Shown here: positions 1-39,166 of the stretch, in pieces
Position numbering within the stretch: the first letter of the stretch is position 1
How the letters are laid out: each line of letters opens with the position of its first letter
DNA from: a virus
Reading direction: 5' to 3' (one strand)
Length of the DNA stretch: 39,166 nucleotides
Virus record (IMG/VR): IMGVR_UViG_3300042863_000902
Span: 1-39,166 of that record
Made by a program: the position numbers and the translations under genes
The notes under the pieces: model-generated
What the model was told of the DNA's origin: nothing
Seen by the model: the letters and a program-made list of their open reading frames with translations, nothing else
Database searches by the model: none

Positions 1-2
1 GC

Positions 3-161
3 ATGGCTTCATCATTCCAGTCATGTGCGTTCTGCATTGAGAGTATTCTCCATAGAGTTCGTCCCAATGATCTCGGTCATATTTCGCTCACCGATATAGC
101 ATCCTTGCGAGCTACTTTTGGGAACTGCCATTCGGCTTCATGCAAAAGGAAAAACCCGCCT
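3..161. other. edge region with degenerate coding signal
   Basis: No intact gene is supported here. The + strand has a 53-codon open frame from the ATG at 3, but its product is rich in S, C, H and R, as antisense translations of real genes often are. On the - strand two adjacent frames read like ordinary protein: one includes EAEWQFPKVARKDAISVSE and the next continues YDRDHWDELYGEYSQ. A single-base shift near position 82 would join them. This could be a frameshifted or decayed leftward gene that continues off the left edge, a sequencing error, or chance. Confidence 0.25.
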
Positions 162-184
162 TGATAGACGAGTATCAAGACGGG
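155..184. terminator. hairpin with flanking A and T tracts
   Basis: Inverted repeat of 12 bases (155-166 against 173-184) with one mismatch and a six-base loop. On the - strand the stem is followed by a run reading TTTTTCCTTTT, the form of an intrinsic terminator for leftward transcription. On the + strand the tail (TATCCTTT) is weaker. It sits upstream of the capsid promoter, so it may insulate the two sides. Confidence 0.5.
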
Positions 185-302
185 TATCCTTTGAGGGAAA
201 GTCGTGCTTTGAATTCTCGTCAATTCAAATCAGAATGCAAGCAAAATAATTCTTTTTTTAACAATGTCAAAAATATTTTTTACTTTTTTTCAAAAAAACC
301 TT

Positions 303-331
303 TTGACTGATTTTTAAAAATAAGATATATG
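303..331 (+). promoter_or_regulatory. putative promoter of the capsid operon
   Basis: TTGACT at 303-308, then 17 bases, then TATATG at 326-331, a plausible sigma70-type -35/-10 pair in a very AT-rich stretch. It would start transcription near 338 and give the capsid mRNA a leader of about 245 bases. Assigned from consensus match and position only. Confidence 0.45.
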
Positions 332-337
332 CGATTC

Positions 338-582
338 ATCTCGGCGAGCTGTTTCCGTATAGCAGTGAATCCGTGGTATTCACAGAAACCACAAAACAGG
401 ACGCAATAATAAGCCCAGCGTTCCGGGGCGACCAAACAAGAAAAAGAGCATGATGATCATTTAGGTGGAATCACCGAAATGATACTATTGCAAACTTGAA
501 TGTCGCCCAAAGTTTTCTAAACGGAGGGTAGTTCAAGCAGAACAAAACCCAAAAACAAAAACTAAACTAGAAAACTAAAATT
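338..582 (+). promoter_or_regulatory. long structured 5' leader of the capsid gene
   Basis: Gene-free leader. It can form a two-tier stem: GTTTC 351-355 with GAAAC 385-389, enclosing GTGAAT 365-370 with ATTCAC 378-383. A small GGTG/CACC hairpin lies near 472-483. A GGAGGG at 523-528 looks like a ribosome-binding site but has no start codon at usable distance. The last 40 bases are almost pure A, C and T and run straight into the capsid ATG. The leader could stabilise mRNA or aid translation; no known RNA family was recognised. Confidence 0.4.
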
Positions 583-1791
583 ATGCCTAACGATTGTATC
601 CCATTGGCCGCGATTCAAGACTTCGCTTCCAAAGACGTAAACCGCATCATCGGTCAGATTGGCCGTGTGCTTGCTCGCAAATCTCCTTACATCAACTCGA
701 TTGATGGTGGAACTCTCCCTAACGTTTCGGACGTTGTTCGTAGCGTTGTTGAGGAAATGGCTGTTCCAGCCGCTTCGCTCGCTTCCCCAACCTTCGTGAA
801 TGACACCACCCTTTGCGGTGTTGGTGCTACTCCCGATCAAGTTGGTTCGACTGAGTATCAATTCCAACTCCAGACCCTTCGTGGTGCTGGCCCCCGTGTT
901 TGCGTCAAGCAAGCTCGCACCGCATTCAAGGGCAGCTATCTCCAAGCGCAAGTTTCGCTTGAGAAGACGATCCTTCAGATCATCAATGCTGACATCCGCT
1001 TCCAATACCTGATTCAGTCTGGTGTTAAGTATGTCGTGAACAGCACCCAATCGTTCTCTGCTAACCTCACTGGTGACATGCAGCAGATCAACACCCAGTT
1101 CGCGGCCATCCTCCCCGATGCGCCAATGAACTTCAAGACCCTCTATCGCATTGGCACTTTCCTTCGTGAAGAGATGCTTGCCGAGCCTTTCGCTACGAAA
1201 GACGGCGAGTTCTTCCAAGTGCTTGCTTCTGCCGATCAGATCGAGAACTTCCGTAATGACGCTGACGTCAAAGAAGACCTCCTCTATCTTACCGCTGGTA
1301 GCTTCAAGATGGGTGAAGAGGCCATTGCTGGTTATCAGTTCATGGGCTATCGTGGTTTCGCTTTTGGTATCGACCAACAGCCTCTCCGCGCTACTGGCTT
1401 CGATGGTTCTGGCAACCTCGTTCTGGTCAACCCAATCGTTTCGACTGCCGTGACGAACGGTTTCGCTCAACGCCGCAATCCGGCTTGGGTTTCCGCTCCT
1501 TACGAAGTTATGTTCGTTATCGCTGGTGAAGCCTTCAAGCGTCTCATTCCTGAGCAGTATGTTGGTGAGGGAACCTTCAAGTTCGCTCCTCAGCTCGCCA
1601 TGGGTGAACTTGAGTGGACTTACTTCCGCGACAACGATTGCAACCTCTATGGTGATTTCGGTCAGCACATCTATCAAATTAGCCGTGCTATCCAACCGAT
1701 TCGTCCGCAGAACGTTTGCGCTGTGGTTTACAAGCGTTGCCCATTTGATGGCAATCCGCTTCCCTGCTCGACTTCCTCGACTGGTCTGTAA
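583..1791 (+). CDS. probable major capsid protein
   Basis: A 402-residue protein placed behind its own promoter and long leader. I did not recognise a diagnostic capsid motif. The call rests on context and expression signals: length typical of HK97-fold capsids, first gene of the morphogenesis block, a strong hairpin directly after it, and codon choice (CTC, CGT, TTC, AAC, GGT) visibly more biased and GC-richer than the neighbouring genes, as expected for the most abundant virion protein. It has no signal peptide or membrane segment. The start at 583 follows an A-rich leader and is the first in-frame ATG. A major tail or other abundant structural protein is the main alternative. Confidence 0.65.
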   Translation: MPNDCIPLAAIQDFASKDVNRIIGQIGRVLARKSPYINSIDGGTLPNVSDVVRSVVEEMAVPAASLASPTFVNDTTLCGVGATPDQVGSTEYQFQLQTLRGAGPRVCVKQARTAFKGSYLQAQVSLEKTILQIINADIRFQYLIQSGVKYVVNSTQSFSANLTGDMQQINTQFAAILPDAPMNFKTLYRIGTFLREEMLAEPFATKDGEFFQVLASADQIENFRNDADVKEDLLYLTAGSFKMGEEAIAGYQFMGYRGFAFGIDQQPLRATGFDGSGNLVLVNPIVSTAVTNGFAQRRNPAWVSAPYEVMFVIAGEAFKRLIPEQYVGEGTFKFAPQLAMGELEWTYFRDNDCNLYGDFGQHIYQISRAIQPIRPQNVCAVVYKRCPFDGNPLPCSTSSTGL

Positions 1792-1808
1792 TCGTGTAGG
1801 TTGATATT

Positions 1809-1839
1809 GGCGGCAGAGTTATTATTTGACTCTGCCGCC
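1809..1839 (+). terminator. strong hairpin after capsid gene
   Basis: Perfect 11-base inverted repeat (1809-1819 against 1829-1839, GGCGGCAGAGT arm) with a nine-base loop, 18 bases after the capsid stop. No T run follows, so it may be a partial terminator, an RNA-processing site or a 3' stabiliser that sets capsid expression above that of downstream genes. Confidence 0.5.
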
Positions 1840-1862
1840 CCATCAGCTTACAAATTAAAATT

Positions 1863-2135
1863 ATGGAAAATATCCCCTCGATTCTTGATACTGCAAAGTA
1901 TCGCCATCTTGTTCTCGATGGTATAAATGGAGTTTCAACATCACTTGCAAGTTTGCAAGGTTTTCAAATTCCAGAATATGATGAGCTTGCTTTGACTTAC
2001 TATGGTTCAACTAATAATATTGCTACTGTAGTTTATAGTAAAGCATCTGTTGTTGTTGCTACACTTACATTGACATATTCTGTGCAACCGCCTACTGCAA
2101 ATGATGCAAATCTTGTAATGGTAAGCATAGCATGA
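1863..2135 (+). CDS. small virion-associated protein, unknown
   Basis: 90 residues with a beta-rich second half (STNNIATVVYSK followed by VVATLTLTY), a pattern I associate with small conserved proteins in phage structural regions; no function is known to me. It starts at an ATTATGG context. The next small gene begins one base after its stop, so the two are probably translated together. It may be part of the baseplate or fibre assembly, judging only from its place between the capsid and fibre genes. Confidence 0.6.
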   Translation: MENIPSILDTAKYRHLVLDGINGVSTSLASLQGFQIPEYDELALTYYGSTNNIATVVYSKASVVVATLTLTYSVQPPTANDANLVMVSIA

Positions 2136-2136
2136 T

Positions 2137-2310
2137 ATGGCAGTTAAATTCAATCCATTTACAGGCAAGATAGATTTTAGCCCCAGTCCCTCACTCACAA
2201 TTGGTGAAGACGGAACATTGCCAAATGGAAATGAAGTTGCACAAATACAAAGTGGTGAACTTACAAATGTAGCTGAAATAGATGCTGGAGAATATAGTGA
2301 ATCACCTTAA
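2137..2310 (+). CDS. short protein with fibre N-terminal module
   Basis: 57 codons beginning one base after the preceding stop. Residues 3-14 read VKFNPFTGKIDF and match the start of the collagen-like fibre at 5021 ([12 protein letters not shown]). The rest (GEDGTLPNGNEVAQIQSGEL) is acidic and polar. The shared module suggests a common docking peptide for attaching fibre subunits to the tail. It could be a free-standing adaptor or the remaining head of a larger fibre gene that lost its body. Confidence 0.6.
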   Translation: MAVKFNPFTGKIDFSPSPSLTIGEDGTLPNGNEVAQIQSGELTNVAEIDAGEYSESP

Positions 2311-2317
2311 AAATTTC

Positions 2318-2370
2318 TGAATAACCAGAAAAACAAAAACAAAAACAAAAACAAAAAATAATAAAAAACT
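2318..2370 (+). promoter_or_regulatory. A/C-rich unstructured leader with AAAAAC repeats
   Basis: Tandem AAAAAC units followed by an A/T run lead directly to the ATG at 2371. The lack of G and of any Shine-Dalgarno site suggests initiation through an unstructured, A-rich ribosome-loading region. Confidence 0.45.
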
Positions 2371-2988
2371 ATGGCAAACCCAATCATTCGCATTAAACGC
2401 GGTTCTTCCGCTCCAGCAAGTCTTTCTTCTGGAGAGTTGGCAATCGACCTCACAAATAAAAACCTCTTCGTTGGTAAAGCTGACGGATCGGTTCTCGTCG
2501 TTGGCGGCGAAGGCACATTCGCTACCAAGACTTATGCTGACGCTGCTGTCTCTACCGCAAATACCGCTCTTACTGCGGCTATCGCGGCTGAAGAAGCTGC
2601 TCGTATCGCTGCTGACAGCGCATTGACCAGCGATCTCGCTACCGAAGTTTCTCGCGCAACTGCCGCTGAAGGCGTTATTGCTTCTGATCTTGCTACCGAG
2701 ACAAGCAACCGCACCAGTGCTGATTCCGCTTTGGATGCAAAAATCGCTACTGAAAAAGGTCGCGTTGACGCAATCCTTTCTGCCTCTGATGCTGATAAAG
2801 ATAGCTTCGCTGAAATCGTCTCGCTTATCAATTCTATTGATACCGCAAACGACTCGGCTTTTGCTGGTTATGTCATTAGCAATGACGCTGCTTTGGCCGC
2901 AGAAGTTTCTGCTCGTCAATCGGCTGATTCGGCTCTTGACACTCGCGTGACTGCGCTCGAAACCACCATTGATGGTGGCACTTACTAG
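2371..2988 (+). CDS. coiled-coil fibre protein, Mtd-like N-terminus
   Basis: 205 residues. The first 45 (IIRIKRGSSAPASLSSGELA, then a NKNLFVGKADG stretch) resemble the N-terminal domain of phage major tropism determinants and other fibres, where an RRG..GELA..T..LyiG pattern is usual. Residues 50-200 are an alanine-rich heptad-like helix with repeated EEAARIAADSAL, SRATAAEGV and SARQSADSAL units, as in trimeric fibre shafts. It ends shortly after the helix with no receptor-binding head, so it may be a fibre stalk that joins another subunit. A paralogous N-terminus begins the next gene. Confidence 0.6.
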   Translation: MANPIIRIKRGSSAPASLSSGELAIDLTNKNLFVGKADGSVLVVGGEGTFATKTYADAAVSTANTALTAAIAAEEAARIAADSALTSDLATEVSRATAAEGVIASDLATETSNRTSADSALDAKIATEKGRVDAILSASDADKDSFAEIVSLINSIDTANDSAFAGYVISNDAALAAEVSARQSADSALDTRVTALETTIDGGTY

Positions 2989-3003
2989 TCCCTAAACTAA
3001 AGT

Positions 3004-3031
3004 CCTCTAGGGGGATCAAAACCCCTAGAGG
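3004..3031 (+). terminator. perfect hairpin between fibre genes
   Basis: 10-base perfect inverted repeat (CCTCTAGGGG, 3004-3013 against 3022-3031) with an eight-base loop, 16 bases after the fibre stop and 15 before the next start. No T run follows. Likely a processing or attenuation hairpin, like the one after the capsid gene. Confidence 0.4.
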
Positions 3032-3045
3032 CATCCCATTCTATA

Positions 3046-3636
3046 ATGGCTAATCCAATCATAGTTCCTAAAAAAAGCACAATTGCTGCACGGGTTCCCA
3101 CGGGAACAGACCTTGCATCTGGTGAGATTTGCATAAATCACGCAGATAAAAAGCTCTACGCAAAGCATCCATCTACGGGTGCGATCCAAGAAATCGGCGG
3201 AATGTTAGTGCATTCTCACGATGAACTTTATTCACCTGATAGCAGTCAGGTTTTAGAACTGCAAAACAACAGCAACCTCACCATAACGGCAGGAGGTGCT
3301 ACAAAGACTTTTACGCTCCCTAGTGCATCTGGGACGCTTGCAACATTAGGTGACATTACTGGAAGCGTTGCTGGAGTCACTTCAGTTAATACTCGCACGG
3401 GTGCGGTGACTATTGATAAAACAGATGTTGGTCTCGGCAATGTGGACAACACCTCGGATGCCAATAAACCAATTTCAACTGCTACACAGACTGCTTTAAA
3501 CGGCAAGATTGGTAGCAACATAAGCGGAGCAACAGGAGCAACAGCATTGACAAATATGATGCAAATCACTTTGGCAGGGTATAACGCTCTTGGGGCTGGC
3601 ATTAACGCAAACACAATTTACATAATTGTAGGATGA
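3046..3636 (+). CDS. tail fibre protein, Mtd-like N-terminus
   Basis: 196 residues. N-terminus MANPIIVPKKST, then GEICINHADKKLYAKHPST, parallels the previous gene. The middle (residues 95-150, VNTRTGAVTIDKTDVGLGNVDNTSD) is the common fibre motif seen in many phage tail fibres. The last 30 residues (LTNMMQITLAGYNAL, then [10 protein letters not shown]) match the C-terminus of the collagen-like fibre at 5021. The protein thus shows an assembly of modules, with each end shared with a different neighbour. Its stop overlaps the next ATG (ATGA). Confidence 0.65.
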   Translation: MANPIIVPKKSTIAARVPTGTDLASGEICINHADKKLYAKHPSTGAIQEIGGMLVHSHDELYSPDSSQVLELQNNSNLTITAGGATKTFTLPSASGTLATLGDITGSVAGVTSVNTRTGAVTIDKTDVGLGNVDNTSDANKPISTATQTALNGKIGSNISGATGATALTNMMQITLAGYNALGAGINANTIYIIVG

Positions 3637-4748
3637 TTTTAACAAACTCTAACGCAGCCAAAGTAGGTGGAAGCAATGTGAATGCAATAGCGTCGATTGC
3701 AAGCTCATTGTATAATTTTCATGTTCTTGCAACTACTACAATTTCAAAAGTTATTAGCGGTGCGCTGGGTGTTGTTAAAACAGGAATTGGAACGCTAATT
3801 TTTTCAAATATAAACTCTTATAGCGGAACAACCACAGTAAATGCAGGAACGCTAAGATTGCAAGCCGCCGCAACAAATTTTTACAACACGAACCGCACTT
3901 ACAATATCAACAACGGATCGAGGTTGGTTTTTGCTAGTGGTGCTGCTACGAACCCTACTCTACAAGGAACAATTATCAACATTGACAGTAATGGAGGTGC
4001 AACCATTACATTGGATAACATAAATGGCCTAATTCAATCTATCACAGGGGTTATTATTAACTCAAACGGAGGAGCACAAAACCGACTTATCAGACTAAAT
4101 GGATTTTTCAACGATCAAGGCGGCAATCGACCTGTGGTGTTCAATATAGCCAGCGGCAGCAATGCGACGGCTGATTTTTGGGCAGATTGCGCGGTAATTG
4201 GCAGGTGCGAACTCACAAAAAATGGGTCTGGGAAACTGTTATTTAGAGAGGGTGTGCTCGGAACGTTTGGTGATGGTGTTACAAACATTAGAATAAATTC
4301 CGGCACCATGGAAATCGGAGGGACATCTGCTGCGTTCCTAAACCAGCGAAGCGGAAGTCTGTTCCTAAATAACGGCACTTTTATTTGGAACTCAATAGCC
4401 GCCAACCAAACTATTATTAACGCCATCACAGGGACAGGTAACATAATAAAAAGAAACTCTGGCACTCTTATTTTTTCTGGCAATAACTCTTACTCTGGAG
4501 CTACATCTATCGAAGCTGGAACTTTGCGTGTAACAACATTGATTAGTGGAACTTCTGGAAAATTTTCTCAAGCAAATTTTACAAATACAGCCTTGACTGT
4601 AACATTTTCTGTAGCCCCGCTTGCGGGGGAAACCTATCGACTTTTCTCGGGGGCAACGACACAAAGTTACCCTACTGTCTCTTTAGTTGGCGCGGATGGA
4701 AGAACCGCAACTTACAATTCTTTAAACTCTACGCTTACAATAGCATGA
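3633..4748 (+). CDS. fibre with autotransporter-associated beta-strand repeats
   Basis: 371 residues. Two clear autotransporter-associated beta-strand repeats are visible: one near residues 45-80 (TGIGTLIFSNINSYSGTTTV, then NAGTLRL) and one near 270-305 (NSGTLIFSGNNSYSGATSIE, then AGTLRV). The region between is beta-helix-like, with many N, G and T residues. The C-terminal 60 residues (YRLFSGATT... then LVGADGRTATYNSL) resemble ends of bacterial secreted repeat adhesins. No signal peptide or autotransporter barrel is present, so it is not itself an autotransporter. In a phage this is best read as a beta-helical fibre body, probably acquired from or mimicking a bacterial surface protein. Start and stop both overlap neighbours by ATGA. 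Confidence 0.65.
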   Translation: MILTNSNAAKVGGSNVNAIASIASSLYNFHVLATTTISKVISGALGVVKTGIGTLIFSNINSYSGTTTVNAGTLRLQAAATNFYNTNRTYNINNGSRLVFASGAATNPTLQGTIINIDSNGGATITLDNINGLIQSITGVIINSNGGAQNRLIRLNGFFNDQGGNRPVVFNIASGSNATADFWADCAVIGRCELTKNGSGKLLFREGVLGTFGDGVTNIRINSGTMEIGGTSAAFLNQRSGSLFLNNGTFIWNSIAANQTIINAITGTGNIIKRNSGTLIFSGNNSYSGATSIEAGTLRVTTLISGTSGKFSQANFTNTALTVTFSVAPLAGETYRLFSGATTQSYPTVSLVGADGRTATYNSLNSTLTIA

Positions 4749-4990
4749 ATATAAAACCAAACAATGACGGATGGAGATTTGATGAATCTGTTGGATGGAA
4801 ACTAATTCACAACGACATTGATGTTATTTTTTTTGAAGAAACAGACAAAGCAATTTCAACTCAAGAGAAATTATTTGTAGGGACACATGAGGAGTGTGAG
4901 GCCGAGCGAGTCAGGCTTGGGTTGCATTGGTATCCCGATGTTGTTATTGATCCAGAGTATGAGTTTTTTATCCATGACATAACCGATTGA
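4745..4990 (+). CDS. small acidic protein, unknown
   Basis: 81 residues, acidic and aromatic (DGWRFDESVGWKLI; ECEAERVRLGLHWYPDVVID). Unrecognised. The start overlaps the preceding fibre stop by ATGA, suggesting coupled translation and perhaps a chaperone or cap role for that fibre. That role is inferred only from adjacency. Confidence 0.55.
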   Translation: MNIKPNNDGWRFDESVGWKLIHNDIDVIFFEETDKAISTQEKLFVGTHEECEAERVRLGLHWYPDVVIDPEYEFFIHDITD

Positions 4991-5016
4991 CAAAAAAAAA
5001 TTAAAAAGTAGTAATA
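4987..5016 (+). promoter_or_regulatory. putative promoter of collagen-like fibre
   Basis: A perfect TTGACA at 4987-4992 overlaps the previous stop, followed by an A/T-only spacer and TAGTAA/GTAATA at 5009-5016 (spacing 16-18). If used, transcription would begin at or within a few bases of the ATG at 5021, giving a nearly leaderless mRNA. Confidence 0.35.
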
Positions 5017-5020
5017 AATT

Positions 5021-7039
5021 ATGGCACTCACATTTAATCCATTTACTGGAAAACTTGATTTCACAGGAAGTCAAGCAACCGCAGCAATTGGGGCAACTGG
5101 AGCCACAGGCCCATCTGGAGGCCCAACGGGTGCTACGGGAGCCACGGGGCCAATCGGAGCGGGAACAACTGGGGCCACGGGAGTTGCAGGAAATGATGGT
5201 GCTACTGGTTCTACTGGCGTTGTAGGAAACGATGGAGCAACTGGCAGCACAGGCATTCAAGGGCCAACTCCATGGACATTGCCAGCGACAGTATATGACA
5301 ATGGTGCTTCCTATAATCTTGGAGCGGCAGTTACTTTTCAAGGCGGTTATTATTACAGGACAGGAAACCCACTTAACCCCGGATACCCTCCAACACCGGG
5401 TTCAATAAATGCTTCATGGACACCAGTGGCAGATGGTGGTGCTACAGGCCCAGATGGAGCCACAGGAGCTACTGGAACAGCAGGAACAGACGGAGCCACA
5501 GGTGCTACTGGGGTTGCTGGAACAGACGGAGCCACGGGAGCGACAGGATCGACGGGGGCAACTGGAATTTCTGGCGTTGATGGCGCAACTGGTTCCACGG
5601 GAGCAACAGGGATAGCTGGACTTGATGGAGCGACTGGTTCAACTGGCGCGACAGGAATTTCTGGAACAAATGGAGCAACTGGTTCGACAGGAGCAACTGG
5701 AGTCCAAGGTGATGTTGGAGCCACAGGAGCTACTGGCGATCTCGGAGCCACGGGCGCGACTGGTGCTACGGGATTGACTGGGGTTAGAGGGGCCACTGGA
5801 GCAACAGGTATTTCTGGAACGGATGGTGCTACTGGAGCGACCGGATTAAATGGCATTGATGGGGCTACTGGAGCCACTGGACTTAATGGAAGCACAGGTG
5901 CAACGGGGGCTACTGGCATCGGAGCTACGGGAGCAACCGGGCCTCAAGGCCCACAAGGGTTTAGTTCTGGAGCGGTATATTATTTTAACCCATCTTCATC
6001 TTCAAGTATCCTTGGATATTATGAGATGAATAGAAATTTAGTAATTGGAGTTGGAACTACCCTTACAGCAAGCGGAGCGGGAACCCAATTAGTAGGATCA
6101 TTTGCAACAATCTCAAACGATCCAAATGTTACGACAATTACATCTGGCAATTGGAATTTTGAAACATTTGTTTCTATGAGTTCCAATGGTGGAACACCTC
6201 AAATTTATGGTGAGGTTTACTATCGCAATCTTGCCGGAACAGAAACATTGATTGCAAGTAATATTTCTAATCCACATCCAATTACAGATGGAACTGTAAA
6301 TGAATTGTATTTGTGGAGCATCCCAGTCCCAGCGACAAATATTTTAGCTACAGATCGAATTGTAGTTAAGTTTTACGCACTTGGTCTTGGTGGCAGAACA
6401 ATGACAATGCACTTTGAGGATGCAAATGTTGCACAAGTTGTTACTTCTTTATCTCCCGCATTGCAAGGTGCAACTGGGGCAACAGGGGCGACAGGCACTC
6501 AAGGTGATACAGGGGCAACAGGTGCTACTGGCGTTGCTGGAGTGGATGGAGCAACTGGGGCTACGGGCATCCAAGGTAACGATGGAGCCACGGGAGCTAC
6601 TGGTGCTACGGGAGTAGGAACACAAGGAGCAACAGGTGCGACTGGTGCGGAATCACCAGCAGGAGGAACTCGTTGGGCATATACGGGAGATGGAACACAA
6701 TCTGCATTTTCTGTAACTGGAGCAATTTCAACACTTGCAACTGCGTTTCTTGTCGTAATTGATGGTGTTGCTCAAGACCCGAACAATTACAGCATAACTG
6801 GAACAACGCTAACAATGTCAACTGCTGTTCCAAGTGGATCGCAAATTGTCATTGTTTCTCTGAACGGAATACAAGGTTCGACGGGAGCAACTGGGGTAAC
6901 GCCAGCAAATATTGTTCTATCAGACACTACTGGGCTTACAGGCGCGACTCAACTTTCTAATATCGTTCAAATCACGCAAGCTGGATACGATTTAATCGTC
7001 ACACCCAACGCAAATACAATTTATATTATCGTAGGATAA
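5021..7039 (+). CDS. collagen-like tail fibre with CBM5/12-like insert
   Basis: 672 residues. Order: docking module (1-14, [12 protein letters not shown]); Gly-X-Thr collagen-like triplets (about 24-82); a compact domain at 84-137 with W85, Y92, [20 protein letters not shown] and a final SWTPV, resembling carbohydrate-binding modules of family 5/12; a long collagen-like run (about 139-316); a globular beta domain (about 317-485); more triplets; a domain starting [18 protein letters not shown] with a [12 protein letters not shown] core, also found in the fibre at 9496; and a C-terminal module ending [10 protein letters not shown], shared with the gene at 3046. The repeats predict a trimeric rod; the inserts probably bind host surface glycans. 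Confidence 0.7.
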
Positions 7040-7043
7040 TATC

Positions 7044-7082
7044 ATGAACGAAAATATGGAAACCCAAAGCAATATAAATTAA
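7044..7082 (+). CDS. possible 12-codon leader peptide before holin
   Basis: ATG at 7044 opens a 12-residue frame (MNENMETQSNIN) whose TAA shares its last base with the holin ATG (TAATG). It may couple translation of the lysis genes to the ribosomes finishing the fibre gene. It is too short to be sure it is translated. Confidence 0.25.
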   Translation: MNENMETQSNIN

Positions 7083-7279
7083 TGACTCCCGATAGTAACA
7101 TAGCATCACATGGAACTGGATATGCTGGCACTGTATTTAGTGTATTTGCTGTAATGATCTCTATGCTCCCAGAATTAGATGTTTGGTTTAGGGTTTTAGC
7201 TTCAGTTAGTGCAATTATTGCCGCATGGGTTTCCATTTATGTAATGCTTGCAAAACTGAAAAAAGATAAAGACAAATGA
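7082..7279 (+). CDS. holin-like two-segment membrane protein
   Basis: 65 residues with two hydrophobic segments (about 14-29 and 36-57) separated by a short turn and ending in a lysine-rich tail (KLKKDKDK). This is the plan of a class II holin or antiholin: inner-membrane lesions that release the endolysin or trigger lysis. It is the first gene of a tight cassette (ATGA overlap with the next gene) leading to the endolysin at 7685. No sequence motif proves the family. Confidence 0.6.
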   Translation: MTPDSNIASHGTGYAGTVFSVFAVMISMLPELDVWFRVLASVSAIIAAWVSIYVMLAKLKKDKDK

Positions 7280-7506
7280 AATTTGCGTTTGCAATTCTGC
7301 TTGCAATAATTCTCTGTTCGTGCGTCAATATACCAATACCGCCAGCAGGACAGAATCAAGGTAAACTTGGTTCAGTTCAATTAAGACTGTCGGCATCATA
7401 CATTCCATACATCGACCCAGATAAACCAAAAGAAGATAAACCCAAAGAAGACCCAAGTGTGATGTATGCTTGGGAACACTTCTCAAAAACAATAAAAGAC
7501 AAATAA
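7276..7506 (+). CDS. small lipoprotein, probable outer-membrane spanin
   Basis: 76 residues. A lipoprotein signal ends in LCSC, with Cys16 as likely lipidated residue. The mature part is short and begins proline-rich (NIPIPPAG), as in Rz1-type o-spanins, and also carries a KPKEDKPKED repeat. Spanins disrupt the outer membrane, so this implies a Gram-negative host. Start overlaps the holin stop (ATGA). No convincing inner-membrane spanin partner is seen beside it. Confidence 0.5.
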   Translation: MKFAFAILLAIILCSCVNIPIPPAGQNQGKLGSVQLRLSASYIPYIDPDKPKEDKPKEDPSVMYAWEHFSKTIKDK

Positions 7507-7507
7507 T

Positions 7508-7684
7508 ATGAAAATTGTAAATACAGTTCTTGAAAAATTGAGTGAGAATAGCACATGGCGTGGTTTGATTTTGGTAGCGACCGCTCTCGGCGTAAAACTT
7601 GATCCTTCGATGCAAGAAGGAATTCTTGCGGCTGGATTGAGCCTCGTCGGACTCATTAATATCATCCGTAAAGACAAAAAATAA
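7508..7684 (+). CDS. second holin-like membrane protein
   Basis: 58 residues, stop immediately followed by the endolysin ATG. An N-terminal helix (VLEKLSENSTWRG) leads to a hydrophobic segment (LILVATALGV), a short polar link (KLDPSMQEG) and a second segment (ILAAGLSLVGLINII) with a basic tail (RKDKK). This arrangement resembles small phage holins. With the gene at 7082 it may form a holin/antiholin pair. Confidence 0.6.
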   Translation: MKIVNTVLEKLSENSTWRGLILVATALGVKLDPSMQEGILAAGLSLVGLINIIRKDKK

Positions 7685-8206
7685 ATGTTAGAAAAACTAA
7701 TTGCCATCGCGCAGTCGCAGGTTGGCGTTAGGGAGATTGGCGGGAATAATCGCGGAGATCAAATCCGCGAGTATCAGAAAGCAACTGATCTTGTTCCTGC
7801 CGCTTGGCCTTGGTGTGCCGCTTACATTGATTGGTGTATCAAGGAATGGCTTAAAGACTCTCAAGTTACTAAATGGTTAAATCTTCAGCGAAGCACTCCT
7901 GAAGAATGGCGACCAAAAACTGCGCTTGCTTATGGTCTAACTGCATGGGCTAGGAAAAGGCCAAATACCACTAAGATTTTTACTGAAAAAGACAGGGCAA
8001 AACTTGGAGATATTGTAACATTTGATTTCTCTCATGTTGGCTTTGTTATTAGCGATGATGGTTCATCTATTCAAGTGGTAGAAGGAAATACCAATGGCAG
8101 AGGCGATAGGGATTCGCTATTCGGAGATGGCGTATGGAAAAAAACTAGAAAAAAAACGCTTGTAAAAGATTTGATTCGGATTAATCCAAGTATCGCATCG
8201 ATATAA
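7685..8206 (+). CDS. CHAP-type endolysin
   Basis: 173 residues. N-terminal helix (LIAIAQSQVGVREIGGNN) followed by the catalytic segment WPWCAAYIDWC with probable nucleophile Cys44, then LGDIVTFDFSHVGFVI containing His117, and VVEGNTN with Glu133/Asn135 as likely third residue. This is the Cys-His-(Glu/Asn) order of CHAP/NlpC-like amidase endolysins that cut peptidoglycan peptides. There is no separate wall-binding domain, as is usual for phages of Gram-negative hosts, and no signal peptide, so export relies on the neighbouring holins. The start abuts the preceding stop. Confidence 0.8.
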   Translation: MLEKLIAIAQSQVGVREIGGNNRGDQIREYQKATDLVPAAWPWCAAYIDWCIKEWLKDSQVTKWLNLQRSTPEEWRPKTALAYGLTAWARKRPNTTKIFTEKDRAKLGDIVTFDFSHVGFVISDDGSSIQVVEGNTNGRGDRDSLFGDGVWKKTRKKTLVKDLIRINPSIASI

Positions 8207-8212
8207 ATAAAT

Positions 8213-8959
8213 ATGGCTAATATTGCACACAGATGGAAAAAAGTGTTAGCAGTTTCATGCACTCATGCAAAATACTGCGACAAAGAAGCACTCGATGCAG
8301 TTCTGAAGTTTCAAAAAGACTTTAAGCCGCATACAACAATTCATCTCGGAGATTTTGTTGATTTAACCGCTCTCATGGCAGGCGCAAAAGGTTCAAGCGA
8401 GGCAGAGCCATTGATTCCAGACATTGATACTGGACTCATGCACTTGAAAATGCTCAAGGCAAATATTGTTCTTTGTGGAAACCATGAAGATCGTGCATGG
8501 AGACTTCAATCAAGCAACAATGCTGTCGTAGCTCATGCCGCATACAAGATTGTTGAAGCAATTGGAGATTGCTGTAAAAAACTTCGCGCTCCGCTAATCC
8601 CTTGGGATGGTGTTTTTCAAATGTTCGACATCGCAGACATTGGATTTCAGCACGGAGTTTTGTTTAACGAGATGGCTGCTAGGGATACGGCTGAAGCATT
8701 CTGCAACAGCACAAGAAGGAAGGTTTGCTTCGGCCACACGCATAAGGTTTCCATGCAATCTGGCAGGAATCTTGTAGGCGGAACTGGATACAATATCGGA
8801 TCTCTAACTAAAAGGTCTGCGATGGAGTATGCAAAGGGACGAAGGGCTACACTTGCATGGCAACAAGGATTTTTATGGGGAGAGTATTGCGAGGAGTTGA
8901 AGCAATCTTGTATTCACATAACAAGCCGAGAATCAAATCAACCTTGGAGGCTTCCATGA
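8213..8959 (+). CDS. calcineurin-like metallophosphoesterase
   Basis: 248 residues carrying the family's metal-binding blocks in order: SCTHAKYCD at 15-23, GDFVD at 46-50, GNHED at 89-93, FQHG with His147, and GHTH at 174-177. The first block normally reads D-x-H; here the aspartate is Cys16, so one metal ligand is replaced. Such phage enzymes may hydrolyse phosphodiesters or nucleotides; the substrate is unknown. It lies just after the lysis genes behind an ATAAATAAAT-ATG start and overlaps the next gene by ATGA. Confidence 0.75.
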   Translation: MANIAHRWKKVLAVSCTHAKYCDKEALDAVLKFQKDFKPHTTIHLGDFVDLTALMAGAKGSSEAEPLIPDIDTGLMHLKMLKANIVLCGNHEDRAWRLQSSNNAVVAHAAYKIVEAIGDCCKKLRAPLIPWDGVFQMFDIADIGFQHGVLFNEMAARDTAEAFCNSTRRKVCFGHTHKVSMQSGRNLVGGTGYNIGSLTKRSAMEYAKGRRATLAWQQGFLWGEYCEELKQSCIHITSRESNQPWRLP

Positions 8960-9267
8960 CGCCAAATGATTTTCTTAAAATTATTCAACAAGAAACCTGT
9001 CCTGTAGAGGAAATCCCAGAAGGTTGGTATTGCGTTGAGGATTTATTGAAAAAATGGAATGCATGCAAAACATTAGTTCATAAAAGAATTAAGCAAGGTA
9101 AAGAATTGGGTTATGTCACTCAAAAAAAATTCATAGTTAAAAGGGGTGCGGTTAGAAGCGTTCCATATTACAAATTCCATGAAAAAGAAAATAATCAAAA
9201 AGACAATAAACGGAAAGTCATGGAAGATACGATTAGGTCATGCGGGAAAAACAAACGGAGTCGATAA
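8956..9267 (+). CDS. small winged-helix-like protein
   Basis: 103 residues from the ATG overlapping the phosphoesterase stop; a longer in-frame start at 8857 lies inside that gene and is less likely. Residues 25-75 (GWYCVEDLLKKWNACKTLVH then KRIKQGKELGYV) look like a helix-turn-helix followed by a wing (KKFIVKRGAVRSVPYYKF), so DNA binding is plausible. The lysine-rich tail overlaps the next gene by 89 bases in another frame, an unusually long overlap. Function unknown. Confidence 0.55.
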   Translation: MTPNDFLKIIQQETCPVEEIPEGWYCVEDLLKKWNACKTLVHKRIKQGKELGYVTQKKFIVKRGAVRSVPYYKFHEKENNQKDNKRKVMEDTIRSCGKNKRSR

Positions 9268-9451
9268 CGATGGCATTTGTGACTATTCGATTAGAACTAT
9301 TTTCATCAATCCAAAATGCGAAAGGTCAATGCTGAATGTTCTATGCCATGAATTGCTTCATGCAAGATTCCCCGATCTTGAGGAGGAAGCAGTCGAAGAC
9401 ATGGGGACACTTCTGGCGGAAAGCTATGAAGAAATGGAACAAATTTCTTGA
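9179..9451 (+). CDS. small HExxH zinc metalloprotein
   Basis: 90 residues from ATG 9179; a start at 9146 would add 11 atypical residues. The core CHELLHARFPDLEEEAVED holds the HExxH zinc motif with acidic residues downstream that could give the third ligand. N-terminal strands (INGKSWKIRLGHAGK, YSIRTIFIN) fit small SprT- or ImmA-like peptidase folds. It could be a protease that trims virion or host proteins. It overlaps the winged-helix gene by 89 bases. Confidence 0.6.
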   Translation: MKKKIIKKTINGKSWKIRLGHAGKTNGVDNDGICDYSIRTIFINPKCERSMLNVLCHELLHARFPDLEEEAVEDMGTLLAESYEEMEQIS

Positions 9452-9457
9452 TATGTT

Positions 9458-9486
9458 TTGACAAAGTAATTTCAAACAATTAAACC
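9458..9486 (+). promoter_or_regulatory. putative promoter of second collagen-like fibre
   Basis: TTGACA 9458-9463, 17-base spacer, TAAACC 9481-9486, ten bases before the ATG at 9496. Arrangement is like that before the collagen-like gene at 5021, and again would leave almost no leader. Confidence 0.35.
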
Positions 9487-9495
9487 AACAAAATT

Positions 9496-12081
9496 ATGTC
9501 CTGCAATTGCAATAATTCCACATACAGCAACACCTGCTGCCCAGACACTCCTTATCCACAAGTCTCTCCAGAAAGCGTTCCATCTTTGATTGGCAATCTT
9601 GTTTATGCTCTTTATGGAACAATTAGTAAGACTGTAGTAAATGGACGAGTTGTTTGGGATATTCCTTGCGACCCCAATAATACTGCTGAAGTAGATCAGA
9701 TTCCCCGTGAAGAAGGCGAAGGTTTGTTGTGCTACCTTCTGCGTTTATTTGCAAATAGTCTTGATGGTTACGGATCGTTTTTGCGTTGGGGATTTACTGG
9801 TTCTGGTCAATCTGCATTCACTCTGACTGGAGCTTATCAACCAGATCGAAATGCTTATTTGGCATACATTGATGGTGTCGTTCAAGACCCGATTAGTTAT
9901 ACAATTTCGACTTCATTGCCACGAGTTTTAACGCTTGATACAGCACTTCCAACAGGGTCAATTTTGACTATTGTTGAGCTTTCAAGCCGAGCTGGCGCGA
10001 CTGGAGCCACTGGCGTTGTTGGAAGCACTGGAGCTACAGGTATTCAAGGAAATGTTGGAGCATCTGGAGCAACGGGTTTAACTGGGCCTCAAGGTGCAAC
10101 CGGACTTGGCTCAACTGGCGCAACAGGAGTTATTGGCGCAACTGGTATTAGGGGCGCAACTGGCGCGACAGGTGCTGGAACAACTGGCGCAACTGGATTG
10201 ACTGGCGCAACTGGCGTGGCAGGTTCAGCAGGCCCGTTTGGTGGTGTTCGTTGGGCTTATACTGGTAGCAATAATACCACATTTAATATTTCAGGGAATA
10301 CGACAAACAACCCATTAGCTTATTCAGTAAATATTGATGGCGTAACTCAAGACCCCAATAATTATTCAATAAGCGGGGCAATCTTAACAATGTCGTCACC
10401 TGTTCCCGCAGGATCGCAAATTGTAATTATATCATTGAATGGAATTGCTGGAGCAACTGGAATTAAAGGTTCAACTGGCGCGTCTGGAATTTCACAGGTT
10501 ATTGTTCGTCAAAGTTTTACAGCGCATGACATTGATACTGGATATAAGCAATTTTACTATACTCCAGATGCTCCTATTGGATGGACATACGGAACTCGAC
10601 TTCGCGCAGTAGCCAACTCTGCATATCCTTACGATTGGGTCGAGGGAAATGTCATGGAGGTGAATGACTCTTGGGTTAAGCTATGGATTGATACTGCACA
10701 AGGTGCTGGCAATTTCGCCGACTGGATGATTGGCATTGCAGGAGATGGTGGACTTGGTGCAACTGGCCCAACTGGCGCGACAGGAAGCACTGGCCCTCAA
10801 GGAGCGACTGGAGCAGGAACTACTGGAGCGACTGGATTGACTGGATTGACTGGAGCAACTGGCCCATCCGGTGGGCCTACTGGTGCTACAGGATTGACTG
10901 GAGCAACTGGACTTCTTGGGACAACTGGTGCTACAGGCCCAATTTCTCCTGCTGGTGGAATTCGTTGGGCTTATGTTTCTGATGGAACTACACTTGTCTA
11001 CAACATTGCCGGAGCTATTTCAACGCTTCAAACTGCATTTCTTGTTGTATTTGATGGTGTCGTTCAAGACCCCAATAATTATACTATCGCCTCTGGCAGT
11101 CCATATACGATCACTCTGACAACTGCTCCTGCAAGTGGTGTTAGTATTGTAATTGTTTCGCTTAATGGCATTCAAGGCGCAACTGGCCCATCCGGTGGGC
11201 CTACTGGTGCTACAGGATTGACTGGACTCACGGGATCAACTGGCATTCAAGGTATACAAGGAGCCACGGGAAGCACAGGAAGCACAGGAATTTCTGGAGC
11301 TACTGGAGCTACTGGTGTTGCTGGAACTAATGGAACTAATGGCAGCACTGGGGCTACTGGAATTCAAGGCATCCAAGGAAATCAAGGTTCAACTGGTGCT
11401 ACAGGTATAGGTTCAACTGGAGCTACAGGAATACAAGGTGTAACTGGAGGGCAAGGTTCTACAGGCGCAACTGGCCCTGCTGGGACTCCTGCTCCAACAC
11501 AAGGAGCAGCTAAAGCATGGGTCAATGTTGACATGACCACATTAAATAATACACTCGGTTATCTTGGACAACCTTGGACTGGAGACAAGGCATCTGGCAA
11601 TGCAACAATTACAGTTAATTGCCAAACTGCTCATGGATTGAAAACTGGAAATTATGTTGCTGCAACCTTTGGAAGCGTTCTTGGCGGCAGTGCAAGATCA
11701 ACTATAACAGTTATCACTGCAAGTATTTTTACTATTGAAGGAACTACCACAAGTGGAAGTTTCTCTGGTGAACCAGCATCAACCATCTACGCTGCAACTA
11801 TATCATCAGGATATAATGTAACTTCTGTATTTAGGGAAGCAGCACCTACTGTGGGAACTGGAACTGCATATATTAATTTTGACACTGCATTAGGAACATC
11901 AAATTATGCTTCATTTGCAACAGCAGAAGATGAAACTATTCCAACGCCAGTTGCACACATGGCAGTATGCAGTAGAGATGAAAAAACACAAAATTATCAA
12001 AAGGTTGTAACATTTACAAATTCAACACAACCTCCTACGGCTGAAAATATAAAATTAAGCTACATCGCATTTTCAAACTAA
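9496..12081 (+). CDS. collagen-like tail fibre with repeated globular inserts
   Basis: 861 residues. Cysteine-rich start ([17 protein letters not shown]), then collagen-like Gly-X-Thr runs alternating with three related domains of about 65 residues that begin RW(A/G)(Y/F) and contain DGVxQDPxxY: near residues 96-168, 252-318 and 491-560. The fibre at 5021 carries a fourth copy. Another insert (about 335-415) is unrelated. The end (about 675-861) is a non-collagen domain, the likely receptor-binding or trimerisation head. A 48-base direct repeat lies inside the gene. Expected to form a trimeric flexible fibre. Confidence 0.7.
10855..11226 (+). repeat. 48-base exact direct repeat pair in fibre gene
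   Basis: The same 48 bases occur at 10855-10902 and 11179-11226, encoding a [14 protein letters not shown]-type collagen stretch. They flank the third RWAY-type domain, so recombination between them would delete or duplicate one domain in frame (324 bases, 108 codons). Confidence 0.8.
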
Positions 12082-12083
12082 CA

Positions 12084-12133
12084 AACAACTAAAAACAAAA
12101 AACAACAAAAACTAAAAAAGAAAAATTAAAATT
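12084..12133 (+). promoter_or_regulatory. A/C-rich leader without G before fibre gene
   Basis: Almost pure A and C with a few T (units such as AAAAAC and CAAC), ending AAATTAAAATT-ATG. It matches the leaders of the capsid gene and the gene at 2371 and contains no Shine-Dalgarno sequence. Confidence 0.45.
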
Positions 12134-13534
12134 ATGCCATTAACTAAAGCAACAACTAATGTAGTCAACCTCGACAAAGACACACTTATCAACGGACTTA
12201 CTGTTGGTCGAGGTTCTGGAACTAATAATAGTTCTACAGCAGTTGGAATAAATGCACTTTTAAACAACACAACTGGACAAAATAATACAGCAATTGGTTA
12301 CATTGCACTTGATTCTAACACAACTGGAAACTACAACACAGCAATAGGAGAGTCGTCACTTGCCAGTAACATAAGTGGAGACTATAACACAGCCAGCGGT
12401 GCAGGCGCACTCGCATTCAACACAACTGGAAACGACAACACAGCCAGCGGTGTAACCGCACTTTACTCCAACACAACTGGGGGCTTTAACACAGCCAGCG
12501 GTGCAGGCGCACTTTACTCCAACACAACTGGAAACGACAACACAGCCAGCGGTGTAAGCGCACTCCGCTTCAACACAACTGGAGCCAACAACACAGCCAG
12601 CGGTGTATACGCACTTTTAAACAACATATCTGGTATACAAAACACAGCCAGCGGTGTAAGCGCACTCGCATTCAACACAACTGGAGACTATAACACAGCC
12701 AGCGGTGTAAGCGCACTCTCCTCCAACACAACTGGAAACTACAACACAGCCAGCGGTGTAAGCGCACTCTCCTCCAACACAACTGGAAACAGCAACACAG
12801 CAATCGGTGCAGGCACTTTAGAATTTAACACAACTGGAGACAGCAACACAGCTAGTGGAACTACCGCATTGTATCAAAATCAATCAGGAATTAGAAATAC
12901 AGGTTGTGGATTTTATGCTTTAGGAAACACTACAACATACAACAATTGTTCGGCATTAGGATATGATGCTCAAGTAAGTGCTTCTAACCAAGTTCAACTT
13001 GGTGATTCAGCAACTACCACATACGCTTATGGAGCAGTTCAAGATCGTTCTGACATCCGCGATAAAACTGATATTCGTGATACCGAACTTGGACTTGAAT
13101 TTGTAAATGCACTTCGTCCAGTTGATTTCAAGTGGGATATGCGTGAGGACTATCGTCCAGAAGCACCCGCTCCTGTGATTAAGCCTGCTGATCTTAAAGA
13201 AGACGCTACCGAAGAGGAAAAAGCTAAATACGCTCAAGAACTCGCCGCATACAACGCTTACAAAGTTGAGCTTGATAAGTGGCTTGAAGATGTAAAACTT
13301 GCCAACATCACTCACGATGGCAGCAAGAAGCGTAGTCGTTTCCATCATGGTTTGATTGCTCAAGAAGTAAAAACAGTTCTTGACGCTAAAGGAATTGATT
13401 TTGGTGGTTTCCAAGATCACTCTGTCAAAGGTGGAGATGATGTTCTTTCGATTGGTTATGTCGAACTCATCGCTCCAATGCTTAAAGCAATCCAAGAACT
13501 CTCTGCCAAAGTTGCTGAATTGGAAGCTAAATAA
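12134..13534 (+). CDS. tail fibre with 17-residue repeats and S74 chaperone
   Basis: 466 residues. After a 35-residue start come 14 tandem 17-residue repeats (36-273) of the type ASGVSALSSNTTGNYNT, as in the left-handed beta-roll heads of YadA-like trimeric adhesins. A neck follows, then a Peptidase_S74 intramolecular chaperone (about 304-466) with Ser306 and Lys311 in DRSDIRDKTDIRD, LRPVDFKW, HGLIAQEV and a C-terminal coiled coil. S74 domains help the trimer fold and then cleave themselves off. The domain contains an unusual EEKAKYAQELAAYNAYKVEL insertion. A probable receptor-binding fibre. Confidence 0.8.
   Translation: MPLTKATTNVVNLDKDTLINGLTVGRGSGTNNSSTAVGINALLNNTTGQNNTAIGYIALDSNTTGNYNTAIGESSLASNISGDYNTASGAGALAFNTTGNDNTASGVTALYSNTTGGFNTASGAGALYSNTTGNDNTASGVSALRFNTTGANNTASGVYALLNNISGIQNTASGVSALAFNTTGDYNTASGVSALSSNTTGNYNTASGVSALSSNTTGNSNTAIGAGTLEFNTTGDSNTASGTTALYQNQSGIRNTGCGFYALGNTTTYNNCSALGYDAQVSASNQVQLGDSATTTYAYGAVQDRSDIRDKTDIRDTELGLEFVNALRPVDFKWDMREDYRPEAPAPVIKPADLKEDATEEEKAKYAQELAAYNAYKVELDKWLEDVKLANITHDGSKKRSRFHHGLIAQEVKTVLDAKGIDFGGFQDHSVKGGDDVLSIGYVELIAPMLKAIQELSAKVAELEAK
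12239..12952 (+). repeat. 14 tandem 51-base repeats
   Basis: Each 51-base unit codes one 17-residue turn with core AxGxxxLxxNTTGxxNT. The third-position and variable-residue differences between units are clustered (VSALSS, AGALYS, VYALLN), while adjacent copies near 12700-12790 are nearly identical, a sign of recent copy-number change. Confidence 0.85.
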
Positions 13535-13535
13535 T

Positions 13536-13937
13536 ATGCCATATACATCCAAAAAAGTAAGTTTGCCAGATGGCTTTGTTGACCTTGGCGAAGAAATGAA
13601 GCCAATGACGGCTATTGAAATTGAGCGCGAACCATCCTCCGTTCACTATCCTTCTCTCTATTTTAGCAATGCTAAAGAGTTGATGGATTTCCCGAAAGAT
13701 GGAACTGCTGTCATTCACTTCAAGAAAGTCATGGAAAAGAAAGAGACTGTGATGCGCGATGGCGAAGAGAAGAAATGCTATTGCGTAGAACTTGAAATCC
13801 ATGGCATTAAATCCAATGGCAAATCCAAGATGGAGCCAATGATGGAGGAAGAAGAGGATGATGAGGACGCTATTGAAAAAGGATTGAAAGAAGCCGAGGG
13901 AGAAGAAGACGAAACCAAAGAAGAATACGAAGATTAA
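13536..13937 (+). CDS. acidic-tailed small protein, unknown
   Basis: 133 residues from ATG 13536, two bases after the fibre stop. N-terminal part is mixed (SLPDGFVDLGEEMKPMTAIE), the middle beta-rich (AVIHFKKVMEKKETV), and the last 35 residues are almost all D, E, K and M. It may be a scaffolding, chaperone or ssDNA-mimic-type protein; acidic tails are common in phage assembly factors. No family recognised. Confidence 0.6.
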   Translation: MPYTSKKVSLPDGFVDLGEEMKPMTAIEIEREPSSVHYPSLYFSNAKELMDFPKDGTAVIHFKKVMEKKETVMRDGEEKKCYCVELEIHGIKSNGKSKMEPMMEEEEDDEDAIEKGLKEAEGEEDETKEEYED

Positions 13938-13941
13938 TTTT

Positions 13942-14271
13942 ATGTCCGATAAAACAATGCCTCCAACTGAGGCTCCAACTCCAACACCAGAAGCGATGCT
14001 AGGGGAAATGGCCGCACCAACACCTGAAATGGCTGCTCCTGCTGATAGCGGGAAAGTTATGGTTCAAATGCCATCTGATGCGTTTGACAATCTTTACACC
14101 TTATTCAATCAGCTCGCTTCTGGACTTGATGCTCTTAAAGCTGAAATTGATGCCCAAAAACAAGGTGGTGCGACTGCTCCTGCCGCTGAAGAAGCTATGG
14201 CTGAAGAAATGCCAATGCCTGCTGACGAAGATTTTCTAAAAAGTATTGCACAAGAAGGTTCGATGCGATAA
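13942..14271 (+). CDS. Pro/Ala-rich small protein, possible scaffold
   Basis: 109 residues with low-complexity ends (TEAPTPTPEAMLGEMAAPTP; MAEEMPMPADEDF) around one predicted helix (AFDNLYTLFNQLASGLDALK). Acidic and disordered at both ends. Placed directly before the tail-adaptor-like gene; assembly role is an inference. Confidence 0.55.
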   Translation: MSDKTMPPTEAPTPTPEAMLGEMAAPTPEMAAPADSGKVMVQMPSDAFDNLYTLFNQLASGLDALKAEIDAQKQGGATAPAAEEAMAEEMPMPADEDFLKSIAQEGSMR

Positions 14272-14280
14272 TTTCGCTCC

Positions 14281-17200
14281 ATGTTTGTCTCTCAAATCTT
14301 TGAAGAATGCGCTGAAATCTTAGGAACAACTGACGAAAGTAAGATCTTTCGCAAGATTCAGCAGGCAGTAGCAACTCTAATGGAGTCTGGACATTGGACT
14401 CATTCAGTTGCTGATGTCGATGTCTGCACGGGTTGGGATAAATGTAGCGTCACTCTTCCTCGCGGAATTGATGTTCCTCTTGCTGTTAATATTGATGGTT
14501 CTCCAACATATTTCCGCAATCGTCTATTTCAATATCATGTAAATAAAGGCGGAATGTTTAATTCCGTTGAATGGGCATGGGATGATCGAGGATATGTTGC
14601 AACGCTGATGGACATTATTCAGCCTTCCCAGCTTGTAGCTGTAGCTGAACTAGAGAATGATGTTGGCAAGACAATCCGTGTTCTTGGGAAAGATCAAAAC
14701 AACAGGACGATTCGTTCCCAGCTTGCTAACGGAACTGGCGTTGATGGTCTTCTAATCCCTATTCACTCTCAGTCTGATTTTGCATACGGAACGATTACTC
14801 CAGATGATGCTACTGTAAAGACCCGTAGCGTTGCTATTACGCCAATCAATCTCTTTACTGGTGCAACCGCTCACGGACTATCATCTGGTCAAGGGATGAG
14901 CGTTACAGCGACAACTGGAACGATTCCTGTAGCGTTGGAGAATGGCCAGACATACTACATTGGCGTTATTGATGCGTTCACAGTCCAGCTTTTCAATGAT
15001 CCTCTTAACGCGGAGGCATTGCAGTATCCGATAGATTTGCAGAGCATTGTAGGTGCTGGTAACTTGACATTCCGTGATACGCGAGAGGCGGAAGTTGTGA
15101 CTGCGCTTCAGCTTTCGTCCGCACCTGCATTTACACTTGATACTGCTAACCAGATTACATTCCCAACTGGTCAGTCCCTTCCATCACCACTTAACTCAAA
15201 CCAGACATATTATGCGAATGCTGAAGATGCAACGCATCTGACTGTATTCGAGAGCGAGAATGATGCAAAAAAGAATATCAATCCAGTTTACACTACTGGA
15301 ACGACTGGGCCAGTTCCTCCCGCGCTGGGAACTCTGTATGCTGACATTCGCAAACAAATTGATCCTCAGACAACTCTGACATTCTCTGTTCGTCACTACT
15401 ACAATGATGGAGATCAAGTTCAAGCATTTACTGCATCTGGCACACTTCCCAAACCACTTATTGCGAATCAAAACTATTTCGTAAATGTTATTGATCCATT
15501 TATTGTTTCACTGCACGAAAATAAAGCAGATGCATTAGCTTCATCTCCTACAAATCTAATCAATCCAATTACAATTAAAGATTCTGGAAGTGGAACAAAT
15601 TCTATTGTTAAACTTATACCAGCATCTGTTACAGTCGGATCAGAGTCTCAAGTAACGGCAACTGGACTCAATATAGCTGCTCCATCTGGTTCTGGAGCGC
15701 AATTCCAAGCTATTACTGTTGGCTCTGTTGTTTCTGTTCAGGTTACTGCTGGCGGTTCTGGATATGGAGCAGCCCCAGATGTTACTTTTTCTGATCCTCC
15801 TTCGCCACCACCGGGAAGCAATATAGAAACATCAACTGCCACTGGATATGCAATTATCGTGTCTGGGGCAGTAAACCAAGTAGTTATTACAAGTGCTGGA
15901 TTGGGATACTCTAGTCCACCAACGATTACCTTTAGTAGCGGTGCGGCAAAAGCAACTGCAAAGATACAAACTTCATTTATTTCTGGATTTAGAAAAGTTT
16001 CAGGTGGATTGAATTATACTGAACCACCACAAGTTAAAATAACTGGAGGAAATGGAAGTGGAGCTACAGCAACAGCAACGATAAATAGTAATGTTCTAAA
16101 TGTTTCTTCAATTACAAGGTCTGGTTCTACTGCAACTGTCACAACATCATCCGCTCATGGTTATAGTGTCGGCCAGTCAGTAACAATTTCTGGAGCAGCA
16201 CCAAACGCGTATAATGGAACAAAAGTAATAACATCTGTTCCATTGACAACAATAAGTGGAGTAACTATTTCTAGGTCTGGAACAATTGCTACTGCCATTA
16301 CTCCAACTCCACATGATTATTCTACTGGAGATGTTGTTACTATTAGTGGAGCAACGCCTATTGGATATAATGGAACATTCGTAGTTACTGTTTATTCTAA
16401 TCCAAATGAGTTTACTTACAGTGTAGCATCTACACTAACAACTCCAGCTACTGGAACTATTACATCTAGTGTCCCTGATCCAACTGGAAATACATTCCAG
16501 TATGCAATCGCGGCTGGAACCGCAACTCCAGCAACAGGCACTATAACATCTTACTCTGGCGATGTAACACAATTAAATGTAGTTACATCTGGCTTTGGAT
16601 ATACTGGCACTCCAACAGTTACAATATCTCCTTCAACTGGTGTATTCGTTTCATTTACATCAACTGGATTATTGCCATCTCCGCTTGTATCTGGAACTGC
16701 ATATCGCGCAGAAGCACCGCTAAATACTTCTGCTGGGAACTTTACTGTTAAGGGTGCTGACTTTAGCGATATTAATATAACATCTTCTGGAACTGGAACA
16801 TTATATGTATCGTTATCTCGTGCATTCAGCGTAACATTTAACAACAACTGGGAGGGTGAGTTTACTAATCTTGCTACTGGGCAAGAATTGTATTTTGGAA
16901 CGGATTATCTACTTCCTAATACCACCCCGTCTATTGATAATGGCGTTACTCCATTTTATCTAAATAAGATAAATAATACGACCGGCAAGATTTACAACAC
17001 TTCATTAAACGCAATAGCTGGTTTGACATCTGATGGATCTCCGATTTCTATTACAAGCATAACTAGCGTTTCAACAGCAGCTACAGTTACAACATCATCA
17101 AATCATGGATATGCCGCTGGAGATACTGTAACAATTACAGGGGCATCGCCTATTGGTTATAATAAATCGCAAGCAGTTATTATTTCTACTCCAGCGTTGA

Positions 17201-18270
17201 ATCAATTCACTTATACAATTGATGGTGCATTGGCAAATTCAACTACTGGATCTGTGTATAAAACATCAGGGATTATTACTATTACATCATTTGGTTCTGG
17301 TCAGTCTTACTATGCATTGAGGAAATCATTCCAGTCTTTGCCATTTGGAAATGTGATTGTTCCTAGTGGAATCGAGTATCTGAACGAGGATGAAGTCGTT
17401 AGGTTCTCTACTACTGGAACGCTACCATCTCCTCTTATTGCTGGAACTGACTACACGATCAAACTTGAAGGAAATAAATTTAAGGTTTATTCTGGATCAA
17501 CATTGCAAGTTTTAACTACTTCGGGGGTTGGTCAACTCAGCGTTGATATTATCAGAATATTCAATGTCTCTCCATCTACTAGCATTGATGCTGACCAAGC
17601 CCACTTCAATACTGGTGATGCCGTTGTTCCTCGCGCCAAAGAAGGAGATGTATTGCCAACTGGATTGACTGCTGGAGCGACATACTACGCTCGCAGGCTA
17701 GATAATAATTCATTTGAACTTTACGACACGCTTGTTCAGGCAAGAAATACTTCTTCTACTGCTGGGCGCAAGATATACACGACAACTGGAGAAACTGTGG
17801 AATCAACATTCTTTGTTGATTCAGTCACATTGCCAACATTTGTGAAGTCTGTATCGCAAGTCGATAAGCCAATTACTGAAGGTTATGTGTCGCTATACGC
17901 TTACGATTACGGACGCAGCAATGACATGACTTTGATTGGTCAGTATCATCCATCTGAAGTTAATCCTCAATATCGCAGGATTCGCATTGGCAAGCCTTGT
18001 GCTTGGGCTAGGATTTCTTACAGGATTCAGACTCCATCAATTAGCAGTGTTTACGATTTTATTCCTCTTGAGCAAGAGCGAGCAATCATTACTGCTGTTC
18101 ACGCTTGCGATTTGGAAGATAAAGATTTCGCAGATCAATCGGCTCGATACTGGCAGATTGCTTTTGCTTATCTAAAGAATCAACAGGAAAGCATTGATGG
18201 ACACGCAATGTCAGTCCCGCAGATAAATTCTATCACTTATGGCGATACGACTGATCCAGTAATGTTCTAA
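14281..18270 (+). CDS. tail adaptor-like protein with large repeat insertion
   Basis: 1329 residues. The ends look like one helical podovirus head-tail adaptor: residues 1-60 (VSQIFEECAEILGTTDESKI) and the C-terminal 110 (YRRIRIGKPCAWARISYRIQ; EQERAIITAVHACDLEDKDF). Between them are about 1,000 residues of beta-rich repeats. One type, GTLPSPLxxGTxYYxxxxxxxxF, occurs about six times between residues 195 and 1150. A second, SSNHGYAAGDTVTITGA-like followed by a GYN motif, occurs three times (near 624, 677 and 939). Glycine-rich VTAGGSGYGAAPDVTFS-type strands also recur. Such repeats suggest an appendage on the tail, perhaps for cell binding. It precedes a nozzle-like gene with a one-base TAATG overlap, the T7 gp11-gp12 order. 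Confidence 0.5.
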   Translation: MFVSQIFEECAEILGTTDESKIFRKIQQAVATLMESGHWTHSVADVDVCTGWDKCSVTLPRGIDVPLAVNIDGSPTYFRNRLFQYHVNKGGMFNSVEWAWDDRGYVATLMDIIQPSQLVAVAELENDVGKTIRVLGKDQNNRTIRSQLANGTGVDGLLIPIHSQSDFAYGTITPDDATVKTRSVAITPINLFTGATAHGLSSGQGMSVTATTGTIPVALENGQTYYIGVIDAFTVQLFNDPLNAEALQYPIDLQSIVGAGNLTFRDTREAEVVTALQLSSAPAFTLDTANQITFPTGQSLPSPLNSNQTYYANAEDATHLTVFESENDAKKNINPVYTTGTTGPVPPALGTLYADIRKQIDPQTTLTFSVRHYYNDGDQVQAFTASGTLPKPLIANQNYFVNVIDPFIVSLHENKADALASSPTNLINPITIKDSGSGTNSIVKLIPASVTVGSESQVTATGLNIAAPSGSGAQFQAITVGSVVSVQVTAGGSGYGAAPDVTFSDPPSPPPGSNIETSTATGYAIIVSGAVNQVVITSAGLGYSSPPTITFSSGAAKATAKIQTSFISGFRKVSGGLNYTEPPQVKITGGNGSGATATATINSNVLNVSSITRSGSTATVTTSSAHGYSVGQSVTISGAAPNAYNGTKVITSVPLTTISGVTISRSGTIATAITPTPHDYSTGDVVTISGATPIGYNGTFVVTVYSNPNEFTYSVASTLTTPATGTITSSVPDPTGNTFQYAIAAGTATPATGTITSYSGDVTQLNVVTSGFGYTGTPTVTISPSTGVFVSFTSTGLLPSPLVSGTAYRAEAPLNTSAGNFTVKGADFSDINITSSGTGTLYVSLSRAFSVTFNNNWEGEFTNLATGQELYFGTDYLLPNTTPSIDNGVTPFYLNKINNTTGKIYNTSLNAIAGLTSDGSPISITSITSVSTAATVTTSSNHGYAAGDTVTITGASPIGYNKSQAVIISTPALNQFTYTIDGALANSTTGSVYKTSGIITITSFGSGQSYYALRKSFQSLPFGNVIVPSGIEYLNEDEVVRFSTTGTLPSPLIAGTDYTIKLEGNKFKVYSGSTLQVLTTSGVGQLSVDIIRIFNVSPSTSIDADQAHFNTGDAVVPRAKEGDVLPTGLTAGATYYARRLDNNSFELYDTLVQARNTSSTAGRKIYTTTGETVESTFFVDSVTLPTFVKSVSQVDKPITEGYVSLYAYDYGRSNDMTLIGQYHPSEVNPQYRRIRIGKPCAWARISYRIQTPSISSVYDFIPLEQERAIITAVHACDLEDKDFADQSARYWQIAFAYLKNQQESIDGHAMSVPQINSITYGDTTDPVMF

Positions 18271-20402
18271 TGAAAAGCGCACAGATAACTTCAGGAAGAG
18301 AAGTCAAAGCATCTTCTGGCTGGATTCTAGGCGTGAACTCAGTTCGCAATCCTTGGGCATTGCCTGATAATCAAATCAAATGGGCCGTAAATTGCTCTGT
18401 TCGCGGCGGAATAGTCCAGACTAGGCCGGGATACTCTATGAGGCTTTCTCTGCCTCCCGGCAACTTCCAAGGTGGAATTTTATTTTCTGCAAACAAGCAA
18501 GCCAGCGCATCTGATACAATCGTTCAAAATGGAGTAACAAAAATTATTCCAGCGCAAATTTACAATCCAGACGGAACAACATCTTTGGCTGATGAATTGC
18601 CGTATGTATTGTTCGCGGTTAATGGCAGTGTTTACTATTCTCCATTCCCAATTATTCAGCCAAAAAATTGGGAGGATTTTCGTCTAAAAAATATCAAGCT
18701 CGATCCATCTGTTGACCAACTTGTTTTTACATCAGCAACACAAACTGCACAGGTTTCAACTGGTGGAGATGTAACTGTTACTCCATCTCATCGTATCGTT
18801 GTGATTCAAGATGGAATTTCTGCTCCCGCATATTGGGATGGATCAAATCAGACTGGTATCCAGACTGCATCTATTCCTATTGGATACTGGATGGCATATA
18901 GTGGGAATAGGTTGTGGGTTGCCTCTAAAAATATTGTTCTTGCATCTGACTTGGGCGACCCCACATCTTTTACTGAAAGATTGACTGGGGCTGGCCGTGG
19001 AGACTTTGCATTCGCTCGCGTTGTTACTGGAATGACGAACTATATCGGTCAGAACAATGACACGAAACTCGTTGTTTTTACTGATCGTGCAACATACTCG
19101 CTTGCAAGTGGAATCTATGATCGAACGCAATGGGCAAGCACGGCAAACTTCCAGACTACCTTGTATCCAACGATTGGGTGTGTTGCTGGAAAATCAATTG
19201 CGTTTCAAGCTGGTCAGCTTTGGTGGTATTCTCAAGGCGGATTGGTTTCTGCGGATGTCGCCGCATCTGCATACATAACATCTCAGTCTGTTTATAGAGA
19301 TATTGAAATGGCAAGAGTCAAATCTTACATGGCTGGAGACACCAGTAAGATTTGCGCGATGAACTTTGAGAACTATCTTCTCTATTCTGTTCCATATTTG
19401 GAGCCGTGCAACTCTGCTACAATGGTTCTTGATTATGCAGCGGCGGCAGAATGGTCTTCTCAAAGGACTCCAGCATGGTCTGGTGTATGGACTGGAACAA
19501 GGCCCGTAGAATGGATTTCTGGTGTGATTGACGGAACTCCTCGCTGCTTCCATTTCTCAGTTGACTATTCCGCAACAAATGATGGTTCATACAACCATCT
19601 TTGGGAGGCATTCACTCAGAATCGCGCTGATACATATTTTGATATTGATGTTGATGGTAACATTACAGAAAAAGTCAATCGCATTTATTCCCAGATGGAG
19701 ACTGGGCTTTTGGGTGATGGATTAGACTATAAGCAATTTCAATATGCAGAAATTGAGGCTTGCGAAATTGGTGGAACTGTGGATGTCAAGGTTTCGTATC
19801 GTGGATCAAAAGGATTCTATCAAAATATTCTTGAGACTAGATTACTTGCGGTAACGGAAGATTATCAATGGGTCAATACTGACTACGCTGACGAGATTGC
19901 AAAATTAGGATTTCTGAACACGCAATACCGCAGACTAGTTACTGAAAACTCTCAGCGTAGACAATCAGCCATTACTTGTGAGTCCGTTCTTACAAGCGAT
20001 ATTGATAAAGCATTCTCCGTATTGATCGAATGGTGCGGGGAGTTTGGTGTGGAGGCACTTCGCATATTCATTGATCCTTGGAGCGAGCGCAGCACAGGTG
20101 TCCCGCAAGCTCCAGAAACTAAATCTTGTGTTACATCTCAAGACGGAACAAGTCTTGAAATTGATTTGCTTCCTACTCCATATGAGCAAGCTGACACAAC
20201 ACAAAAATCTTGGTGGGCAAAAGAATTCAGAACTGTCACACTTTCCTGCACATCTAATCCAGCAAAATCAATTTCAGCTACTGCATCGGCAAGCTATCTT
20301 TCAAGCATTTCTCAAATTGATGCCAAGAATCAAGCTGGCGAATTAGCTCAAGTTGCAGCAAATCAGGCAGCGCAACAATATCTATATCAGAATCCTTGTT
20401 AA
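18270..20402 (+). CDS. probable tail nozzle (tubular protein B-like)
   Basis: 710 residues, no signal or membrane segment. The start (GVNSVRNPWALPDNQIKWAV then RGGIVQTRPGY) is typical of large podovirus tail proteins with a beta-propeller body, in which decorated strands like YWDGSNQT and MAYSGNRLWVAS recur. Together with the preceding adaptor-like gene it fits the T7 gp11/gp12 pair forming the tail tube. C-terminus is helical and Gln/Ala-rich (AGELAQVAANQAAQQYLYQN). Assignment rests on pattern and order, not a proven homology. Confidence 0.5.
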   Translation: MKSAQITSGREVKASSGWILGVNSVRNPWALPDNQIKWAVNCSVRGGIVQTRPGYSMRLSLPPGNFQGGILFSANKQASASDTIVQNGVTKIIPAQIYNPDGTTSLADELPYVLFAVNGSVYYSPFPIIQPKNWEDFRLKNIKLDPSVDQLVFTSATQTAQVSTGGDVTVTPSHRIVVIQDGISAPAYWDGSNQTGIQTASIPIGYWMAYSGNRLWVASKNIVLASDLGDPTSFTERLTGAGRGDFAFARVVTGMTNYIGQNNDTKLVVFTDRATYSLASGIYDRTQWASTANFQTTLYPTIGCVAGKSIAFQAGQLWWYSQGGLVSADVAASAYITSQSVYRDIEMARVKSYMAGDTSKICAMNFENYLLYSVPYLEPCNSATMVLDYAAAAEWSSQRTPAWSGVWTGTRPVEWISGVIDGTPRCFHFSVDYSATNDGSYNHLWEAFTQNRADTYFDIDVDGNITEKVNRIYSQMETGLLGDGLDYKQFQYAEIEACEIGGTVDVKVSYRGSKGFYQNILETRLLAVTEDYQWVNTDYADEIAKLGFLNTQYRRLVTENSQRRQSAITCESVLTSDIDKAFSVLIEWCGEFGVEALRIFIDPWSERSTGVPQAPETKSCVTSQDGTSLEIDLLPTPYEQADTTQKSWWAKEFRTVTLSCTSNPAKSISATASASYLSSISQIDAKNQAGELAQVAANQAAQQYLYQNPC

Positions 20403-20403
20403 T

Positions 20404-20658
20404 ATGCCATCCATTACAACAGCAACAAAGCAAGTAACTCAATTCCCATTCAGATACATTTCGCCATTTAATGACGATCCAGTTGTTCCATTGTATTCGT
20501 CAGTTCCATTGTTTAATCCTCAATCTGGATGCTTACCGTGTGCTGCCTGTGGAAATTATTCTGACCGCAAAAAAATCATTGCTCAACAAGCAATCCGATT
20601 TAAAGATTACATTCCTAACGAAATTGCAGGGAGCAATCCAAAGGTTGGATTTAATTAA
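20404..20658 (+). CDS. small protein with CxxCxxC motif
   Basis: 84 residues; start at ATG 20404, one base after the previous stop, is preferred over an upstream in-frame ATG inside that gene. A GCLPCAACGN segment near residues 38-47 may bind a metal. The rest is unremarkable. Possibly a minor tail component, from position. Confidence 0.55.
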   Translation: MPSITTATKQVTQFPFRYISPFNDDPVVPLYSSVPLFNPQSGCLPCAACGNYSDRKKIIAQQAIRFKDYIPNEIAGSNPKVGFN

Positions 20659-20663
20659 TAAAT

Positions 20664-21053
20664 ATGAAAACCAGAATCGACTATCGACTCATACCTAAAG
20701 ACTCATTTGAATTTGGAAATTTACAAGACTTTGCTGAGTCGTTTGACCACAAGATTAACAATCATCCGAACATCAATGTTTACGCTCATTATCGGGATGG
20801 TGAGTTGTTTGGGTATTCTGATCATGTTTTCATTCCTGTTGTCTATCCAGCTTTTCACCCGGCTCATACTAGGCCGCAAGATGTAATCCAAGTAATGAGC
20901 GATTGGCGATCTCACGCTCAACTTTCTGGAGGACTTGGATATATTGGAGTTCCACTTATTAATGATCGACCAAAATTTACTAATGATGTTATGAATAAAT
21001 TGGGATTGACTAAGATGGATAGGGAAATTTATAGTTACGATTCATTGACTTAA
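20664..21053 (+). CDS. conserved-looking phage protein, unknown
   Basis: 129 residues, mixed alpha/beta with an aromatic middle (YSDHVFIPVVYPAFHPAHT). Starts behind a TTAATAAAT-ATG context. Lies between tail and ejection-protein genes. Not recognised; an assembly or acetyltransferase-like fold are possibilities without direct evidence. Confidence 0.55.
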   Translation: MKTRIDYRLIPKDSFEFGNLQDFAESFDHKINNHPNINVYAHYRDGELFGYSDHVFIPVVYPAFHPAHTRPQDVIQVMSDWRSHAQLSGGLGYIGVPLINDRPKFTNDVMNKLGLTKMDREIYSYDSLT

Positions 21054-21054
21054 A

Positions 21055-21987
21055 ATGGGTGGAGCTTCAACAGTAAACGCAAACAGGTATTTTTCTAAAC
21101 GCGATCCCTCGCGTGACATTGCTATTGCTACTGCAATGATGCAAGCGCAACAGCAACAGATGCAGAATCAAGCAGAAATGCTTAAAATGTATTCTGAAAT
21201 GGCTCCAGAGCAACAGAGATATGATGCAGCCGCTCAATCTCGTAAGGCCGCAGAACTTGGGCTTGGTAACATTTTGCGCCAACGAGAACTGGAGCGTATT
21301 TCCAATCCTCAAGAAGCCGCAATGCGACTCTCTCAATCAAAGCAGATTGAAGACCTTACTGCACAGCAAAATGCGGATCAGTATATGCGCGAGTATATGA
21401 GGACTCAAGGATTGCCAACGCAATATGAGACTGGCCTTGGCGACTCTACTATTGGCCGCGCTGCAATGTATGATCGTGCGCTTGCAGCTAAACAATCATA
21501 CGAAGAAAATCTTGCAGCACAGCGTCAAGCCTATCTTGCATCACAGCAAGCTCCAGTTGGTGGATTATCTCCAGAGACATCTATTGCTGGAAAACAGGCT
21601 GCTCAAGCGCAAAATCTAGCTTCCATGGAGGCATATAAGCAGGGAATGCTTGGGAATGTTGGACAATTTGGTCAGACTGGATTTCAGTCTGCTATGAATC
21701 AATTTGCAAATCTTGGCGGAATCCAGCAAGCCAATCAGCAGTCCCAAATGCGCTATCAGCAAGCCATGCTTGACAATCAAGCTCAAAATCTAGCTTCTCA
21801 ACGCGCAATGACAGGCGCATATATTCAAGCTGGTGGAAATGTGGCGTCTTCTGCTATTGGTGCTGCTGGGAAAGCAGGATCAGGAGGAGGAGGCGAAATT
21901 ACTGGATTTGGAGGACAACAGTATTCCCCCCAAACATCAGCAACTGGCGGTAAATTTTACGCTCCATCTAGCGGAAGAATTTTTTAA
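21055..21987 (+). CDS. Q/A-rich probable internal virion protein A
   Basis: 310 residues, very rich in Q, A and M (MMQAQQQQMQNQAEMLKMYS), predicted mostly helical, ending in a Gly/Ser-rich, weakly hydrophobic tail (IGAAGKAGSGGGGEITGFGG). Such proteins in podoviruses are ejected with the DNA and form a channel across the cell envelope. It is a paralog of the next gene: NQAEMLKMYSEM pairs with NQAELLKMASEM, RQRELERISNPQEA with RSRELERLTDPEA, and APVGGLSPETSI with APIGGLDPATAI. Confidence 0.6.
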   Translation: MGGASTVNANRYFSKRDPSRDIAIATAMMQAQQQQMQNQAEMLKMYSEMAPEQQRYDAAAQSRKAAELGLGNILRQRELERISNPQEAAMRLSQSKQIEDLTAQQNADQYMREYMRTQGLPTQYETGLGDSTIGRAAMYDRALAAKQSYEENLAAQRQAYLASQQAPVGGLSPETSIAGKQAAQAQNLASMEAYKQGMLGNVGQFGQTGFQSAMNQFANLGGIQQANQQSQMRYQQAMLDNQAQNLASQRAMTGAYIQAGGNVASSAIGAAGKAGSGGGGEITGFGGQQYSPQTSATGGKFYAPSSGRIF

Positions 21988-21991
21988 ATAA

Positions 21992-22777
21992 ATGAATAGA
22001 CCTGACGACACTTCAATGTTTGCCTTGGTTGCGGCTAAATCTGCAACAGGTGGAAGGTATCTTCAGAACCAAGCTGAGTTGCTTAAAATGGCATCAGAGA
22101 TGCCTCCAGCAATGCAGACATTTGATACCGCAAGGACATCGAAGGAAGCGGCTGAATTTGGCGTCGAAAATATCATTCGTTCGCGTGAACTTGAGCGGTT
22201 GACTGATCCAGAAGCTGCGAAAATGCGGCATGAAATGGGAAGTCGCGTAGCAGAGCTTTCCAGCATGGAGGCTATTCAAAGAAGTGCAAAAGACTGGGCG
22301 ATGAAGCAGGGTCTTGGCTCTGGATATTCAAGCGGAGTTGAAGGAACGATTGGACGCTCTGCCATGTTTGATGCTGGCACAGAAGCTGGTCGTCAGGCTC
22401 GTCTCCGTGCATTGGCACTACAGCAAGGATATTTGGCTCAAACTCCAGCACCAATTGGGGGACTAGATCCAGCTACTGCTATTCAAGCTGAAATGCAAGC
22501 AAAAGCTGCTAATCTCCAAGCGATGCAGCAATACCAGCAAAATGTCCTTGCAGGAGGTCAGAGATTGCAACAATCTACATCTGATTGGATCAATCAAAAC
22601 CTTGGAGAATTGCAGCAAGCCAATAATGTTGCCCAACAGAATAGGCAAAATTACGAGCAGGCAATGTATCAAAATGCTACTCAAAATGCAGCATCTAAAA
22701 ATGCGATGACTGGTCAAATGATTGGGGCTGGTGGAGCGGTTACTGGTGCGGCGATTGGTGCGGCGATTATTATTTAA
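21992..22777 (+). CDS. Q/A-rich probable internal virion protein B
   Basis: 261 residues, paralogous along its whole length to the gene before it, which argues for tandem duplication. Ends in a glycine-zipper hydrophobic segment (IGAGGAVTGAAIGAAIII) that could insert in a membrane during DNA ejection. Start follows TTTTTTAAATAA-ATG. Its stop shares one base with the start of the PAPS-reductase-like gene. Confidence 0.6.
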   Translation: MNRPDDTSMFALVAAKSATGGRYLQNQAELLKMASEMPPAMQTFDTARTSKEAAEFGVENIIRSRELERLTDPEAAKMRHEMGSRVAELSSMEAIQRSAKDWAMKQGLGSGYSSGVEGTIGRSAMFDAGTEAGRQARLRALALQQGYLAQTPAPIGGLDPATAIQAEMQAKAANLQAMQQYQQNVLAGGQRLQQSTSDWINQNLGELQQANNVAQQNRQNYEQAMYQNATQNAASKNAMTGQMIGAGGAVTGAAIGAAIII

Positions 22778-23613
22778 TGAGACAACACCTAATAAATAAA
22801 ACAATAAATAAAATAAAGGAATGGAATAAAAGGTGGCCTAGAGCAGTTGTTTTGTGGAGCGGAGGGAAAGACTCTACGGCATTGCTTCACCTTATCCGAT
22901 ACGGAGCAGAGATTGATGTTCCAGTTATTCAATATCGTCAGCCAAAATTCCGTGAGCGATATGCTTACTCTGATCGCTTAATCAAAGAATGGGATTTGGA
23001 GGTTTACGAATATCCTCCAATGAAGGTAGCATTGGCAGATGGGCCAGATGTCAATACTGGCGAGGTTCGATTTGACATGCTTCACTACTTCCAATGGGGC
23101 AGAGACTGCGTGATTTTGTCACTTGGAACTGAAAAGCCAAAAGAAGGAGAGAAATTCCTATGTGGAGTGACTGACTTCTTACAGCGTCCTACTGGAACAT
23201 TTAACTGGCCTTGGGGTGCTGTTTATATTGGAACAAAGTTTGAGGATACGGATTTGATTAAGGGTCATGTTCCGTTAGCTCAAGACATCAGAATTGTTGA
23301 CGGATCTCCCGTATCGCTTTATCCAATGCGCGACTGGACAGATGAGGAAATCTTCTGGTATTTAGAAGATAACGGGATTGAGCCTGATCCTACTCGATAC
23401 ATTAAAGAAAATCAGCAGTGGAAAAATAATCCAGATAAGTCGCTAAATGCTGATTTCTATCCGACTTGTTTTAATTGCGTTAATCGCCATTTAGATCGTC
23501 ATGTCCACTGCCCTAAACTCAATGCTACAATCACAAATATCAGCGACATGGCTCCATACGAAGATATTGTTATTGATGACTTGGGATTTCGCCCCGTTGA
23601 ATGGAAGAAGTAA
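22777..23613 (+). CDS. PAPS reductase-family (PP-loop) enzyme
   Basis: 278 residues. The PP-loop SGGKDST (28-34) binds ATP or a sulfonucleotide, as in adenylyl-sulfate/PAPS reductases and related PP-loop ATPases (DNA phosphorothioation DndC, tRNA thiolation). A second family block is YPMRDWTDEEI (182-192). A cysteine set, CFNC at 231-234 and Cys245 in HVHCPK, could hold metal or an Fe-S cluster. Function in the phage is open: assimilatory sulfur metabolism, nucleic-acid sulfur modification, or nucleotide handling. It lies inside the ejection-protein block, starts on a TAATG overlap, and overlaps a cysteine-cluster gene by 13 bases. Confidence 0.8.
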   Translation: MRQHLINKTINKIKEWNKRWPRAVVLWSGGKDSTALLHLIRYGAEIDVPVIQYRQPKFRERYAYSDRLIKEWDLEVYEYPPMKVALADGPDVNTGEVRFDMLHYFQWGRDCVILSLGTEKPKEGEKFLCGVTDFLQRPTGTFNWPWGAVYIGTKFEDTDLIKGHVPLAQDIRIVDGSPVSLYPMRDWTDEEIFWYLEDNGIEPDPTRYIKENQQWKNNPDKSLNADFYPTCFNCVNRHLDRHVHCPKLNATITNISDMAPYEDIVIDDLGFRPVEWKK

Positions 23614-23897
23614 CTGAAAATGATTGTATTTCATGTGGTGCTTGTTGCTCTTATAAATGGTCTTGGCCTGTTCTTAGACGAGATAGATCGGATTGCGAAA
23701 AGATCCCTAAAGAAATGCAAAGAATGGATTATCCTTTAATGAAAACTGAAAACAATAGATGTATTGCACTTGAAGGCATCGTTGGAAATTGCGTATCATG
23801 CTCAATTTACTTTGACAGACCTAATTCTTGTAGGCAATTTAAGCCGAATGGCGACTTATGCCTTGAAGCACGAAAAAAACTAAACATTAAAAATTAA
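23601..23897 (+). CDS. YkgJ-family cysteine-cluster protein
   Basis: 98 residues. CISCGACC (Cys9, 12, 15, 16) begins the typical YkgJ cluster, followed by Cys54, CVSCSIY (64, 67), RP at 73-74 and CRQF with Cys77. This CxxCxxCC...CxxY..RPxxCRxF pattern is conserved in the family, whose members are thought to bind Fe-S or zinc; the reaction is unknown. The 13-base overlap with the PP-loop gene suggests that the two act as a unit, perhaps one supplying electrons or a cluster to the other. Confidence 0.8.
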   Translation: MEEVTENDCISCGACCSYKWSWPVLRRDRSDCEKIPKEMQRMDYPLMKTENNRCIALEGIVGNCVSCSIYFDRPNSCRQFKPNGDLCLEARKKLNIKN

Positions 23898-23910
23898 CTT
23901 ATTTAATACT

Positions 23911-24417
23911 ATGGGCGGATCACGAAAAAGCAGTAGCGGAAGGAGTGGCAGCAGCGGAGGAGGACAATCTTCCCAAGACCCAATGATGGCCTATCTTGCT
24001 ATGATGCAGCAGCAACAGGCGGCTCAAGCTGAAGCAGCGAGGCAAGCCCAACGGCAAGCAATCATTCAATCTCAAAAACAATCCGCACTTGCATCTGCCC
24101 GTGAAGGACAAATGGGGGCGCAGCAGTCCTTGTCTCAAGCTGGTTCAATGCAACAAGCTAAAGATATTTCCGCGCAGCAGGCTCAACAACAAGCCGCATC
24201 TGCCGCTGGGGCTTCTGCTATTGGTGTAGGATTTGATATTGCAAAAGCGCAACAAGAGCAATCAGCAAACCTTGCTGGTGCTGGAGCTATTCCATCAACC
24301 GCTCCTCTGCCATTTTATGGGATGGATAGCATGAATGCTGGTGCTGGATCAACTGGTAAATCATCTAATTTATTTAATCTTCCAAAAACTAGTGGCATAA
24401 CATTTGGAGGACAATAA
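23911..24417 (+). CDS. Q/A/S-rich small virion protein, copy 1
   Basis: 168 residues, low-complexity start (MGGSRKSSSGRSGSSGGGQS) then a Gln/Ala helix (MAYLAMMQQQQAAQAEAARQ). C-terminus SSNLFNLPKTSGITFGGQ matches that of the next gene (SNTFQLPSIFNLTFGGS), so the pair are diverged duplicates. Probably internal virion or tail proteins. No metal or enzyme motif. Confidence 0.6.
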   Translation: MGGSRKSSSGRSGSSGGGQSSQDPMMAYLAMMQQQQAAQAEAARQAQRQAIIQSQKQSALASAREGQMGAQQSLSQAGSMQQAKDISAQQAQQQAASAAGASAIGVGFDIAKAQQEQSANLAGAGAIPSTAPLPFYGMDSMNAGAGSTGKSSNLFNLPKTSGITFGGQ

Positions 24418-24419
24418 TC

Positions 24420-24986
24420 ATGGCTGATATGTTTCCTTGGCTAACTGATAAGGGCAAAAAGAGGATGGGCATTGCCTATGCCACTGACTCTGATAGACGC
24501 TACTCTTCAGGAAGCAGCTCTTCAGGAAGCAGCTCTTCAGGAAGCAGCTCTTCAGATGCCTTGCTGGCATTTCAACAGCAACAAGCCGCTCAAGCCGCTC
24601 GAGCCGCTCGAGCCGCTCGCCGTCAGGAAATGATTAATCAGCAGAAGGAGGCTGGATTTGCTTCCGCTCAACAAGGCGAGGCTCTTGCTAGACAGCAATT
24701 AGGCCAGTTTGGAATGCAGCAGCAAGCAGCCGACAAGGAAGCATTGACTCGCGCACAGCAAGCGCAAGGCGCGGCAGGATCACAAGCAGTTGCTGGTGGA
24801 GCGCAACCACAAACCCAAGCACAGAAACTAAATTCTATGGGAATTGGAGGTGCTGGCGCAATAGCTGGACTTAGAGATGTATATGGTGGACAAGTCGCAG
24901 CTAATTTGGGTGCAGGAGGAACTGGACAACCATCAAATACATTTCAACTACCTTCTATTTTTAACCTTACTTTCGGAGGCTCCTAA
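24420..24986 (+). CDS. Q/A/S-rich small virion protein, copy 2
   Basis: 188 residues, same architecture as the preceding gene with a conserved C-terminal LPSIFNLTFGGS-like end. A GGAGG lies nine bases before the ATG but falls inside the upstream gene's codons. Contains a short Ser-rich tandem repeat and an AAQ/AAR repeat. Stop overlaps the next start by one base (TAATG). Confidence 0.6.
   Translation: MADMFPWLTDKGKKRMGIAYATDSDRRYSSGSSSSGSSSSGSSSSDALLAFQQQQAAQAARAARAARRQEMINQQKEAGFASAQQGEALARQQLGQFGMQQQAADKEALTRAQQAQGAAGSQAVAGGAQPQTQAQKLNSMGIGGAGAIAGLRDVYGGQVAANLGAGGTGQPSNTFQLPSIFNLTFGGS
24503..24555 (+). repeat. 15-base tandem repeat, 3.5 copies
   Basis: Unit CTCTTCAGGAAGCAG at 24503-24517, 24518-24532 and 24533-24547 plus eight bases of a fourth, coding SSGSS repeats. 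Perfect identity suggests recent slippage. A second, nine-base array (C-A/G-AGCCGCT type, four copies) follows at 24582-24617. Confidence 0.9.
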
Positions 24987-26635
24987 TGGCTGACTACTCT
25001 TTCAATCCTCAATTCGCTAACCTATCTGGTTTGCAACCTTTGCCTGCAATTGATGTGACTCGCGGTGCAAATCTTCAGTTTCGTCCACTTGATAAAATTG
25101 AAATTCAGTCTTCTCGACCAGAGCTTGTTGCTGAAGGTATCGCTGGTGCTATTAGCAATATTGCAAAGGGTGCGCTAGGTGGAATTACCGCTAGGTATGA
25201 GAAGAAAGAGGAGGAAGCTAAGGAGACGCGCAAGTTCGCTCAAGAAGAAAAAATTGCAAGAATTAAAGCTTCACAAAGTGCTTTTGAACAAAAAGAGCAA
25301 CAAAAGTGGGAGCTTGAAAAAATGAAAGAGCAAGATAAGTTGATCAAGGGGAGAGTCAAGGACGTTCTTCCTCCAGATGTTCAATTTGAGGACTATGAAT
25401 CTCTTCCAACTGACGAAAATCAAACTACTGATACTGAAAATTCTAATTCATTAACTGGAGAACTTAATCCTGAAGGAACAACTATTGATGAAGATGGAAA
25501 TCTAATAGAAGTGCCAAGCGAGATTCTGCAAGAAGACAATAAGACTGGACTTGTTTCCCCACAAGATGCAAACGCTATCGCTCTTAATGTTGCAAAACAA
25601 ATCGATCCAGCAACAGGGCTTCCATTGTCTGCACTTCCAGAATATCTATCTGCCTCAACTGGTGCTGGGCCAATCGCTCCATTAGCTGAAATGCCATCAT
25701 TGGGGCTTGATAGGGTAGAAACATCATTCATTCAGCCAGAACAAGAACAAAAGATAGCCGCCATGAGTGCTGAACTAGGTAAAATTTCAGAAGTTAAGCC
25801 AGAGCCAGAAAAACAAATTCCAGTTGGGCAAGCAAAAGCTGTTAAATACTTCCAAAGTCAAGAAAAGGCAAATGAGGAATATGCTAAAATGTATCCGGGC
25901 TGGAAGGCCGCGCAATTACCAGAATTAGTTCAAACTAAATCTGGGCCTGCATTTGCTGTAAAGCGTGAAATAATTTCACCAGAAGAACAAGAAGAATTAG
26001 CTAGAAAAAAAAGAAAAGAAGATCTTGAAATTTCTCAAGCTGCATCTGCCCCAGAAATGTCTAAAGAGCAAAATGCTATTTTGTTGTCTCAAATAACAAG
26101 GCTTGAACAAGATAAAACATATTCAAAAGCGTTGGAAACAAAAGATTCAGAAGCTACAATATTTAAGGCATTATCTCAAGAAAATGGATTATCTGATATT
26201 GCCGCAATCAATGCGTTTCAAAGATTAGTTGATCCGGGAGTTGCTGTTAGAGAGGGTGACGTTGCTCTTATTCAGTCTGCTCTTGCATTTCAAGATAAAT
26301 ACAGTCCTCAATATATCACCTCACAATTTACTAGGGGAGCAAAACTTCCAGAAGAGGATCGTGAAAGAATGCGAATTTTAACAAAAGAGCTTGCTCGAAT
26401 GGCTCTTGAAAAAGCAAATGAAGGCCCAATTCAAAAATACAGAACATTAACTAAAAAGACTGGCATTGATCCTGATTTGTTAGTAATGCCATTTGATATT
26501 GAGTCTCCAAAAGAACAAAAATTAGGCAAAGAGGAGTTAATAAAAAAACTTAATAACGCAAGTGAAGAATATAGAAATTCTCCACAATTTCAACAAGACA
26601 GAGATCGCCTAAAAGAACTTCTAAGAACAAACTAA
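24986..26635 (+). CDS. large probable internal virion protein, unknown
   Basis: 549 residues. Residues 45-130 form a charged coiled coil (YEKKEEEAKETRKFAQEEKI), followed by an acidic, asparagine/threonine-rich linker and helical C-terminus (EERKEDLEISQAAS-like stretches). No enzymatic motif recognised. Its place between small Q/A-rich proteins and the 799-residue membrane-active protein fits the cluster of ejected virion proteins of podoviruses. Confidence 0.55.
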   Translation: MADYSFNPQFANLSGLQPLPAIDVTRGANLQFRPLDKIEIQSSRPELVAEGIAGAISNIAKGALGGITARYEKKEEEAKETRKFAQEEKIARIKASQSAFEQKEQQKWELEKMKEQDKLIKGRVKDVLPPDVQFEDYESLPTDENQTTDTENSNSLTGELNPEGTTIDEDGNLIEVPSEILQEDNKTGLVSPQDANAIALNVAKQIDPATGLPLSALPEYLSASTGAGPIAPLAEMPSLGLDRVETSFIQPEQEQKIAAMSAELGKISEVKPEPEKQIPVGQAKAVKYFQSQEKANEEYAKMYPGWKAAQLPELVQTKSGPAFAVKREIISPEEQEELARKKRKEDLEISQAASAPEMSKEQNAILLSQITRLEQDKTYSKALETKDSEATIFKALSQENGLSDIAAINAFQRLVDPGVAVREGDVALIQSALAFQDKYSPQYITSQFTRGAKLPEEDRERMRILTKELARMALEKANEGPIQKYRTLTKKTGIDPDLLVMPFDIESPKEQKLGKEELIKKLNNASEEYRNSPQFQQDRDRLKELLRTN

Positions 26636-26638
26636 ATA

Positions 26639-29038
26639 ATGACTGACATTGAAAAAGAGTTATTGGAAGAAATAGAGCAAGAAAAGAAGGTTGAAGAACC
26701 AACAACTGCTGCCGGAATGGTTGGCGCAGTAACGCGAGGAGCAGCAAAGCCATTAACTCAGGCTATTACTGGAGGAATGATTGGTGGCGCAATGGCTCCA
26801 TACGCCGCTCCAGTAAGTATTCCACTCGGTGCAGGTCTATCTGTTATTGGAAGTCAAGTATCAGAGGCTTTTGGAGGCCCAGATGTTCCAACCGCACTAG
26901 GTCAACTTACAACTACTCTTGTAAATAAATTTGCAGGAACTCACTATTCTGCTCCAGAAGATGCGACAACTGAATTACTAGATCGTCTTGGAGTTCAAAA
27001 TCCAAGGTCAAATGCTGAAGAGATTATTAAAGAAGTAACCAAAGGTGTTGTTGAAATAGGAAGTGGTTCTGGAGCGTTAAAGGTAGGAGGAGAATTGCTT
27101 AAAGCAGGTAAGGGAGCCAAGCTTCTTCAATTTCTAGGACAAAAGCCAGCGCAACAAGCTATTGCTGGTGGAGCATCAATGGGAACATCTGAGGCAGCAA
27201 AACAAGAAGGCGCAACTCCACTTCAGCAACTTGGCGTTGGTCTTGCAACAGGAGTTGGTGTTGGGGGAGCAGTTTCAGCACTAGAACCGGGAGCTAACGC
27301 ATTGCAATCATTAAGAGATGCTGATATTCCTATTACTGAGAAATCAATTAATGCATTAAAGAATCTTTTCGCCCCGCAAAAGCAAGTTGTTCCTCCTACT
27401 ATTACAGAAACAACAGCTAAGGCACTACAGGGAAGCAAGGAGGCTAAAAAGGCTCTTGCTGAAGCTGCCGCTGGAGAAGCTGAAATTGGTGGGTTGAAAG
27501 TTGGAGAAGCAGCAAAAGAACTTGGATTCTTGAAAGAAGAAGTTCCTCAAGAGTTTTTGTCTGGAAGTCCAGAGTTTCAGGCATTGGTTAAAAAGGGTGC
27601 CGCCTATGGTGAATCTCTATTAGCTAAAAGACAAAATGAATTTCTGACAAGAGTATCTACAAAGGCCCGTGAAGTTGCTCAAAAGGCTGGATCAACTGAA
27701 GACTTGAGCGCATTGAGTGATGACATCAAGGATACAATTCTAAATGAGTCAAAGAAATATCAAGCTGATGAGCAGAATCTGTTTAATCAGTTATCAACAA
27801 AACCAGTTGTTAGGACTCAGCATGATCCTCAAAATACAATAAGTGCCATTGATACTGCATTGATGGATAGTGGTGTTCCAGAAACTATTCTTAATAAAAT
27901 TAAGAATAATCAAAAATTGAGCGCAAAGGAATCTGAACTTTTTAATCAAAAGTTTAAGTCAATTAGACCAGTTCAAAAGAAAATATTTGAAACGCTATAC
28001 ACAGATAAAAAACCAACAATATCACAAATAAATGATATTAGGAAACAACTTGGCGAGTTTCTTTCTGGAGAAAAGGGTGTGTTTTCTAATGCAACTCGCG
28101 GAGAGGTTGAAAACTTCTACGGGTTGTTAAGCGATGATTACAATACAGCATTGTCTCAATTTCCTGAATTAAAAGATGTAAAAGATGCTGCATTTACTTT
28201 GACCAAATCAAGAAAAGCACATGAAGAGAATGTTGTGAATCTTTTTGGGGATGAATTATCTCAGAGCCTTTCGGGTCAGGTTTCAAGGGCTATTGGCGCA
28301 ACAGCTAAAGGTGACGCTGATAAGATTAAGAGCATATTATCTGCCGTTCCAGAAGAATATAGGGCCAATGTAGTTGCAACTGGAATCCAAAACGCCATTT
28401 CAAAACAAGGTAAATTTGATATGGCAACATTTACAAAATGGTATAATTCTTTGAAGGGTCAAAAGACAGCATACGACGCATTATTTAATGAACTGCCTCC
28501 TGATGCAAAATATCAATTTGATAATCTAAATATCTTGTCTGAAAACATTCAAAACGCAACAAAGCAAACATCAAAGATTGGCGATATTAAGCAAGAAATA
28601 TCTAAAAACCAAAAAATTGGATCAACTCTTTGGTCTATAATGAAAGGATTGATAACTGGTTCCGTTGTTTACAGTGCATCCAAACAGTTAAATGTTCCCC
28701 CAGAACTTGCAATTGCACTAACAAGTGCAGTGGCTGGTGGAACAACAATAAGATCAATTGGAAAAGATCAACGACAAGCGTTATTGAGCCTTGATGAAAT
28801 GCTTGCATCTGGAGATTTCGCTCAACTTGTTGCTAAATCTAAAGGCAATGCAGATATGTTTAATCGCTCCATTCCTCAATTTATGCGTGAGCCAGTTTAT
28901 GTGAAGTTTGCTAAAGAAGTCGGGCCTGAAGCAGCAAAGAACTTACTATACACATCTGGAAGATACTTGCAGGAATCTCAAGAACCAGCAAAAAAAGAGA
29001 AGCTGGCATTGCAAGGGATGTATAATCCCACTAAATAA
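26639..29038 (+). CDS. large probable DNA-ejection protein, membrane-active
   Basis: 799 residues. An acidic start (IEKELLEEIEQEKKVEEP) leads to hydrophobic Gly/Ala-rich segments (about 23-70, with GAVTRGAAKPLTQAITGGMI and GLSVIGSQVSEAFGG) and another Gly/Ala-rich stretch (about 155-210). The middle is helical; a second hydrophobic region lies near 660-705. Such multi-segment amphipathic proteins in this position are typical of internal core proteins that form the DNA exit channel. No lysozyme or transglycosylase motif was seen. Confidence 0.6.
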   Translation: MTDIEKELLEEIEQEKKVEEPTTAAGMVGAVTRGAAKPLTQAITGGMIGGAMAPYAAPVSIPLGAGLSVIGSQVSEAFGGPDVPTALGQLTTTLVNKFAGTHYSAPEDATTELLDRLGVQNPRSNAEEIIKEVTKGVVEIGSGSGALKVGGELLKAGKGAKLLQFLGQKPAQQAIAGGASMGTSEAAKQEGATPLQQLGVGLATGVGVGGAVSALEPGANALQSLRDADIPITEKSINALKNLFAPQKQVVPPTITETTAKALQGSKEAKKALAEAAAGEAEIGGLKVGEAAKELGFLKEEVPQEFLSGSPEFQALVKKGAAYGESLLAKRQNEFLTRVSTKAREVAQKAGSTEDLSALSDDIKDTILNESKKYQADEQNLFNQLSTKPVVRTQHDPQNTISAIDTALMDSGVPETILNKIKNNQKLSAKESELFNQKFKSIRPVQKKIFETLYTDKKPTISQINDIRKQLGEFLSGEKGVFSNATRGEVENFYGLLSDDYNTALSQFPELKDVKDAAFTLTKSRKAHEENVVNLFGDELSQSLSGQVSRAIGATAKGDADKIKSILSAVPEEYRANVVATGIQNAISKQGKFDMATFTKWYNSLKGQKTAYDALFNELPPDAKYQFDNLNILSENIQNATKQTSKIGDIKQEISKNQKIGSTLWSIMKGLITGSVVYSASKQLNVPPELAIALTSAVAGGTTIRSIGKDQRQALLSLDEMLASGDFAQLVAKSKGNADMFNRSIPQFMREPVYVKFAKEVGPEAAKNLLYTSGRYLQESQEPAKKEKLALQGMYNPTK

Positions 29039-29081
29039 TTTCATTGCATTCAAATAAAAATTAACATACAACTAAAAAACT

Positions 29082-29243
29082 ATGCCTATCCGTAAATGTG
29101 CCTCACAAAATTGTTTCAAACGCAATGTAGCGGCTGAAGTTAAATCTGGAAAACCATTGAAGCAAAGTCTCGCCATCGCATATAGCGTTCAGCGTAAGGC
29201 TCGCGCTAAAAAAGCTGCCATGACTCGTAAGGTGGGTAAATAG
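29082..29243 (+). CDS. small basic protein, phage-conserved type
   Basis: 53 residues behind an A-rich leader (ATACAACTAAAAAACT-ATG). Contains KSGKPLKQSLAIAYSVQRKA, similar to a widespread short phage protein with a K-GKP-KQA-AIA core. Strongly basic C-terminus. Function unknown, nucleic-acid binding possible. Confidence 0.65.
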   Translation: MPIRKCASQNCFKRNVAAEVKSGKPLKQSLAIAYSVQRKARAKKAAMTRKVGK

Positions 29244-29245
29244 CC

Positions 29246-29341
29246 ATGACACATGATTTTTGGAATACTCTTGTTTTTGCTGTTGCTGTGTTCTTTGGAG
29301 GTGGATTTGCGATTGCAGCGGCGACATGGTGGGATAACTAG
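29246..29341 (+). CDS. single-pass membrane peptide
   Basis: 31 residues starting two bases after the previous stop. One hydrophobic segment (FWNTLVFAVAVFFGGGFAIA). Could be a minor membrane or lysis-modulating peptide. Short, so translation is not certain. Confidence 0.45.
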   Translation: MTHDFWNTLVFAVAVFFGGGFAIAAATWWDN

Positions 29342-29383
29342 CAAAACATTTGACGATGGTGATATTGATATTAGCAAAAACAA

Positions 29384-29989
29384 ATGAGGTTTGAGGCTAA
29401 ATCAATAGATCCATCTTTAATTTCTAATTCAGAATATGCGGTTATCGCAGATAGCATCATAGTTCCTGTAATTGATTATGGTGCTAGGGAAGATAATTCT
29501 TTCTTAGTTGCCATTAGAAATCTTGTTCAAGTCTATCTTTCGAGTAAAGATATTTCCGATTCAGAATCTATTGCAGATAAAGTTGAGAATATAGTTTGTG
29601 ATGGACTAGGGCTGAATATTGAGGATCACAATAATTGGGTTGAGAGGGCGGGGGATGAATCTAGGAGAGCGCAAGAAGAGATCCAGTCAGCAATACTAAG
29701 GGATGGCCCTAGATTTTGGGCAGAACTGCATCTATTCTCGTTTCGCAATAGGAACTGCGAGGATCGCGCATTCATCGAGAGTTGGTTTAAGAACTGGGTT
29801 GAATCTATTACGTGGAATGGATGCCCGTGCAAGGATCACTTTGAGGATTATTGCAAGCATTTTCCTCCTAACTTTTCTGATTTTTGGAGATGGGGAATCG
29901 GGATTCATAATAATGTAAACAAACGAAACGGAAAAAAACAATTATCTCTTAATGAGGCAGAACAGTTATGGACAAGACGGCTACTATAA
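29384..29989 (+). CDS. Erv1/ALR-like sulfhydryl oxidase-type protein
   Basis: 201 residues. The first 100 match nothing I recognise. Residues 108-197 follow the Erv1/ALR plan: GPRFWAELHLF (the G-x-x-x-W-x-x-LH block), a cysteine site CPC at 147-149 where family members usually have CxxC, then HFEDYCKHFPP, FWRWGIGIHNNVN (HNxVN at 175-179) and a final W. Erv1/ALR proteins use FAD to make disulfides. The CxC instead of CxxC is unusual and may change or remove redox function. It could help fold Cys-containing fibre proteins, or be a fold-only relative. Confidence 0.6.
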   Translation: MRFEAKSIDPSLISNSEYAVIADSIIVPVIDYGAREDNSFLVAIRNLVQVYLSSKDISDSESIADKVENIVCDGLGLNIEDHNNWVERAGDESRRAQEEIQSAILRDGPRFWAELHLFSFRNRNCEDRAFIESWFKNWVESITWNGCPCKDHFEDYCKHFPPNFSDFWRWGIGIHNNVNKRNGKKQLSLNEAEQLWTRRLL

Positions 29990-30162
29990 AAGACTCAGCT
30001 AACGATCATCGTAAGGCTGGACTTGAAGACAATGATCACGATCCTTGGTTTTACGAAACCTGCAAGATGGTGAATATTGCTTGTGATAAGTTCTGGACAG
30101 AAACAGCAGAACGCGCTAGGCTCAACGAATTATACTATAGATCAAGATGGGGCCGAATATAA
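29968..30162 (+). CDS. small acidic protein, unknown
   Basis: 64 residues (KDSANDHRKAGLEDNDHDPW then ETCKMVNIACDKFW). Overlaps the Erv1-like gene by 22 bases and the next gene by 16. No family recognised. Confidence 0.45.
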   Translation: MDKTATIKDSANDHRKAGLEDNDHDPWFYETCKMVNIACDKFWTETAERARLNELYYRSRWGRI

Positions 30163-30389
30163 ATACAAATCATCCTGCGTTTCCTGTTCAAGCGTATCCG
30201 GGTGACGCATCAAATCCAAAGGTTCGTCCAAATACTGGCATGAGCATGAGAGACTATTTTGCTTCTAAGGCTATGAACGGATTGCTTGCAAATCCAGAAG
30301 AAATTAGCCTTAATGCACCGCTAGAAGAGATTGCTGATTTTTCTTACAAGCTAGCAAACGCAATGCTTGTCAGAAGGGAAAAAATATGA
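30147..30389 (+). CDS. phage-conserved small protein, unknown
   Basis: 80 residues. Contains GMSMRDYFASKAMNGLLANP, similar to a short protein found in many phages (GMTLRDYFAAKAMQ-type core). Two predicted helices follow. Start overlaps the preceding gene and its stop overlaps the next start by ATGA. Confidence 0.6.
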   Translation: MGPNINTNHPAFPVQAYPGDASNPKVRPNTGMSMRDYFASKAMNGLLANPEEISLNAPLEEIADFSYKLANAMLVRREKI

Positions 30390-30532
30390 AAAAACAAACA
30401 TCTGCTAGTATTAAATACGATACACCCAAAATCATTTCAACCGCTGATACGAAACCTAAAAAGTCGAGTCTTCATGTTGCAATGATGAAACCACGCAAAG
30501 TAAAAATAAATATAATCAAAAAAAGGAAATAA
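30386..30532 (+). CDS. small lysine-rich protein
   Basis: 48 residues, about a quarter lysine, basic end (KVKINIIKKRK). Starts on an ATGA overlap and ends one base before the next ATG. May bind nucleic acid; no motif. Confidence 0.5.
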   Translation: MKKQTSASIKYDTPKIISTADTKPKKSSLHVAMMKPRKVKINIIKKRK

Positions 30533-30533
30533 T

Positions 30534-30770
30534 ATGTCAGACGAAAATAAATCAGAACAACCAGAACAAATCACAGAAGAACATTCCAAGGCAATTGAGC
30601 ATGTCATTGGTTCGCTCGACCTGTCGTCAGTCAGCAAGGATGATGTCATTCTTGACTTTATTGGCCGTCTGCGTCGATTTAATTTTGAAGCAATGGTTGC
30701 ATTGCGCTTGCTTGAGAAGGTCGTTATCAGCGAGAAATCGGAAGAAGCTCAACCTGCCAAAGAAGAATAA
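30534..30770 (+). CDS. small acidic helical protein
   Basis: 78 residues, acidic ends (MSDENKSEQPEQITEEHS; EKSEEAQPAKEE) around a helix-rich core (DFIGRLRRFNFEAMVALRLL). Start at GGAAATAAT-ATG with a weak AGG. Unknown. Confidence 0.6.
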   Translation: MSDENKSEQPEQITEEHSKAIEHVIGSLDLSSVSKDDVILDFIGRLRRFNFEAMVALRLLEKVVISEKSEEAQPAKEE

Positions 30771-30782
30771 TCATTTGTAGAG

Positions 30783-30950
30783 ATGAAAATGAAGGATAGT
30801 GATTGGCATCGTAATGGGAAGGGCGATAAGCCTCGCACCAAAACTTGTGAGAAGTCTTGGCAAGAAAATTACGATGACATTGATTGGTCAGAGCATCGCA
30901 AGAAAAAAGGTTTAGATAAAAAGCGAGACAAGAAAAATGAGCTATACTAA
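30783..30950 (+). CDS. small GKGDxPR-type protein
   Basis: 55 residues. GKGDKPRTKTCEKSWQEN then DIDWSEH resembles a short protein common in phages with a GKGDxPR-Y-x-NWDxI pattern. Basic end. Overlaps the next start by 14 bases. Confidence 0.55.
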   Translation: MKMKDSDWHRNGKGDKPRTKTCEKSWQENYDDIDWSEHRKKKGLDKKRDKKNELY

Positions 30951-31332
30951 ACCATCGCTTCGTGAGCGGATCAAAGACCGCATCATGGCTGGAACTAAAG
31001 GCGGTAACGCAGGCCAATGGAGCGGCAGGAAGGCACAGCTTCTAGCTCAAGAATACAAGAAAGCTGGAGGTGGATATTCTGGTAAGAAAACAGAAGGTCA
31101 GAAGTCTCTCTCGAAATGGACTAAAGAGAAGTGGGGAACCAAGTCTGGGAAGCCATCGACTCAAGGCCCGAAGGCTACTGGCGAGCGTTACTTGCCACTT
31201 AAAGCACTCAAGTCTCTATCTGAAAAAGAATATGCTTCTACCAGTCGTGCAAAGCGAGAAGGAACTAAAAAGGGAAAGCAGTTTGTAAAGCAACCGAAAA
31301 AGATTGCAAAAAAGACTGCAACCTATAGGTAA
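30937..31332 (+). CDS. basic DUF5872-like protein
   Basis: 131 residues, strongly basic. The sequence (KPSLRERIKDRIMAGTKGGN, QWSGRKAQLLAQEYKKAGGG, SLSKWTKEKWGTKSGKPS, KREGTKKGKQFVKQPKKIAKK) fits DUF5872, a basic family I know from phages and large DNA viruses; function undetermined. The charge suggests DNA or RNA binding, perhaps inside the virion, since it ends the rightward morphogenesis block. Confidence 0.65.
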   Translation: MSYTKPSLRERIKDRIMAGTKGGNAGQWSGRKAQLLAQEYKKAGGGYSGKKTEGQKSLSKWTKEKWGTKSGKPSTQGPKATGERYLPLKALKSLSEKEYASTSRAKREGTKKGKQFVKQPKKIAKKTATYR

Positions 31333-31617
31333 TAGTTTAACAACACCCGTGACGCCTATCCTTGGAAGCGCACCAACACGGGTTAGCTCTTTGAGAGAAT
31401 TTAGATTTATCCGAACGGTTCGATGCATGTCTCCACGGCATGGGCAAAACCGCAGAGGATGAATATTCAGCAGGCAGGCTAGATACACTGATGAGCGGTA
31501 TTCAGACCTAATCTGGAGCCGCCACATCGAGGTCGGGAGTCCAATATTAGGCTCAAGCCTATGTGACTATAACCTTGGAAACCCGTAGTCTGAAAAGGGC
31601 ATGCATACCCGTTCCTG
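31333..31617. ncRNA. candidate structured RNA between convergent blocks
   Basis: 285 bases without a gene. On the + strand several stems can form: ACCCGTG 31345-31351 with CACGGGT 31377-31383; a three-tier hairpin 31490-31528 (GATG/CATC, GCGG/CCGC, CAGA/TCTG); TAGGC 31548-31552 with GCCTA 31557-31561; GACTA 31565-31569 with TAGTC 31586-31590; and a long-range ATGCATG 31423-31429 with CATGCAT 31600-31606. CCTTGGAA occurs twice. Stems work on either strand, so orientation is unknown. No known family was matched. Confidence 0.4.
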
Positions 31618-31977
31618 CTATTCTCTCAACCAGTTATTATAGTATTTAGCGAGAAGCAGTTTATTCTCGTTCTGTATATCCTCGTAGGTTGGCTCTCTCT
31701 TTACTGGAAGGTCTGGATTCACATACCTCCAATCATCTTGGGTGCTTACAGGCTCAACTGGAATGGCTGGAGCAACCATGACATTATTATTGTTTACTGG
31801 ATTGACTCCATGAGATGACACTTCTCCATTATTTCTATTATGCAAATACATATCCTTGATATGTGGATGCGTTCCTTTCTGATATTTTAATGTCCTTTTC
31901 TCAGTATATGTTTCGCTTGTCATGCTTGAGCAAGCAGGCAATGCCGTAACAATTAAGCAAAGTATGTATTTATTCAT
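31618..31977 (-). CDS. lipoprotein, unknown
   Basis: 119 residues. Signal peptide ends ALPACSS with Cys16 as lipidated residue (the lipobox LPAC has Pro rather than the usual residue at -2). Mature part polar (KGTHPHIKDMYLHNRNNGEV), ending in a short acidic helix. The second lipoprotein of this genome, lying away from the lysis cassette. It could be a superinfection-exclusion or moron-type lipoprotein. Start context ATAAATAAAT-ATG. A terminator-like hairpin upstream separates it from the replication block. Confidence 0.6.
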   Translation of the reverse strand: MNKYILCLIVTALPACSSMTSETYTEKRTLKYQKGTHPHIKDMYLHNRNNGEVSSHGVNPVNNNNVMVAPAIPVEPVSTQDDWRYVNPDLPVKREPTYEDIQNENKLLLAKYYNNWLRE

Positions 31978-32012
31978 ATTTATTTATTATTGATATATTT
32001 ACTATTTTCAAA

Positions 32013-32065
32013 ACCTACTATCTGGGAATTTTATGATTTTTCGCTGATAGTAGGTATTATTTTTT
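32013..32065. terminator. bidirectional terminator-like hairpin
   Basis: Perfect 10-base inverted repeat ACCTACTATC 32013-32022 with GATAGTAGGT 32046-32055 and a 23-base loop. On the + strand ATTATTTTTT follows at 32056-32065; on the - strand TTTTGAAAAT follows. It could end rightward transcripts that read past 31332 and leftward transcripts from the resolvase gene. Confidence 0.6.
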
Positions 32066-32069
32066 ACAA

Positions 32070-32438
32070 CTATTTGATTTCGACCTCTGTGCGTTCTTCC
32101 GTTTTCTTTGGAACTTTGACTTGGATGAACTCAATCTGGACGCTTTCTGGATCATCGTCTCTGATGAGTTTAGCGTATCGTAACTGGTCAATAAGTGGCT
32201 TACATCCTCCCGCATAGTTGTCGCAATCGAGTGGTCTGCAACTATATCGCGTAATGCGGACAAAAGAGCGTTTCTTGCTGTTTTCTTTTCCCTCATTAGT
32301 ATTCGGAAATGCTTTCCTAGCAACTGGTTTAGGCTTGGGGTTAGATACCCGTGGAGTATTAGTTTCAGTTCGTGAGTAGTTTCCATCTGGATCTAATTTA
32401 TATCCCATCTGCTTAAGAATGGAATGTGTGAAGTTCAT
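32070..32438 (-). CDS. RusA-like Holliday-junction resolvase
   Basis: 122 residues. The half from residue 60 is RusA-like: RPLDCDNYAGGCKPLIDQLR with Asp71, Asp73, Asn74 and Lys80, then Asp84 and LIRDDDPES with Asp94-96, the acidic set that binds metal in RusA resolvases; followed by IQVKVPKK. These cut four-way junctions before packaging. The N-terminal 55 residues are low complexity and shorter than a full RusA N-domain. Last gene of the leftward replication block before the terminator. Confidence 0.7.
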   Translation of the reverse strand: MNFTHSILKQMGYKLDPDGNYSRTETNTPRVSNPKPKPVARKAFPNTNEGKENSKKRSFVRITRYSCRPLDCDNYAGGCKPLIDQLRYAKLIRDDDPESVQIEFIQVKVPKKTEERTEVEIK

Positions 32439-32683
32439 TGTTTTATTTTTAGTGCTTCTCTTGCCTCGTCGCGTTCAACTAAAGCGATTCCCAGTTTCTG
32501 GCGAAGCTCAACGGCAGCGTTGATTTCCTCTGTGCCGTATTCCTCAACATCCGCCAAAGCTGCCCTCGCCTCGTCCCGCTCGCGTTCCAGCCTTGCCATC
32601 TCATCAAAGATGTTAATCTTGCCTTGCCTCCAACGCTCTACGGCTTCTTGCGTTTCAGGCGTATCAATGCTCAATGTCGTCAT
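32435..32683 (-). CDS. small coiled-coil protein (DTPET type), copy 2
   Basis: 82 residues. SIDTPETQEAVERWRQGK then a charged coiled coil (EMARLERERDEARAALADVE). The TPET...RERDxA pattern recurs in the gene at 34500. Frequent in phage replication regions, function unknown. Its start overlaps the membrane-peptide gene by 20 bases. Confidence 0.55.
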   Translation of the reverse strand: MTTLSIDTPETQEAVERWRQGKINIFDEMARLERERDEARAALADVEEYGTEEINAAVELRQKLGIALVERDEAREALKIKQ

Positions 32684-32762
32684 CTGAAAATAGAATAAAA
32701 ATAACAGATAGGAATGCTATAACACCACATCCAGAAATGATTATTGCAATAATTTCAATCAT
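32664..32762 (-). CDS. single-pass membrane peptide
   Basis: 32 residues. One hydrophobic segment (IIAIIISGCGVIAFLSVIFI) with an acidic end (SDDDIEH). Overlaps the gene upstream by ATGA and the coiled-coil gene downstream by 20 bases. Could be a small inner-membrane effector. Confidence 0.5.
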   Translation of the reverse strand: MIEIIAIIISGCGVIAFLSVIFILFSDDDIEH

Positions 32763-32908
32763 TTCTTTTCCTCCTCTACCTTACCTTTAGCAGTCCAGCG
32801 TGATGAAGATAGTTCATCAAACATCCTGCTCCACTCTTCTTGAGTAATTTGTCCAGATGCGTATAGATCATCAATTCTGCGTTGTTCTTCAATCCTTGTG
32901 ATTTTCAT
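32759..32908 (-). CDS. small SHOCT-like protein
   Basis: 49 residues. RRIDDLYASGQITQEEWSRM is the L-x-x-G-x-I-(S/T)-x-E-E-(F/W) pattern of SHOCT domains, short oligomerisation or regulatory modules. ATGA overlap with the next gene downstream. Confidence 0.5.
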   Translation of the reverse strand: MKITRIEEQRRIDDLYASGQITQEEWSRMFDELSSSRWTAKGKVEEEKK

Positions 32909-33176
32909 CTTGTTCAATTCTTTTTTTTACCAAATCCCAAGCCTCAATATCGCACTTATCACCAAGCGGCTTCCGCTCTGGATGCTTTTCTGCATCTTCG
33001 TATGCTTGCAATAACTCATTGCCAATCATCATTCTTGTTAGCCTATGTATATGCAACCAAGATTCAGCCAATTTTTGAGCGAAATCATTTGCAGAAATTG
33101 TTCTCCTTCCAAGATAATATCTAAATGCAGCATGAATTAGATCATTTGGATCAAAGAAATCTGTTGCTTTTTTCAT
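32889..33176 (-). CDS. phage-conserved small protein, unknown
   Basis: 95 residues. DLIHAAFRYYLGRRTISAND followed by FAQKLAESW resembles a short protein family I have seen in phage replication regions; no function known. Overlaps the next gene by 20 bases. Confidence 0.6.
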   Translation of the reverse strand: MKKATDFFDPNDLIHAAFRYYLGRRTISANDFAQKLAESWLHIHRLTRMMIGNELLQAYEDAEKHPERKPLGDKCDIEAWDLVKKRIEQDENHKD

Positions 33177-33186
33177 TTTAAAAGGT

Positions 33187-33211
33187 GGCCCGTTTTATGT
33201 GGTTACGGGCC
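33187..33211. terminator. GC-rich hairpin before HNH-side junction
   Basis: GGCCCG 33187-33192 pairs with CGGGCC 33206-33211; an alternative GGTTAC/GTAACC pairing overlaps it (33201-33206 with the copy near 33225-33230). On the - strand the first stem is followed by ACCTTTT, a weak terminator. The mutual exclusion of the stems could allow switching, but this is speculative. Confidence 0.3.
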
Positions 33212-33263
33212 GGGGTTCAAATGTAACCAGTGAATACCAAACACCGCCACAATCCCCATATCA

Positions 33264-33734
33264 TCAAAATGTTTCTATTAATTTTTTTCCGTTTATTTGA
33301 ACGTGTCTTTCTCCATGATGTTTAGGACACAACCAAATTATATCTAATGGTTTTGAATAATCTTCATGATGTGCTTGTGCTTTATTTCCACAAATACAAC
33401 ATGGATGTCTATGAATTTTGCCAGATCTTAATGCGTTTTTTACTTCATAATGCGCTTTTCTTTTTTCTGGATTTTCAGAAAGCCATTTTTCAATATATTC
33501 TGGTTTTTTATAATTTTTATAAAATCCATTTTCTCTATATTTTCTAGATTTTTCTCTATGCCTTTTTCTTTCGATTAAAACCCACTCAATATCTTTCTCT
33601 TTAATTTTCCTTCTGTCTTCAGAATCTTTTTTAGTGCAATCTTTGCATTTATTTAAATGACCATCACCCATTGCTGGGTGCTTGTAATATTCTGATAAAT
33701 CAAGGTTTCTATTACACTTGAAACATACTTTCAT
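33264..33734 (-). CDS. HNH homing-type endonuclease
   Basis: 156 residues. N-terminal zinc-finger pair CFKC...CKDC (4-33), charged middle, and a C-terminal HNH core CCICGNKAQAHHEDYSKPLD then WLCPKHHGERH. Free-standing HNH enzymes of this shape spread themselves between phage genomes. The gene is clearly more AT-rich than its neighbours, and it is bounded by gene-free gaps, so it was probably inserted between the SSB-like gene and the small-gene cluster. Confidence 0.8.
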   Translation of the reverse strand: MKVCFKCNRNLDLSEYYKHPAMGDGHLNKCKDCTKKDSEDRRKIKEKDIEWVLIERKRHREKSRKYRENGFYKNYKKPEYIEKWLSENPEKRKAHYEVKNALRSGKIHRHPCCICGNKAQAHHEDYSKPLDIIWLCPKHHGERHVQINGKKLIETF

Positions 33735-33769
33735 GATTCAAGAATACTCAAAATGGTTTTCTTGTCAAA

Positions 33770-34285
33770 TCAAAAAGGTATAATTTCATTATCTTCGTCA
33801 TGAGTCTTTTCGACTTTCTGACCAAGTATTGGATAATCTTTTTTCAGTTGCTCAAGAATAGCTTTGCGCTTGCTGCGATACTCTTCTTTGTTCTTATCGC
33901 TTTTAGTGGTGAATGGATTTAGCCAGCGAGCTTTTACTTGCTGTTTCCCTTGCCAATCGCTTTCGTCGCATTGAAGTCGAACTTTTCGACCGATGAAAGA
34001 ATCAAGGCTTGATTCATCATCCCAGTTTCCAGACCATCCGAAAACTTCATTTAATTTTTCTTCTGTTGTTTGCCTGCTTGTTTTGCCAGTTTTTTCGCTA
34101 ACCTTTGATCCAAGGTATCCATACCAAACAGACTCATGGCCGTGCATTTCATTATCTGGCATATCCACGATGCAAGGAATGCGAATGAATGGAACCTTGC
34201 CTTCTGGCTGATCTATCCAACCGTTGCCCGGCTCCTTGACTGTGCAGATATATTTTCCCGGTTTATCAATGTATTTTTTATCCAT
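33770..34285 (-). CDS. probable single-stranded DNA-binding protein
   Basis: 171 residues. The start (YIDKPGKYICTVKEPGNGWI) and strands through about 120 suggest an OB-like fold, and the end DEDNEIIPF is an acidic SSB-type tip (compare DDDIPF in bacterial SSB), which binds partner proteins such as helicase or polymerase. Located next to DnaB-like helicase. It could instead be a recombination-associated protein of DUF669-like type. Start follows AATAAATACT-ATG. Confidence 0.6.
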   Translation of the reverse strand: MDKKYIDKPGKYICTVKEPGNGWIDQPEGKVPFIRIPCIVDMPDNEMHGHESVWYGYLGSKVSEKTGKTSRQTTEEKLNEVFGWSGNWDDESSLDSFIGRKVRLQCDESDWQGKQQVKARWLNPFTTKSDKNKEEYRSKRKAILEQLKKDYPILGQKVEKTHDEDNEIIPF

Positions 34286-34321
34286 AGTATTTATTAGTTT
34301 GTAGCGTTGCTACGCGAGAGA

Positions 34322-34507
34322 TCAGAACTCAAAATCATCTTCCGCGCAAACATTTTTTTTCACAAATTTTTCTTCGTAGATTTTCACTCCAAGATCGTAT
34401 GCTTTCTGAGCATCATCGTATTTGTCTTTCTGCCTTGAAGCCCAGATGTGATTTGCGAAGTCAAGACAATTCATTGCTTCAATGTAGGCGCAATCCGTGT
34501 CACTCAT
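34322..34507 (-). CDS. small acidic helical protein
   Basis: 61 residues, one helix pair (AMNCLDFANHIWASRQKDKY) and a D/E/F-rich end. Unknown. Overlaps the coiled-coil gene by eight bases. Confidence 0.5.
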   Translation of the reverse strand: MSDTDCAYIEAMNCLDFANHIWASRQKDKYDDAQKAYDLGVKIYEEKFVKKNVCAEDDFEF

Positions 34508-34889
34508 TTTGAGATTTTAGCGCACTCAATTCCTTTTCTAGTTCCTCATTTTTTTTTAAGGATTGCGCGTATGCGTTAGATGCCCAAGTCCATTTTTCTT
34601 GCCACTCGGCATTTTGCTTTTCCGCCTTTTCGCGTTCATGCTTTGCGGCGTCGGGATTTTGGTAGAATTGATTATATGCCTTTTCGCGCTCGGCTTCAGC
34701 GGCATCAATAGCTTCCCGCGCTGCTGTTCGTTCTACTTTCAATCGCCTTTTAGTAGATTCTAGTTGCTCCAAAGCTGTATCTCGTTCGCGTTCCATTCGG
34801 CGGCCATGCTCCCACAATACTGGATGGGAGTGCATTGCCGCTTGCCCTAATTGAACCTCAAGGTTATCTGTCTCTGGTGTGTCGCTCAT
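34500..34889 (-). CDS. coiled-coil protein (DTPET type), copy 1
   Basis: 129 residues from ATG 34889, chosen because it follows the AATAAATAT context; an in-frame ATG at 34946 lies inside the helicase gene. Start SDTPETDNLEVQLGQAAMHS then a long charged coiled coil. Related in its first part and RERDTAL motif to the gene at 32435. Function unknown. Confidence 0.55.
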   Translation of the reverse strand: MSDTPETDNLEVQLGQAAMHSHPVLWEHGRRMERERDTALEQLESTKRRLKVERTAAREAIDAAEAEREKAYNQFYQNPDAAKHEREKAEKQNAEWQEKWTWASNAYAQSLKKNEELEKELSALKSQNE

Positions 34890-34893
34890 ATAT

Positions 34894-36144
34894 TTATTTT
34901 TTCTTTTCTTGTTTTTCGATTTGCTCAAAGCGTGAAATTTCTCCACGCATATTCACTGGGAATCCAATGCCTCTAGCACCTCGGCGATTTTTATCAACGA
35001 AAATTGTTGATCCGCTTTTTTCGTGAACGATGCTCAGAACATGGTCTGCATGATGCCCGATTGCGCGAGACTCACGAAGCTTTCCATCGTCATTGAGCTG
35101 GCTTGCGGTGACAACGAGTGACTGGCTCTTGAGTGCTGTCAGCTTGAGTCTGCGAGTCAATTCAGAAATTGCTTGCTCACGATTATCTGATTTCGGCATT
35201 GATACAATTTGTAGGTAGTCTACAATAATTACATCCGCTTTGTTAATGGCCGCAAGTCTGCGAGCCTCTGCATCAATCTCTCCAACTTCAGAAAGATCAT
35301 CACGCAATGTGATTGGCATTTTGACTAAAGCCTGAAGCGCATTGGCAATTTCTTTGAAGGATGCAACGAATGATGTTCCATCTCCAAAGTCACCTTGGTT
35401 TACGATTCGCTTGCCAATCAGATTTGATGCCATTCGGCGAAGGATAGACTTGCACGGCATTTCAAGACTGAAGATGGCAACTGACTTTCCATCTAGCAAT
35501 GCCTCCAGAGCAATCTGGTAAAGAAGGATTGATTTACCTCCTGATGTTTGCGCTCCGACAACAACCATCTCTCCACGATTGAATCCACCACCGAATCCCA
35601 AATCAAGATCCACCATTCCAGTTTTGAATGTGTCTAGCTTGTTCTTGTTCTCAAGATCATCGACTAGCTCGACAACGTGCTGATTGATCGTCTTGATTTC
35701 GCTATCTGTGATAATGCAGTTGGAAATCTCCTCTGCAAGATCACTCAAGTCCATTCGCATATCACGAATATCTCGGTCTGCATTTGAGAGAACCTTGATT
35801 GCATCTCGGTATGATTTCGCTTTTACAAGTTGAAGCCTGTAGTCATCAGCAATCGAAACTGAAACAGGGCCGGGGGCAATGTAGATTGTCTGGATCATCT
35901 CCATTACGGAATTTGATCCTCCAACCTCTGAAAGCTTCCCATTTGTCTCTAGCTCTGAAATGACCGCTATTGCTGTTATCTCTCCTGTTCGGCTGTAGAC
36001 TGCTTCAACTGCTTCAAAAACGCTTCTGGTGGCATTCTGGAAGAAATACGAAGGCTCCCAGTGAAGTTGTGAATAGCAATCTGGATTTGATATGATCAGA
36101 GAGATGGCTGCGTTCTCTGCTGTGTTTGCGATAGGGATAGTCAT
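34894..36144 (-). CDS. dnaB: DnaB-type replicative helicase
   Basis: 416 residues. N-terminal helical domain (AENAAISLIISNP, 9-21), linker, then RecA-like core: Walker A GAQTSGGKS (197-205), SLEMP (226-230), Walker B VIIVDYLQ (305-312), and ASQLN...GKLRESRAIGHHAD (347-366), the usual DnaB order. The ring hexamer unwinds DNA at the phage fork, loaded by the upstream winged-helix protein. Start overlaps the methyltransferase stop by one base (TAATG). No primase domain fused. Confidence 0.85.
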   Translation of the reverse strand: MTIPIANTAENAAISLIISNPDCYSQLHWEPSYFFQNATRSVFEAVEAVYSRTGEITAIAVISELETNGKLSEVGGSNSVMEMIQTIYIAPGPVSVSIADDYRLQLVKAKSYRDAIKVLSNADRDIRDMRMDLSDLAEEISNCIITDSEIKTINQHVVELVDDLENKNKLDTFKTGMVDLDLGFGGGFNRGEMVVVGAQTSGGKSILLYQIALEALLDGKSVAIFSLEMPCKSILRRMASNLIGKRIVNQGDFGDGTSFVASFKEIANALQALVKMPITLRDDLSEVGEIDAEARRLAAINKADVIIVDYLQIVSMPKSDNREQAISELTRRLKLTALKSQSLVVTASQLNDDGKLRESRAIGHHADHVLSIVHEKSGSTIFVDKNRRGARGIGFPVNMRGEISRFEQIEKQEKKK

Positions 36145-37091
36145 TAAAATAAACTTGGTTGAACTTTTGATAGTCTTTGGTTGATGAGCGGAATGTATTC
36201 TGGATTTAACTCACAGAGTATCGCGTTCCTTCCTTCTTCCATGGCTACCTCCGCAGTAGTTCCGCTTCCTCCAAATGGATCGAGAACCACGCCACCTTTA
36301 GGGCATCCTGCTAAAATACATGGTCGAATCAATTCTGGAGGATATGTTGCAAAGTGCGCTCCTGAATATGGTTTAGTGGTTACAGTCCAAACGCTTCTTT
36401 TGTTTCTTAAATCATTGTTTCCAACGGCTTTCATATTTCCATTTGTTTTGAATGGAACTCTATTACTTCCTATTTGATCCTCTATGTTTTGATTTAATCT
36501 TTCTTTGCTTGATTCTGAAACTGGCTCCTTAATTGATTCAATATCATAATAATACTTTGAAGATTTAGACATAAGAAAGATATACTCATGCGCCTTCGTG
36601 CATCGGTCTGTAACGCTTTCAGGCATGGGGTTTGGCTTATGCCATATTATGTCTTGTCGTAGATACCAACCGTCAGCTTGCAGGGCGAAGGCTACTCGCC
36701 AAGGGATTCCGATAAGGTCTTTAGGCTTGCAGTCTGGGGCATATGTTTTTACAAGCGAACCTAAAACTGTTCCTTTATTAGTTCCTTGCTTGCCTCCTTC
36801 TTGATGGCTCCCGTCTGCATTTCGACCCTTTCCTGACCCTGCGTAGCTATCTCCGAGATTGAGCCAAAGCGTTCCATCATCACGAAGAACTCGCTTCACT
36901 TCGTTGAACACTTCCACCATTTTTTGCACGAATGCTTCTGGTGTTTCTTCAAGGCCAATCTGCCCATCGTGGCCGTAGTCACGAAGTCCAAAGTAAGGCG
37001 GTGAAGTTACGCAGCAGTTCACGGATTTGTCTGGAAGCGTCTTCATCATCTCGATGCAGTCGCCATTTAGTATTTCAGTTTTCATAAGCAT
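36144..37091 (-). CDS. beta-class DNA methyltransferase
   Basis: 315 residues. Motif IV TSPPYFGLRDYG (29-40) precedes motif I-like DPFGGSGTT (271-279), the order of beta-class enzymes methylating adenine N6 or cytosine N4. No restriction gene is nearby, so it is an orphan, perhaps protecting phage DNA or setting expression. A second in-frame ATG at 37085 would give an ATGA overlap with the upstream stop; 37091 is kept because of an AGGA eight bases upstream. Confidence 0.85.
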   Translation of the reverse strand: MLMKTEILNGDCIEMMKTLPDKSVNCCVTSPPYFGLRDYGHDGQIGLEETPEAFVQKMVEVFNEVKRVLRDDGTLWLNLGDSYAGSGKGRNADGSHQEGGKQGTNKGTVLGSLVKTYAPDCKPKDLIGIPWRVAFALQADGWYLRQDIIWHKPNPMPESVTDRCTKAHEYIFLMSKSSKYYYDIESIKEPVSESSKERLNQNIEDQIGSNRVPFKTNGNMKAVGNNDLRNKRSVWTVTTKPYSGAHFATYPPELIRPCILAGCPKGGVVLDPFGGSGTTAEVAMEEGRNAILCELNPEYIPLINQRLSKVQPSLF

Positions 37092-37717
37092 GGACGGTAT
37101 CCTTCAGTGATTCCAAGTGTGGATTTTTGTTTGGGCATTGGCTTTTCGATTCGATTAAGCCAGTTGGTGACGAAGCGGCGAGTCTTCTTGCGGTCTTGGT
37201 GAGTAAGAAGCCAAGCGTCGATTCTTTTGAGTTCTACATCAATATCAATGTAGTCATAGATTTTCTTGAGTTCAGCTACAAATTCTTCAGTTGTTCGTGT
37301 GTCTTTATTCTCTTTAGTTCTTTTTTCATTATTATAGTTCTTAGTAGTGGGCGATTTTACCGAATCGGGATTTTCCGCTTTCGGGTTTTCCCGTTTCGGA
37401 ATTTCATCAAATGGAGATTCAAGATTCGGCGAGTCATAAACGAAATACTCCCATCCTCCGGGTTCTGCTCCGCTCCTTGGCCTACGCCAAATGTAATGAG
37501 CCTCTACAAGCTCAGAGATCCCCGTAGAAACGCTTTCCGTTCCATCCTTGGATGCCGTAGCCAAATGGGAGATATGAACCTCCCAATCGGCTGGCAGCGA
37601 CAAAAGGTATGACAACAGCCCTTTGGCCTTGAATGACAGCTTCTCGCTATGAAGAAACTCGTTTGGAACTACAGTGAAGTTTGCAGTTCGCTTCTGTCTG
37701 AAAATATTTTTACTCAT
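37082..37717 (-). CDS. winged-helix replication protein
   Basis: 211 residues. Residues 13-80 (FTVVPNEFLHSEKLSFKAKG, LLSYLLSLPADWEVHI, then ESVSTGISELVEAHYI) form a typical phage replication-initiator wHTH. A low-complexity linker (KRENPKAENPDSVKSP) leads to a C-terminal helical part (DVELKRIDAWLLTHQDRKK then RFVTNWLNRIEKPMP), reminiscent of DnaD-like or helicase-loader ends. Probably binds the origin and recruits the DnaB-like helicase two genes downstream. Confidence 0.65.
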   Translation of the reverse strand: MSKNIFRQKRTANFTVVPNEFLHSEKLSFKAKGLLSYLLSLPADWEVHISHLATASKDGTESVSTGISELVEAHYIWRRPRSGAEPGGWEYFVYDSPNLESPFDEIPKRENPKAENPDSVKSPTTKNYNNEKRTKENKDTRTTEEFVAELKKIYDYIDIDVELKRIDAWLLTHQDRKKTRRFVTNWLNRIEKPMPKQKSTLGITEGYRPCL

Positions 37718-38048
37718 TTTTATCAGCTACAGATTTTCTTGTGTTGAAGCATCCAGCTAGATCGGCTTCTTGTTCCATGATTTTGCGAGCGTAGAACGCC
37801 CTGTATTCATTCGGAAGCTTATATTCCTCACTACCATGAGTTGTGACATAATGCTTCCATCTCAAGACTTCGTAGAGCATTCCAATCCCCATCGTCCTGC
37901 TTCTATTATTTTGCAATACCTCTCTCGCAAGTGAAACAAGGCAATTGTAAACATCTGGATTTTCTACATGGTATTTCTCAAATCGCTCTGGAAGTGATGG
38001 TTGTTTATCTTCGTTAAATAGATTAAGTATTTTTTGTATTGTGTTCAT
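37710..38048 (-). CDS. small phage-conserved protein, unknown
   Basis: 112 residues, helical (LPERFEKYHVENPDVYNCLV then GIGMLYEVLRWKHYVTT). This pattern, RFxxxHxxNPxVY...mLxEVLRW, recurs in phage replication modules in my recollection; function unknown. Overlaps the wHTH protein by eight bases. Confidence 0.6.
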   Translation of the reverse strand: MNTIQKILNLFNEDKQPSLPERFEKYHVENPDVYNCLVSLAREVLQNNRSRTMGIGMLYEVLRWKHYVTTHGSEEYKLPNEYRAFYARKIMEQEADLAGCFNTRKSVADKNE

Positions 38049-38227
38049 TTGTATATTTCTTTAATTGTTTCTTGTAGCGTTTGTGACACTCCTTCAGATA
38101 TTCTTGATCCTGTGCATTCTTTGATTAGCTTTTCTAGCTTAGAAAGTATTTCAGTATGCTTATTGATTCGCTTCTCAAGTGACTCGATTGAATCAAGTAA
38201 TTGTTTATTATTTATTATAAGGCTCAT
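38045..38227 (-). CDS. small coiled-coil protein
   Basis: 60 residues, one coiled coil (LLDSIESLEKRINKHTEILS). ATGA overlap with the gene after it. Unknown. Confidence 0.5.
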   Translation of the reverse strand: MSLIINNKQLLDSIESLEKRINKHTEILSKLEKLIKECTGSRISEGVSQTLQETIKEIYK

Positions 38228-38229
38228 AT

Positions 38230-38454
38230 TTATTTCATTCCGAATATTGACATTAGATCATTTATTGATGCTGACCTTGGTTGAAAACTCTGCTCTGTTT
38301 TTTCAACATGCTCTTCTTCTCCATCGTAATATGCAGTGTCCCAAGTGGTATCGAATAGCTTTTTCAATCCCCTTGCTGACATTGTGACATTTCCATCTCC
38401 TTCAAATGATGGATTCTTCTTAACATATATTCTCCACAATTCACTCTTCGTCAT
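38230..38454 (-). CDS. small phage-conserved protein, unknown
   Basis: 74 residues from the MTKSELWRIYVKKNPSF start; the upstream extension is low-complexity leucine and lies in the neighbour. KNPSFEGDGNVTMSARGLKK followed by LFDTTWDTAY resembles a short family with a NPSF...G(L/V)xKxFDxTW core seen in phages. Role unknown. Confidence 0.6.
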   Translation of the reverse strand: MTKSELWRIYVKKNPSFEGDGNVTMSARGLKKLFDTTWDTAYYDGEEEHVEKTEQSFQPRSASINDLMSIFGMK

Positions 38455-38758
38455 ATACTTCTCCCTCATTAAATGTTTGATCAACAGCAAAAGCAAGATC
38501 AATTCTTGCCCACTTCTCGCCATTCTCCTCACCAGAAATCAAATTTACAATAAATCCTCCAGTGCTAACAGATTCATCTTGCTTGATAGCCAAACGCATA
38601 AGACTTCTTGCCTCTTGCCTAATCTCATATTCTTCTGGAGTAGTCTTGCTGTCCTTCCATATCCAATTAAGATGCTGCATTACTGATTCAACTTTGCGAA
38701 AGTCGAATGAATCCATTATTTCATCGACTTGATTGTTTAATACTTCTTTTTTTGTCAT
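38441..38758 (-). CDS. small protein, unknown
   Basis: 105 residues from ATG 38758, chosen for its AAATAAATAT-ATG context over an upstream start inside the next gene. Helical first half (NNQVDEIMDSFDFRKVESVM), beta-rich end (STGGFIVNLISGEENGEKWA). Possibly a nucleotide- or replication-associated protein; no motif supports a specific function. Confidence 0.55.
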   Translation of the reverse strand: MTKKEVLNNQVDEIMDSFDFRKVESVMQHLNWIWKDSKTTPEEYEIRQEARSLMRLAIKQDESVSTGGFIVNLISGEENGEKWARIDLAFAVDQTFNEGEVYDEE

Positions 38759-38787
38759 ATATTTATTTGTTGTGGTTTTGTTACTAA

Positions 38788-39132
38788 TTAGAATGCCATT
38801 AGGCGAAGTTTGATGCGATATTCTGGATAGCCTACTGCCTTGAGGCATTCAGCTATCATGTTTAGTGGAACTGGCTCTGTTTCCTCTCTTGAGTCAAATT
38901 GGAGCCAATGGTCAAACTCAGTCCAACGATTGGCTACTAGTTTATCGCTCCAGAAGTCCCACCAGATCATCCTTGCAGTCTGTCCCCTTGCAACCTCTGG
39001 AAGTGAATTGACCTTATCAACCCATTCTTGTGGTTTAATTTTGCGAAGAGAAACCCATTGCTGGATTGCTTCTTTCTCGTTCTCGTCAAGCTTGTGCCTG
39101 CTTTTCTGTTTGTATCCTGTTCTGATTCTCAT
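38788..39132 (-). CDS. small basic helical protein, unknown
   Basis: 114 residues. Basic start (MRIRTGYKQKSRHKLDENEK), helical, with W-rich middle (ARMIWWDFWSDKLVANRWTE). First leftward gene visible; start follows AAATAAATAAAT-ATG. Unknown. Confidence 0.55.
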   Translation of the reverse strand: MRIRTGYKQKSRHKLDENEKEAIQQWVSLRKIKPQEWVDKVNSLPEVARGQTARMIWWDFWSDKLVANRWTEFDHWLQFDSREETEPVPLNMIAECLKAVGYPEYRIKLRLMAF

Positions 39133-39166
39133 ATTTATTTATTTTTATTTTTAGTTTGGATCATCT

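Follow-up and report, generated by a model that had tools for sequence, protein, structure and literature searches.

Virome studies count PF01507 genes as cysH, an auxiliary metabolic gene, and assign them roles in host sulfur metabolism or oxidative defence. A study of Lake Baikal, for example, found cysH domains regularly in freshwater phages and suggested that they serve to protect the host from reactive oxygen species (PMC8066274). TtuA, a tRNA thiolase with a PP-loop ATPase fold, first adenylates its tRNA and uses a [4Fe-4S] cluster for the sulfur transfer that follows (PMC7138817). Among proteins with cysteine clusters, the flagellin lysine methylase FliB carries a CX4CX3CC motif that has been likened to PF03692 and binds [4Fe-4S] (PMC8598068). 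How does a phage gene pair that joins a PF01507 protein to a PF03692 protein of the YkgJ type compare with these systems? The earlier note on this DNA knew of no described role for such a pairing, and none was found in the papers searched.

The locus and its gene order

The window, that is the whole stretch of DNA analysed here, is a virus record of 39,166 bases. Relatives reach 57.8-71.4 kb, many of them near 62 kb, which indicates that the window is a partial genome. The features that matter for the argument are these.

18270..20402, + strand: 710-aa protein at the tail/nozzle position, 11 cysteines, first in the conserved gene order (phrog_511 internal virion protein, 5e-5)
20407-20658, + strand: 83-aa protein with a CLPCxxCGN (CxxCxxC) motif
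20664..21053, + strand: 129-aa protein without cysteine, between the nozzle-position gene and the ejection block (no family match)
21055..21987, + strand: ejection-block protein copy A, cysteine-free, 310 aa, MGG start
21992..22777, + strand: ejection-block protein copy B, cysteine-free, 261 aa, paralogue of copy A
22775..22779, + strand: TAATG, in which the stop of the 261-aa gene and the start of the PP-loop gene share 1 nt
22777..23613, + strand: PP-loop ATP-pyrophosphatase-type protein of the PAPS_reduct family, 278 aa (PF01507, alignment and fold search)
23601..23613, + strand: 13-nt overlap of the PP-loop and YkgJ genes (sequence and junction alignment)
23601..23897, + strand: YkgJ-type cysteine-cluster protein, 98 aa (PF03692)
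23911..24417, + strand: small cysteine-free protein MGG...FGG, copy A, 168 aa
24420..24986, + strand: small cysteine-free protein copy B, 188 aa, paralogous to the 168-aa copy A
24986..26635, + strand: ejection-block protein, 549 aa, cysteine-free (by position)
26639..29038, + strand: DNA-transfer/ejection protein, 799 aa, cysteine-free (phrog_770, 3e-18; phrog_6704, 3e-38)
29384-29989, + strand: Erv1/Alr-like sulfhydryl oxidase, 201 aa, directly behind the ejection block (PF04777, E 2.2e-6)

The map bears out what had been read from the letters by eye: a PP-loop gene overlaps a CxxCxxCC YkgJ gene by 13 bases, and this cassette sits between two duplicated pairs, of 310/261 aa (43% identity, E 5e-49) and 168/188 aa (42% identity, E 3e-13). 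That the genes flanking the cassette encode virion proteins is something we infer from gene order and from the PHROG matches of the 799-aa and 710-aa proteins; the small flanking proteins (310/261 and 168/188 aa) have no family match themselves.

Some neighbours deserve a word of their own. Many relatives retain the 83-aa CLPCxxCGN protein, its gene placed after that for the 710-aa protein and before that for the 129-aa protein, and several small ejection-block proteins (window 21055 and 23911; L027, L061, L116 and others) end in a conserved F..P...(G)(I/L)TFGG tail. The Erv1/Alr-like protein has the FAD-linked sulfhydryl oxidase 3gwl_A as its best solved match (E 6e-8) and keeps the HNxVN motif, and its active-site cysteines read CPC (CxC), not CxxC; homologues (L344, L345, L346, L347 and L348) occur in the records of 5/23 relatives, and named phages gave no match. 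In one relative, G006, the endolysin (L170:2232-3689, - strand) is 485 aa long against 173 aa in the window, with an insert that begins at the WPWC cysteine and looks like an intein.

The PP-loop protein

The 278-aa protein bears VLWSGGKDSTALLHL and matches PF01507 above the cut-off (E 5.4e-7; 30.2 bits against 22.5), a family that is matched by 24/24 PP-loop family members. The earlier note had put weight on conserved PP-loop and cysteine residues, and they are indeed conserved. The SGGKDS loop is present in 194/194 aligned PP-loop proteins, a set selected with a near-identical motif, and all four cysteines of the protein (C129, C231, C234 and C245) are invariant in the same 194, as are T118, E119, R137, K154 and D159. 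Towards the C-terminus lies the cysteine motif NADxxPxCxNCxxRH...CPK. A relative reached through the YkgJ motif scan, L350, has a divergent SSGKDS loop next to its YkgJ motif.

The structure model has a pLDDT of 79 and is weaker around residues 121-140 and at the C-terminus. Which reaction does the fold point to? CysD, the PAPS domain of human FAD synthase, TtuA and APS reductase tie as its closest neighbours (Z 14.6-15.8), so the fold does not choose between them; the sulfur transferases NcsA and LarE are also among the neighbours, at Z ~11. By sequence, the solved structure that comes closest is CysD (1zun_A, E 8e-10 with a profile).

Is the protein then a CysH, as its match to phrog_424, named PAPS reductase, would have it? 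The ECGLH catalytic motif of CysH occurs in 0/194 PP-loop proteins, an alignment with 6vpu finds the PP-loop residues intact in the phage protein (GGKDS) and missing in CysH, and the CysH equivalog model NF002537 scores 16.8 bits against a cut-off of 154. Judged by sequence, with an intact PP-loop and ECGLH absent throughout, the protein is not CysH. Identity with CysD is unlikely (NF003587, 40.7 against a cut-off of 195; TIGR02039, 34.6 against 396.6), and so is a Dnd identity, the matches to the DndC model and in PADLOC being weak (E 0.02).

The YkgJ protein and the pairing

The partner has CISCGACC and matches PF03692 (E 1.7e-7; 32.3 bits against a cut-off of 23). Its eight cysteines (C9, C12, C15, C16, C54, C67, C77 and C87) are invariant; for the CxxCxxCC part this holds in 185 sequences that were themselves selected with C..C..CC. 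A sequence search found no PDB relatives, and the structure model is poor (pLDDT 53.5), too poor to use for the metal site.

Are the two genes a unit or chance neighbours? Scans of IMG/VR gave several hundred loci, and duplicates were removed before pairs were counted. YkgJ lies within 2.5 kb downstream in 171/199 distinct PP-loop genes; most of the unpaired ones run up against the end of their contig, and in five YkgJ is absent although 1.5 kb or more of sequence was there to hold it. Seen from the other side, a PP-loop gene stands upstream in 175/185 YkgJ genes. Because some loci had been found through one partner, pairs were recounted on loci new to each motif-only scan, and the informative loci proved to be paired in 29/31 YkgJ cases and 70/73 PP-loop cases. 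Adjacency in related phages, to which the earlier note had tied its proposal, is thus the rule. Exceptions exist: L072 has a PP-loop gene and YkgJ nowhere in its 49.7-kb contig, L185 has a PP-loop gene without YkgJ within 5 kb downstream, and in the fragments L353 and L370 YkgJ is elsewhere or alone. The pairwise protein distances of the two partners correlate (r 0.68), and dN/dS comes to ~0.03-0.06 in the PP-loop gene and to ~0.08-0.18 in YkgJ. The low dN/dS, the invariant cysteines and the adjacency in most informative loci of both kinds argue against chance. The PP-loop/YkgJ pair is a real and widespread unit, both genes of which are under strong purifying selection.

The junctions are tight. 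In the window the YkgJ gene opens with ATGG, whose TGG is the conserved terminal Trp codon (W276) of its PP-loop neighbour, and the upstream stop overlaps the PP-loop start by 1 nt in 105/172 loci scored and by 4 nt in 22/172. An earlier tally of 149 paired loci had 102 in which the partners overlap or nearly touch and 45 with 301-700 nt from the PP-loop stop to the YkgJ cysteine motif; in the loci read, these gaps hold small MGG proteins.

A different junction is seen in L107, L192-L231 (high-GC), L048, L067, L075 and L076, where the PP-loop stop is lost and the reading frame runs into YkgJ in another frame, in the high-GC loci for 246 nt past the DC codon. For the high-GC loci, a fusion of the two proteins by programmed frameshifting is not favoured, as an ATG, GTG or TTG stands at the junction (CTG in L198, L199, L201 and L202, where other loci have the YkgJ ATG), and the extension is an Ala/Pro/Thr/Ser-rich alternate frame, which also counts against fusion.

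The ejection-block context

Several phage groups have the cassette, and in each it comes directly after an ejection-type gene, a place that is kept in the gene-order variants (the window, L073/L283-like and L107/L196/L207-like). Promoter-like signals in the block are no commoner than in shuffled sequence. This, together with the start/stop overlap and the kept position, makes it likely that the cassette is expressed with the virion genes. The earlier note took the late, structural location as an argument against early metabolic takeover. The argument is reasonable but inconclusive, because ejection-block proteins can be delivered with the DNA.

Could the pair act on its neighbours? The seven flanking ejection-block proteins hold no cysteine in 2,404 residues, where the cysteine rate in the other late-strand genes of the window would predict 19.5 (P ~3e-9). 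Upstream proteins in relatives lack cysteine in 167/169 cases, and the other two have 1-2 cysteines near the ORF start, probably owing to over-long ORF starts. Disulfide or other cysteine-based redox chemistry on the neighbouring ejection proteins is rejected on these counts. Compared with G006, the PP-loop and YkgJ proteins are 91% and 87% identical, against 65, 70, 57, 40 and 34% for the neighbours of 310, 168, 188, 549 and 799 aa; the 129-aa and 710-aa proteins reach 91% and 85%. The pair exceeds most of the surrounding block in conservation. Since the flanking proteins are free of cysteine and most of them change at a much higher rate than the cassette, they are unlikely to undergo a thiol-redox or Fe-S step; a partner or substrate whose evolution is not tied to that of the ejection neighbours is favoured. 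Of the redox step on virion proteins that had been proposed, the part concerning the adjacent cysteine-free proteins is largely excluded, and the part that survives concerns the cysteine-containing proteins at capsid, nozzle and fibre positions. A virion target may lie among the conserved 129-aa and 710-aa proteins.

Distribution and hosts

The carriers are many uncultured lake and freshwater phages. Against 50,697 named phage records the PP-loop protein has no match at E 1e-5. Matches at E up to 10 are weak, several of them to CysD or 7-deazaguanine-type proteins, and were set aside, as was a YkgJ match in 'Acinetobacter phage MD-2021a' that sits among bacterial genes. A search of 84,980 prokaryote genomes returned one full-length match, L107, a 76-kb contig of a Chthoniobacter flavus MAG (Verrucomicrobiota). 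The left part of this contig has chromosomal-looking sequences (Smc-, Obg- and thymidylate-kinase-like, by eye) and phage genes follow, so that L107 is probably a prophage, barring a chimeric assembly, and suggests a Verrucomicrobiota host for one cassette-bearing lineage. Together with L107, contig 4 of G003 (L177-L180) is read as probable prophage that has the cassette beside chromosomal-looking genes of the Chthoniobacter MAG. A search of 388 genomes found the cassette in no further Verrucomicrobiota, and the 23 other YkgJ relatives met in genomes of this phylum all lack a PP-loop motif inside roughly 1.5 kb.

What could the pair do?

Tentatively, we read the pair as a conserved two-component adenylating enzyme, probably Fe-S-dependent, that would transfer sulfur, probably to a nucleic acid, and is made with the virion proteins. 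From what is known of the family, the PP-loop protein would bind ATP and adenylate the substrate. Its four cysteines would bind metal, a [4Fe-4S] cluster being the likeliest form, and YkgJ would be an Fe-S (or zinc) protein dedicated to this enzyme, to which it provides or passes on sulfur or electrons. The activated oxygen would then be replaced by sulfur, as in TtuA/NcsA-type thiolases. What would the target be? Since the ejection neighbours are cysteine-free and mostly fast-diverging and the cassette is not, it would be a conserved molecule other than the ejection proteins, most likely a nucleic acid such as a tRNA of the infected cell, although sulfur transfer to a nucleic acid of that cell is a speculative step. 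Among 28 proteins of the 61.8-kb relative G006 scanned by Pfam (the commonest 25 of 27 families), no cysteine desulfurase, sulfur carrier, CysN partner or Dnd/Ssp partner gene was seen, and the window proteins scanned gave no Dnd/Ssp partner either; with no donor gene seen in G006, the sulfur would come from the host. Some findings pull the other way. Adenylyl-transferases without any sulfur transfer (FAD synthase and CysD) are among the nearest fold matches, the PP-loop gene persists without YkgJ in L072 and L185, and neither the window nor the two relatives scanned have tRNA genes.

Rather unlikely, and the alternative that survives best, is that the pair modifies a virion protein at a non-cysteine residue during assembly, for example by an adenylation-dependent step on a terminus or side chain. 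The MGG-starting ejection neighbours, the conserved 129-aa protein and the nozzle-position protein would be the candidate substrates. The position directly behind an ejection-type gene, with a start/stop overlap in most loci, fits this, as do the small MGG proteins interleaved with the pair in many relatives and the MGG start of 92/169 upstream proteins. However, the ejection neighbours mostly diverge much faster than the cassette, no modification by such a pair is known, and the upstream protein is non-MGG in L075, L076, L107 and L207, on which account MGG was rejected as a universal substrate signal.

It is improbable that YkgJ serves in metal or Fe-S supply, the metal centre it loads being that of the PP-loop enzyme or of cysteine-bearing proteins at nozzle, capsid or fibre positions. 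The invariant cysteines, eight in YkgJ and four in the PP-loop protein, favour such a role, and possible recipients hold cysteines, 11 in the nozzle-position protein and 7 in the 402-aa protein at 583-1791, but the invariant ATP-pyrophosphatase loop is left unexplained and the flanking ejection proteins have no cysteine to offer. Slightly less probable again is that both proteins are packaged and ejected into the next cell to act at the start of infection: the cassette lies within the ejection-protein block in every phage group seen, yet gene order alone is weak, no tested sequence feature links the cassette proteins to packaging, and both hold cysteines, unlike the cysteine-free ejection proteins.

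DndC is also a PP-loop PAPS_reduct protein. A DndC-like phosphorothioate or other sulfur modification of phage DNA, which the earlier note had raised, is nevertheless very unlikely: against the weak PADLOC matches stand a negligible DndC match and the scans described above, in which no DndA/B/D/E or Ssp partner appeared. Least credible of all is auxiliary sulfate assimilation by a CysH or CysD, likewise raised before, since the PF01507 and phrog_424 matches and the cysH domains of freshwater phages (PMC8066274) are outweighed by the absent ECGLH, the intact loop, scores far below the CysH and CysD cut-offs, a scan of G006 proteins in which no CysN was seen, and the virion-block context.

If the sulfur-transfer reading is placed in a wider frame, it is conceivable, with somewhat more doubt still, that the PP-loop enzyme and its eight-cysteine YkgJ Fe-S partner form a sulfur- or adenylyl-transfer system not described before, which a large group of uncultured phages makes and perhaps ejects; at least one lineage of the group probably infects Verrucomicrobiota. 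The system would put a new modification on a nucleic acid or protein, and some freshwater 'cysH' genes would belong to it and not to sulfate assimilation. PF01507 would give this clade the label that the Lake Baikal cysH genes carry (PMC8066274). As the clade shows, a cysH call can be in error, and a partner gene under strong conservation is passed over without comment. Identifying the modification would yield a new phage modification enzyme and a function for a phage YkgJ protein.

Comparison with known systems

CysH (PAPS/APS reductase) shares PF01507 and the fold (Z 12.6-14.6) with the phage protein and differs from it in ECGLH, in the state of the PP-loop residues and in the virion-block context of the phage gene. 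CysD, the small subunit of ATP sulfurylase, is closer in sequence: both have an intact PP-loop (GKDS) and a W-T-D segment in common, but the phage protein falls far under the model cut-off and has the extra C-terminal motif NADxxPxCxNCxxRH...CPK. The tRNA thiolases TtuA, NcsA and TtcA resemble the modelled phage protein in their PP-loop ATPase fold (TtuA, Z 14.7; NcsA, Z 11.3), although a sequence search finds no match between them. The cysteine-held [4Fe-4S] site of TtuA and NcsA would be compatible with the invariant four-cysteine set of the phage protein; TtuA uses three cluster cysteines and TtuB as sulfur donor (PMC7138817), whereas the phage system has four invariant cysteines and a YkgJ partner. 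FliB, compared by motif only, has a cysteine cluster of a type similar to that of the phage YkgJ, with CX4CX3CC spacing instead of CX2CX2CC. Within the YkgJ/YcgN family (PF03692) the phage protein has the CxxCxxCC cluster, eight invariant cysteines and a score above the Pfam cut-off, and what sets it apart is that it is paired with a PP-loop gene.
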